From positions 31,170,001 to 31,234,000 of the forward strand of contig CP142451.1 in NCBI GenBank assembly GCA_038049695.1: a stretch of DNA of 64,000 bases, given 5' to 3'. Below are positions 1-64,000 of this stretch, piece after piece. Position numbers and translations under genes: made by a program. The notes beneath the pieces are model-generated. The model made no database searches. It was given only the letters and a program-made list of their open reading frames with translations, and was not told the origin of the DNA. This DNA is from Cinnamomum chago (Eukaryota; Streptophyta; Magnoliopsida; Laurales; Lauraceae). The number at the start of each line of letters is the position of its first letter. The first letter of the stretch is position 1.

Positions 1-1071
1 AGCATAGCATCAAGAAAAAATGGAAAAAAAAAAAGAAACAGCAGCACAATATAGCATCAAGGGAAAAAAAAAGGAAAAAAATGAAATAGCAGCAGCAGCA
101 TAGCATCAAGAGAAAAAGAAAAAAAAAAAGGAATAGCAGCAGCAACATGGCATCAAGAACAGATGGAAAAAAGGGAAACAGCAGCAGCATAACATCAAGG
201 AAAAAAAAAAAAAAAGAAACAGCAGCAGTAGCATAGCATCAAGAAAAGAAGAAAAAAAGAAAGAAACAGGAGCAGCAACAGCATAGAATCAACCAGAGAG
301 AAGAACAGTAGTCAGTAGCAGAACACAGCATAGAAAAAAAAAAGAACAGAAAACAGAAAAAAGAAGCAGCAAAAAAAAAGAACACGACAGAGAACAGAAA
401 AAAGAAGCAGCAAAAAAAAAAAAAAAAAACCAGCAACAACAGCAATCGAAAGCAAAGAAAGAAGATCAGCAAAAAAAAAAAAAAAAAAGCCCTAAAATCC
501 AAATGATTTAAGGGGGAAGAAAAAAAAACCCTAAATTAGAATTAACCAGAATAGCATCAACCAACAAAAACCAACCTTTACAGATGAAGAGAAAGAAAGA
601 AACAAGAGGAAAGAAAGAAGAGAAAAGAACTTGAAAGTGTGGAGATGAAACGGCACAGCACAGCAGACGGCAGCAGCACCACAGCACAGACGGCAGCAGC
701 ACGACTACAGCAGCAGGATGACGGCAGCACGGCGACGGCGAGGCTGAGGCGACGATGAACACAGCACAGATGGCAGCAGCACCACAACACAAACGGCGAC
801 AGCACCAGGGCGACGGCGAGGCTCAGGCGATTTCTTCCTTCCCCTCTCTTTTTTTTTTCCTTCCTCTCTGTTTCTAACTCTCCCCGTTTTCTTTTAACGA
901 GTTTAAAAACGTGTCCGTGGGGGACACGTGCGGGACGTGTCCGGCATTAAAAAATAAAAAAAAATCTGGATACGTATCCCATACGTATCCGAGGCGTATC
1001 CGGGCGTATCCGTGTTCGATACGTTCGGGATACGGATACAGGACCCTTTTTTATGCATCCGTGCTTCTTAG
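1..1071. mobile_element. hAT-like non-autonomous TIR transposon, right part (left end outside window)
   Basis: Bases 1-560 are A-rich imperfect repeats built on AGCAGCAGCATAGCATCAAG separated by A tracts. After a 560-880 stretch with CAGCAGCAC and GACGGC repeats comes a subterminal array of GGACACGTG/GGATACGTATCC motifs (about 905-1040). The terminus at 1071 reads GCATCCGTGCTTCTTAG, the inverted form of the TIR of the smaller elements at 2056 and 16129. The left TIR would lie outside the window. No coding potential is visible; the long open frames here are translations of homopolymers. Confidence 0.55.
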
Positions 1072-2047
1072 ATGCCAATACATAGCCTGATCCATAGTTG
1101 AGTTATCCTTCTCCCAGATTGAACAATTGAAAGAGTGTTACCCTCGGACTAGTTAGTTATAGTCCTCTACTTTCAATATTACCACCAAGTTTTTGTCTAG
1201 TCCGGCAATTGGGCAACATGGTTTGTGGGTAAAAGGTAACACTACTGTATAAGGACTTCTAACAGACAACATATTAGTAAACAGCACATAAAGAACATAG
1301 GATAAGGGATGAGATGGAGAAATACTGACATTCCCTTTTCCTGCAACATGAGTAAGTGTAACGTTTTGGCCATGAAGGGAGAATGGCACATGAAGGGAGA
1401 ACTCAATCCAGGCATATGATCTATAGAACCATAGCCAACGATCCAGACTGAACTTGTAGAGCATGGTTCAAAATATACGTAGCGGCCGCATCATCGCCTG
1501 TAGTGGTCGAGGCTGCTACGCTATTTTGAAAATAGCGGCGCTATGGTCTAAAAAGTAGTAGAGCCAATCGATTTTAATTTTGCACATTGTTTTTCCTATT
1601 TCTTCTCCTCAGTGGCCTTTCCTAAAGTTGTCTCTACCCTTATGTGGTTTCAAATCACTATGAAAACACAACATTGGTTGTTATACAAGATTCAAAAAAT
1701 TTTATCACTTAAAAAATTCACATTGCTACGTATCGCCTGCTACGTAGGCTTTGGCCATTGGCCGCTACGCTTGCATCAACCGCTATTTTGATCCTTGTTG
1801 TCAAGTAAGAACATGATGTGAAAGAGTACGTATACCTGACTGACTATGAAGTAGTGAGCAGTGATGCCTCTTCATATGGTGAGAAAGCTCCTTTAATGTC
1901 TTGTTTGAGAGCTTTGACAGATTTTCGCAAGAAACTCATGTTGCGGGACTCTTCTTGAGCGAGTTTAAAAGAAAAAAAAAATCCTAAAACCAAATCTTTG
2001 TGGCTAGTGCCTCCGTTGTAGCCCCAATAAATCAACTTGAACTCAAG
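1072..2047. other. Intronic or intergenic sequence with a degenerate TIR repeat at about 1460-1795
   Basis: No gene is visible. At about 1462 the sequence GTTCAAAATATACGTAGCGG and, near 1790 in inverse orientation, a matching AGCGG..ATTTTGAT end suggest an old TIR MITE of about 335 bp. It is rich in GCTACG/CGTAGC and TAGCGG motifs. I could not find a clean target duplication. Confidence 0.45.
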
Positions 2048-2055
2048 CCCACGAC

Positions 2056-2187
2056 CTATGATGCACGGATACTTCAAAATGGGCAACGTATCGTATCCAA
2101 TACTTCACCTTTTACAAGTAAAATCCGTATCCCTGCCATGTCTATGGGGTGTCCCTGCCATATACATGCCGTATCTGGGCATCATAG
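2056..2187. mobile_element. 132-bp hAT-like MITE with 8-bp target duplication
   Basis: The terminal inverted repeats are CTATGATGCACGGATAC and GTATCTGGGCATCATAG. The target duplication CCCACGAC occurs at 2048-2055 and 2188-2195. The interior carries GTATCG/GTATCC motifs. An 8-bp duplication fits the hAT superfamily; a Mutator-type origin (9 bp) is less likely. Confidence 0.8.
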
Positions 2188-2195
2188 CCCACGAC

Positions 2196-2570
2196 AATAG
2201 GATGGATTGGTTATACAACCCAATACTTGCAACAAAAATGCAAGTTATACTATAGAAGAGCCGAACACCAAAGGGACTACTATTGCTGTCTCATCCCTAG
2301 AAATACGAGAAGTTTAGAAGAAAAAGGAGGCTTGGGTGTCATTGTCAAGATCCAAAAAACAGCCAAATATACTTGAATATTCTTCTGGTTGCTCCATACA
2401 GGATTTTATTTAAATTGAGATGTTATACTCTGAATAGTCAGAAAAGGAACTGATTCAATCTACTCTCAGTACATAGAGGTAAGCTGATTCACTGCTTTGG
2501 AAGATCCCTACAAATTTATCTTTGATGATGCGATCGAGAAAATCCTCAAGTAGAAATTGTTGCTGGTGCG
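2196..2570. other. Unassigned intronic sequence
   Basis: I see no coding frame, RNA gene or repeat boundary. The stretch ends at the CAGTGTTC target site of the antisense L1. Confidence 0.4.
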
Positions 2571-2629
2571 CAGTGTTCTTTTTTTTTTTTTTTTTTTAAG
2601 GATGACTTTATTTATTTATCCAAAATTTA

Positions 2630-2650
2630 CAGTGTAAGAGAAGTATACTG
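2630..2650 (-). other. L1 3'-UTR stem-loop
   Basis: On the minus strand the stem halves CAGTATA and TACACTG enclose a pyrimidine-rich loop, 21 nt in all, upstream of the A tail. The same structure with the same spacing occurs in the other three L1 3' ends of this window. Confidence 0.7.
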
Positions 2651-3078
2651 GCAACAAAAAGCACCCCCCCACCCCTCTCCAAAAAAAAAAGTGGGCAGAG
2701 CAATCATCCCTAAAAAGAAAGGTTGACACCCTTCAAACTTCGAGTGTGAACCCAAAGGAACAAGTACATATTACGGATTGGTAATAATAAGCAAATCAGG
2801 TTTGGATACTTCCTCTTTTGCTAGACAGTCCACTTCGAAGTTGGCATCACGCTTGATTAGATGGAATGAAATGTTTACTTTGTTAGAGTTCTCTACCACC
2901 TCTTCCACGATGTCTGCCAGGTACCAAGGAGCGGAGGATGGTTGAGATGCCCATTTTATGGCACATGAAGGATCCCCTTCAATCACCTATAGCTGAGGAT
3001 TGAATCTCAAGGCTTCTCTCTGCCTGATGTTCAGGGCTAATACTTTTAGCTTTGTTGATCATCGAACATCGACCAGAC

Positions 3079-5390
3079 TGTCACGACCCAAATTCCGGGG
3101 CCCTGTCGGATATTCGGATTGTGATAACTTGGCAATGTTTACCATTCATTTATCAAATTATTCGCATAAGAGATTTGGCATATAATTCAACTATAATTCC
3201 AATTAATTTAAATAAAGTCAAACAATATAAAAAATCTCTGAATAATCCAAATCCCTATGTTCTAACTCAAATAATAATGTACTAATCATTAAATCAATTG
3301 CTAAACAAAAACTAAATCTTCTGTCACTCATATGAATATTTCTCGTTCTCTCTCTTCAGCCACGCATGCCAAAATCTACGTGCTGAGCGTCATCCTGATT
3401 TATCCCACCCGCAGTAAGATTACCTGAAGGGGGCAACACAACATCAGTATTACTGGTGAATGAATATTCCTAATTACATAAGCAGCATAAAACATAATAT
3501 TACATGATTTAACATATCTGAATCAATATATTAAACGCCATAAAAATACACCCATATATATATATATCCGTGCCCATGCACCTTACCACGCCTCAAAGGC
3601 CTATTGTATACATGTATACCGGTCAATATGACCCTGTCTCATCGGCCACGTCCCTTATGGACCAGCCGCTATACGGCTCGGACACTAAGTCCAGCATCCC
3701 ACGTCTGGGACCTCACTATCTCATAACAACCACAACCTAATATTATTAACAATATTTCCTCATTTCATAATCAACAGTGTGGATCCAACCCTTACTAAAT
3801 TCACTGGTTATTGCCCCACTCCAATTCATAATTGGTATTGATTGGTGAATGGTTGGCCCACACTTTTAAAACATCATATTAAGAATTAATCACAATTAAT
3901 TGATCACTGTAACTTAATCACGATCCGTATAATTAATCATGGCCTAATTAATTCATATAATTACTCATAATACACATATTCTAGGTTCTGATAAGCCTCA
4001 TGACTATTTATGTAATTTTATTATAAGGTCCAGGTCTTATTTAAAGCTCTGCCTCTTCCCAGAATCTGATAAAACGCCTGTGTAATATACATATATGGAA
4101 CAGTGGGCCCCACTTGAATGATACATGATCAAACCTAATTTATATGGTCACCCAGTGCCCTACATTAAGTCCTATGGTTCCGATTAATCATCCCGTATCA
4201 TTACTGGGCCTGCAGTCTCAATAAATTGATAAATAACCCTTATGGTTAACAAAATTGAAGTTCCTGGATAACTGGTCAGATGGAGACCAGGCCACATGGG
4301 ACCACCACCATTGGGATCGTCTCTGAGTCTACTTCAAGACGTGGGGTCCTAATCCATGATTGGTTTAGTTAGTGGGTCCCACCATAGATGTCGACCCAAG
4401 AGTTTGTTGCCGTCAGTTTCACGCCTGGTTCTCTTTGAATCTGTTGGATAGTGGGACCCACTGGTCCAAACCCAAGATGCCTAGGTTCCCTATGGTCGAC
4501 CATGGGTCCTTTAAAAGATGTGTGGTCCTGATCTCCAATCAGATCCACTGATGGGTCCTACTATAACTGTCGACCTTCATCTCTGTTTTCATCAAACTCA
4601 CGCCTGTAATATTAAGATCAAGTGGATGGTGGCCCAAACGGGGCCCACCTCACATGGGTCCAAGTCCATCTTGATTGACCAGCAGTACCCTACCAGATCT
4701 CTGGACCTGATCTGGGATCAGGTGGGCCATGGGGTCCCACAACCCTTTATGTCAAATTACTGCTCATCGTCTACCTCAGTTATCCATCAGATTTTCAAAT
4801 CTGTTTCATATTCATGCAACCCAATCTATTAGCATCATTCCCTCATCTATTAACATGAGATTCAACAGATCTTGTAATACAGAATATAATTCAACAGATC
4901 TTCTTCATATCGAGTACTCATAACATATAATTTCTTAACCGGCAGATTTTCTCAATACAGAATATCCAAATCACAATAGTATCAATCATCCAAATTGATC
5001 TACTAGTTAACTAGGAAGATCCACTCACCTTTGATATACAATCGTTGCTTTTGCAATGTGAGGGCGCGAATAGAACATCAATCAACCTTCCTCTCCTTCT
5101 CCTAGATTGCAACCACAAGACCCTCTCTCTCAGAATCTTCTCCAAAGGAATAGAATACAACAACTGTTGTTGGTTTACTTGTATATATAAAGAAAAGGCA
5201 AGTCCTAATCCTAATATATCTTTTATTTCCTCTACTATAGTTGGTATTCAACTCCAGTCCCAAAACAAAACGTGGAACACTTTCCACTTTCTAATTCCTT
5301 AATAAGTAGTATTACTAATTTCATAAAAAGAGAACCACTAAAGTACTACCTGGGCCAGACTAATCCTGGCCCATAATGCAGGATATTACA
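3079..5390 (+). mobile_element. Solo LTR, long-LTR family A, copy 1
   Basis: This fossil begins TGTCACGACCCAAATTCC and ends CAGGATATTACA, with the canonical TG..CA termini. It is flanked by the perfect 5-bp duplication CAGAC (3074-3078, 5391-5395). It is 2312 bp long, with no internal domain or second LTR, so it is a solo LTR. It sits inside the RNase H region of an older L1. The long LTR and the TGTCACGACCC start suggest a chromovirus of the Tekay/Del type (inference). Two further copies are at 34008 and 61001. The sharp termini suggest moderate age. Confidence 0.9.
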
Positions 5391-6349
5391 CAGACAGTCC
5401 TGAGTATGCCAATAAGGTATTTTCTTCATCATCACGGATGACCCCCCCTACTCCCGCCATTCCCGGGTTGCCTTTAGCACTTCCATCAAAATTGAGTTTC
5501 AATGCACCAATAGGTGGGGGTGTCCATCTATATTTGTCGCTGTGAGAGTGCCACTTCCTTCCAATTTTGAATGATGATATTTGCTGAAATTCCCTTGAAT
5601 AATGGCAATGAGGATGCCCAAATGGCTACCTGCTGTTTCACTCTCCTATTTGATATTCATTGCTTGATCGTCCTTCAAAGCATCTCCTATTCCTTTCTTT
5701 CCTGATAGACCTCAGAATTGCCACAAAGGAGCGTTTCCACATAATCCTCCCTCTCTTTGAACCCACTCCTATTCTCCAGTACTCAAAAAGGGATTATATG
5801 GAATTCAGAAGAGGTCCGCAACATTGGAACCACCCCAACATTGCCTTCCAGATGTGTTGTGCCATTCTTCAATTTACTAATAGGCTGTCAATGGATTCCT
5901 CATCTGATAAACACATTGGGCATGCATTCACTACCAATGCCCTCCTTCGCCTCAAATTGTCCATCGTTAAGATTCCGCCAAGTAGGGCTGACCACCTGAA
6001 TGCAATGACCCTAGGCGGGGCTTTAATCCTCCATAGTGTAGCCAACTGTGTCTGTGATGCCATTGCTCCTCTAGTCATGGATAAGAATAAAGAAGCAACT
6101 GAAAACAACCCATTTGTCCATATCCTTCTATCTGTCCCATTTTTAGGAATGAAAACTTTTCCGATCAGCATCATAATCTCCTTAAATTGGGCCGCCTCCA
6201 CCTCATTCAGGTTTCTTTTAAAAATGGGACCCCGCACTCCCCGATCGTCAATCTTCTTCAAGTAATCTATAACTTTGGCGCTTTGATTAGTAGCACAATT
6301 AAATAAGTTTGGCAAGGCGGTCGCTAAGGTTAAAAGTACTTCAGTGTTC

Positions 6350-7259
6350 ACTGCACATAAAAGAAACCACCATTCACTGTAATGCTAACTGCAGTACCTT
6401 CATCGGCCAAGTACTTTTACTGGCATACCCTAATATCCCTACACTTTGAATGTAAAAAGGAAACTCAACTTCTGATGAAACAGATTTTGAGTTCAGATTA
6501 ACCAGTCTGTTACGAGTTCAAATTAATCAGATGAGATTATTGTCTATCCTCAGAATATCATCATACAGCAATGGATCCAAGTTACAGAAAACAAAAGTTG
6601 CCTGACTGTTTTGTCCGGATCTTCATAAAATCTTGTATACTTCAAACCCTCTTCAAATCAGCCCACACAGATGAGAGCTGGCAAACCTGCTTTAAGATAT
6701 GTTACACTATGATACCCAGATACGTCAGGTCTACACCTTGGATATGGCAGGCACACAGATTTACACATAAAAGATGTAAGTGTTAGATATGATAAGACAG
6801 ATACGTCACCTATTTTGAAGTATTTGTGTATCTCAATGCAGGCCCTAACCTTCTACCACTGAGATTATTAGGAAGAGGAAAAGAAGAGGCAGTTTCTGTG
6901 TACTTAAGTTACATATCCCCTTATTCTTTTATTGAGAACTTAGCAATTACAAATTTCCTCCGACCTATCTCTTAAAAGGAAATTACAGAAACACCCACTG
7001 AACTAGAGAAGAAACAGAGTTACAACATCCCTATAATTAAAAGATATATTTCTCCACAGAATCGGCTCTACATTTCCATTATGTAGTTTATTTAATGTAA
7101 GTCATTTTGTCTATGATCACCCCACTACTGATGTAGATGAGCACAAGGGTATGCATTTGTTATTTTTTCTATAATCACCCAACTACTGACATAGATATGA
7201 GCATAAGGGTATGCATTTTTTATGGAGAACTTTAGAATCAATACAGTGATATTCTGCAG
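6350..7259. other. Host intron with a degenerate hAT-like MITE at about 6707-6839
   Basis: CTATGATACCCAGATAC at 6707 and GTGTATCTCAATG near 6839 resemble the TIRs of the 2056 and 27451 elements. The interior shares their ATACGTCA and TTTACACATAAAA motifs, but it is eroded and has no clear target duplication. Apart from that, I see only AT-rich intron leading to the TTCTGCAG acceptor. Confidence 0.4.
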
Positions 7260-7469
7260 GAATATGAAAACATTTCTTCTAAGAGGCTTTCCTACTTCTA
7301 CTTATCCAAGCCTCAGCCGCATCAGTTTGCTATTCTAGTTCGTAGTATCCCATTGTCGTCTGGAAGGAGCTTCAGTGACAGTGTTGAGAGCTTTTTCATG
7401 GAGTTTCATTCATCTACCTACTTATCACATTGGGTTGTTCATCGAACAAACAAACTTCAGGGTCTCATT
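7260..7469 (+). CDS. OSCA/CSC1-like channel exon, cytosolic domain part 1
   Basis: This exon encodes 70 residues in phase 0, starting after TTCTGCAG and ending before GTAAGAA. The reading begins EYENISSKRLSYFYLSK, continues PQPHQFAILVRSIP and ends in a YLSHWVVHRTNKLQ stretch. Those motifs belong to the cytosolic RNA-recognition-like loop (PHM7_cyt domain) that follows the third membrane helix in OSCA/CSC1 proteins. The family forms dimeric, osmotically or mechanically gated Ca2+-permeable cation channels at the plasma membrane or an endomembrane. An ATG lies inside the exon at 7353 but is not the gene start, because conserved family sequence runs upstream of it. The exon is followed by a 14.7-kb intron filled with retroelements. 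Confidence 0.85.
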
Positions 7470-8641
7470 GTAAGAATTTTGTTTGAATTTCTTTCTATTC
7501 TTTCTTTCCCACATTATGCATACTTTTGGAAGTTGTATTTTCTGGATTAGAGAATCTAGTGTATGGAGGACCTTGCTTTTTATGAAAGAAAAAAAATGAA
7601 AAAAGAGGAGATACGTAAAATCCCAGGCCACTGCTTTAATTTTTTCTTGTTGAATGGACCTGCTGTTTTTGTTGATCTGAGCCATTTATATGATTGTTAC
7701 AATGATGTGCTATGCTATTCTTCACCATTGCTTCGGTTTTCTGTTTTCATAATTGGACTTACTGTTTTCCATTGATAGGACTGTTATGAAGATGGAATAT
7801 GCAATCCTGGGCCTTGCTTTGGTTTTTTGTTTGTTTAATTGGGCTTGCTTTTTTATTGATAAGATTGTTAGAAATGGGAAGAAAGACAAAACTTAAAAAA
7901 GAAAAGAGAGATATTTGATTGAAGAAGATTTTTCTTATTATTGCTGGGGTACAAATTTATGCAGTCATGTGGAGCTCTATGGGCTCAGTTCAAAATATCG
8001 ACCAATATGCTACGTATCGACTGTTATGAATGGGGTATCAGCTGCTACCAGTATGCTAATTTTGACTTGCTATCGATTTCAGCCTGTATCTCCAGTTTAT
8101 TGTTATTCATCGGCCATATTGGCTGAGAATTTCAATTTATTGGCTGCTAGGCTATTCCAAGCATTGCTAGGAGATACATTTTTGAATGGGATGTTGAGTA
8201 ACTTATGATAGTTTACCCTCACATAAGGCGATGAGAAGATAAAGGTCATAATCAGGTTGAGGAGGTTTTTCAGTAGGTACTTCCAAAACGCAATTCACTT
8301 GACTGCCTTGGGTCTAACCTGTCTCAATGTTGTATTGGTAGTAGGAACATGATATATTGATGCATTGGATAAAACTTGTATTGGACCTTCTCTCCCAAAA
8401 CATGAGATGGCATGCAATTTTATCAAAAAGCTGCACTCAACATACCATCAGATTAATAAGGTTTATGAACATTCTTCTCAAGCAACATAGCCCTTGTGAC
8501 TTTCAGCAAATTTGCTATAATCTGAATAATTGAATTTAAAATATTAGGCAATTGGGAAGTGCTTATTGAATTCTCTCCTTGTTTAGGACTCCAATGGAAG
8601 CCCTAGATTTTTTTTGTCAAGCTCATGTGATGAAAAAACTC
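7470..8641. other. Host intron sequence without recognised features
   Basis: AT-rich sequence. No domain is recognisable in any frame. Short open frames near 7915-8208 show no family motif. Confidence 0.4.
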
Positions 8642-9166
8642 TCACGACCCGGAATCCGGGGCCCACGAGTCCCATGTCTTCAATGAGCATCATATTCACA
8701 TGCATAAGTCAAATCAAAACTGCATAATAAATTGAGCATTTACTGAAACAATCCCACTTATTTAAATAAAGGGATGCATCCAGATAATAAGAATCAATCC
8801 AATTAAACTTTGCAAATCCAAATTGAAAATCTTTACTGTTGACATTAAAGCTACTAAAAGAATGTAAAACTATTGCTCTAATAGAATTGGTAGTCTCATC
8901 ATCGCTCAACCTCAAATTTCAAATCCTAGTGCTTCATCACTTGGTCCTTCTTGTAACTCTACATTCTGTTTACCTAGGATTGGGGCAAAATCCACATATT
9001 AGCATTACTGAGTGAATCGAATTCTAAGTCTGCGTGTGTGTGCAACAATATAAGAATACCGAAAATGTTAAATAACAATAATGGAATTCATTGTTAAGTC
9101 AAATTAAGGTTTATAATTCTAGTCAAATTAAGGTTTCTAATTCTAGCCTTAGGATAACCACCATAC
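8642..9166 (+). mobile_element. Truncated long LTR fragment (TCACGACCCGG start)
   Basis: The fossil starts TCACGACCCGGAATCCGGGG. It shares the later ACCTAGGATTGGGGCAAA and TGAGTGAAT phrases with the solo LTR at 55079, so it belongs to a related family. Its end is obscured by the adjoining Cassandra-type element; the 9575-9900 stretch may be its continuation. It is broken; I cannot count the breaks. Confidence 0.45.
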
Positions 9167-9570
9167 TGAATGGGCCTTATAATGGGCGGCACCCTTAACC
9201 ATGGGGCGTAGCGTGTCAACCATGTGCTTCCAATGGGTGTGTCTCTGCTAGTCCCGCATTGGAAATATCCAAGTATTGACATTGGGCTTATAAGTCAAAC
9301 CCTGTGTTAACTCAACATTACGCGTTTTAAAGCCGTGAGGCCCCTGGATCCCATAAGAACTCTAGAGTTAAGCGTGCTCACGCGGGAGCAGTATTGGGAT
9401 GGGTCACCACCTGAGAAGTCTTCACGCGCGCACGTGGGGCAAAACGAACAATATCATGTCGAGTTGGGCAGGGCTGTGACAATTGGTATGATAGCCAATG
9501 ACGGCTCTATTTCTGGTGGGGGAGAGAGAACTTGGTCCGGGCGGAACCCTTAACCATGGGGCATGACACA
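9167..9570 (+). mobile_element. Cassandra-type TRIM with 5S rRNA sequence in its LTR (3' LTR truncated)
   Basis: The LTR at 9167-9481 (315 bp) ends GGGCTGTGACA. A 45-nt internal region (9482-9526) has a primer-binding-like ATTGGTATGATAGCC (tRNA-iMet type) and a GGTGGGGGAGAG purine tract. A truncated second LTR starts at 9527. Inside the LTR, bases 9346-9418 match 5S rRNA: GGATCCCATAAGAACTC, then GTTAAGCGTGCTC, then GGGATGGGTCACC. This composition is diagnostic of Cassandra elements. They are non-coding, and the 5S part can carry a Pol III internal promoter. It is a partial fossil. Confidence 0.8.
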
Positions 9571-10000
9571 ACTAAGATCCACGATCAAACAATAGATCAA
9601 TCTCTCGAAGGATTGTTCGAATCCAAAGATGGATTCTAGGCTCTAGCCACTAGGGCACAAGCATAACCATGAAACAACTCATAAACTCACGATAACTCAA
9701 AGGAATTCTTGATTAATTGAAAATAAGCATGCCTATTGCAATTGAGGGCTTCTCTATATAAAATGTAATAAGGCTACTAAAACAATAAACTGTAAGAAAA
9801 TAGAAAACTACTAACTCTCATCAAATAACAAAACAAGAAACAATTCCTAATCAATCCTAAGATAAATTTAGAATGCCACAGTAGCCTTCTAAGTCAATTT
9901 GGGCCTGTGGACTGAACCCAAAGGCTGGGTTGGATGGCTGGGCCTATCATGTGGGCCTAGGGCTTCTTTTGGACTTCCGTACTACATCAGTTCTCCTTGG
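9571..10000. other. Unassigned stretch, possibly LTR/UTR remnant
   Basis: No coding frame is seen. The stretch lies between the Cassandra remnant and the 3' part of an antisense Gypsy fragment and may contain its untranslated end. Confidence 0.3.
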
Positions 10001-10009
10001 GTTAGAAAA

Positions 10010-10640
10010 ACTCAACTCCGGTGAGTTAATTACTTGATAGAGCTCATAAAGATCTGGATTCAGACGTTGGAAGTCGGTAGCAGTAATCCAGGTAGTATCG
10101 GAGACGGGCCAGTTTTACCGACGAACAAGGAACTTCTGAAATCCTCCACGACGAGTAGAAACAATTTGATAATCAAGAACATCAATGATTTTATCACGCA
10201 GTGGTGAGGCAGCTGGTAACGTAATGATTTGCTCATCATAATCGTCCTCATTATCATGCCCACGATAGAGAGTTAGATTGGCAACATTGAATGTGGGCCT
10301 CATACTAATATCAGATGGCAACTCGAGAGTATATGCATTGGAACTGAGTTTCTTCAACACTTTGAATGGACCTGTATTTCTCGGATGTAACTTCTTGTTT
10401 GCGTCTGGAGGTAACCTTTCTGGATGAATACGGACCATAACCATGTCTCCTTTAGAAAACTCTAGGAAATGACGACGTTTGTCAGCATGAACCTTGTAAC
10501 TTTCATTGCTAGCTGCATTATGTCGTTGAACTTCATCATGTATTTGTTGCATGTGTTTGATGAAGTTATCGACTTCAACACAAGGGTGCACTTCAAGAGG
10601 CAAGGGGACAAGATCCATAGACAAGATCCAATTGGATTTC
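10010..10640 (-). mobile_element. Ty3/Gypsy chromovirus fragment: integrase C-terminus and chromodomain
   Basis: On the minus strand the fossil reads an integrase C-terminal region (HADKRRHFLEFSKGDMVMVR, then NTGPFKVLKKLSSNAYTLEL). It continues to a chromodomain-like tail (DVLDYQIVSTRRGGFQKFLV, then ATDFQRLNP). The order integrase-chromodomain identifies a chromovirus. No other pol domain is present. It is a truncated, broken copy with at least one break. Confidence 0.8.
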
Positions 10641-10649
10641 CAGCAGAAG

Positions 10650-11210
10650 GTGCTACCCCCCTCTATGTAGATAATACAAGTGCAATTCAGATTACTGAAA
10701 ATCCGATTTATCATGAACACACTAAACACATCGAGGTTGATTGTCACTTCATACGTGATGAGTTTAAACGTGATGTCATTAGTCTTCCGCATGTCTCCAC
10801 TGGGCTTCAAATTGCTGATATTCTTACTAAAGGTCTTCCACGACCACGCCATCAATTCTTAGTTGGCAAATTGATGCTCATTGATTCTCCCGCATCAATT
10901 TGAGAGGGGTGGGGGGTTGTTTATCAGGCCCACGACCCATGAAGGGATCTAGCCTAGTTCATAATATATCACTTGGATTGCTTGGGTCAATGATACAGTT
11001 GTACATAATTGTGTATATTCTATTTTAGTGATTGTTTCCATAACTTAGAATTGTAATTGATATACTTACCTAGATTAGAGCCTTGATTAAGGCATGTAAT
11101 GGTTATATATTGAGGAGGGATCTCGAAAGGAAGGGACACTGAAAATAATACAATCTATCTTCTATTCTCACTTTCTCTTCTCTGTGCTTTTCCATTGTGA
11201 GAATGACAAC
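10650..11210 (+). mobile_element. Ty1/Copia fragment: RNase H C-terminus, polypurine tract and 3' LTR
   Basis: The + strand fossil reads LYVDNTSAIQITENPIYHEH, then DCHFIRDEF and LPHVSTGLQIADILTKGLPR, the typical end of a Copia polyprotein. A polypurine tract GAGAGGGGTGGGGGG leads to an LTR start TGTTTATCAGG at 10918. The LTR end is not sharp (about 11200). The fragment faces the Gypsy fragment head-on. It is truncated and otherwise incomplete. Confidence 0.75.
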
Positions 11211-11500
11211 CACGATCACCTGCGTCATCGCCATCTCTCTCATCGAAGTGCAGAAGGAAAAAGTTCGAAATCATCCTCCTTTCAAGAAGTCTCACGTGTC
11301 TTATTTGTGATACGTGCTGGACCAAGCCTTACCGCTCATTTGTTGAGTCCACCTCTTGGGCTTGAGTTCGGATCAATCGGAATACGAAAATCTCAGCTTC
11401 AGGCCCTTCTAATTTCAATAGGGCACAAAGATAGAGGCACATACACGTGCCTACATTACATGTGCGGCTCCCATTGAACTCAATTCTTTGTGTTGGGGTA
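11211..11500. other. Unassigned short stretch
   Basis: I see nothing recognisable here beyond possible Copia LTR flank. Confidence 0.3.
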
Positions 11501-11504
11501 GAAA

Positions 11505-11815
11505 GCTAAAGTAAGCTAACATGGGTAAAGTTTGACCTGACTTGCCATAGTTGAAGCCCAATCCAACAGCATATTCAGAAATAGTGTTGACGACTTGACG
11601 CAACAGCAGTGCGGGACCAGCTACATAAACAGAGGGGCCTGCAATCATTGGCTCCCTTCAGCACCACAACAGAGCCCATTTTCTGGGCCTGTGCTTGGGT
11701 CAAGCCCATACCTCTGTCCAGGCACACTAGCAGTCATAAGGATTGGACTCATTGCCGACAACAGAACTGCGACAGCAAGTCCATGTGTCTGAGATTAAAA
11801 GAACGGCTCAGATTT
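11505..11815 (-). pseudogene. Coding-like fragment of unknown origin
   Basis: On the minus strand two short frames look protein-like. One is HGLAVAVLLSAMSPILMTAS in the right half. The other is SVYVAGPALLLRQVVNTISE followed by YAVGLGFNYGKSGQTLP in the left half, in a different frame. The composition (GxFNYGKSG, repeated small hydrophobics) suggests a captured host exon or processed gene piece. I could not name the family. It may equally be an accidental frame. Confidence 0.3.
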
Positions 11816-11849
11816 GTTTGGTAAATTCTAGACCCTTCTGAACACCGTC

Positions 11850-12894
11850 ATCAATCCATCTTCATATGCATATTGCAGGCAGTGAGATCTCCACATTTGG
11901 TCTGTCTGATTTTAATTTTGAAGGGCATTAAGATTTTCAATCCTTGCATCTAAGCAAATATGGAATTGCAACTTCTTGAAATCAAGAAAGGGCTTACCAA
12001 TATGGAATTGCAACTTCCTGAAATCAAGAAAGGCCTTAGAAGGATGACTTATGCAATCAAATATGGGGAAAGGTATTATGCAAATAAAGATTGCTTTGAG
12101 GAGTATCTTAATTTGACACAAGGAAAATTGTCTGTGGACGAACATGCCAATGAATTTGGAAGGCAACATTATTTATGTGAATTGGGAGATACATTTGATT
12201 TCAATCAATTTCTCAATGGTCTGCGACCAACCATATTGAATAATATGAAAAAGGAATGGAAAGATGTGTCTGAAGCATTTTGGGAAACGATCTGTGTTGA
12301 GTGCTTGATAAAAAGCTATCGCCTCCGAAAAGCTAAGATGCAAGAAGAGAAGTCTCTGCAAACCACAGAAGTCCCTGTTGTGGAACCACTCATGGAGAAT
12401 GCCTCAGATGAATCTGAAAAAAAGGAACCCGAGTCATCATTTTGACAATGTTGATCAGGTTGTGCATGTGGAACAAGAAAAAACAAACAATGAAGAAAAC
12501 ATCAAGAAGTCTAACTCCAGAAAATCAAATTAAACCATCAGATGAAAAGGCCATTGATCAAGAGATTGTGAAAGAAGTTCAAGTCATTGCTACTCCCCAC
12601 ACTGATTTTATCTTCGGGGTTATGCAATTGATATTCGAAGATTGTGAGAAGTTGATGTGTATTCAAGAATTGAAGCATCCAGTGGACATCGCACACATTC
12701 AAGATGAATTCCGATATTTGCAAAAGCAATGCCTCCAATCTTCTTCAAAGTGGAGGAAACGATCGAGTCAAGCCTCCAAGCCATTCAAAGAAAATGATGA
12801 TTAACCAGCAAATAGGAAGTGCATACGGTGGACTTTCAATCCTGGAGGACTTCTATTGAACTCGAGGTCGAGTTCTCTCCAAGAAGGGGAGAGT
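11850..12894 (+). mobile_element. Gypsy-type gag-like region upstream of an LTR
   Basis: Open frames at 11960-12445 and 12442-12804 contain a Retrotrans_gag-like stretch (LTQGKLSVDEHANEFGRQHY, then FNQFLNGLRPTILNNM). A charged region follows. A purine tract AAGAAGGGGAGAG then leads directly to an LTR start at 12895. A 42-nt direct duplication (ATGGAATTGCAACTTC units, about 11960-12041) lies at the front. No protease, reverse transcriptase or integrase follows, so this is a non-autonomous or deleted Gypsy derivative. It is a broken fossil. Confidence 0.6.
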
Positions 12895-13285
12895 TGATGC
12901 AGGACAGACCTGTGGTCCCCATGGGTCGACCCGCCTTTGGGCCCTGCTCACCTATCTTTATCCTATTTCTAGTTATTTTATTAAAAGTTGTGTTTTTTTA
13001 ATAGATTTATATATTTTAATTAGATGTTTTAATCTTGGAAGTGTGTTTAGATGGCCATGATTAGTTTTAGGTTTCTCTTTTCTTATATATATGATTGTAA
13101 AGCCTTTTGGCTTCTCGGTTGATGATTAATGAAATTTCATTCGGGTGATTTTGGGGCTGCCCAAGTTATCTTTTCTTCCTCGCCAGGGATGGGGAGTTTG
13201 GTGTGATGCCAATTTTCAAGCAGAAGCCTAACCTATCCCTTCCACCCTCCATCTCTACCCTCTACCCACTTCGCGTCTGGTATCC
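12895..13285 (+). mobile_element. LTR, left arm of an inverted LTR pair
   Basis: Starts TGATGCAGGACAGACC directly after a polypurine tract. Contains TTTTGGCTTCTCGGTTGATG and CATTCGGGTGATTTTGGGGC, which reappear inverted at 13715-14134. It is the apparent 3' LTR of the gag-like element to its left. The end is not sharp. Confidence 0.65.
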
Positions 13286-13699
13286 TGCTCCGCCTCACGT
13301 TAGGAGGTCAGGATGGGTTTGGAGATCTGATTTTCAGGTTTACATGGGTGTGGCAATGGTGTCCAACAATTTGGGGATTTGGAGTTATAGGGTTTTAGTA
13401 CGATGTGTCGGAAATGGTTCTGTCAAATGGATTTTGGTACGGATGATGGTCGGCAATGGTGGTGGGTGATGGAAGATTTAGGCAAAGGAAATGTTGAATT
13501 TGGTGACAATTAAGGTTTGGGATCTGGAGGGTGGAGAGGTTGTTTCGATGGGTCGTGGGGTTTGGAAGATGCAGCAGATCTGGACATAGTCCGATTAGGG
13601 ATTGGATTTTGGGTGATGGTAGGGTCTGGCGAATGGTGATGGTGATGTTTGGTTGGGATGATGATTATTGATGATTGAAACCGTTTTGGATCGATCTTC
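13286..13699 (-). other. Spacer of the inverted LTR pair, likely 5' internal region of a minus-strand element
   Basis: Read on the minus strand it follows the primer-binding site at 13700-13712 and is His/Pro rich in translation. No domain is recognised. Confidence 0.4.
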
Positions 13700-13712
13700 G
13701 GCTCTGATACCA
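13700..13712 (-). other. Primer-binding site (tRNA-iMet type)
   Basis: The minus-strand sequence TGGTATCAGAGCC immediately after the LTR end is the standard plant retrotransposon primer-binding site complementary to initiator tRNA-Met. Confidence 0.8.
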
Positions 13713-13714
13713 AT

Positions 13715-13911
13715 TGATGCAGAGTGGGCTATCAGACACGGCGTGGGTAGAGATGGAGAGGGTGGAAGGGATAGGTTAGGCCTTCGCCTGAAAATTGGTC
13801 TTACGTGAAACTCCCCATCGCAGGCGAGAAAGAAGAGATAACTTGGGCAGCCCCAAAATCACCCGAACGAAATTTCATTAATCAGCAACCGAGAAGCCAA
13901 AAGGCTTTACA

Positions 13912-13959
<48 letters not shown>

Positions 13960-14134
13960 AAAAGAGAAACCTAAAATTAATTCTGGCCATCTAAATACAC
14001 TTAGCGGCCGAGATTAAAACATCAAACTAAAAGACAAATCTTTAAAAAGAACACAACTTCTAATAAAATAACTAGAAAAAAGATAAAGATAGGTGGGCTG
14101 GGGCCAAAGACGGGTCGCCATGGGTCTGTCAACA
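13715..14134 (-). mobile_element. LTR in opposite orientation, right arm of an inverted LTR pair
   Basis: On the minus strand it starts near TGTTGACAGACCCATGG (14134) and ends GCATCAAT before the primer-binding site. It matches the 12895 LTR in inverse orientation, including the GGCAGCCCCAAAATCACCCG block. An (AT)n tract of about 43 bp (13915-13957) has expanded inside it. It is a 5' LTR with only a short internal remnant. Confidence 0.7.
13915..13957. repeat. (AT)n microsatellite
   Basis: About 21 uninterrupted AT dinucleotides, absent from the matching LTR at 12895, where the site holds only a short ATATATAT. Confidence 0.95.
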
Positions 14135-16120
14135 TCACTGCTTTAATAAACAAGTACCCAGGTAAAAAAAAAAAAAAAAAAAAAAAATCTATTCAGCTAC
14201 TGCTCAGGTCACATGACCAAACTTCAATCCTTTAATGTTCGCATGAACATATATTAAAGACTATCTTCAAACATCCACTGACAGCCAGGGAACACCATAA
14301 ACTCATCTGTATCGCTGTAGTACCAGTCATGGGACCCAAAATCTCTAATGCACGACAGTACTGCACAATTATCAAAGGGTCATAGATCCTGCTTCACGTA
14401 CATGTGGTGTCAGGACCCAAAACTCAGATGTCTAAGTCTGACCACGTTTTGGAGCTTGAAAGTAGGATAAAAATTCAATCATTAATATAAAGATGAAGTG
14501 GAAATAACAATTTGTTTTGCTCACCAGATAGCAGAGCTTAATGGAGAGTTTTAAAACTTAACTATGATAGTCCTTACCTATCTGGATATCAACAATTAAC
14601 AAAATTCATGCACAATTCATGATGTCATGGGATGCAATGGATTTGAAATTTGTTTGGAAGATGTTTGATGAGATAGTGGTGAATAGATGATGCATCATGT
14701 GTTTATTTGAGTTTTGCAAAATTATTTTGAATTTGGAAAACTGCAGAGTATAAGATATATGATGCATGGGCCCACAACATATGACTCGGCATTCCAAGAG
14801 TGATGCTGATGTGTCACTCCCTCATGAAGAGGTCTGCTGCTTTAATATATATATATATATATAATGTCCCATGCAAGGATAAGTACAGAGAGGTTAGTAG
14901 GAAATAATCCTACATCTACTTCACTTGGAGTTATAATAATAATAATTTCAAGCACATTTGCATCATACATTTGCTAACTATAATTTTTTGACTTTGCTAA
15001 GTATAATTAACAGGCATGGGATTGCACATAATTAGAAATAAATAGAAGCCGATGACATATTGCTTGAGTTATAATATCATGTAATAGAATAATTGCCAGT
15101 CCCGATTTGACACAATCAGACTTCTAGGCCCAAATAAATCAGATCAAACAAAATCCAGCAAATAGAGATGTTGCAGACAATTAGCAGAAAACTAAGAATT
15201 AAAATCTAAGCAAGGATCAACGCAGAAAACCTAGAAAGCTGACCTTGAAGCCTTCCTCAATCACCAATAGCACACACGACCATGGGAGAGGGTAGAAATT
15301 AGAAAACAAAGCACTCTTGCTCTTATTTAAGCTCAAGACTGTTTTTCCCCATTCCACACTAACAACATATATAACACGATAGAAAGTCCTCAAAACCCTA
15401 GCAAACCTTCCATAATAGATTTGTACTTTGAGTAAGAATCATAATCAAAGTTTCTAAATCAAACATAAGAAAACATTGCTAAGAAATAAAGAAAATAGCA
15501 AGATCTTCCATAATCTGGTTGTCCCGGACACTCTGTAGTAGATTCGATGTTTGCCCCACATGGCCCATCCTTTGATGAAGAGCTATGCATGGTCTGTTCC
15601 AACACTCATGGTTGCCCCTGTGGTGCAAGTTTCCTAAAAGTTGGATCAGTTTTGACCTGTCAAACAGATGCCCAAAAGAGACTGCACTTGACTGCCCAAC
15701 TTCTGTATGAAATTTCTGTAAAACTACAATACAGCTCGTGCTTCTGTATATTCCCAAAACAGCCCCTGATATCCACCTGTTAACAGAACCTTGGACTGTT
15801 TGGGATTCAAATCTCGATCAATTTTTGTCGGGATTCTTGCAGGCCCTTGTGGGATGCTCCATCCACGCCAAACAGGCTTCAGCTAGTGCAATAATATGAT
15901 CATCATCAAATTCTACACCACACCTTTTCTTGTTTCGATTATTATCTGGTAGATCTATGATGCTAACATTCTCTTCATCTGAAAAGAAATGTAATACGAG
16001 AATTAGAAAAGGGGGTTTTGGCTAAATAAAGCCAGAAATCCAGCAATGGGTGCTATTCGACACCCCTAAATAGGTAGTGCACAAAGGCCAACTGTGGTAT
16101 AGACTATATACCCAGTGAAC
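14135..16120. other. Host intron, no recognised genes
   Basis: Contains an A run of about 23 (14164-14186), a phrase TGTCAGGACCCAAAACTCAG (14408) that resembles an LTR start but has no partner, and an (AT)n at about 14840. Short frames at 15479-15783 show no family motif. Confidence 0.4.
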
Positions 16121-16128
16121 CATTGTCC

Positions 16129-16233
16129 CTATGAAGCACAGACACGGACACGGGACACGGACACGACACGACACGGACACGCCGACATGACATTTCTCAA
16201 AAAAGTAGGACACGGACACGTTAGTATTTAATG

Positions 16234-16274
<41 letters not shown>

Positions 16275-16730
16275 TAAAAAAAATCTAATCATATACATGG
16301 ACACGGACACGCCGACATAGCATATCTTCTTTTTCTTCTTCTTTCGTTAGGACTGGACGGATGAATGAGGTTTTTTCTCTTTCGTTTAGGGCTGGACGGA
16401 CGAATGAGGTTTTTTTCTCTTTCGTTTAGGGCTGGAGTTGGATGGACGAATTAAAAGAGCCCCCTTTTCCTCTTAAGTTATGATTTTTTACAAACATCCC
16501 TGTTTTCTTTTCTTTTTTTACTCTAATTTATTTATTTATTTTTCCAATTAAAAGAAGCCAGCGTGTCCCCAATGTGTCCCAGCGTGTCCCCAACATGTCC
16601 CAGCGTGTCCCCAACGTGTCCGGAATATAAAATATAAAAAAATAAATAGGATACTCTTTTTAGCGTGTCCGGAGCGTGTCCGTGTCCGACACGGACACAA
16701 CGGCCCCGGAGAGGTGTCCATGCTTCCTAG
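16129..16730. mobile_element. 602-bp hAT-like non-autonomous transposon with 8-bp target duplication
   Basis: The termini are CTATGAAGCACAGACAC and its imperfect inverse GTGTCCATGCTTCCTAG. The direct repeat CATTGTCC flanks them (16121-16128, 16731-16738). Both ends hold dense GGACACG arrays. The interior has an (AAT)n run (about 16229-16269) and two and a half copies of a unit containing CTTTCGTTTAGGGCTGGACG. No coding capacity. Its TIR is related to those of the 2056 and 27451 MITEs. Confidence 0.82.
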
Positions 16731-16738
16731 CATTGTCC

Positions 16739-18184
16739 TTTTTGTTCTAACCTGCTGTATGCATGGATTGATGGTTAATTCTGTTTGCCTAGTGTACCAG
16801 TATCCTAACCACGAATTATTAGTATCCTAACCATGAATTATTTTGATTCAATTTATTAAAGCCTGTTGAACAAGCATTTATTTATCGTAACAGTAAGTCA
16901 TTCAAAAATCCTGGAATGTTCATCTTGTTGAAGGGTGTACAAGTATCTGCATGGATTAAGTATTTCATCCCTTTCATATGTGTTCCAATTAATTTTTACT
17001 AAAATAATACCATCACTAACAGTAACGGGCTGCTCACCGGTTGGTGAGTCCCATATGGTTAAAAGGGCTAGCTAGCTTGGTGATGTAGCAATAGTGGGGT
17101 TTAGATGAGACCCATGTATAAATTAACTCATGAATCTATCCCTGTAATATACTAGTAAACTATACATGTGTATCACTAATAAAAAAAACATTATGTAGAA
17201 GGTCTGGATTTGAAGTTCTTATGATGCAATGTACAGGCATGTCAGCTGAACCTTTTATCAGGCTTGTACATGATGATGGACAATGTATATGAGCGGTAAA
17301 CTATGTCTGAATTTTATCTGAGATGCTGTCCATAAATTCAGCCCACGTATATGGACTATATATAGTTATAAAATCCGATACCCTTTTTACTCGATGATTT
17401 TGATATGGTACGAGACTTGTAAGAACACCGACACAATGATACCTTAATGCAATTGGCACCACTGAGCTGTTCAAAACCCAACCCAGCTCGTGAGCATTCT
17501 GTGTTGGTTTCTCTATATGTTCTGTGTGACAACAGTCATCTCTGAGCACCACACTGATGGCCATGGGCCCTGGGGGACTAAATTGACTAGGATGTCTGAG
17601 CCAACAATTCTGCTCTGTCAGTTAAGTTGCACACATTAGGTGGGATTTAGACTGATTCAAATAGATGTTTTGGGTGCTTTAGGTTGTTTGGAAAGTTCAT
17701 GTGCATACCTAATTCAATCAGCTTTAAGAGCTGTTGCCTTTTTTTCAAGAAGTAACAAAAAGGTAACTTTTTCAAGTAGATATGGATGTCTAAAGCAATT
17801 ATTATTATTTTTTTATTAATAAGAAATCTGAAACTCACTCTATTGCCCCATAAAGGGGTGTTAGATATCCCTTACCAGCTGAGCTATTGCTTGTAGCTAC
17901 GTGTGTATTTGTGTTTGTCTTTATGTATTTTCGGTGTCTTTTCATAATACTTGTGTATTTTTTTTTTGTTTTTTTTCCTCTAATAACAATGAGAAGACTC
18001 ATACTCGCACACTATTTCCCCATAAGGGGTGTTTGGTGTCCCTTATCAGCTGTGTTATTGCTCGTCACTATGTGTGTGTATTTGTGTCCATCTTCAAGCG
18101 CTTGTGTTTGTCTCATTAGATTTGTACCATCTTTCACCTTTTAGTATGTGAGCAAGACTAAGACCACCTTTTGTGTTATTTTGC
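16739..18184. other. Host intron with a diverged direct repeat
   Basis: Two related segments (about 17837-17925 and 18002-18090) share CCCCATAA.GGGGTGTT and a TTATTGCT-type phrase followed by GTGTGTATTTGTGT, at a spacing of about 165 bp. No gene is seen. Confidence 0.45.
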
Positions 18185-18204
18185 TGCAGTATACAAGTAG
18201 CATA
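18185..18204. repeat. Target-site duplication of the RTE LINE, left copy
   Basis: TGCAGTATACAAGTAGCATA, 20 bp, identical to 21374-21393. Confidence 0.93.
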
Positions 18205-21200
18205 AACCAAACCAAATCAAACCAAGCCTTTTCCCACTAGGTGGGGTCGGCTATATGGATTTGACGACTCCAATCAAATCCGTTTAGGGCCATGTGCTCC
18301 GTTAGATCCATGTAGGCAAGGTCATGTTTAATAGTTTCTTTCCAACTTCTCTTGGGTCTCCCTCTCCCTCTCCTACTCCGGGCAATCTCCATGCTTTCAC
18401 ACCTTTTAACAGGTGCCTCCATTGGGCGCCTTCTAACATGGCCGAACCATCTCAGTCGATTTTCTCTCATTTTATCTTTAATCGGTGCTATTCTTACTTT
18501 GCCCATAATCTCTTCATTTCTAATCCTATCTCTCCTTGTGATCCCGCACATCCATCTTAGCATTCTCATCTCCGCAACTTCCATCTTCTTAACATGATAT
18601 TATGCTTTACTGCCCAACACTCTGATCCATATAACACTGGACGTACCGCCACCTTATAATACTTTCCTTTAACCTTGAGGGGGACTTTCCGATCACACAA
18701 GACCCCCGAAGCACTCCTCCATTTGGTCCACCCGGCCCGAATCCTGTGACTTACATCAGTATCAATCTCTCCATCTTGTTGCACCATAGATCCAAGGTGC
18801 CTAAAGTTTTCTTTCTCTACAATCTTTTGTGTGCCCAAACTTACTTCTAAGTTACCAAGTGTCCTACTTTGACTAAACTTGCATTCCATATATTCCGTCT
18901 TGCATCGACTTAGCCTAAACCCCTTTGTCTCTAACGTTTTTCGCCACAATTCTAGCTTAGCATTCACTCCTTCTCTCGTTTCATCCACTAAAACAATGTC
19001 ATCTGCAAATAGCATACACCACGGCACCTCATCCTGAATATGTCTTGTAATCTCATCCATAACTAGGGCAAACAAGTACGGGCTTAACGCTGAGCCTTGG
19101 TGTAGACCAATCGCGATAGGAAACTCTTTAGTCTCTCCGCCAGTCGTTCTTATAGATGTCACGGCTCTATTATACATATCCTTTATCGCCTCAATATATG
19201 CGACACACACTCTTTTCTTTTCCAGTACTCTCCATAGAATCTCCCTAGGAACTCGGTCATAGGCCTTCTCCAAGTCAATGAACACCATATGTAAATCTCT
19301 CTGGCCTTCTCTATACTGTTCCATTAACCTTCTCAGGAGAAAGATAGCCTCCATGGTTGATCTTCCAGGCATGAAACCAAATTGATTCTCTGAAATGTTT
19401 GTTGTTCTTCTTAGTCTTCTCTCAATAACCCTCTCCCATAATTTCATTGTATGGCTCATCAATTTAATCCCGCAGTAGTTCGCATAGTTCTGAATATCTC
19501 CTTTGTTCTTGTATATGGGTATAAGAATACTTTTCCTCCATGCATCAATCATCTTCTTACTCTTTAGCACTACATTAAAAAGCTTTGTCAACCAACTTAT
19601 GCCCTCCTCCCCCAAGCACCTCCAAACCTCAATAGGGATACCATCTGGCCCAACCGCTTTTCCATTCTTCATCATTTTCAATACTTCTTTAACTTCTTCC
19701 CTACTGATTCTCCTATAAAACATATGATTCGATTCTTCCCTAAAAATGGTAAGTTGCCCCAATTGTATGTCACTACTATTGCTATCGTTAAATAACTTGT
19801 AGAAGTAGCTCTTCTAACGCTCCTTTATCTCCTCATCCTTTACTAATACATTTTCATCCTCATCCTTAATGCATTTAACTTGGTTTAAGTCCTTGGTCCG
19901 CCTATCTATTGCTTTGGCAAGCTTGAATAGCTCTCTTTCGCCTTCCTTAGTGTCGAGTCGCCTATATAGCTCCTCAAAAGCCTTTGCCTTTGCTTCACTA
20001 ACTGCCTTTTTGGTTTCTCCTTTTGCTTCTTTATACCTCTCCAAGTTTGCTTCATTTCGATCCTTTTGCCAAGTTTTAAAGCACTCTCTTTTAACTCTTA
20101 TCTTGTTTTGGACGGCCTCGCTCCACCACCATGCCTCTTTCTGTGCCGGAGTACCCCCTTTGGATTCTCCTAAGACTTCTTTCCCTACCCTCCTAATACA
20201 CTCTGCTACCTTATCCCACATATTATTTGCGCTCTCATTTACCGCCCAAACGTCTTCCTCTAGTACTTTTTCCCTTAATGCTAGTTGCTTATCACCTTTC
20301 AAGTTCCACCATTTAGTCCTTGAGCATCTATACAACTTCTTTTTTCTAGTCCACCTTTGTAGCTGCACATCTATGATCAACAACCTATGTTGGGAAGTCA
20401 AGCTCTCCCCCGGTATAACCTTGCAATCTTTACAAGCTAAGTGGTCTCTTTTTCTAGTTAAGAAGAAGTCAATCTGTGTCCTTGAGGAGCCACTCTTATA
20501 AATCACCAAATGTTCCTCTCTCTTCCTAAAAAAGGTGTTAGTTACCATGAGATCATAAGCCACTGAAAACTCCAAAATATCCTTCCCTTCTTCATTTCTA
20601 TTACCGTATCCACGTCCCCCGTGTACTCCTATATATCCATCTACGTCACGTCCTACATGCCCGTTCAAATCTCCTCCTATGAAGACCATCTCGCCTTGGG
20701 GTATCTCTAGCAGCACTCCTTCCAAGTCTTCCCAAAACTTCTCCTTATGTCCATCTCCTAAGCCCACCTGGGGGGCATAAGCACTAATTACGTTCACTTT
20801 CTCTTCTCCTAACACTAACTTAATGGCAATAATCTTATCTCCACATCGCTTTACACTAACTATATCTTCCTTTAAGTCCTTGCTTACCACTATGCCGACC
20901 CCATTCCTCGATCTATTGAGTCCCGTATACCATAACTTATACCCAGTCCTCTCAATCTCTTTAGTTTTCTGTCCCACCCACCTTGTCTCTTGTAGGCAAG
21001 CAATTGCGATTCGTCTCCTTTCCATTGTATCCGCCACTTCCATAAGTTTCCCATTTAGGCTCCCAATGTTCCAAGTACCTAATCTCAGCCTTCTATTTTG
21101 GACTAGCTTCCTTACCCCCCACACTCGTCCCAAGTGTGAGGACCCTTGCCTATTTAGCACTGCACCCGGGTGCCGATGCAGCGGTCCTTGCTCACTTATC

Positions 21201-21373
21201 ATTGTACTCGGACCATACAGCGTGTCGCTAAGTAGGGGACGCTCCAACGAAATTTCATTAGGTCTCAAATCCATAAAGAAATCCGACTGAGTATTGTGCT
21301 GGCTGTCGGCTACCTCCTCCTTTGTTCGGGCTTGGGACCGGCTATGTCAAGGATACCCCAACTTAGGCGGAGT
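18205..21373 (-). mobile_element. RTE-clade LINE, essentially full length (3169 bp)
   Basis: A perfect 20-bp target duplication bounds an antisense element with an apurinic-type endonuclease followed by a reverse transcriptase, the RTE layout without RNase H. Its 3' end (left side) is not poly(A) but a short TTTGGTT-type repeat (CCAAACCAAATCAAACC on the + strand), as is usual for RTE elements. At 3.2 kb it has the usual size of the clade, so it seems to lack 5' truncation. The identical target duplication and only two coding lesions suggest a young insertion. Confidence 0.93.
18237..21274 (-). pseudogene. RTE LINE polyprotein: endonuclease and reverse transcriptase, nearly open
   Basis: The endonuclease domain starts near residue 65 (LRLGTWNIGSLNGKLMEVAD) with ACLQETRW, a GGDLNGHVG metal-site motif and SQHRLLIIDV. 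A lysine-rich linker follows. The reverse transcriptase has [50 protein letters not shown] and [13 protein letters not shown]-terminal RRNRLRWFGHVRRRP-type region closes it. The frame is broken by a TAG at 19814-19816, in the linker-RT junction where relatives have tryptophan (ERW..YFYKLFN), and by a frameshift near 18590 before EMRMLRWM. The endonuclease and RT motifs are otherwise intact. Function would be target-primed reverse transcription; this copy is inactive as it stands. Confidence 0.9.
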
Positions 21374-21393
21374 TGCAGTATACAAGTAGCATA
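21374..21393. repeat. Target-site duplication of the RTE LINE, right copy
   Basis: Identical 20 bp to 18185-18204. Confidence 0.93.
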
Positions 21394-21449
21394 TAGCAGG
21401 TAAAAACCATGTGTATTTGTCTATGTATAATATTAAGTTCTAAACACAA

Positions 21450-21755
21450 TCCAACTAATGCTTAAAATTTTGAGAAAAAAGTTCAGTTGTTTAAGGGCTA
21501 ATAACCCTATCTGTGACAATGGGTGAAAGTTACCAGACCTCACCTGTGTTGTGTAAGCCTCCAGCTTTACAAGCAATCCGGGATGACTACTAGTTCACAT
21601 ACTGCCAAAAATTAAGTTCTGAGAAAAAAAGAGTTTAATAGTTTCTAGGCTAATAACCTTATCTTTGACAATTGCCGAAAGTGACCAGACCTCACCTCGG
21701 TTGTGTAAGCCCCCAGCTTTAAAACCAGTCTGGGATGACTATTAGTTCGCATTAT
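21450..21755. repeat. Diverged tandem duplication, period about 151 bp
   Basis: Two units share CTAATAACC.TATCT.TGACAAT, GTGACCAGACCTCACCT-type, and GGGATGACTA-type blocks (starts of the shared block at 21499 and 21650). Non-coding, a short distance upstream of the 22171 exon. Confidence 0.8.
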
Positions 21756-22170
21756 ACCAAAAAATGTAGCTACAACACGTGTAATAGAATACCTAAGAAT
21801 GGAGTGTACTGTACTGTCACATCTATGGCTCGTGCTAGTGGAGAAAATAATGCTGGCATGTTACTACAACTAGGTGTCATGATATTTTTTCAACCCATTA
21901 TGTTTTTTGTGTTCTACCTCAAAGCTTCCATGGAACATCTTCATGGTATGATTCCTATACATTCATGTAACATTGCATTTTTAAGTTATAGGATTGCACC
22001 TCAATTAATGGTTATCTATACCATCTGCCATCCTTAATGCTATTGACTATTGCTGATAGATGCAAACTAATATCTTGTTTGCTACCAATTTCACTTGTAA
22101 AAAAAAAAAACCATTCAACAGAATTTCATAACTTCTATTACTACTAATAGAAATATCACTGCCTTTCCAG
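21756..22170. other. 3' part of host intron before the 22171 exon
   Basis: AT-rich intron ending in a pyrimidine-rich acceptor. Nothing else seen. Confidence 0.5.
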
Positions 22171-22365
22171 AAAGATGCAGAGAAGCAGTATAAAAGGCTT
22201 ACCCGTTTAAAGTCGAGTGATCATACTTCCCAAAATTTAAGGCGTAATGGATTCTTGGGACTGTTTGGACAGAAGGTTGACATTGTAGACCACTATGAAA
22301 AGAAGCTGGAAGAGTTAGAGCAGAATTTGAGAATAGAGCAGTCAGCTGCTTCATTCACAGGCAAG
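22171..22365 (+). CDS. OSCA/CSC1-like channel exon, cytosolic domain part 2
   Basis: This exon encodes 65 residues in phase 0, between acceptor CTTTCCAG and donor GTATATTT. The peptide starts KDAEKQYKRLTRLK and contains RNGFLGLFGQKVDIVDHYEK, a signature of the OSCA/CSC1 cytosolic loop, where a helical hairpin follows the (D/N)AEK motif. The charged LEELEQNLRIEQ stretch fits the amphipathic helices of that domain. No stop interrupts it. It is too short to stand out as an isolated open frame, but its splice sites and its fit to both neighbouring exons make it secure. Shortly downstream in the next intron lies a complete TRIM element. Confidence 0.87.
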
Positions 22366-22585
22366 GTATATTTTGTTCTCCTCATATTTGGCTGACCCTA
22401 GTTATACATATAGTTTACTTAACGCATGACTACATCCACTGATAGATTGACGCAGTCCCGATTTGATGCATTTGGACTTGTGCATGGTCCAATTAAACCA
22501 AACCAGAAAATCCCAGCAGCTATGTCTATTTGCGGTAGATTACAGAAAGTCCAGAAGTTAAATATAGCAAGGAACAAGAACAAAC

Positions 22586-22939
22586 TGTTGGGAAGTCCCA
22601 CATCCCACATCGCCTAAGTAATAGGCTTGACATGTCTTAATATACCTGTATGGGCCTTCCACCTATCAGTTTAAGCTTTTGGGTTGGTATATGGTTTCTT
22701 ACATGGCATCAAACTGGGTTCCGATCCCGTTGTTCTTGTGTAGCCCACGTGGCCGTCATTCTTGTGTAGCCCACGCGACAGGCCCGTCCATGAAATCTGT
22801 TGGGCCTGCACGTGAGGGGGAGTGTTGGGAAGTCCCACATCCCACATCGCCTAAGTAATAGGCTTGACATGTCTTAATAAATCTATATGGCCTTCCACCT
22901 ATCAGCTTAAGCTTTTGGGTTGGTATATGGTTTCTTACA
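22586..22939 (+). mobile_element. Complete TRIM retroelement (354 bp)
   Basis: Two near-identical LTRs (22586-22703 and 22823-22939) start TGTTGGGAAGTCCCACATCC and end GGTTTCTTACA. A 119-nt interior begins TGGCATCAAACTGGGTT (primer-binding position) and ends with a purine tract GTGAGGGGGAG. The 5-bp duplication CAAAC flanks it (22581-22585, 22940-22944). It is non-coding and looks whole. Near-identity of the LTRs suggests a fairly recent insertion. It belongs to the large class of TRIMs with CCCACATCG-type LTR starts. Confidence 0.9.
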
Positions 22940-22944
22940 CAAAC

Positions 22945-23892
22945 AACCCAGATACACACCTCAGAGAGTCTTCTCGATCAACATGAACTCATGTAGTAAA
23001 ATAGAGAGAGGCAAAGAAAGTAAAGAAACACTATTTCTTCACTTTTGGAAATCCACATTAGGTTGTTGGTTCGTCCTTTGGAAATTCTGGCCCCACGTGA
23101 TTTGGTGTTGAAATCTGCCACTTATTTCTTCCTTCTCCATTGGTAAATTCCCAATATAACAGTCCTCATCTAGTCTAATATATAGGAGTTGACATTAAAG
23201 TCAATCCCTTCATTCCCTCCTTAATGCAAGAGTCTTCTCAATAAAGGACACTTAATATCACTTTAATAGGGAAATAAATCAACCTAAAGTTGTGTGGTCT
23301 TCTTGGGTGATTTGTACGTTAAACCCATTTGGAAACCGGGTCCTATATGCAGCCATTAAATATTGGTATCTTAATCCTTCATAACTTTCCACCTAAATGG
23401 CCCATCATATGGTTCTTTTGGGTGCATCAATTCAACCCAAGGTGTGATTCAAATCCCTTTTTTTAATGTAAGCATCTTCACTACAGATTTGAGATTTATT
23501 TTAGACCCATCATGACCATCCAATATACAATTTGACCCATTCCTTTTGTTTGGGCCTTCATAAAGGTAAATTGAGACCTCATTTGATCGATTAACTTGAT
23601 CTCAATGTTTTAGGGGCTGATTTACCACATGATCCACTAAATCCAACCAATCCGCTCCAGCATCATGTATGTATTGAGATTTATTCTTCCTCTCCCAATT
23701 GACGATGCCATAATCCCCCCCATGTTAAAATCATACAGTGGATTGGGCTTAACCTTTCATGAATGCAAAAGAAAAAAGAAAAAAAAGGTCATAGGTGACG
23801 GCCTACATATTACTTTCATTGGAGTAATATTCATAGTTGGATAAAAGTAAAAGACTCGATTAACTATCATGTTGTGATTTGTTGCAATTGAA
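22945..23892. other. Host intron, nothing recognised
   Basis: AT-rich. No coding frame with family motifs and no repeat boundary seen. Confidence 0.4.
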
Positions 23893-23907
23893 CTACTGTG
23901 TTGAATC

Positions 23908-24741
23908 ACATGGAGGTTGGGGGTGGGTTCTCGTAGGGGTCGTATCATGTGGAGGACTTCATTCTTGGCTACTATTTGGGTAATTTGGAAAGAAAGGTAC
24001 AATCGATGTTTTAAAGGTAAAACGGTAGTCAAGGATCTTCTCAGGGACAAGGTTAAATACCTTACTTCTTCTTGGGCCTCTCCTCTACCTTCCTTCCAAG
24101 GGCTCTTTATCGATGTAATATTGAGAAATTGGAAAGAAGTGTCTTTCTCTTCACCGGCGTCTTTTTATAGTGTTCAAAGATGGATACCCCCTCTCCCACC
24201 GGGCTTCAAGTTAAACTTCGATGGTAGTGCCATTGATAATCTTGGTTTGGCTAGGTTGGGTGGAATCATCCATAACTATATGGGCTCCTTATTCTTCTTT
24301 CTCAGGGCCTGTTGGGGTATGCTCGACCAATGAGGCAGAATTATTGGCAATTAGAACTGGCCTTAGAGAAGCTCACCATCTGAGATTCCCAAACCTTATC
24401 GTGGTAGGGCCGTAGGGGACTCATTTTGTGCAATCCAATGGGCCAAAGCTTATTCTAAAGCCCGTTGGGAGTTGGCAAGTGTGGTGAATGAGATCTTGGA
24501 TCTTGCTAGGAGCCTCTAAGTTACTTTTTCCCACATTCATCGTAGTGCTAATTCAGAAGCCGATTGTCTTGCTAAGGAGGGCGCCTCTCTTCCTATTCTA
24601 ATTATTAGTCTCTGTCGTCTTGGGCTGTTTTGTTTTTTTGGGGCTTGGCTTCATGCCTTTTTTGTTACAGTATACCTCTCCTATATTGTATAGTTTTATT
24701 TAATATATATAGTGAATTTTTCAAAAAAAAAAAAAGAAAAA
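23908..24741 (+). mobile_element. 5'-truncated L1 LINE with RNase H
   Basis: The + strand frame reads the end of an L1 ORF2 (VIWKERYNRCFKGKTVVKDL, then RNWKEVSF). An RNase H domain follows (FKLNFDGSAIDNLGLARLGG, TNEAELLAIRTGLREAHHLR, CAIQWAKAYSKARWELASVV, NSEADCLAKEGASLP) with frameshifts and a stop. A 3' UTR stem-loop and an A-rich tail lie at 24722-24740. The flanks CTACTGTGTTGAATC (23893-23907) and CTACTTTGTTGAATC (24742-24756) match at 14 of 15 bases and are the target duplication. The catalytic-type Asp of FDGSA and the Asp of EADCLA are kept. Confidence 0.87.
24668..24690 (+). other. L1 3'-UTR stem-loop
   Basis: CAGTATA and TATATTG halves around a pyrimidine-rich loop, about 32 nt before the A tail. 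Same 21-nt layout as the other L1 copies here. Confidence 0.65.
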
Positions 24742-24865
24742 CCTACTTTGTTGAATCTATTGGTGATTATCAATCTGTTCAAAGTGACAAATTGTTCACG
24801 TGCAATAGTGGTTGGGGTTTTGGGGGGGCTTTTTATCGAGTTTTTATGACAGTTTGCATGTGAAC

Positions 24866-25515
24866 TAGTATTGTAAACGATTGTTCTGAAAATTGTAATC
24901 ATATCGCAAATTGTTCATATCCCTGAATCGTATGAAATTGTGAATCGTATTGCGAAACGTATGATTTTTTTAATATTTCTAACGAAAATGAAAAATAATT
25001 AAGAAAAAGAAAAAAGAAAAAGTAGTTATTCATAATCCATCCATTTCCCCATCCATAACTAAATAAATACAATGACAAATGAGTCTATCATATAATCATA
25101 TGAACAACATCATGACATATATTAATATATGATAAATGATGTGTACATAGTTAAATAAGTTTAAGATATCAATATTTATTTATTTATTCTTTATTACCTT
25201 TAAATCAAAATATAAAAGTAAAAACAAAATCCAAACCATTGATCTTAAGTAGAAGGATATCTCTACTTGTAGTAGAGAGAACCTTTAAAAAAAATACTAA
25301 AAGAAAGAAAGAAAGAAAAAGGTAAAAGATATTTATATTAACCTCTTGGTTGTAGCTATTGTCGCTCGGCCGAATAGCTAAAATCATAAGATTTGATGAA
25401 ACGAGTATTGAATTGTAAGATTCACATCTGAATCATAAGATTCATTTGTAAATGGGATTCATTGTAAGATACAAATCGTTTTTCTTAAGATTTGATATGA
25501 AGTGTAGGATTCTGA
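24866..25515. mobile_element. MITE-like AT-rich repeat, left arm of an inverted pair
   Basis: Starts with TATCGCAAATTGTTCATAT-type sequence and ends with TTGTAAATGGGATTCATTG-type sequence. Read in reverse complement, most of it aligns with 28575-29372 (for example the CATATATTAATATATG and GAAACGAGTAT blocks). No coding capacity; superfamily not determined. Confidence 0.7.
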
Positions 25516-26708
25516 TAACAATGCTGAAAATTGCCATTTAAATCATTTCCCCTGTTTTCATCAACAAATTTAGTTTTCTTTTCACTCTCGTCATGATATA
25601 TGCCCGTACTATATATTTTTTTATGACAGAAGCAAGTTCTTCAGGAATGGTCGTTGTCATTGTAGCCTTATCCCATCTTTCTGGGTTTGGCACCTAATTG
25701 GCCATGCTTATTTCATAACTTCTCTCTTCAAATCCCAACAGATAGTTTGGTCATTGCTCATGATTTGGTGTTGAATAGTGGTTGTCCTCACAAAACATTT
25801 CGGTCAATGTTCTTCTCTCATGGTTCTAAAAATCGGCCTAGTCTGAGTTGACTCGGACTCGATGGGTGCTGATTCGATTCCTCCGGAGTAAAAACCTTGG
25901 CAGATTCCTATGATTTTGGGCCCCTAAATGCACTTAATTCCTATTTTTCTTTTAGAAAAAGGTTGCAGGCTAGGAGGCTCTTATGACTTATGAGCATTTT
26001 ACACTCTGATTCTAGAGTATCAAAACCATTTTTTTCTTTAAAGATTCAAGCGTTTAAAGCTTAATGGTACTACCTGAATGAATTACAAATGGGTACCGAT
26101 AACAATTTCAATTCATTATTATTAAATGAAACACAACAAACCTTAGAATTTCAAGTTTATAGAAGTGTTTATATATATTTATTTTTTATTTTACATTTTT
26201 TTGCTATTTTTCTATTTTCAAATGTCTTTTGTCCCTGTGTGGATCGGTATAAGCCAACTGAATTGAATTGAGGAGGGCCAGGTTGTTCCAAATTCATTTG
26301 TTTATGAAGCTGCAGTTTCCAATGAGAAAAATGTGCACTAAAGCCAGTCTGCAAATAGATGTAAGGTCAATATGTGACAGTCACTCACAGTTAATTGAGA
26401 AGTTTACTGAAGACCTTCAATCTAATGCTGTTTTAATTGTCCAATTTTACAATACAATTTGTCTTATATCTAAGATGAGACGTTCTATGACATGTTTTCT
26501 AACGTCCAATATTGCTTATCCTTGTAGGAGCTAAAGAAATTTTCTTTTATGTACTTACATAAAGTGCATGCATGTTTTTGGGAAGTGGCTTTATTTATGT
26601 TTTTGAAAGTGGGAAGCAATAATCTTTTAGAAGTTCCTAATTTGTTTGGCATGTCAATAACATATGGCCTCTGTAACCTACCATTCTGTTTTTTTTTCAA
26701 TATAATAG
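25516..26708. other. Host intron before the 26709 exon
   Basis: AT-rich. No genes or repeat borders recognised. Confidence 0.45.
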
Positions 26709-27007
26709 GAAGTTGCAGCTGCATTTGTTTGTTTCAAGTCCCGCTATGGTGCTGCTGTTGCTCTCCACATCCAACAATCAGAGAATCCCACACAGTGGGT
26801 CACAGAGGAAGCTCCTGAGCCCCATGATGTTTACTGGCCTTTCTTTTCTACAACGTTTATGGCTGCATGGATTTCCAAGTTCGTTGTTATTGTAGCGACT
26901 ATAATTCTTACACTCCTCTTCCTCATTCCAGTTGTTTGTGTGCAAGGGCTTGCAAATCTGACAACACTAGAGAGTTTTTTGCCTTTCTTAAAAAAAATAC
27001 TGACTAT
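26709..27007 (+). CDS. OSCA/CSC1-like channel exon, end of loop and first helix of the pore core
   Basis: This 299-nt exon encodes 99 codons plus two bases. It begins after an AATAG acceptor and ends before GTAAGTAC. It starts [19 protein letters not shown], continues with the family motif [14 protein letters not shown], and ends in a hydrophobic helix ([19 protein letters not shown]) followed by VQGLANL. In the family, the PEP..V.W motif closes the cytosolic domain and the helix begins the Rsn1_7TM core. The split codon (AT plus T of the next exon) restores isoleucine. The exon lies between two divergent inverted copies of a 0.65-0.8 kb MITE-like repeat (24866-25515 and 28575-29372). Confidence 0.88.
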
Positions 27008-27442
27008 GTAAGTACTAATTTTAAATTTCAGACTACTATTTTTGAGAATGTAGATTAATCCCTGTTTTAACCATTTTACTTTTCCTCTTACATAAGATTA
27101 GAACTGCCCATATTAGCAAAAAAATAGAGAAAGCAAAACTATTTTTTTGCTGTTTTTAGCACAAGACTTTTGTGGGCTCATCTAGTTGCAAAAACCACTT
27201 GCCCTAAAATGCAAGTAATATTCCTCTGTCTGCCTAGTTGCATTCCCAGCTATCTGGGCTCACCTATGGTGGAAGTGAGCCAAAGACCCGTCACTTGAGA
27301 CATGCATCGGAGCAAAGACGGCTCGCTCATCTTTACCGAACTTGATCCAACCTTAGACCTATTGATTCTAAACTAAAATAGCTCAGTGTTTGAGATACCC
27401 AATAATTATTTTCGGGCATTTCAACGATGCTAAAAAGAAAAT
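27008..27442. other. Host intron, nothing recognised
   Basis: Non-coding sequence between the 26709 exon and a hAT-like MITE. Confidence 0.45.
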
Positions 27443-27450
27443 GCTGTGGC

Positions 27451-27590
27451 CTATGATGCATAGATACAGCATGGATACGGCAAGGACATGCCTTAGACAC
27501 GGCAGGGACAGATTTTACACTTAAAAAGTGAAGTATCAGATACGATACGACACGATGCATTGCCCATTTTGAAGTATCCGTGCATCATAG
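27451..27590. mobile_element. 140-bp hAT-like MITE with 8-bp target duplication
   Basis: TIRs CTATGATGCATAGATAC and GTATCCGTGCATCATAG. Target duplication GCTGTGGC at 27443-27450 and 27591-27598. The interior has GGATACGG and GACACGG motifs and an ATTTTACACTTAAAAAGTG core. It is the same family as 2056-2187, in opposite orientation. Confidence 0.85.
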
Positions 27591-27598
27591 GCTGTGGC

Positions 27599-28574
27599 CC
27601 TTCTTCCCCTTTGTTTGTTCATGCATTGTGAGCATGTGTTTTTGGTTCAAATTGACTCTCTGAATTGATACTACAGACTTTGTTTGATAAATCCCAGGAT
27701 TTGTCACTGGTGAGGGGATTTGCACCAAACTTGTATTGATGTACATTACATAGATGAAACAATTCAAAGAGAACAAGGGATTTGGAGTTACTGTGTTGGG
27801 TTAATGTTCCTAACCATCAGAGTTGGGATCAAAATTAAGGTTTTATTTCTTTGAGAAATTATGGGATACTTTTCATTTTTCTTCTCATGCGAAATATTAG
27901 GTGCAAATAACCAACCTACTACTGAATGCAAAACCTACTATCGAACATATTTAGTTAAAAAGTAAAGTAACAGCCGTTATCTGCCTGTTTGTTTCAAAAT
28001 AGAGTAATGGAGTCTCATAGTAGTAATGAGCTTATTTGACTAACTACTGGAGTCTGAGAACAAGTATTGTACATGAGAGACTATCAAATAAAGGTAATAC
28101 ACTAAAGACTATAGTAAATTGAGGACCATATGAAGTGGCTTCACACCACCTTTCCCTCCCTTCTTCACACCCCATTTCCCTCCCTTCTTCACACCCCTTT
28201 TCCCTCCCTTCTCTGATGGGAAATAAACCCTAATTCCCCCAATTCTTTCAAGATCTACCAACGAAGAAGGCATTGGGTTGCAGATCGAGCTACTCGGATG
28301 ATGCGTATCCCGACTTTGATCGCCAAGTTTTGTGAATCCACTGTTGGATTACATCCCGATGACATTCGACAGTTGGATCTCATTGGATATAGCTTTTGAT
28401 TGATAAATGGCCCCATGTGTCTAATCATCTTGAACCTGGAAGTGCCGCATCCACATGGGAGGAAATAAAAGAGTTATTTGAAGTCAAGAGGGGCCCTAGC
28501 GAATTTCAAAGGAAATGACAAGAGAAGGGGCCCATGGACCCCCCGGCCCCTTCTCGTCATTTCCTTTATCTATG
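27599..28574. other. Host intron with short tandem repeat and hairpin
   Basis: At 28141-28215 the phrase CACCCC.TTTCCCTCCCTTCTT is repeated about three times. At about 28506-28567 two arms AAAGGAAATGAC..GAGAAGGGGCC face each other across a short CATGGACCCCC loop, forming a strong hairpin. No gene recognised. Confidence 0.5.
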
Positions 28575-29372
28575 AAATGAATCCCATTTTCTTTATTATT
28601 TTCTATGCGATGAATCCCAAATCCATGGCATTGAGATTCATTGTATCTATGCAATGAATCCCATTTACAAATGAATTTTAGGATTCATACGATTTGATAC
28701 TCGTTTCATCGAATCTTACAATTCAAGCGATTTGGTTAAGTGAGACTAGCTATAACCAATAAGTTAATATTAATATTAATAATCTTTTTTCTTTTTTCTT
28801 TCTTTTAGTGTTTTTATTTTTAAAACATTATTCAGTAGTTAACTAAACCTCCTAAGAATTTTTTTGCGGCTTTGATAAGGTTTTAAAGAGGAATAAAGAA
28901 CATGCATTTAACTAAAGCATTTGACTGTACATATGGTGTTTGTCGATATCTTCTTCTTTTTTTAATCTATTTTGGTTTTTGTCTTCATGAACACTTTCTT
29001 AACTTAAATAGATATCTTACTATGTAAGATTGATGGTTTGGATTTATTTATATTTTTAAGATAAAAAAAAATACATATTGATACTTTAAACTTATTTAAT
29101 TATTTACGCATAATTTATTTCATATATATATATATATTAATATATGTCATGATGTTCGTGATACGATTGTATGACAGACTCACTTATTATTATATTTATA
29201 TTGTGATAAATGGGAAAATGGATGGTTATGAATAATTACGTTGTTTTCTTTTAATTTTTAATTTTTTTCATTTTTATGAGAAATAAAAATCAACGATTCG
29301 CAATTCGATTAGATTCGATTCATGCATATGAACGATTTGCGATACAGTTCCGATTTTGAAAACTATGACTAC
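28575..29372. mobile_element. MITE-like AT-rich repeat, right arm of an inverted pair
   Basis: Reverse-complement relative of 24866-25515 with about 100-150 bp of extra AT-rich sequence. Ends GATTTGCGATACAGTTCCGA, the inverse of a typical start of this repeat type. A further truncated relative (ATAGTTTTGAAAATCAAAATC, then GAATCGTAAATCGAATCGTG) begins at about 32118. Confidence 0.7.
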
Positions 29373-29643
29373 TAGGACTTAATTAAAGGAAAAATGTAAA
29401 ACTTATGGCAAGTGAATTTCTTTTGCTTTTGCATGAATTTTGTTGTACTTGTCAACTTTGGAGCATTGAGACGTGGAGTACTATTCTCCAGAGCTTACAA
29501 GAAGAAAAGAAATTGGTTTGTGTCTCCACAAGAGGGTAAAGCAAATAGTTTTTTTTTTTTTATTGGATGTGGAAAGATTATAGTTCCTTTCACTGTATCG
29601 ATTGTAATGAGCTTTATTAGCTAATGCATTAATAATTACAGTT
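29373..29643. other. Host intron leading to the tandem triplication
   Basis: AT-rich, nothing recognised. Confidence 0.4.
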
Positions 29644-30072
29644 ATGGAAGTTAAATATTTAAACCTCCATGTATTGTCCTTTTTTGCTCTAGTATAAACA
29701 AAATGCTTTGTGAGAAATATTAACTTTTTTAATCATCTGTATGCAGTGCCTTTGTAAGTCAAGTAATTACTGGATATCTTCCGATAATGGAAGTTAAATA
29801 TTTTAACCTCCATTTATTGTCCTTTTTTGCTCTAGTATAAATAAAATGCTTTGTGAGAAATATTAACTTTTTTAATCATCTGTATGCAGTGCCTTTGTAA
29901 GTCAAGTAATTACTGGATATCTTCCGATAATGGAAGTTAAATATTTAAACCTCCATGTATTGTCCCTTTTTGCTCTAGTATAAACAAAATTCTTTGTGAG
30001 AAATATTAACTTTTTTAATCATCTGTATGCAGTGCCTTTGTAAGTCAAGTAATTACTGGATATCTTCCGAGT
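29644..30072 (+). repeat. 143-bp tandem triplication over a host intron/exon border
   Basis: Three consecutive near-identical units (29644-29786, 29787-29929, 29930-30072) each start ATGGAAGTTAAATATTT and end CTGGATATCTTCCGA. Each holds about 103 nt of intron end, an AG acceptor (exon-like starts at 29747, 29890 and 30033) and the first 40 nt of the channel exon. Few differences are visible between units, suggesting a recent duplication. Only the third unit runs into the full exon. Use of either upstream acceptor without a second splice reads into a TAA in the following unit. Confidence 0.93.
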
Positions 30073-30309
30073 CTCATTCTTCAGATGTTTTTATTGATTG
30101 TGCCTCCAATCATGAAGTTCTTATCCTCCATTCAAGGATATGTCTCTCACAGTCAGATTGAAAGAAGTGCTTGCAGTAAAGTACTTTGGTTTACCATATG
30201 GAATATTTTCTTTGCAAATGTTCTATCTGGATCAGTTTACAACCAACTGAATGTATTGCTTGATCCAAAGAACATTCCTATGAGGTTGGCTGTTGCTGTT
30301 CCAGCACAG
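30033..30309 (+). CDS. OSCA/CSC1-like channel exon, pore-core helices
   Basis: This 277-nt exon has one base completing the split codon and then 92 codons. It uses acceptor GTATGCAG and donor GTAAAAAC. It reads [20 protein letters not shown], then [20 protein letters not shown] and [20 protein letters not shown], ending [13 protein letters not shown]. These match the pore-lining helices and the linker of OSCA channels. The first 40 nt of this exon, with about 103 nt of preceding intron, are present three times in tandem (29644-30072). Only the last copy continues into the rest of the exon, so 30033 is the functional acceptor. The codons for V-S early in the exon spell GTAAGT, a perfect donor consensus seven bases after the acceptor. 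Confidence 0.87.
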
Positions 30310-30469
30310 GTAAAAACTTCTTTCTTTCTTTCTTTATTTTTTTGGTCAGTCTAAATATTTAAAGTGTTTTTTTCTTTCCGAATATACAGACTTCTATTGG
30401 AAGATGGACTTTCTTGTCACTAATGTGACTTCCAATCTGTATAATGTCATAAATTCTGTAAACCAACTG

Positions 30470-31310
30470 CACTGAGAAGATGATTGTATCCATGAGAAGA
30501 TTGGCTGAATTATGGCAGGTTGAGAGGTCTTAGGGATTTGGGTGCGGTGCATATCACTGAATGTCGTCTGCATACAGTGTACACCAGTCGACTGCTACTA
30601 GCATATAAACCCTAATATAGTTAATGAAATCCCTAATTCCTGATAATGATCATTAACTAACAACTCATAGTAACTAATTCAAAGGAAACTAACAAGCAAT
30701 TGGAAAGAAATCACAGAAAACTAAAGAGTTTCCAAAACAGGGTAGTTCCACAACTCTTTCATGAAAATCTCCATGGGGCCCACATGGCCCACCTGTTGGG
30801 CAAGTGGGTGCTACCCCTGAGCGTACACCCATGGGCAACCATGAGGGTGTTGGGCTCGGTTGGATTTGGGCCCAATATGAACCAGTACAAGCAGCCCAAA
30901 AAAATACCTGACGTCCAGCCACTTCTTCATTTGTTCTGAGTTGAAAGTTGAAACTCAGAATTTGCAAAACACCTTGCCTTATTTAGAAATATTATAACAG
31001 TCTCTGAATGAGTAAAAGATTAGTATTTGTGGACTGTTTTGGGCTCCTTAATCTAGGTGGAACATCTACACATGGGTTTAGAGTTCTGATCCCATCTGTT
31101 CGATCAAATGCCTCCATGAATACCAAAGCATTCTCGACCACTTGATCATGATGATGATGATAATCATCCTCCCCCACCTGAAAAGAACTCATCCTCGAGT
31201 TGTCAACTTCGCTCTGGTAGAAAGGTGAAAGATCTGCCGCTTTGAAGGCATTGTAGATATTGAGTTCACTTGGAAGCTCTACCCAGGTGTTGTCTTTATG
31301 GATGAAAACT
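30470..31310 (-). mobile_element. Ty3/Gypsy fragment: integrase C-terminal end and downstream sequence
   Basis: On the minus strand the fossil reads a short chromovirus-like C-terminal phrase (LPSELNIYNAFKAADLSPFY, then SRMSSFQVGEDD) at about 31270-31150. Untranslated-looking sequence follows to the left. It is a small broken remnant; the left limit is uncertain. Confidence 0.5.
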
Positions 31311-32690
31311 GCAGTATCGGTTGCAGTATCAGCCGACCTCAAAAACCGATGTTGTCTCGGTATCGGTCATGGTTCACAGTTGTTGTGGCGTGACTTTTTT
31401 GTAACCCAAAAAAATTTGAAAAAATATCCCAAAAAATCCAGAATAAAGTAAAATGCTAGAAAAATTATATTTTTTTTTCCATCAGTAATAGCTATAAATC
31501 AAAATGTCAGTCCCACTAGGTCGTAACATTATTTTTTGCTGTCTTATCGGAAACTATTAAATATTTTAAGTTTTAGTGTTTGATCGATCTTTGGGCTAAT
31601 TCTTACGATTTATAAATCTATTAAAGTAGTTCATATTTAAAGTTAGACCACTTAAAATCACCATCACCCTCATATCAACTTTATGAAACATAACAAATAA
31701 GACTTTTGTCCTTTTTTAAATTGAGTACTAAGATTTTTTTTTTTTTTTAATATTTCATTCTCCATCTTTTACAAGTGACCAATCTTACAAGGTTTTTATT
31801 TGAGTAAAATTTTTGGAGGGACCACTTGGGTGGTACATTTATTTGTAGTGGTTTAGAATTTTCTATAATTGGGTCATATTAACTTGTTCAATTAAAAAAG
31901 GTCCTAATAAACTCCAAAATGGGGACCGCCTATTGAAAATCGGAGCTACTCAAAATGAACATCTTCTAGGTATATAGGATGTCCCCAAATTTTGCTCCAA
32001 CAGGAGTTGGTCCCACTATAGGGAAAGAGAATATTTGATTTAGCTATTTTTTAAGCGATCAATTTAATACTTCATCTAGATATTTTTTTAAGCGATCAAT
32101 TTTTTAGTGCACTCAACCATAGTTTTGAAAATCAAAATCGTATTAGGCGCCAAATCGAATTGAATCGTAAATCGAATCGTGAATTGTAGGAATCATCCTC
32201 TTTTTTCTCTCAAATCTAGGTCTTTAGGACCTTTTTTACAGTAGTCTCCTACTACCTACTTTACTTTGATACCAAGTTGGGAAAACAATATTCATTATAA
32301 TCCATGGGTTTCTTGTAGTAGTCCCAAAAAAAAAAAAAAAGAACTGATAATTAATAGAGGTAGAGTTTCTGGGCGGAAACAGTGCAACACACTTGCCTTG
32401 TGTTTGGCAACCATGGTCTATATATAAATTTTACTTTATTTTGAAAAATTACATAAGAAATACAGTATTTTCTAAATTATGTAGTAGTTCTTGAGGTTTA
32501 ATGATTTACAGATAAAGCTTTTTCTTAACTCATAACAGTTGTAAATTGGCCTGGGCGGGTTTTGAATGCTGGGCATTCAAAACCTAAATTCACATCAAAC
32601 TCAACCAATCCTCCCCTAGTTGGGGTGGGTCACCCATTTTACCTGACCCATTGCCTTCAACAATCCAATGCCCATGACCTTTAGATACAT
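31311..32690. other. Host intron with repeat remnants
   Basis: 31311-31400 has several TATCGGT motifs (possible eroded TIR repeat). 32118-32200 resembles the start of the inverted MITE pair. Otherwise AT-rich with no gene. Confidence 0.4.
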
Positions 32691-32699
32691 GTACTTACA

Positions 32700-33082
32700 G
32701 AGCATGTAGAAGTTACAACACAATGCATGGAAAGGCTTGAACCAATTGTTTGTGATGATGGTAAACCTATGATTCTTCCCTTGTGCATGCCAGTATGATG
32801 AAAGGCAGTACTTTCCTGAGGAGTGGTGGAGAGAACTTGAAGTTAAATTGGAGATTCTTGAATATCATAATAGCAAGAAAAGGGTAGGATTGGTTGAATA
32901 TGGAAGATAGTTTATTATGAAGAGTTGTCTGCCATAGAAAGTGAATGCATCAAACTCAAGGGAAGAGCAGCTAGATGGTGGAGGAAGGCTGATGATGATA
33001 CAATGAAAGTGAAAATAGAGAACCATCTTGGTCAGTCGTACATCTTTCAGCACAAACTGAGTATGAGGTATGTAACTCAGTG
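32700..33082 (+). pseudogene. Unidentified coding-like island
   Basis: Three + strand frames look protein-like. One reads EHVEVTTQCMERLEPIVCDD and ends at a stop near 32797. One reads YDERQYFPEEWWRELEVKLE from 32794. One reads YEELSAIESECIKLKGRAAR, then WWRKADDDTMKVKIENHLG, from 32916. Each is in a different frame. The composition, rich in Trp, Glu and Lys, is unlike the surrounding intron, so it may be a decayed captured gene or processed copy. The minus strand also has a 118-codon open frame overlapping its right part. I cannot name a family. Confidence 0.3.
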
Positions 33083-33339
33083 AAACACCACAATTGTTGG
33101 GCTCATCGAGGATAACTTTACCTTTTTCTCCAGGCCAATTTTGAGAATGATTCACTACATTCTTTAGGCTATTAATAATTATATCAGGATATGCTTTGTG
33201 TCCCATTCTATTAAGTGTCAAATAAATTAGTTTTTGAAGTTTAATGTTATTAACTTATATAGACCATTTATTACTACGTTTTGCTTGTATTATTAAGATA
33301 ATCCTCTCTTTTTTTTTTTCCCTTTTTTTTTGGATATAG

Positions 33340-33615
33340 GCCTCCTTCTTCATTTCCTATGTTGTGACATCTGGATGGACTAGTCTGACATCAGAACTTG
33401 CTCGTGTGATTGCTCTCATTACTGATTTTATTGGAAGGCATTGTTCAAATAAAGTAAATGATGAGTTTCATGGTCCATATATTCCGTACAACAGTGATAT
33501 TCCAAAAACTTTGTTCTTCGGACTTCTTGGTATTACATACTTTTTGTTAGCTCCCCTAATTCTACCTTTCCTCTTGGGTTACTACTGTCTTGGATACATT
33601 GTCTATCGTAACCAG
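33340..33615 (+). CDS. OSCA/CSC1-like channel exon, membrane segments of the Rsn1_7TM core
   Basis: This exon encodes 92 residues in phase 0, between a T-rich acceptor ending ATATAG and donor GTGAGCAG. The peptide starts ASFFISYVVTSGWTSLTSEL, a strongly conserved OSCA motif. It has a variable hydrophilic stretch (NKVNDEFHGPYIPYNSDIPK) and then hydrophobic helices around LFFGLLGITYFLLAPLILPF and YYCLGYIVYRNQ. There are no internal stops. The next intron is 26.2 kb and holds two L1 LINEs and a nest of LTR fossils, so splicing to the next exon must skip that whole block. Confidence 0.88.
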
Positions 33616-34002
33616 GTGAGCAGAGTCTCCATCATGTTTAGGTTGCATCTTATAACACTATGTTCATTTTATCACATTGAAGCTAAGTTTTGGGGTAATA
33701 GAATTTCCATTTTTGCCTCAGTTTCATAGTTTACAATTTAATTTTTGACGTTTAGAGTTTTTCTTTAATATTGTTAGGTCAATAGTGGTATTATCTTGTT
33801 TTCAATTTTCATTGTGGACAAGATAGTAAATTAAACATATTTTAACACCTGAACTTACTATGACATCATTGCTAATGTGAATGTTTATAAACTCATCAAT
33901 TATATGAGTTGCATTCTGTTTAGTTGACATTGACAAAATGGTTTTATTAAAAACCCTCTTTCACATATCTTTGCAATCATTTTATTGAGCCAGTTATAGA
34001 AA
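33616..34002. other. Start of the 26-kb host intron
   Basis: AT-rich intron; nothing recognised before the solo LTR. Confidence 0.45.
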
Positions 34003-35836
34003 ACCTATGTCACGACCTAAATTCCGGGGCCCTGGCGGATATCCAGATTGTGATAACTTGGTAAGGTCCACCATTCATTTATCAAATTATTCGCATCAGA
34101 TTTTTGGCATATAACTCAATTATAATTCCAATTAACTTAAATAAAGTCAAACAATATAAAAAATCTTTGAATAATCCAAATCCCTTTGTTCTGACTCAAA
34201 TTAATAATGTACTAAACATTAAATCAATTGCTAAACAAAAGCTAATTCTTCTGTCACTCATATAAATATTTCTCGTTCTCTCTCTTCAGCCACGCATGCC
34301 AAAATCTACGTGCTGAGCGTCATCCTGAGTTATCCCACCCGCAGTAAGATTACCTGAAGGGGGTAACACAACATCAGTATTACTGGTGAATGAATATTCC
34401 TAATTACATAAGCAACATAAAACATAATATTACATGATTTAACATATTTGAAACAATATATTAAATGCCATAAAAATACATCCATATATATATATATATA
34501 TATATCCGTGCCCATGCACCTTACCACGCCTCAAAGGCCCATTGTATACATGTATACCGGTCACTATGACCCTGTCTCATCGGACACGTCCCCTATGGAT
34601 CAGCCGCTATAACGGCTCAGACACTAAGTCCAGCATCCCACGTCTGGGACCTCACCATCTCATAACAACCACAACTCAATATTATTAACAATTTTCCTCA
34701 TGTACATATCAATAGTGTGGGCCCAACCCTTACTAAGTTCACTGTTTATTTGCCCCACTCCAATTCATAATTGGTATTCTTGGGGTATGGTTGTTCCACA
34801 CCATAGAACAAAATACAATATACAGTAAATACTCATAATGCATATAATTAACTAAATTGATCACAGTTACTTTAATCACCATTAAATTAATCATTTATAT
34901 TTAAGCTATCTGCATATAACTTTATGTGATCATCACTCACCAATCCTGGGCCAAACCCAACTATATCCGTCTCAGACCCATGAACAGAACCCAGTATTGG
35001 GTTGTCCACGCCGGAAGGCTCACCCATGTAACATCCAGTGGGTCTCACTTACAAAATCCATGATCAGCCAACTAGGTGATGGTCGACCACTACTACACTA
35101 TCACCCTAATGGATCTGATCGATCATCAGGCCAATCCTGGGCCAAACCCAACTATATTCGTCTCAGACCCATGAACAGAACCCAGTATTGGGTTGTCCAT
35201 GCCTGAAGGCTCACCCATGTAACATCCAGTGGGTCCCACTTACAAAATCCATGATCAACCAACTAGGTGATGGTCGACCACTACTACACTATCACCCTAA
35301 TGGATCTGATCCATCATCAGGTCATGTCCTAGGGTCCACAAATCAAAAACGTGATTTACCCTTTTTCTGTACACAGTCATGCCTGACTGTATTTGATTTC
35401 CTTGATCAGTGGGTCCGACTGATCCTAATGCAAGATGTTCCACTCCACTATGGTCGCCCATTAATCCTCTTCCAGATGTGGGGTCCTGATTTTTTATCAG
35501 GTCCACTGATGGGTCCCACTGCCCCTGACGACATTCAACACTCTCTTCCTCATATTCACGTCTGGAGCATTACAACTGAATGGATGGAGCCCCAGACAGA
35601 GTTGAATCTTTGTAGGACCAGCATCACCTTGATCGACCAGTAGTGTCCTACTAGATCTCTAGACCTGATCTGCGATCAGGTGGGCCATGGGGTCCCACAG
35701 CCCTCCATTGTCTAATATCACCATGTCGACAGTCTCTGTTTCAACAGATATTCAAGCCTATTTCATGGATTTGCATTATATTCTACTTGTATCATTCCCA
35801 TATTCAATTACATAGGACTTCTTAACCATAACAGAT

Positions 35837-36310
35837 CATCTTAATACAGAATAATCAAATCACTTCTTCAACATTAGTTCTTTCTTAACACAGAATATCC
35901 AATTCACAATTCAACATCAACCATCTTACTTATTTAACTAATTAATTAGGAAGATCCACTCACCTTTGATAAACGATCGCCGCCTTTGCAATCTGTGGAC
36001 GCAAATAGGACATCAATAGCCTTCCCTTCCTGAATTGAATAGCTGTTACAGGGGTCTCACATGGAGCGCTTCCCATCTTAATACAGAATAATCAAATCAC
36101 TTCTTCAACATTAGTTCTTTCTTAACACAGAATATCCAATTCACAATTCAACATCAACCATCTTACTTATTTAACTAATTAATTAGGAAGATCCACTCAC
36201 CTTTGATAAACGATCGTCGCCTTTGCAATCTGTGGACGCAAATAGGACATCAATAGCCTTCCCTTCCTGAATTGAATAGCTGTTACAGGGGTCTTACATG
36301 GAGCGCTTCC
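35837..36310 (+). repeat. 237-bp tandem duplication spanning the LTR/LINE A junction
   Basis: Units 35837-36073 and 36074-36310 both start CATCTTAATACAGAATAATC and both end in the first bases of LINE A (ATGGAGCGCTTCC). Only two single-base differences were noticed. Each unit holds LTR sequence, the LINE target site and the LINE 5' start, so the duplication happened after LINE A inserted. Confidence 0.92.
36252..36268. repeat. LINE A target-site duplication, left copy
   Basis: AATAGCCTTCCCTTCCT, 17 bp, identical to 41972-41988. Also present once at this point in the uninterrupted LTR copy at 61001. Confidence 0.9.
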
Positions 36311-38055
36311 GAGGGGAAGGGAAGCGCTTCCATGGGAAACTCTTCTCCCTCTTCGTCTCCAACCTTCCTCCTGATCTCTCAAAGACAGAGCTGCAAGTTA
36401 TGTTTTGCAGAGCAGGTTCTGTAATAGATACCTTCATCCCTACCGACAAATCCTCTGGTAAGCAGAGAGGCTTTGGCTTCATCAGATTCAAAACAGAGAG
36501 AGAAGCCAACCTAGGTCTTGAGCTTGTCAACGGGAGATCTTGGAGAGGCTACAGAATCCTCGTCGACATCGCCCGTCCTAGATCAGCAGATACAATCTCA
36601 GGGCCCCTGCATCATCAACCTGCCAATGAAAAATCAGGGACTCTGCGACAACAGCATCCCAATGCTTGGATTCGTCCTCCATTGTGCATCGCCGAATCAA
36701 GCGCAGGGTGGATAGTGAAGAACGGACATTCCCACTTCATTCGAGTGGCCCCTAAGCTTGTTGAGTCAGAGATGAAGGCTCTCTGCCATAGCTTGATCGG
36801 TTTCCTACAGAAAAACGTCTCAATAGATGCTGTAGCTCGCTGGCTCACTCATCACTGGGGCAAATCGGCAGCCAGGCTAAGATTGTTAGACGATGATGTT
36901 GTTCACATCCAGCTCCTCTCAGAAGATGAAGTCTGTCAAGTTCTGAACTGTGTTGCAGGTTCTTCCTCCAGCCCGTTCGAAGCCCTAGACAGATGGATGG
37001 AGGTTATTGGCTCCCCCCCTATCACCAAATGGATTCGTTTCTACGGTGTTCCGCTACAAGCTTGGAACGAAGGTGTCTTCCGTCTCCTAGGCGACTTCGT
37101 CGGCTCAACCATAGAGGTAGATCGCCACACTTCGGAGAAGACGAACCTCGTCTACGGGCGTGTGAAGGTTCGCACCAGCAGACTTTGCAAACTCCCGTCG
37201 CAGATCCCTCTTTCCGTGGGAGACCTCTTCATCTCTGTTAGGGCAGACGAAGATCACTCCTCCTCCGTCGCATCCATCAGTGATGAAACTCCCATAGCAG
37301 CAAGCAGCGCCGACGACGGTGATTCAGGGTTCGCTGAGGAAGTCGATTGCTCAAGAAGTCTCCAGAATCGGGCTTTGGGTTGCAAGCAGGCCGGATCTGG
37401 AAGGTCCAGGGCCTCGTTTACATCTAAAGCTGAAGCATGGACCTGGCCCAAAGAAAAGACAAGCCCAGTGGGTCACGGCCTGACTAATGGAGCCAACTTA
37501 TGTTCTTTTCTTAGTAAATTGGGCCGGCCCACCTCCTCAGCCCCAGCCTTTACATCTTTTAAAACTCGAAATCCTCCGCTCTCCCATGGATTCTTGGAAA
37601 GCGGCCAGTCAGGGGGCAGATTTAAACCCCTGTCAGTTCCGGAAGCCCAGGAGAAGGAGAAGACTGACGCTCTACGTTTGCTCGCCTGCTCCTACGTTTC
37701 GGACTTCGACTCCACCAAATCAGGTTCCGATATTTACCCTTCTCTCCCATCCTCTCCATGCACAGTGCCGGCTACCTTTCTCTCTGTCTTCAAAGATTCT
37801 GCCATTTCTCCCTCTCGGCAGAATTCTGATGAAGACCACTGTTTTTCAAAGAAGACCAACTCCATCAGTTCTCTGTGTGTTGATCGAAGCTTTCTGCAAG
37901 AATCCCCAAATTCGTGGTTATCTCAAAAAATCAGAGTCTGTGGTGAGGAAATTGGCATCACAGTAGACAACAGCAGTCGAGAATGGGATAGCCTCATTGC
38001 CTTTGCAAAGGACAGAGATTTCGCCCTCAGAAGACCTGTCACCCACAAAAAGTAG
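36298..38055 (+). CDS. LINE A ORF1 protein (RRM plus DUF4283-like), 585 aa
   Basis: This is the RNA-binding companion protein of a plant L1. An RNA recognition motif spans about residues 14-100: LFSLFVSNLPPD is RNP2-like and KQRGFGFIRF is RNP1. A DUF4283-like region follows at about 140-320, including HFIRVAPKLVESEMKALCHS, WMEVIGSPPITKWIRFYGVP and LLGDFVGSTIEVD. The C-terminal half is Ser/Pro-rich and low in structure. The start ATG at 36298 is the first in the element and is shared with LINE B. The expected role is binding LINE RNA and forming the ribonucleoprotein with ORF2. It is intact over its whole length, while the LINE B counterpart has several lesions. The N-terminal start could alternatively lie a few codons further in. 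Confidence 0.9.
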   Translation: MERFRGEGKRFHGKLFSLFVSNLPPDLSKTELQVMFCRAGSVIDTFIPTDKSSGKQRGFGFIRFKTEREANLGLELVNGRSWRGYRILVDIARPRSADTISGPLHHQPANEKSGTLRQQHPNAWIRPPLCIAESSAGWIVKNGHSHFIRVAPKLVESEMKALCHSLIGFLQKNVSIDAVARWLTHHWGKSAARLRLLDDDVVHIQLLSEDEVCQVLNCVAGSSSSPFEALDRWMEVIGSPPITKWIRFYGVPLQAWNEGVFRLLGDFVGSTIEVDRHTSEKTNLVYGRVKVRTSRLCKLPSQIPLSVGDLFISVRADEDHSSSVASISDETPIAASSADDGDSGFAEEVDCSRSLQNRALGCKQAGSGRSRASFTSKAEAWTWPKEKTSPVGHGLTNGANLCSFLSKLGRPTSSAPAFTSFKTRNPPLSHGFLESGQSGGRFKPLSVPEAQEKEKTDALRLLACSYVSDFDSTKSGSDIYPSLPSSPCTVPATFLSVFKDSAISPSRQNSDEDHCFSKKTNSISSLCVDRSFLQESPNSWLSQKIRVCGEEIGITVDNSSREWDSLIAFAKDRDFALRRPVTHKK

Positions 38056-38159
38056 TCAAATAGGAAAGGAAGCAGAGAACTCCAGAATCTTTCGTGCTCC
38101 ATTAATTATGACAGTCGTCCTACTGTTCTCAGAGTCAGCGATTCCAGCAAGAGTTGTAA

Positions 38160-41100
38160 ATGAAGGCAATATCCTGGAATGTTCGGGGTTTAGGGAATTC
38201 TGTGAAGCGGGCAGTGATAAAAGAGGTAATTCGCACTTTCCGAGCAGACCTTCTGCTCCTTCAAGAAACTAAGCTCAGCTCAATGTCTCAATCAGTTATT
38301 AGGGATCTCTGGGGAAACAGTAAATGTTTGTGGATCTCCCTTGATGCAGTTGGAACCTCTGGAGGCATTGTTCTATGCTGGAATAGTCGGCAGTATATTA
38401 TGAAAGATCACTTCATTGGCACCTTCTCTGTCTCAGCAGTGCTTGAAGATTTGGCTAATGGCTCTTCTTGGATTGTCTCCTCTGTTTATGGCCCTACTGA
38501 CCGCAGTCTTCGTGGAAATTTTTGGTGTGAGCTTGACTCCATTCGTAGCAGATGGGTTGGTCCTTGGTGCATTGGTGGTGACTGGAATATCACTAGATTC
38601 CCTTCAGACAAATCAGGGGTTGGCAGAATTACAGCTGACATGATTTCCTTCTCAGATTGGATTAATTCCCACTACCTAGTTGATCTTCAATTAGGAGGGG
38701 CAAATTTCACTTGGTCCAATCACCAAAACCCTCCAACTATGTCGCGTCTAGACAGATTTCTGGTCACTGGGGACTGGATTGATCTGTACCCTGAAGTTTG
38801 CCAAATCGCCCTTCCAAAGCCGACTTCTGATCACTGCCCCGTCCTTCTTGATTGCAAAAGTCTTAAATGGGGACCTTCTCCCTTTCGCCTAGAGACAATG
38901 TGGTTGGAAGACAAAAATTTCATTGCTCTTATTAAGGAATGGTGGAATAGTTATGATATCATTGGTTGGGCAGGCTTCAGATTCTCCAAGAAGCTAAAGC
39001 AGTTGAAGCTAAGCATCAAAGACTGGAGGACAACCAATTTTGTGCCTGTCGAAGCTATCAAGGCCACACTTTTAAAAGAATTACAATCCATCGACTCCAA
39101 GGAAGAATCTCAAGGGCTTTCTGAAGCGGATATTGCTATGAGGCTGAATCTCAAAAATCTTTATGAGCGTAAAGTTCGCGAAGAAGAGATCAAATGGAAA
39201 CAAAGATCTAGATACCGTTGGCTAAAGGAAGGAGACAAGAATACCAAATTTTTCCACAGTATGGCCACGACCAGAATGAGGGGCAATAAGATTAATTACT
39301 TGCTAGACTCTAGTGGTAACAGATTAGAGGACAAGGATGGGATAACTAGCCACATTCTCAGTTTCTTTCAAAATCTTTTTAAAAAAGATGGTACTTGCAA
39401 GCCTTCCTTAGACAATCTCCACTTCCCCTCCATTAGTGAAGAGAATGCGAATTGGTTGGAAGATGAGTTCCACGAGGAAGAAGTCAAAGCAGCGATTTTC
39501 AATCTAGCCAGTGACAAAGCTCCAGGCCCAGACGGCTTCCCAATTTCATTCTTTCACAGATTCTGGGACCTTCTTCGAGCTGACATTATGGCCTTCATGA
39601 AGGAATTTCACTCCAGAGGAAGGCTTTCCAAATCGATCGGTGCCTCCTTCATTGCCCTTATCCCAAAGAAGACAGGGGCCGACAGTATAAAGGACTTCAG
39701 GCCAATCAGTCTTTTAGGCAGCATTTACAAAATCTTAGCTAAAGTGCTTGCCTCTAGACTACAGAAGATTCTCCCTTCCATCATCTCCCTCTCTCAAGGT
39801 GCCTTTGTTCAAGGTAGACAGATCTTAGATGGGGTTCTTGTTGCCAATGAATGCATCCATTCCAGATACAAGGATAAACTTCCAGGCATTATTTGCAAAC
39901 TTGACTTGGAAAAGGCCTTCGATATGGTGGACTGGGACTTCCTCCTATACTTGATGCGCAGAATGGGCTTTCGCCTTAAATGGAGGAACTGGATCAAAGA
40001 ATGCATTTCATCTGCCACCTTCTCCATCTTAATCAATGGTTCCCCGAAAGGTTTCTTTCCAGCTGAGAGGGGCTTAAGACAGGGGGATCCGTTGTCTGCT
40101 TTCCTTTTTGTCATTATTGGAGAAGCCCTCAGTCGGATGCTTTCCAAAGCAGAAGCCTGCAACTTGATCCACGGTTTCAAGCCTTCTCACAATGCTCCTT
40201 CTGTCTCCCACCTCCAATATGCAGATGATACCCTCCTTTTCTGTGATGCTGATGAGGACCAAATAAAAAATTTGGTTGCAATCCTCAGATGTTTCGAAGC
40301 TGTTTCGGGTCTCAGGATTAACTTCTCAAAAAGCTCCATCCTCGGAGTATCTACTGAAGACAGTTCCCTCCGTCACTATGCTACTATTTTGGGGTGCAAA
40401 GTAGACTCCTTCCCATCCTCCTACCTTGGTCTTCCCCTATGCCTGGACAAAGTGCCTATCTCTGTTTGGAATCCAGTGATTGAGAGGATTGAGAAAAAGT
40501 TATCTTCTTGGAAAGCAAAGTATTTATCCCTGGGAGGTAGAATTGTTTTGATCCAATCTGCTCTTGCCAACCTTCCCATCTACTTCTTGTCCATCCTTAA
40601 GTGCCCAGCTAAAATCATTGATCGCATCGAGAAGCTTCAAAGAGACTTCCTTTGGCAAGGCCGTGAGGACTCCAAAAAATTTCACCTGGTGAATTGGAAA
40701 ACAGTTTGCTCACCTAAAGACTTGGGTGGCCTCGGAATAAGACCTTTAAGGAAGATGAACCAAGCTCTGTTGGGTAAATGGCTTTGGAGACTTGGAGATG
40801 ATTCACAAGGCCTTTGGAAAAGCATCCTGGTAGCGAAATATAAAGTGAGAAGAAATGGTTGGGAAACCTTTCCTCCTTCACGAAGAAGTTCTAAATTCTG
40901 GAAAGGGATATACAGTTCCAAGGTTTCTTTTACCCAATCTATCCGCTACCGCGTTGGCAATGGAGAGAAGATCTTCTTCTGGCATGATGTTTGGGCTGGT
41001 GAAATCCCTTTAGCGCTACAGTTCCCTGATCTCTACAGATGCGCCAGAAACCGGAATGCCAAAATCAGTGAGTACCTTGACACAAGCAACAATAATCAAT

Positions 41101-41807
41101 TGTGGTGGCCTATCTTCAGAAGGAATCTTTCTGAGGAAGAAGAAGTTAATCTCTTAAATCTTATCGAGATTCTCAATGGCATAGATGGCCCTAGAGAAAG
41201 GCAAGATAGCAGGATCTGGATACATTCTAGTGATGGCTCCTTTTCGGTCTCCTCTTTCTTCTCCGCCTTATCAAACACTTCTATGGCTCCCCAAAGCTGG
41301 CATCGTTTATGGAAGATCAAGGCCCCTCCAAGAGTCATCGCCTTTACTTGGATTGCTCTCCAAAAAAAGATCTTAACTATGGACAACCTCTGCCGCAGAC
41401 ATATTCTCCTAGTCAATGCTTGCCCCCTTTGCCTAGCGGATGAGGAAACGATTGATCATCTTCTGCTACATTGCAAGCAGACGAAAGGCATCTGGTCAGC
41501 TATCCTGGAGGAGTTTAATTGCAACTGGGTCATGCCACAATCCTTGCCTGATTTGTTCCTTCTGTGGGCTAACCCGATTTTCACTTCCAAAGGGAAGACC
41601 ATGTGGCACATCTCTTTCTTGGCTTGCATTTGGACGATTTGGAAAGAAAGAAATAAAAGATGTTTTGAAGGGATAGCTTCCTCCCAAGAAGATTTAATTC
41701 TTAGAATGAAATTCTGCGTTGCCTCGTGGGTCTCCAATCTTCCGGAGTTTCGGGGCTTATCTACTGATGCTATTATGTACAATTGGAGGGAAGTCATTTC
41801 GGTTTGA
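38160..41807 (+). CDS. LINE A ORF2 protein: endonuclease and reverse transcriptase, 1215 aa
   Basis: The protein nicks target DNA and copies the LINE RNA onto it. The AP-like endonuclease occupies about residues 1-230: MKAISWNVRGLG, LLLLQETKL with the catalytic-type Glu near 36, VSSVYGP, GGDWN, and TSDHCPVLL. A basic linker follows. The reverse transcriptase lies at about 440-800: KAPGPDGFPISFF, DFRPISLLGSIYKILAKVLA, CKLDLEKAFDMVDWDFL, GLRQGDPLSAFLF, and the catalytic QYADDTLLF at about 686-694. Thumb and C-terminal regions follow, then a zf-RVT knuckle near 1050-1110 (WKIKAPPRVIAFTW, then NACPLCLADEETIDHLLLHC). The reading ends NWREVISV with no RNase H domain, unlike the two older L1 fragments in this window. 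The frame has no stop, and all catalytic motifs seen are intact. Confidence 0.93.
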   Translation: MKAISWNVRGLGNSVKRAVIKEVIRTFRADLLLLQETKLSSMSQSVIRDLWGNSKCLWISLDAVGTSGGIVLCWNSRQYIMKDHFIGTFSVSAVLEDLANGSSWIVSSVYGPTDRSLRGNFWCELDSIRSRWVGPWCIGGDWNITRFPSDKSGVGRITADMISFSDWINSHYLVDLQLGGANFTWSNHQNPPTMSRLDRFLVTGDWIDLYPEVCQIALPKPTSDHCPVLLDCKSLKWGPSPFRLETMWLEDKNFIALIKEWWNSYDIIGWAGFRFSKKLKQLKLSIKDWRTTNFVPVEAIKATLLKELQSIDSKEESQGLSEADIAMRLNLKNLYERKVREEEIKWKQRSRYRWLKEGDKNTKFFHSMATTRMRGNKINYLLDSSGNRLEDKDGITSHILSFFQNLFKKDGTCKPSLDNLHFPSISEENANWLEDEFHEEEVKAAIFNLASDKAPGPDGFPISFFHRFWDLLRADIMAFMKEFHSRGRLSKSIGASFIALIPKKTGADSIKDFRPISLLGSIYKILAKVLASRLQKILPSIISLSQGAFVQGRQILDGVLVANECIHSRYKDKLPGIICKLDLEKAFDMVDWDFLLYLMRRMGFRLKWRNWIKECISSATFSILINGSPKGFFPAERGLRQGDPLSAFLFVIIGEALSRMLSKAEACNLIHGFKPSHNAPSVSHLQYADDTLLFCDADEDQIKNLVAILRCFEAVSGLRINFSKSSILGVSTEDSSLRHYATILGCKVDSFPSSYLGLPLCLDKVPISVWNPVIERIEKKLSSWKAKYLSLGGRIVLIQSALANLPIYFLSILKCPAKIIDRIEKLQRDFLWQGREDSKKFHLVNWKTVCSPKDLGGLGIRPLRKMNQALLGKWLWRLGDDSQGLWKSILVAKYKVRRNGWETFPPSRRSSKFWKGIYSSKVSFTQSIRYRVGNGEKIFFWHDVWAGEIPLALQFPDLYRCARNRNAKISEYLDTSNNNQLWWPIFRRNLSEEEEVNLLNLIEILNGIDGPRERQDSRIWIHSSDGSFSVSSFFSALSNTSMAPQSWHRLWKIKAPPRVIAFTWIALQKKILTMDNLCRRHILLVNACPLCLADEETIDHLLLHCKQTKGIWSAILEEFNCNWVMPQSLPDLFLLWANPIFTSKGKTMWHISFLACIWTIWKERNKRCFEGIASSQEDLILRMKFCVASWVSNLPEFRGLSTDAIMYNWREVISV

Positions 41808-41892
41808 TCTGGCTCCCTTTTTCCTCCTCCTTGTCTTTGTTTCCCCTCCTCTTGGGAGGTGGCTATTTTTGGGGATTTTCCCGGCCGCTTCT

Positions 41893-41913
41893 CAGTATAA
41901 CTCTTTTATACTG
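41893..41913 (+). other. L1 3'-UTR stem-loop (LINE A)
   Basis: Perfect 8-bp stem CAGTATAA/TTATACTG around a CTCTT-type loop, about 50 nt before the A tail. Likely recognised by the LINE reverse transcriptase (inference from plant L1 3'-end studies). Confidence 0.75.
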
Positions 41914-41971
41914 TAAAGCCTTTTTGTATTTCTCCTTTTTCCTTTGAATACAAGTTACCATTTCAAAAAAA

Positions 41972-41988
41972 AATAGCCTTCCCTTCCT
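41972..41988. repeat. LINE A target-site duplication, right copy
   Basis: Identical 17 bp to 36252-36268. Confidence 0.9.
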
Positions 41989-44316
41989 TCTCCTGATTAA
42001 CAGTCACAAGACTCTCTCTCTCAGAATTGCTCTCCAAACAAGAAGGAAGAAATTGAATACTACCCTAATGGTCGATGGTTGAACATATATACTAAAAGGA
42101 ATTTGAGTCCCAATCTTCTCCTACTTCCAATTAGAGTTGTTTCACAACTCTTTTCCTTTTCCAATCACCATACACGTGGGGCATTCCTAATTAACAAAAT
42201 ACATAAACATCATGGTTCTGCTAGGAGAGTTGCATAAACTTCCTAATTCCAATCTTTCCTTTATTTCCTCTATTAGAGTTGTCATACAACTCTATTCCCA
42301 AAACGTGGGACACTTTCAATATTTCCAATTTCCATAATAGTACTTCTACTAATACTATAATAAGGAAACAACCCAAGTACTACCTGGGCCAGACTAATCA
42401 TGGGCCCATATAATATAGGATATTACAACCTACATCTTGTTATTTTCATTCAGACATTAATTTAAGTACATTTTGTCACATCGCAGAACCCGGGGCCCTG
42501 TCGTATAGGCTGTGTCGCAGATGAATCTCATAATCACATAATTCAAAAAAACGAGCCAAACAAAAATTTCCATAAAAGATGTTAAAGTGAAGCATGATTT
42601 TATGAAAGTTGTCAAAACACAATTTACAACATTGTTTTAAAGCATTAACTAGCATAACCTTGGTCAGATAAGGGCCAATTACAAAATATAAGAAAAGAAA
42701 CTAATCCCTGAGTATATTTGCTCTCTGCACAGCAACAAGCGATCACCACCATGGCCCTTAGTGCATCTCTGTAATTAACCCGCAGGTTCCAAACAATCGC
42801 TTTACCCTTTGTGCTAGCGGAGAAAGTACCTACTACCTACAAGCACCAAGAGCAGTGCCAGGTTTATGAACTTGGCAAGCGATTAATATGAATTGCATAA
42901 CATGTAGCATTAAACTGGTATGCTAGATGTATGTGTGCAATACAACATAATGTTAAATGTTGTACCAATGCATAAGGAAATAACAAGAAATAGAATTAAC
43001 ATAAATCATACTGGTGATCCGACAAATCGACAGGCATAAGCAACTACTGTGGCATGCAAGATAACAACCAACAATGTAAGTAAATGTGAGACACGATCAA
43101 TGACATGTAACAGTAACCACGATCGGTAACATGAGTGGATGAGCTTGGTGTATATCACCCACATCTCAACACCTGTTGGTGCCTACCATGACGAGCGAAC
43201 TCAGCACGAGTATGCCTACTTCTTGTTATTCTGAATACCTACCATGATAACATGACAGGCGAGGCTCGGCACTGATATTTTTACATCTTGGTAGATACCT
43301 ACCAAGATAGGACTCCAATCCGTGCAATTGTACTATGCAAGTGAGCATGATATACGGGCGAGGATGATGTATAGGGTGCAAGTGGCATAACATGCAAGTG
43401 AGCATGAGATAGTAGCGAGCATGAGTACAAGTGAGTGAAATGGACAAACAAATGTAGGTGTCCGGACTAAAGCAATTCATTGTATTAAGTGAGTCTGGAT
43501 AGGTGACCTTGCAGGACAGGAAAGGCGGGTCATGATAGGGCCTTACAAGCCAGGGCAATGTCAAGTCTAGCAGTGATCTAGGTTTGGGTCCATTGTAACT
43601 CCACTCATAATCAAGACTAGTTACAAAACAGGTTCCCACTTTGGTTGCACATTTATCCATCTTGCCCCTCTCACGACTCACAATCGTGGGTGGAGTGACA
43701 AGCTACCGTCAAATCGTCAATGATGGGGTCCTCTATCTCAAGTCTGAGTTCTAGTACAAGGGTAAGGCTAACAAAGCAACAGGCAAGGCTAAACAAGTCT
43801 AATGGGGCAAGACAAGGCATGACAGTCTCAAACTAGGCCTTCCCACTTAATCATATCTAAATGGACATCATTTCGGTATGAAAGAGTGGTCCCCAAAATA
43901 GGTAGAAAAGGGCAAGTTGAATCTGGTCAACTCTGAAGGTAGCAATGCAGAAAATGTGTACTTGCCAACGGAGAAGACAATACCAAGGATGTGGTCAATC
44001 TAAAGAAGAGAGTCGAGCAGCGAAAGCACACTGAGCTCTAAAGACCGACCCAACGGGTCAAACGCATGTAAACCAGCTCATCATACCAAGCTAAGCTCCT
44101 CGTTGTCCACGCAAAGTCAAACAAGCAAGAACAACACTATTCAACTCTACGTAAATCCTAAGATCCCAAATGTCTTGGACTACAAGTATCTTGGTGCTTC
44201 TGAAGGTTATTACATTTGAGGTCCTAGGTTCGCATACCTTTGACTTAGTGCTGCATTATACATGTTTCCAAGCAGATCGAAAGTGACACTAAGTCAAAGG
44301 TATAGTGCAAAGGCAC

Positions 44317-45210
44317 AATATCATGTGGCTCTATATTCTAGTGGGAGAGTATGGGACGCCTATCCCCCCCGACTCTTTTTTGAAGGGCGTTAGGTTTGGT
44401 AAACATCCACGTAGAGAGAGGGCAAGGAAAACTCTCAACAATTGGGTTTGTAGACGTGACACGTTTTAAAACCATGAGGATGAAAGTTGTCTAGTGGAAC
44501 GTTTCACATTGATAGTCGGCAAGGCTGTTACATTTGATATCAGAGTTGAGGACGACTCTATTTCCTGTGGGGGAGAGTGAGAGACCTCAATCCGCCTGGG
44601 TAATCCCTTGAGGCAACATCAGGTCAAGTGATCCTCTGAGCCAAGAAAAGGGAATCCATAGGGGTAAGGGTGGAGTGCTTCGGTTAGCACCGTGAGGCTT
44701 TGTCCAATTCCCTTGTCTTAACTCAACATGAAACATTTTATAGTCGTGCAGCCCTGGATCTCGTAAGAACTCCAAAGTTAAGTATGCTCGAGCGGGAGCA
44801 GTACTTGAATGGGTGACCGCTTGGGAAGCCCTTGCCCGTGCGCATGGGCCAAAGCGGACAATATCATGCTAAGTTGGGCGCGACTGTGACAATTGGTATT
44901 AGAACCGAGGACGACTCTATTTCCGGTGGGGGAGAGTGTAAGAACCCAATGCGCTTGGGTAATCTCTTGAAGCAAGATTATGTCAAGTGATCCTGTGAGC
45001 CAAGAAAGGGGAATCTGCAGGGGCAAGGGTGGAGTGCTTCAGTTAGCATAGTGAGACTGTCTAAGTCCCACATTAGAAATATTCAAGTCCTGACTGTGGG
45101 CTTATAAGTCAAATCCCTTCTTAACTCAACATGAAGCATTTTAAGGTCGTTTCACCCCAGATCGCATAATAACTATGAAGTTAAGCGTGCTCGGGTGGGA
45201 GTAGTACCTA
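44317..45210 (+). mobile_element. Tandem Cassandra-type TRIM array with 5S sequences
   Basis: Successive LTRs share short 45-nt interiors. The LTR end GGCTGTTACA at 44532 is followed by interior 44533-44577, LTR 44578-44891 (314 bp, ending GACTGTGACA), interior 44892-44936 (ATTGGTATTAGAACC primer-binding type, GGTGGGGGAGAG tract), and LTR 44937-45210, cut by the next insertion. 5S-like blocks lie at about 44756-44828 (GGATCTCGTAAGAACTCC, then AAGTTAAGTATGCTCG) and 45158-45208. A more eroded interior-like segment is at about 44317-44348. The LTR-interior-LTR-interior-LTR layout is typical of recombined tandem copies. Fossil, non-coding. Confidence 0.75.
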
Positions 45211-45393
45211 TGTCACACCCCAGGATCTTGACGCCTCGTATCCCGGGACGTGAGTGTGAAGTATCGTCATAAACAAATAAATAAAATAAAGTCGACAATT
45301 TAAAATCCACATAATTAGCATAGTGTGGGCAAAAGATTACATTCCAGGTTTAGATATGGTAATTATAACATCCTTTTTAGTTAGGCTAATATC
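45211..45393 (+). mobile_element. Long-LTR family C, 5' piece
   Basis: Starts TGTCACACCCCAGGATC and shares GACAATTTAAAATCCACATA with the copy interrupted by LINE B. It enters the Cassandra array after GTAGTACCTA. It is a fragment; its end was not found. Confidence 0.55.
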
Positions 45394-45830
45394 ATGTTAG
45401 GTCGCCACTTCATCTCGCGAAACGTCACCTTCCTAGAGCATCTCCCCTTTTCCCCACAACTATACTCCGCTACTACTGAGACCTTAGCCCTTCTGCTTGT
45501 TGTCCCACCTGTAGTCTCACCTCCCCTGTCAGAGGTCACCCTATCTCCACTTGTGCCCTCGCTGGCCTCACATGCTCCTTCGTCTGCTCCCTTGCCCATT
45601 GCTCCCACTCCTATTAGTAAAGCTCCTCCCACTCCTTTGGTCTATCATCGTCGAGACCTTGCCGTGACACCCATTCCTACTCTAGATCAGTATATGATGC
45701 CCGTCCCTTCGTCTTCGGCCCCCTCTAATCCTGGTCCTCTGCCTTGCTCCTCGCTGCGCTCCACCAAAAGAGTTCCTGACTAATGGTGAGTTCTTCATCG
45801 CTACTTTGATCACTAGGGTTGTTATCGCCT
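45394..45830 (+). mobile_element. Ty1/Copia fragment: linker between integrase and reverse transcriptase
   Basis: The + strand reads GRHFISRNVTFLEHLPFSP followed by a long Pro/Ser/Thr-rich stretch and ends near RSTKRVPD. That is the usual Copia polyprotein junction after integrase. No RT motif follows. A small isolated piece. Confidence 0.65.
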
Positions 45831-46060
45831 TGTCCTTGGTGTTGAGCCATTTATCTATAAAACAATCAACATTAAGACATGCAACAACATTACATCTTTG
45901 CACAATCATCATCAGCCTATGAGCGTCACCCATCTATGGTACGCATCCCAAGGGTTGCTAATTGTTTTAATTTGGAAAAAATATTATGCCCTAGTACCAT
46001 CTGTCACCCCCTAGGATCCGGGGCCTTGTATCCCGACGTGACTGTGAAGTATCTCGATTT

Positions 46061-46077
46061 ACACCTTAATAAAAAAG
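46061..46077. repeat. LINE B target-site duplication, left copy
   Basis: ACACCTTAATAAAAAAG, 17 bp, identical to 51961-51977. Confidence 0.9.
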
Positions 46078-46096
46078 ATCTATCAGGGCGACGGAG

Positions 46097-47990
46097 ATGG
46101 AGCGCTTCCGAGGGCAGCACCTTAACACTGCCTGAGAAGAAGTTCATTAGTCACGGCATTCTCCCACTTCGTCTCTAATCTTCCTCCTGAAATCTCAAAG
46201 ACAAAGCTTCAAGCTATGTTTTGCAGGGCAGGTTCTGTAATAGATACCTTCATCCCTACCAATAAACCCTCTGGTAAGCAGAGAGGCTTTGGCTTCGTCA
46301 GGTTCAAAACAGAGAGAGAAGCCAACCTAGGTCTCGAGCTTGTCAACGGGAGATCTTGGAGAGGTAACAGAATCCTCGTTGACATTGCTCATCCTCGAAC
46401 AACAGAAACTATCGCTGGTGGCCTCTCCAAGACCTTAGGGCCTCTGTATCATCAACCAACCAATGAAAAATTAGGGCTTCTGCACCATTAACATCCCAAC
46501 GCTTGGAACCGCCCTCCATCATGCATTGCTGACTCAAGCGCAGGGTGGATTGTGAAGGAAGGCCATTCTCACTTCATTCGAGTGGCCCCTTTGCTTGTTG
46601 AGTCAGAGATGAAAGCTCTCTGCCACAGCTTGATTGGTTTCCTCCAGAAAAGCATCTCTATAGATGTTGTAGCTCGATGGCTTACTACTCATTGGGGCAA
46701 ATCAGCAGCCAGGCTAAAACTGTTAGATGATGATGTTGTCCACATCCAACTCCTCTCAGATGAGGAAGTCTGTCAAGTTCTGAGCTGTGTTGCAGGTTCA
46801 TCCTCTAGCTCGTTCGTAGCCCTAGACAGATGGATGGAGGTTATTGGCTCCCCCCTAATCACCAAATGGATTCGTTTCCATGGTGTTCCGTTACAAGCTT
46901 AGAACGAAGGCGTCTTCCGTCTCCTAGGCGACTTCGTTGGCTCAACCATAGAGGTAGATCGCCACACTCCGGAGAAGATAAACCTCGGTTACGGGCGTGT
47001 GAAGGTTCGAACTAGCAGATTATGCAAGCTCCCCCTACAAATCCCTCTGTCCGTCAGAGAACTCTTCATCTCTGTTAGGGCCGAAGAAGATCTCCCCACC
47101 TCCGTCGCATCCGTCAATGATGGAACCTCCATAGCAGCAAGCAGCGCCGACGATGGTGATCTAGGGTTTGCTGAGGAAGCCGATTTCTCAAATCTTGCCA
47201 AAGGAAGTCTCCAGAAATGAGCTATGGGCCGCAAGCAGGCCAGATCAGGAAGGTTCAGGGCCTCTATTTCGACTCAAGCTGATGCATGGACCTGGCCCAC
47301 AGAGAAGATAAGCTCAGCGGGCCATGGCCTGACGAATGGAGCTACCTTATGTTCATTTCTTAGTAAACTGGGCCGGTCCACCTCCTCAGCCCCAGCTTTT
47401 GCCCCTTTTAAAACTCGTAAGGATTCGAAGCCTGCCATCTTCTCAAGAATACCTGGTGCGGAAGCTGCCTCATCTCGGCCTTCCTCTTCAGACAAATCGA
47501 AGTCGAGTAAGCTTTCCTTTGCCTCTTGCTCAGGAGATCCTCCGATCTTCCATAGACTCATGGAAAGCAGCCAATCAAAGGGGAGAAATAAACCACTGCC
47601 AGTACCGGATGCCCAGGAGAAGGAGAAGACTAATGCTCTACGATTGCTCGCTTACTCCTACGTTTCGGACTCTGACTCTACCAAATCAGGTCCTGTTACC
47701 TACCCTTCTCTCCGTTCCTCTTCCTGCTCAGTGCCGGTGACCATTCTCTCTGCCTTCAAAGATTCTGCCATTTCTTCCTCTCGGTAGAATTCTGACGAAG
47801 ACCTCTGCATTTCTATGAAGACCAACTCCATCAGTTCTTTGTGTGTAGATTGAAGCTTCTTGCAAGGATCCCCAAACTCGTGGTTATCTTAAAAAATCAG
47901 AGCCTGTGGTGAGGAAATTGGCATCACAGTAGACAATAGCAATGGAGGATGGGAAAACCTAATTGCTTTTGCAAAGGACAGAGATTCCGC
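46097..47990 (+). pseudogene. LINE B ORF1 remnant (RRM plus DUF4283-like)
   Basis: Reads the same RRM (KQRGFGFVRFKTEREANLGL) and DUF4283-like region (HFIRVAPLLVESEMKALCHS, WMEVIGSPLITKWIRFHGVP) as LINE A ORF1. The N-terminal 100 nt differ from LINE A and hold a frameshift. Stops fall at 46489 (after LGLLHH), near 46899 where LINE A has Trp (LQAWNE), near 47218 and near 47786. A segment of about 110 bp at 47413-47525 (DSKPAIFSRIPGAEAASSRP) is present here but not in LINE A, so one copy has gained or lost it. Confidence 0.85.
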
Positions 47991-48149
47991 CCTCAGAAAA
48001 CCTGTCACCTATAAAAAGAAGTAAAAAAGAAAGGGAAGCAGAGAACTCCAGAACCTTTCGTGCTCCATTAACTATGACAGTTGTCCTTCTGTGAGCTCTT
48101 CCTCCGTCCAACATGTCCACAGAGTCAGAGACTCCAGGAAGTGTTGTCA

Positions 48150-51100
48150 ATGAAGGCCATATCCTGGAATGTTTGGGGTTTAGGGAATTCAGTGAAGCGG
48201 GCAGTGATAAAGGAGGTAATACGCACTTTCCGAGCAGACCTTCTGCTCCTTCAAGAAACCAAGCTCAGCTCAATGTCTCAATCAGTTATTAGGGATCTTT
48301 GGGGAAATGGCAAATGCCTATGGATCTCCCTTGATGCAGTTGGAACCTCTGGAGGTATTCTTCTATGCTGGAACAGTAGGCAGTACATTATGAAAGATCA
48401 CTTCATTGGTACCTTCTCTGTCTCGGCAGTGCTTGAAGATTTGGCTAATGGCTCCTCTTGGATTGTCTCCTCTGTATATGGCCCTACTGACCGCAGACCT
48501 CGTGGCAGTTTTTGGTGTGAGCTTGACTCCATTCATAACAGATGGGTTGGTCCATTGTGCATTGGTGGTGATTGGAATATCACTAGATTCCCTTTAGACA
48601 AATCAGGGGCTGGCAGAATTTCAGCTAACATGGAATCCTTCTTAGATTGGATTAATTCCCACTACCTAGTTGATCTTCAGTTTGGGGGGGGGGGGGGGGG
48701 GAAACTTCATTTGGTCTAATTACCAAAACCCTCCAACTATGTCGCGTCTAGATAGATTTCTGGTCACCGGGGATTGGATTGATCTGTATCCTGAAGTTTG
48801 CCAAATTGCCCTACCAAAGCCCACTTCTGATCACTGTCTAATCCTTCTTGATTGCAAAAGTCTTAAGTGGGGACCCTCTCCTTCTCGCCTAGAGACAACG
48901 TGGTTGGAAGACAAAAATTTCATTGCTCTAATCAAGGAATGGTGGAATAGTTATGATATCATTGGTTGGGCAGGTTTCAGATTCTCCAAGAAGCTAAAGC
49001 AGCTGAAGCTAAGCATTAAAGATTGGAGGACAACCAATTTTGTGCCTGTCGAAGCTATCAAGGCCAAACTCTTAGAAGAATTACAATCCATTGACTCTAA
49101 GGAAGAATCCCAAGGGCTTTCTGAAGCGGATATCGCTACGAGGCTGAATCTCAAAGATCTTTTTGAGCGTAAAGTCCGCGAAGAAGAGATCAAATGGAAA
49201 CAAAGATCTAGATACTGTTGGATAAAGGAAGGAGACAACAATACCAAATTTTTCCACAGTATGGCCACGACCAGAATGAGGGGTAATAAGATTAATTACT
49301 TGCTAGACTCTAATGGCAATAGATTAGAGGACGTGGATGGGATAACTAGCCACATTCTCAGTTTCTTTCAAAACCTGTATAAAAAAGATGGTACTTGCAA
49401 GCCTTCCTTAGACAATCTCCATTTCCCCACCATCAGTGAGAACGCAAATTGGTTGGAAGATGAGTTCCACGAGGAAGAAGCCAAAGTAGCGGTATTTAAT
49501 CTAGCTAGCGACAAAGCTCCAGGCCCAGATGGCTTCCCAATGTCATTCTTCCACGGATTCTGGGACCTCCTTCGAGTTGACATTATGGCCTTCATGCAGG
49601 AATTTCACTCCAGAGGTAGGCTTTCTAAATCGATCGGTGCCTCTTTCATTGCCCTTATCCCAAAGAAGACAGGGGCCGATAGTATTAAGGACTTCAGGCC
49701 AATAGTTCTCTTAGGTAGCATCTACAAAATCTTAGCTAAAGTGCTAGCTTCTAGACTCCAAAAGATTCTTCTTTCCATCATCTCCCTCTCTCAAGGTGCC
49801 TTTGTTCAAGGTAGACAGATCTTAGATGGGGTTCTAGTTGCCAATGAATGCATCCACTTCAGATACAAGGACAAACTTCCTGGCATCATTTGCAAACTTG
49901 ACTTAGAAAAGGCCTTCGACATGGTGGACTGGGACTTCCTCCTATACTTGATGTGCAGAATGGGCTTTCGATTAAAATGGAGGACTTGGATCAAGAATGC
50001 ATTTCATCTGCCACCTTCTCCATCTTAATCAATGGTTTCCCGAAAGGTTTTTTTCCAGTTGAGAGGGGCTTACGACCGGGGAATCCCTTGTCTGCGTTTC
50101 TATTTGTCATTATTGGAGAAGCCCTCAGTCGGATTCTTTCCAAAGCAGAAGCCTGCAACTTGATCCATGGTTTCAAGCCTTCTCACAATGCTCCTCCTGT
50201 CTCCCACCTCCAATATGCAGATGACACCATCCTCTTCTGTGATGCTGATGTGGACCAAATAAAAAAATTGGTTGCTATTCTCAGATGTTTTGAAGCTGTT
50301 TCGGATCTTAGGATAAACTTCTCAAAAAGCTCCATCCTCGGAGTCTCTACCGAAGACATCTCCCTCCGTCACTATGCTACCATATTGGGGTGCAGAGTTG
50401 ACTCCTTCCCATCCTCCTACCTTGGTCTTTCGTTATGCCCGGACAGAGTGCCTAATTCTGTATGGAATCCAGTGCTCGAGAGGATTGAGAAAAAGTTATC
50501 TCATTGGAAAGCAAAGTATTTATCCTTGGGAGGAAGAATTGTTTTGATCCAATCTGCTCTTGCCAACCTTCCTATCTACTTCATGTCCATCTTAAAGTGC
50601 CCGGCTGCAATTATTGACCGCATTGAGAAGCTTCAAAGAGACTTCCTTTGGCAAGGCCGTGAGGACTCCAAAAAATTTCACCTGGTGAATTGGAAAACAG
50701 TCTGCTCCCCTAAAGACTTAGGTGGTCTTGGAATAAGACCTTTAAGGAAGATGAACCAGGCTTTGTTGGGTAAATGGCTTTGGAGACTCGGAGAAGATTC
50801 AGAAGGCCTTTGGAAAAACATCCTGGTAGCGAAATATAAAGTGAGAAGAAATGGCTGGGAAACCTTTCCTCCTCCGTGAAGATGCTCAAAATTCTGGAAA
50901 GGGATATACAGTTCCAAGGCTTCTTTTACCCAATCAATCCGCTACCGCGTTGGCAATGGAGAGAAAATCTACTTCCGGCATGATGTTTGGGCTGGTGAAA
51001 CCCCTTTAGCGCTTCAGTTCCCTGATCTCTACAGATGTGCCAGAAATCGGAATGCCAAGATTAGAGACTACCTTGACACAAGCACTAATAATCATCTGTG

Positions 51101-51803
51101 ATGGCCTATCTTCAGAAGGAATCTTTCCGTGGAAGAAGAAGCTAATCTCTTAAATCTTCTCGAGATACTCAATGGCATAGAAGGTTCTAGAGAAAGGCAA
51201 GATAGTAGGTTTTGGATCCATTCTCGTGATGGTTCTTTCTCGGTCTCCTGTTTCTTCTCCGCCTTATCGAACACATCAATGGCTCCCCGAAGATGGTCAT
51301 CATTATGGAAGATCAAGGCCGCTCCAAGAGTCATCGCTTTTACTTGGATTGCTCTCCAAAAAAAAATCTTAACTATGGACAATCTTCGTCGCAGACATAT
51401 TTTCCTTGTCATTGCTTGCCCCCTCTGCCTAACGAACGAGGAATCGGTTGATCATCTTTTGTTACATTGCAAGCAGACGAAAGCCCTTTGGTCAGCAATC
51501 CTGGAGGAGTTTAATTGTAGTTGGGTCATGCTGTAGTCCTTACCTGACCTGTTCCTTCAGTGGGCTAACCCGATTACTACCTCCAAAGGGAAGATCATGT
51601 GACGCATCTCTTTTTTGGCTTGCGTTTGGACGATTTGGAAAGAGAGAAATAGAAGATGTTTTGAAGGGTTAGCTTCCTCCCAAGATGATTTAATTCTTAG
51701 AATGAAATTCTGCGTTGCCTCGTGGGTCTCCAATCTTCCTGAGTTTCGGGGCTTATCTATTGATGCTATTATGTTCAATTGGAGGGAAGTCACTTCGGTT
51801 TGA
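48150..51803 (+). pseudogene. LINE B ORF2 remnant (endonuclease and reverse transcriptase)
   Basis: Collinear with LINE A ORF2 from MKAISWNVWGLG to NWREVTSV. Breaks: a G run of about 18 near 48685-48702 replaces GGAGGGGC and shifts the frame in the endonuclease. A single-base loss near 49995 shifts it again in the RT. Stops lie near 50877, 51100, 51535 and 51600, three of them at Trp or Arg codons. One codon is missing near 49438. The RT motif GLRQGDP of LINE A reads GLRPGNP, and QYADDTILF is kept. No RNase H. Not functional. Confidence 0.88.
48685..48702 (+). repeat. Poly-G tract of about 18 within LINE B ORF2
   Basis: An uninterrupted G run where LINE A has TTAGGAGGGGCAAATTTC. It could be a true expansion or an assembly or sequencing length error, and it causes the frame change. 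Confidence 0.85.
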
Positions 51804-51876
51804 TCTGGTTCTCTCTTTCCTTTTCCTTGTTTTTTGGGAGGTGGCTGTTTTTTGGGGTTTTTACCCGGGCGCTTCT

Positions 51877-51897
51877 CAGTATAACTCTTTTATATTA
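51877..51897 (+). other. L1 3'-UTR stem-loop (LINE B)
   Basis: CAGTATAA and TTATATTA halves around the same loop as LINE A; the distal stem is weakened by two changes. Confidence 0.65.
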
Positions 51898-51960
51898 TAA
51901 AGCTCTTTTGTAATTCTCCTTTTTTCTTTGAATACAAGTTACCATTTAAATAAAAAAAAA

Positions 51961-51977
51961 ACACCTTAATAAAAAAG
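51961..51977. repeat. LINE B target-site duplication, right copy
   Basis: Identical 17 bp to 46061-46077. Confidence 0.9.
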
Positions 51978-53094
51978 GTGGACAATTTAAAATCCACATA
52001 GTTAGTAGAGCATGGGCAAAATAGTACATTTTTGTTTCAAATATGACAATTACAGTATGTTTTTCAGTTGAATTAATACAAATCTAGATTCCAAGTGGGC
52101 TAACCCAAGTTTACCAAAAGGATAAAGCTAAGTAAGATGTGTGGCTCTCCACTGCAGTGACGGAGCACTCCTAAGTCACATCAACTACACATCCTTCTGG
52201 GCCATACAACAGCTTATACTCTTAACACCTTACCCTTCACGCTAGAGGTCGGTGGCCTATAACCTACAAGCATCAAGAGCAGGGTTAGACCTAAAAGTAC
52301 AAGCAAGTAAACATGGATAAATAGCATGACATGCATGCAATAATAACTTTGTATGTAAATAAAGATATATAGGTATAGAACCTTACCTGTACCTACAAGA
52401 AAATGGTTCGCTCATATGGAATTAGTAAAATACAAGGAAAAATAAAAGTAAGAATATAATGAAAATATCCAGCAATAAGCAAAACCAATCCAAATATAGG
52501 CAACAAACAATAGCAACGGTATGGGGCAAGTCCCATCCCCAGAGCCTCTCAATGCTGTCACAATAGCTACGACCAAACCTAATAACCAAACGTCTATACA
52601 TACTCATATCTACCGCGGGCGGGTTCTTATACACACTAAAGCTACACAGCATACGTAAATGACATAAACCTATCGCATCATACTTAGATCGAATAGTGGC
52701 GTATAACACAGTCTATAACAATCGAAGTAAATGGAGGGGCCACATTCACTTCCAATCCACATACATTGATCCCTATCTAACATCATAGTTACTCCACACC
52801 ACCACAACCACACATCATAATCAAGTGTGCATAATCACCCAATATAATAATAATCGTCAATATACCCATAATCAACGCCAATAACATACTCATCATTTAC
52901 ATCAAATGCGCCATAGTCAAACTCAGGTCTGGTCCAAACCCAGAACCCTACTATCTGAATATCCAAACTTGGCATCCCGTAACGCCTACATACCTACCGT
53001 GCACAAGGCAAAACAAATGTATACCCGCACAATGCAATGGCACAATCGTATAATATAAAATACATAATTTATTATCCATTTAGAGTGGAAACTG

Positions 53095-55078
53095 TAACGC
53101 CCCAATTCCGAATACCGAGTTTACTGCCAAGGTACCCAAATTTGGCGCGCTACTTTCCGAGTAGTCCGGGAACTTCCAAGATCGTAGGTCCGCGGTGAGG
53201 TTCAATTTAAAACATTTTACTAACATATGTAATCAATGGTTAAGTGCGGAAGCAATATCAATGATAGCGGAAGCAATAAAGGTATCAACTCCAAACATAT
53301 ATCAAATGTAGCAAGGCATGAGTCTAACCTAATCTCAAAGTATGAATAATAGTGTGTACATATCAGAAGAATGAATCCCCCCTTGCTCACAATAAAAGTC
53401 ACTAAAAATCCCAATACTAAGGTATCGCTCAATCCCAGGTATAGGCACTCCAAGCTCCGGCTCAACCTCTTGATCCGCCTACCCCCACCCCCACTCGTAC
53501 TCACCGGCTACAGGTGCCTCGACGAGTGCCCTCGAGGGTGATAATACCCAAGCACCAAATGATGGGTCAAATCCAATGATCTGGCAAGGCATGGTGTACA
53601 AGTAACATAGGATGTATGCATCAAACAGATAAGAGACGATGATGATATCATAAGAGTAACAAAGATACAATGCTAAGCAATAGTGCAAAGTATAGCAAAT
53701 AGAACCAATAAGGAAGTAAAGCATCTAACTCACCATCTAACAATATGGCACATTCACACGAGCTTGCCACCGCGGGATAATATGCCGCGGCCCTCCCATA
53801 CTGTTAACCAGTTGCAGTATGGAAAATAAAGTGCAATGCATGGGAAAACAAGCCCCGCCAATAATAATATAAAAACCCTAAGAAGTATATATGCCGTTAC
53901 CGGAGTTTATTGGTTGCGAACGTACCATATATACTTGTATATGCCGTTACCGAGCAGTGATTCAGGTCCGGGTGGGTGTCCCTCTCGAGGGGGGTGTTAA
54001 GTACCCGTATATGCCATTACCGGGCAGTGATTCAGGTCCGGGTGGGTGTCCCTCTCGAGGGGGGTGTTAAGTAGTTGTTTGTGCAGTTTCCTTTCACCAA
54101 TTGGTTTTGGGATTACTGGCTAGCAACTCTGAGAATTCTGCAAGTATACATCTACAAGCATTCAAGTTTCAAGGATGCCCAGTTTCGGAGTTTTCATTCT
54201 GTATATAGATTCCTACAACTTTAACTTGATCACATGTCCAAATTGATTTTTAAATAGTTCTCAGTAATTCTATTAGCTTGACATTCCAAGGCCAGATTTA
54301 GTATAAATACGCCTTATGCACGATGGATTTAATAATACCCCTGTCTGAATCAAAACTAGTATCCAACTGGCATAACGGGTGTTCATTGTTCATACCCAAC
54401 CCATATAAAGTTCTATTGTAATTCCTCAATTATAATTTTATAATATACTCTCAGATTTAATTAGAGTGTATGTAAACAGTAGAAACAAGAATACATTTTC
54501 CCAAGTAGTATCACATAAACATGTTCAATAATAGATATTCAACTATATACCAGGACCATAATTACAGTGCGACAGAGAAAAGTGAATACAAGCCGCGAGA
54601 ATGTGTAAAACATGTAAACAGCATGTCTTATGAAAAATGTTGAACATCAGATTATTTAATATTTCAAAACATTAGCAAAACCAGGCTCGAATCTCACATA
54701 ATAAAGAATAATCCAGATTAGATCCAAATATATGGGTTCAGCAGGCCATAACCCCACTATGGGATTTGATCATGTCCCAAATCCCATCAGATGAGGTCTG
54801 ACCAGCCCCTAGACTCCTATAGTGGAGTTCAGTCAAGGGGTTATTGCCCCATAGTGCTCATTCAACCACCGTAGATTAGTGGTCCGGGTCATCAATGATC
54901 ATCTTCCCCATTTTCCCTTAATTTTTTGTCTGCAACAAAGAGGAAAAATCATAACTTAAGAGTAATAGATTTCTATAATCAAGTCCCGAGATTCTCACAT
55001 AAACACAACTCAAGTAGAAAAGATTCTCTACTCATTGTGTAAGCCTCCGTCACTTGATTGACTTGTGGAAGGCTATAG
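53095..55078 (+). mobile_element. Long LTR with TGTAACGCCCC start (5' part)
   Basis: Starts TGTAACGCCCCAATTCCG, a common plant Gypsy LTR start. It probably continues after the solo LTR at 55079-57755 to about 58433 (CTGGGATGTTAC). A 70-bp direct repeat lies at 53937-54076. No matching target duplication was found, so the right limit is uncertain. A broken fossil. Confidence 0.45.
53937..54076. repeat. 70-bp tandem duplication
   Basis: Two nearly identical units with CCGGGCAGTGATTCAGGTCC-type, GGTGGGTGTCCCTCTCGAGG and GGGGTGTTAAGTA blocks. A partial third start (TATATGCCGTTACCGGAG) lies at about 53888. Confidence 0.9.
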
Positions 55079-57755
55079 TGTCACGACCCGAAACCTGGGT
55101 CCCTTTGAATCCCGTGTTGCGATGTATTTGTATCATAATCACCATCATCATGAATCAAATTAAATGAGCAACAATAATAATTTAGGGCAATCCTAAATAA
55201 TTCTTTGAAGAATAATTTAAATTTTGAATCAATTTGAAACAACTAAACAATTACACTAAAAACAAAAATAACTACAATCTCCAATGTCCAAATGAAATAA
55301 CTTAAAAAAAAAGAAAAAGAACTAATCCTCTTCAAGCCTCCAAGTGTATCCGTCGCTCAAGAATGTATGCCAAAGCCTATCTCTTGTTCCTTATAATCTT
55401 CTTGCAATTCAACTTTCTAGTTACCTGGATTGGGGCAAATTCTCAAATCAGTACAAACTGAGTGAATGGATTTCCAAATCTATTTAAGTACATGTATAGT
55501 ATTTCACCATAAATAAACAAAAGAATTAAGTAACATACGAGTTTCACATAATTACATTGTATCTGAAAGTTTTATTTAGATAAGGTCAAATTGGTCCTTT
55601 TCCGCTGACAACTGCCTATCCGCTTAGTAGCACAGGCCAACACGTTCTTGCCCCAAAGGGTGCGAGACGGAACAAGGAGTACCATTAGCAAACTTCGTGC
55701 ACATTACAAGGTGACCATCAAGGGTCTGAATCATCAAGGCGGTACCTGGAGATTATCCTCCCAAAGTTGACTAATAGTTAATACATCATAGGCCATGGTA
55801 GGTAGGTGGACGTCATCACCGCACCGCGCTTAGCAGTCTAGGGGGGTCCAAGGTACAAATACATCATCAAGGTCCTTCCCAATTCCTCAAATTATACAAG
55901 GCCCTTCATCCGTGAACCACATGCTCTCAATTGGTCCCCAACACATACATCAAGTTAGCCTGCAACCTGCCCCTTACACATAAATCCAGATTTTTATTTA
56001 TGCCCCGCTCCGATTCACCATTGGTATCTGGTTGTGTAAAAGCCATTGGCATAGCCAGGCCATCGTATGTTTGAGATTATTCACAATTATATAATTACAT
56101 GACAAAAACATCATAGCACCTAAATCCATAAACATCACATCATATGCCTTGTGTATAATCATGTATGAATCATAACCAATCTCCAAAAGAAAACCCAAAT
56201 TCAGCATTTGTACATCAGCAAATTCACAATTTCAAATTTCAGATTCATGAAAATAACAAAAACAATTAATTAAAATGGCTGATATGAAACTTTTAGGAGA
56301 GGTATATACACAATAAAATAAAGGGCAGGGCTGGTATGTAATTAATAGAACTTTACAGTATTCTTAGATGTAAAACAGTGAAAGAAATAAGGCCCTAAAT
56401 GCACATTTCAGAAGTTCTATATCTCAAAAGGAGGCCAGACAGAACTAGGAATGCCTCACGTGACTACAGTTGATCTATGGGCCCAATTGGATCCGGCCCA
56501 CAAAGGAACCAACCCCCAGGCGTTGCCCAGAAGTCCCTTCCATCCTTAACTGTTTGGATCTCAGATTGTGTGGCCCAAGTGGGGCCCACAGCCCAAACCG
56601 AGCAGTTACTCCAAAACAATCTGGAATCTGAAATTTCTGAATTCTGTCTTGATTTCTCACTTGATTTTGGTCAATTTGAATGATAATTGTGTCCCAATAG
56701 TCCTACCAATAGTGAGTAATAAATTAAGAGAAATTTCTGGGGCAAGAAATAGAGATTTATAATCTTCTTAAACAAAACTACATGTCGACAGGGTGGCTGA
56801 AATCACTGTAGCAGTCATACAAGAACTAGAAGATCAGTCAAAACATCATTACTATCCCTATTCTCATCATAAAACTGAGCGACAAAGAATCTAACAAGCA
56901 GAAATTTCAAATTAGTATTTGACATCACTTGCAAGTAGATAAGGAATTCCACTCACCTTTTATAGACTAGGTTTGCCCAATTCACCTAAGGGAAGAGAAG
57001 GGTCATTCACTAGGCTCTTAAATTGCTGATCTTTATCTTTCTCCTTCTACTTCTGTAGTCTAGGGCTTCTAAGATGTGGGAGTTTGAGGGTAAGAGGCGG
57101 GAAATAAAGAGGTAGCAAGGGAAAGAGAGTCGGTGTGGTGAAGGCCTGAGGTTTCTCTCCTTTTAAACACATCGAGTGCTGCCATTAGAGTTGAATTAGA
57201 AGTCAAAATCTTTCCTTGCTCAGGACATGTACACACAATCCTCTTCCTATCAGGCTTCAAGCACTAGAGTCTATTTATTTTTCATTATGATATAACTCCA
57301 AAATTATCAAAACATGGGCCTCATCTCTATGGCATAATATGTTAACTTCTACGGGTTAGAACTGATGGGTCCCTCCAGGTTATATGTACTAAAAAAATCC
57401 CACTAAGGTTCGTCTCAGATCTAAACAAATATGCCTTAACCCTCAGGGTCCAAAATGGTAATTATCCCTAGTCAATTATATAACCACAATATATATATAT
57501 ATGGGAGATACTCCTGTGAGAGATATCTCTCATCTTATATGAGAGATAGGGGTGGGGGCCCTCACATTTAAGTTGTTGGCATTGGATATGGATGTGAGGA
57601 TCTCTGCCTTATCTCTCGTAATATGGTGAGAGATGCTCTTATAGGAGCATCTCCATATATATATATATATATATATAATACATCCAAGAGTAAACCAAGG
57701 AAATTAAATATTAAAAAAATATTCCAGCCCCTGAATTGGGGTCGGGGGTATTACA
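55079..57755 (+). mobile_element. Solo LTR, long-LTR family B
   Basis: Starts TGTCACGACCCGAAACCTGG and ends GGGGTATTACA. The perfect 5-bp duplication TATAG flanks it (55074-55078, 57756-57760). 2677 bp, with no internal domains. It carries a small TIR element at 57503-57654. The truncated fragment at 8642 is a relative. A fossil; the clean termini suggest moderate age. Confidence 0.9.
57503..57654. mobile_element. About 150-bp TIR MITE inside (TA)n
   Basis: Ends GGGAGATACTCCTGTGAGAG and, inverted, GGAGATGCTCCTATAAGAGC. Further inner palindromic GAGAGATA motifs. It lies between runs of TATATA, so a TA target is likely but its duplication cannot be delimited. Possibly Stowaway-like (inference). 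Confidence 0.65.
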
Positions 57756-57760
57756 TATAG

Positions 57761-58975
57761 ACCTTGAAGAAGCTTTGGTTCTGTTGTTCCTTTTTGCTAC
57801 TCCTTGATTTCTCCTTCCCAATCCTCTAGTCTCCCCTCTGAGTGCTCTAGGATTAGGGTTCCAAGTTGTAGGAGAGTAAGAGGAACATAAAAGAAAGAAA
57901 TTAAAGAATATGGTTGCCGAAGAATGAAAGGAATATCGGGGTTATGCGCATAACCTTTGTGGTCTCGGGAGGTGTGCATATCTCTCTAAAAATATTTTCC
58001 TTTAATTATAAAGACATGGGCCCCAATAAAATCCAAGAATCCTTTAATTCCAATTGGTTCATAAGCGTGGGCCCAATCAAGTTCTATTTATTTACTTAAA
58101 AATTAAAGAAAAGGGTCCCACAAGGGTTCCAATCAAATTGAAAACAATATGGATTTGACTCCTGGGCCCATCCAAGGGTGGTGCCCACTAAAATCAAATG
58201 TCAGTTTTTTCAGGTGTCCATTTGGTTTCATTGGGCTATATAACCAAAATGAACCAAATATTATTAATACCCAAAATAATTTAATTATAAAACTCATATT
58301 ATCATACAAATAATTACTTAAATTGAAAATCCGAATTCAAGAATTTGAATACAAATCCAAGAAATAATTAAATTTTTATAATAAAAAAATTATTAATTAT
58401 TCAAATTTCTAGAAGGGATTCTGGGATGTTACTGACTGTCACGATTTGAGGGTAATACTACAAAATGAAGGGTTTCTGAGCATCGAATGGTCACGAGTTG
58501 AACGTAAAGGTTTCTCGAAATAATTTTATCTAGCCAGTGAGCCTAAAATGACATTTTTCTGTAATTCTTAAAGTACCCCTTAGGCCTTAACTTTTCCAAA
58601 AATCCCAACTAGGTCCTTCCAAGTTCCAAGTACTAAACTTGGCCGAAAGTTCCCAATACTACCCAAACACCATTCTAAGCCCACAGGGTCAGTTAATAAC
58701 CCTCCAAATGACCCCCACTAATTTCCCAAAATTGTAAATAACTCCTCAAACGCGACTAGCTAAGCCCAAAGGCGCTCAAATAGGACCAAAACACTATTTG
58801 AACGATAAAACTTAGTTACCTTCAAATCTACCCAACTAACAACTAAACACAATTAATTACACAAAAATACAACTAACCATGCTAAAATAAGATTAATTAA
58901 ATATACATATAATAATTATCGCTAATCATAATTAATTTTCTATTAAACATAATTAGTTGGGGATGGGGTCTTACA
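57761..58975. other. Right flank of the nest: remains of the 53095 and 42474 LTRs
   Basis: No coding frame is recognised. It contains CTGGGATGTTACTGAC (possible LTR end near 58433), TGTCACGATTTGAGG (58437), and the terminal GGGGTCTTACA of the outer fossil at 58975. Confidence 0.4.
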
Positions 58976-58980
58976 CATTT

Positions 58981-59374
58981 ATCATAGACAATTGTACCAA
59001 AACAACTCAAGGAAACAAGAGATTTGGGGAAGAAGTGTTCAGTTAATGCTCCTCCTAGCCACTCTATTTATAATGGAGTCCTGTACGCTATTAGAAAAGA
59101 GCTTAACAACACAAATACAATGAAGTTTGACTGACTAATTGAAGTCTAATATGCTAAATGGGATCCGATGAAATAAAGTTGATACATGTATAGTTCCTAT
59201 TGGACATTCCGTATACTTGTGCAAGGAGATACTTCCACAACTTAATTACAAACCTTCTATCCAACTAAAACTCTTAGTAAACTATTGCACTTGGAATCAG
59301 AAGAATTCTTAAAACAAAAACAGGAAGTATCTAAAGCTATTCATAACTAAATTGATGGAACTAGGCACACATTC

Positions 59375-59436
<62 letters not shown>

Positions 59437-59862
59437 CTTTCCTGTGGCTAAGTAGGGTTAGCGATACAGTACAGGGGGACTGCATATCAGCCCAGAGATT
59501 GATTGCTTGGTGGCTGTGTGAGATGAGACACCCCTTCCACTTGTGAGTCTCGTGCTTCTCAATTTGTGAGCCCCTTTATATGTTCTGCCAATCCAAGCCT
59601 TTTGGCCCTTATTTTGTCAGATATGTGCCCTTGGGCTGCATCAATTTAAAACAAAGTTCTCTGGGACAATTGCATATTTACAAAAGCCATTTGAACAGCT
59701 TAACTTATTTCTTCATGAATTAGATTTTTAACCAATAGTTCATTAGCATTGATTGTCTTCTATATTTGTTTATGTTTTTAAATTATTTATAGTTTGGCTA
59801 CTCAAGCCAACATACTTATCACCAATTTGGGTTATCACTGAACTCGTAAATATGCTTTGCAG
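58981..59862. other. End of the 26-kb host intron, with (CT)n
   Basis: A pure (CT)n tract of about 57 bp lies at 59376-59432. The rest is AT-rich intron up to the TTTGCAG acceptor at 59862. Confidence 0.6.
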
Positions 59863-60096
59863 CTATTAAATGTGTACTCGCCCAAATTTGAAACTGGTGG
59901 GAAGTTTTGGCCAATTGTGCATAACTCAACAATATTTTCATTAATTCTGATGCAAGCAATTGCAGTGGGGATATTTGGCCTGAAGAAGCTTCCTCTTGCA
60001 TCGAGCTTGACTCTACCTCTCCCCATACTTACACTTCTGTTTAATCAGTACTGTCGAAAACGGTTTCTGCCTATTTTCGGGAGTTACTCTACTGAG
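59863..60096 (+). CDS. OSCA/CSC1-like channel exon, last two membrane helices
   Basis: This exon encodes 78 residues in phase 0, between acceptor CTTTGCAG and donor GTGCTTTT. It starts [20 protein letters not shown], directly continuing the YRNQ end of the 33340 exon as in the whole family. It then has two helices ([18 protein letters not shown] and [15 protein letters not shown]) and ends [12 protein letters not shown]. In relatives, a final hydrophilic exon with a short acidic/basic tail follows; I could not find it in the remaining 3.9 kb. The exon is intact. Confidence 0.87.
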
Positions 60097-60995
60097 GTGC
60101 TTTTCATTTCCTTACATTGTTAAACCAATTTATCCCATCTTTTAGGTACTGGTTAGTGTTCGTAGCCACCAGGTAAGGCAAATAATCTAGGCAGCTAATT
60201 GTACAAACCCTATGGTAAACCCTTAAGGTTTTCTGCCAAAAATGAAAAAAAACCCCTTAGTCTTTCTGATAAAATAATATCTTTTAGTTTTTTATTCTAG
60301 TGTTCACTATATATATATTGCACATGAACTGCTACTGTTCCTTTATATTCATTTTTCTCGTTTAATTAGTCAAACAAGGTTAAAGAAATTTCCTCTAATT
60401 ATACCCATAGGAAACCTTGGTGAGAAAGGTTTTTGATCATTTCTTAACGTAATGAGTAATATAAATAAAGTGTTTAGGGATGGCCACAATGTGCAGTTGG
60501 ACGACTAATCATTTTTCTCTCTAAAACCCTAACGTTTTCTCTTACTGTAATCTTTTAGGTTTTTACCCTAATTATTCTTGTGTATTAAAAGTTTAGGGAT
60601 GGCTACAAGGTTTTTGATCATTTCTCTTACTTTTTCCCTCTAAATAACTAACTTGTTCTCTCTAAACCCACAGCACCCCCCCACCCCTCACACACCACCC
60701 CCCCGCCCCCACCCCCACCCCCACCCCCACCCCAACCCCCGGAAAAAAATAAAATAAAATAACCAAAAGATTTTAGGGATGGTCACAAGGTTTTTGATCA
60801 TTTCTCTTACCTTTTCACTCTAAAACCCTAACTTGTTCTCTCTAAACACCACCCCCCCCCCCCCCACCCACCCAAAAAAAAAAAAAAAAAAACCCAAAAG
60901 TTCCTGGTCCCACTTTTGGCCCATTCTAGTCGTTCTAGGCCTAATACTGGCCCCAATTCTAGCACAAATCCTGCCCATTTCAAACAGAACGGAAT
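60097..60995. other. Trailing host intron with diverged repeats and C tracts
   Basis: A unit starting TTTAGGGATGG recurs at about 60473, 60592 and 60772. The last two include AAGGTTTTTGATCATTTCTC and AACTTGTTCTCTCTAAAC. C-rich tracts (CCCCCACC)n at about 60674-60740 and C14 at about 60850, plus an A run, follow the units. No gene. Confidence 0.7.
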
Positions 60996-61000
60996 GCCCC

Positions 61001-63604
61001 TGTCACGACCCAAATTCCGGGGCCCTGGCGGATATCCGGATGGTGATAACGTGGCAATGTTTACCAATCATTTATCAAATTATTCGCATAAGAGATTTAG
61101 CATATAAATCAATTATAATTCCAATTAACTTAAATAAAGTTAAACAATATCAAAAATCTCTGGATAATCCAAATCCCTATGTTCTGACTCAAATTAATAA
61201 TGTACTAAACATTAAATCAATTGCTAAACAAAAGCTAATCCTTCTATCACTCATATAAATATTTCTCGTTCTCTCCCTTCAGCCACGCATGCCAAAATCT
61301 ACATGCTGAGCGTCATTCTGATTTATCCCACCCGCAGTCAAATTACCTAAAGGGGGCAACACAACATCAGTATTACTGGTGAATGAATACTCCTAATTAC
61401 ATAAGCAGCATAAAACATAATATTACATGATTTAACATATTTGAATCAATATATTAAATGCCATAAAAATACATTCATATATATATATATATATATCCGT
61501 GCCCATGCACCTTACCACGCCTCAAAGGCCCATTGTATACATGTATACCAGTCACTATGACCCTGTCTCATCGGACACGTCCCCTATGGACCAGCCGCTA
61601 TAACGGCTCGGACACTAAGTCCAACATCCCACGTCTGGGACCTCACCATCTCATAACGACCACAACTCAATATTATTAACAATTTTCCTCATGTTCATAT
61701 CAATAGTGTGGACCCAACCCTACTAAGTTCAGTGTTTATTGCCCCACTCCAACTCATAATTGGTGTTGTTGGAGTATGGTTGGTCCACCATAAAACAAAC
61801 ATAATATAACATTAAGTGATCTTAATGCATTAAATTAACAGTCATGCTAGGTGGACCGATTTTGCGGGCCGAACATTGGCCCGGTCCCCATGAAGGCCAC
61901 AGGATCCCAGGGGAGCCAATGTTCGGTCCCCAAAATCGGTCCAAGTGGCCTTTTCCTTAAATTAATCACAGTTAAATTGCTCACAAACCCTTAATCACAA
62001 TTAATTGATCATCTAATCTTAAGTTATCTGTATAATACTTTATATGATCATTACCCATCAGTCCTAGGCCAAGCCCAACTCTACTTGTCACATGTACATG
62101 AACAGAACCAGTTACTGGTTGTCTACGCCTGAAGGCACACTCTTATAACATCCAGTGGGTCCCGCTTGTCTAAATCACGATCAGGTATACTCTCTAGGGT
62201 TACTCAAGTATAAGCTTTACTCTCAATGGATTGGATTCACCACCAGATATCTTTACTGGGCCCCACAAGATTAACAAATACAATTGAAATTCATAAATTA
62301 TCCTTATTGTTAATAAAATTGAAGTTCCTGGATAACTGGTCAGATGGAGACCAGGCCACATGGGACCACCACCATTGGGATCGTCTCTGAGTCTACTTCA
62401 CGATGTGGGGTCCTAATCCATGATTGGTTTAGTTAGTGGGTCCCACTACTGTTATCGACTAGACTAACTCATTCACACCTGCAACACTCCAATTTTAGTA
62501 TCCAGTGGGCCCCACTCAACTAAATCAAGATCAGCCTCCTAGGTGAAGATCGCCCACTGCTAAACCATCATCCTATTGGATCTTATCCATGATCAGATCA
62601 TGTTCTGGGGTCCACAAGCCAGAAACGACTTTTACTGGTTCCTGTACACAGTCATGCCTAGGTTCTTTTGATTCTAATGAATAGTGGTACTGGTCTAAAT
62701 CCAAGATGATCTTTCTCCTTATGGTAGACCATGAGTCCCCTACAGGATGTGGGGGCTTGATCTCTGATCATGTCATACAGTGGGTCCCAGTGCAGATGTC
62801 GACCAACAACCCTGTTTTCTTCAATTTCACGTCAGAACCTTGAAACTCAACTGGATGGTGGCCCAACCGAGATCCAATCTTTGTAAGACCACCTCCATGG
62901 TTGACCAGCAGTGCTCTACCGGATCTCTGGTCCTGATCTGTGATCAGGTGGGCCATGGGGTCCCACAACCCTTCAATATCAATTACAGCACTGCCGTCCA
63001 GTCTCTGTTTTCGACAGAATTTGAATCTATTCCATGAATCTTTATCCCCTTTCCACATGTATGAATTCCATCTCCATTAACATGTAATCCCATAACCAAA
63101 ACGAGTATTATTAGTACAGAATTTACATAACATAGGATTTCCTCAATCAAATCTTCTTAACAGAGAATCTAAATCACATCACATTATCAACCATCAAACT
63201 TAATCAACTAATTAATTAGGAAGATCCACTCACTTTTGATAAACGATCGTCGCCTTTGCAATCTATGGACGTGAATAGGACATCAATAGCCTTCCCTTCC
63301 TTCTCCTGATTAACAGCCACAAGATTCTCTCTCAGAATTGTCTCCAGTAGAAAGAGAATACCATAATAGGGGTCGTTGGTTTGCTTCTGTATATATAGAA
63401 GGATGTGTTGTATAAACTTCCTAATCCTAATATATCTCTTATTTCCTCTACTATAGTTGTTATACAACTCCAGTCCCACAACAAAATGTGGGACACTTTC
63501 CAATTTCTAATTCCTTAATAAGTACTATTACTAATTTTAAGAAAACCACTAAAGTACTACCTGGGCCAGACTAACCCTGGGCCCATATACTACAGGATAT
63601 TACA
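61001..63604 (+). mobile_element. Solo LTR, long-LTR family A, copy 3
   Basis: Starts TGTCACGACCCAAATTCC and ends ACAGGATATTACA. The perfect 5-bp duplication GCCCC flanks it (60996-61000, 63605-63609). 2604 bp. It preserves the uninterrupted site where LINE A entered copy 2 (AATAGCCTTCCCTTCCTTCT at about 63285). It carries a 90-bp TIR element at 61853. Fossil solo LTR. Confidence 0.9.
61853..61942. mobile_element. 90-bp foldback MITE inside solo LTR copy 3
   Basis: 28-bp inverted ends GGACCGATTTTG.GGGCCGAACATTGGC type, two mismatches, around a short central region (CCGGTCCCCATGAAGG). Absent from copies 1 and 2 of the LTR. The target duplication is not obvious. Confidence 0.7.
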
Positions 63605-64000
63605 GCCCCCCTAAAGCTTCATTTTAGTATGTTTATTATATAGTTTTAATAAGTATACATGTTTCTTACTTCCATTTGTGCATAGTGAAAACAAAAATAG
63701 TCAATTGTAACGTGTAGTTTAAATTAAATGATGTAAATTTGCATTTTTAGTCTTATTTTTGCATTCTACTGTTTTTTATTTTTTCGATTTTAGGTATCGT
63801 TTTAGTTAATTCATTTTTCACGCAGCTTTTAAGGAACGGAACATTAGAATTGATCTAATGTTCCGGAATCAGAACACCAGAGTTTCGCTGCAGGACCGGA
63901 ATGGAATTGACAGCTATGGTTGTGAAAGCCTTCCTAGAACAAGAAGATTTTTCAAGAGCAATGACCAAAGAGCTTAGAAGTTTTTTGAGTTTTAATCAGT
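63605..64000 (+). other. Right edge: host intron and a short open frame to the window end
   Basis: From 63901 a frame MELTAMVVKAFLEQEDFSRA, then MTKELRSFLSFNQ, stays open to the window end, preceded by CGCTGCAG, a possible acceptor. It does not match the expected OSCA C-terminus. It may be part of another element or a captured exon; 33 codons are too few to decide. Confidence 0.3.

Follow-up and report, generated by a model that had tools for sequence, protein, structure and literature searches.

An OSCA-type channel gene of Cinnamomum chago carries a tandem triplication of an intron end and the exon start that follows it, at positions 29644–30072 of the window (the whole 64,000-nucleotide stretch of DNA that we analyzed). 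Judging from the sequence, we consider it probable that a repair-type duplication was expanded to three units, that the last of the three acceptors is the functional one, and that the two upstream decoys would leak non-productive RNA. The reading that fits the array best is a tolerated mutation, almost neutral or mildly harmful, and not an evolved regulator.

The assignment of the host to the OSCA family in the preliminary description agrees with our searches: the three joined exons around the array contain RSN1_7TM (PF02714, 4.8e-62) and PHM7_cyt (PF14703, 4.6e-11) domains, and the best solved relative is the CSC1-like protein HYP1 (8t57; 2.3e-266, residues 1–661 of 713, in an alignment that used an earlier exon join from which one exon was still absent). 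The host is an OSCA/CSC1 (TMEM63-like) channel gene of the HYP1 type, extending over at least 88 kb (C1:31142252–31230096) for a coding sequence of about 2 kb. Nine exons, with boundaries hand-picked from homology and splice motifs, join into 1992 nt, or 664 codons with no stop; we did not find the end of the protein, past HYP1 residue 661 of 713. The last six of these exons lie inside the window, all on the plus strand: exon 4 (7260–7469), exon 5 (22171–22365), exon 6 (26709–27007, ending in phase 2 at the donor TAT/GTAAGT), exon 7 (30033–30309, 277 nt, the true exon behind the array), exon 8 (33340–33615) and exon 9 (59863–60096). All eight introns between the nine exons are GT-AG, a GT also follows exon 9, and intron lengths range from 3.0 kb to the 26.2 kb that precede exon 9; the intron containing the array is the shortest, measuring 3,025 nt when the last acceptor is taken as its end.

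A pseudogene reading was set aside on the strength of the 664 stop-free codons from nine exons and the GT-AG ends of eight introns. The intact OSCA frame is weak proof of function: without constraint, the expectation since the duplication is about 1.07 nonsense changes, and the probability of finding none is 0.34.

Two introns in the window also contain mobile-element sequence. Within the 26-kb intron 8 there is a LINE-type element (36280–41807) with long open frames and matches to RRM_1 and DUF4283 as well as to endonuclease, RVT_1 and zf-RVT domains, followed from 46126 onwards by a similar, more broken stretch recognized by eye. A second LINE-like element, with endonuclease and RVT_1 in two frames, occupies 18566–21346 on the minus strand of intron 4.

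The array itself consists, as had been described, of three head-to-tail 143-bp units directly 5' of OSCA exon 7; both TRF (29644–30070, period 143, 3.0 copies, 97% matches, score 819) and a letter-by-letter comparison find them. Over 141 columns (columns 142–143, where unit 3 has entered the true exon, were left out), pairwise identity of the units is 96.5–98.6%, with three mismatches between units 1 and 2, two between units 1 and 3, and five between units 2 and 3. Only five columns vary: unit 2 has private substitutions at columns 18, 28 and 56, unit 3 at columns 37 and 62, and unit 1 has none, carrying the majority letter at all five. We judge that a repeat of such length and identity is not due to chance. 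Tandem copies are prone to mis-assembly, which counts in favor of an artefact in which the plant has fewer units; the private substitutions, three in unit 2 and two in unit 3, argue against assembly stutter, and we regard an artefact as very unlikely.

Each unit (unit 1, 29644–29786; unit 2, 29787–29929; unit 3, 29930–30070; all on the plus strand) begins with 103 nt of intron end, in which a putative branch site ATATTAAC, picked out by eye, is followed by a T-rich stretch and TGTATGCAG, and continues with the first 38 nt of OSCA exon 7. The intron portion and its AG are thus as previously reported, whereas the exon portion, put at 40 nt, is 38 nt followed, at the ends of units 1 and 2, by a 2-nt filler, TA. 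Unit 3 continues directly as the exon, its acceptor being contiguous with the full exon. The donor after base 27007 therefore faces acceptors before 29747, 29890 and 30033, the first two of which open decoy exon starts; these positions are those initially given. Columns 63–141, which include the putative branch site, the acceptor and the exon copy, are identical in all units.

In every exon copy a GTAAGT follows TGCCTTT, seven bases after the acceptor, so that the decoy starts in units 1 and 2 delimit latent 7-nt microexons at 29747–29753 and 29890–29896, in keeping with the original observation. The donor-like motifs at 29754 and 29897 match, in sequence terms, what is expected of a latent donor and would bound two potential 136-nt introns, 29754–29889 (73% A+T) and 29897–30032 (71% A+T), compared with 62% A+T for the exon. 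With ten GTAAGT motifs on the plus strand of the window, a single occurrence is unsurprising, and in OSCA exon 7 the motif is a Val-Ser codon pair. In a paralogue at C1:103.57 Mb, the corresponding intron shares position and phase but has a single acceptor; the exon behind it opens with GGCTTTTGTAAGCCAGG, encoding Ala-Phe-Val-Ser-Gln as in the array gene. Because the paralogous exon shares GTAAG, this motif is shared coding sequence and not a product of the duplication; the duplication could, however, make it matter, since there is now an acceptor whose end lies 136 nt beyond the motif.

In that paralogue, about 16 kb separate the outermost domain matches, as against at least 88 kb for the array gene. 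At C10:56579874–56615756, two further OSCA copies gave exon matches that share a strand and are separated by about 27 kb.

Within the limits of our searches of the 1.06-Gb, 14-contig genome, no further copy was detected of either the 94-nt exon start or the 103-nt intron part. The possibility that the unit is a dispersed repeat or transposon is unsupported, the three array copies being the only ones found in these searches.

The near-identity of the units, from which a recent origin had been proposed, is borne out, but "recent" needs qualification: at assumed rates of 1.5e-8 to 1.5e-9 substitutions per site per year, the mean pairwise divergence of 2.4% corresponds to roughly 0.8–8 million years. 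As for mechanism, insertions analyzed in human and plant genomes are described as hinting at an origin of small tandem duplications in the error-prone repair of double-strand breaks (PMC8355091, which cites plant papers by Vaughn and Bennetzen in 2014 and by Schiml in 2016). We propose that 141 bp spanning the 3' end of OSCA intron 6 were duplicated when a local break was repaired, leaving the 2-nt filler at the joint, and that the third unit would have arisen later by unequal exchange or slippage. We infer this order, break repair and then expansion, because the two joints are identical; identical joints with a 2-nt filler would fit one end-joining event followed by expansion.

Duplications of this general kind are not confined to the array. 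Among 175,339 distinct bases of the genome, a sample of loci biased towards OSCA genes and the array window rather than drawn at random, TRF found 10 distinct arrays whose period is 100 or longer and whose match rate is 91% or higher. In this count, overlapping loci (L001–L006, L008, L012, L013 and L030–L032) were left out and rows duplicated through overlap were merged by eye. Two of the ten, which were compared with OSCA genes only, cross an OSCA exon boundary. Tandem duplications called by TRF lie at 34940–35321, 35837–36310 and 53937–54073 of the window and, elsewhere, in loci L009, L010, L021, L026, L029 and L037; roughly two-copy duplications with periods of about 70–280 bp and 91–99% matches are frequent in the sampled stretches. 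A case in another OSCA gene, at C12:1903843–1904395 (1.904 Mb; loci L022 and L026), has a period of 283 and two copies with 97% matches, lying over an exon end and its donor; seven mismatches fall in columns 1–270 of the 283-bp period, and the remainder lie beyond the end of homology. It resembles the triplication in being a tandem duplication over an exon/intron boundary in the same gene family and differs in having two copies and in copying the exon end and donor instead of the acceptor, making it a mirror image. The window and the paralogues suggest that boundary-type tandem duplications are frequent in this genome, and further boundary-crossing cases should therefore be findable.

Since each unit holds an apparently complete acceptor module with a letter-identical core, three acceptors could compete for one donor. 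We computed the U1 duplexes for a subset of the donors of the gene and followed the reading frame through the combinations of decoys. The latent donors TTT/GTAAGT score −4.9 kcal/mol, equal to the real intron 6 donor TAT/GTAAGT (at 27008); the donor after exon 7, CAG/GTAAAA, is stronger (−8.3), and a second latent donor, GTAATT (16 nt), is weaker (−1.6), its combinations also being unproductive. All seven decoy combinations computed contain a premature stop: use of a decoy acceptor with no second splice reads into the previously noted TAA (at 29838 or 29981), inclusion of one 7-nt microexon leads to a stop after 42 altered residues, and inclusion of two to a stop after five. Protein diversification through productive tandem acceptors or alternative exons is ruled out by frame in these seven combinations, none of which gives an in-frame product; with three units, there is consequently no evident route to it. 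The premature stops lie at least 150 nt ahead of a later junction, by arithmetic, and the usual rule for nonsense-mediated decay (NMD), which covers stops at such a distance before a later junction, therefore applies to them.

Under the reading that we favor, the last acceptor, the only one placed on the whole 277-nt exon with its strong downstream donor, would most likely make the functional mRNA; we prefer it because the gene looks intact, which is weak evidence. The upstream acceptors and latent GTAAGT donors would take a minor share and yield frame-shifted or stop-containing RNA, probably cleared by NMD. That the array could lower or regulate channel expression, as initially suggested, is possible; nothing found here appears to point to regulation.

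The latent donors equal the host donor in U1 pairing, and both inner introns are short as well as rich in A+T, so that use of the decoys could instead be the rule. In that event the first acceptor would be used with GTAAGT as donor, the 136-nt segments would be new introns and one or two 7-nt microexons would be left, a form of intron gain like that in potato; were the inner introns excised first, the first acceptor alone would be left and the mRNA would gain 14 nt, leading to a stop after ILTIAFCLLPL and a largely silenced gene. The presence of an acceptor module in each unit would also suit this reading, while the frame, open over 664 codons, is weak evidence that the gene has not long been silenced. 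There is also little space between acceptor and donor in an exon of 7 nt, which likewise counts against this reading. Plant splicing is nevertheless described as handling microexons down to 1 nt (PMC8831610), and the anatomy is that of the potato RdRp gene, whose new intron is reported to have RNA-seq confirmation (PMC4974935). On balance we consider intron gain of this type unlikely.

Premature stops in all seven computed combinations, together with an acceptor core and exon copies that do not vary across units, could also be expected of a selected unproductive-splicing switch, in which decoys would be used under certain conditions and NMD would tune the channel level. A substitution-free acceptor core and exon copy are a hint of constraint. 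None of the five substitutions lies beyond column 62 of the 141, which has P 0.015 if the split is fixed and P 0.089 if an invariant run of 79 or more columns may lie anywhere; as the run was chosen post hoc, the latter value applies, the invariance lacks significance, and we do not claim selection on the acceptor core. The array is, moreover, absent from the paralogue at C1:103.57 Mb, and duplications like it are common in those stretches of the genome that we sampled. We find a switch of this kind improbable.

Frame arithmetic, carried out for zero to six microexons, raises one more idea, to which we give very little credence: the array may act as a copy-number-dependent frame switch, each decoy being spliced as a 7-nt microexon. 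Three such microexons would restore the frame, and the array has two decoys only. If this were true, zero or three decoys (one or four units) would keep the frame and one or two would lose it, and expansion or contraction of the 143-bp repeat would turn the OSCA channel off and on.

With three naturally occurring copies of an acceptor module whose core is letter-identical, the array allows the choice that plants make among competing 3' splice sites to be tested cleanly. The array is also a possible snapshot of duplication-driven intron gain, before or during recruitment.

In the titles and abstract openings among the literature matches listed, we found no OSCA case of such a duplication. Reporter RNAs with a duplicated 3' splice site, derived from human beta-globin, reportedly go back to Reed and Maniatis in 1986. 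Beta-globin pre-mRNAs whose upstream copy of the site carried 14, 55 or 205 nt of exon were spliced to the downstream site only, and this splicing was very inefficient (PMC5389562). Like the OSCA array, these reporters duplicate the acceptor and join part of the exon to the upstream copy; they differ in being artificial constructs in splicing extracts, with two acceptors (PMC5389562). Conversely, the potato RdRp gene does splice from its cryptic GTAAG donor to the duplicated acceptor, the new junction being spanned by 106 RNA-seq reads (PMC4974935); the two precedents would thus point opposite ways as to which acceptor wins.

Tandem duplication is reviewed as one mechanism of intron gain (PMC3443670), and Drosophila cases have been described (PMC2891723). 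The tandem-repeat introns of the fission yeast genes SPOG_01682 and SOCG_00815 are, according to the part of the report available, likewise intragenic tandem copies with cryptic splice sites, in which non-identical copies were also held to argue against assembly error, but they have 24-nt units and AGGC proto-splice sites (PMC3629103). The closest likeness is to potato RdRp, in which, as far as the source describes it, the duplication spans an intron end and exon start, the copy inherits its branch site, pyrimidine tract and AG, the new donor is a cryptic GTAAG within the duplicated exon part, and the gene has another tandem duplication, of 83 bp (PMC4974935). Potato RdRp has two units and the OSCA array three (PMC4974935); in the OSCA array, unlike the potato gene as described, the latent donor lies just 7 nt into the exon and would give rise to 7-nt microexons, one or two of which lose the frame, and splicing is a prediction from sequence. 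Given the same anatomy in potato RdRp, the OSCA array is a tandem genomic duplication over an intron–exon boundary of an already known kind, to which it adds two new details, a copy number of three and a spacing of 7 nt.
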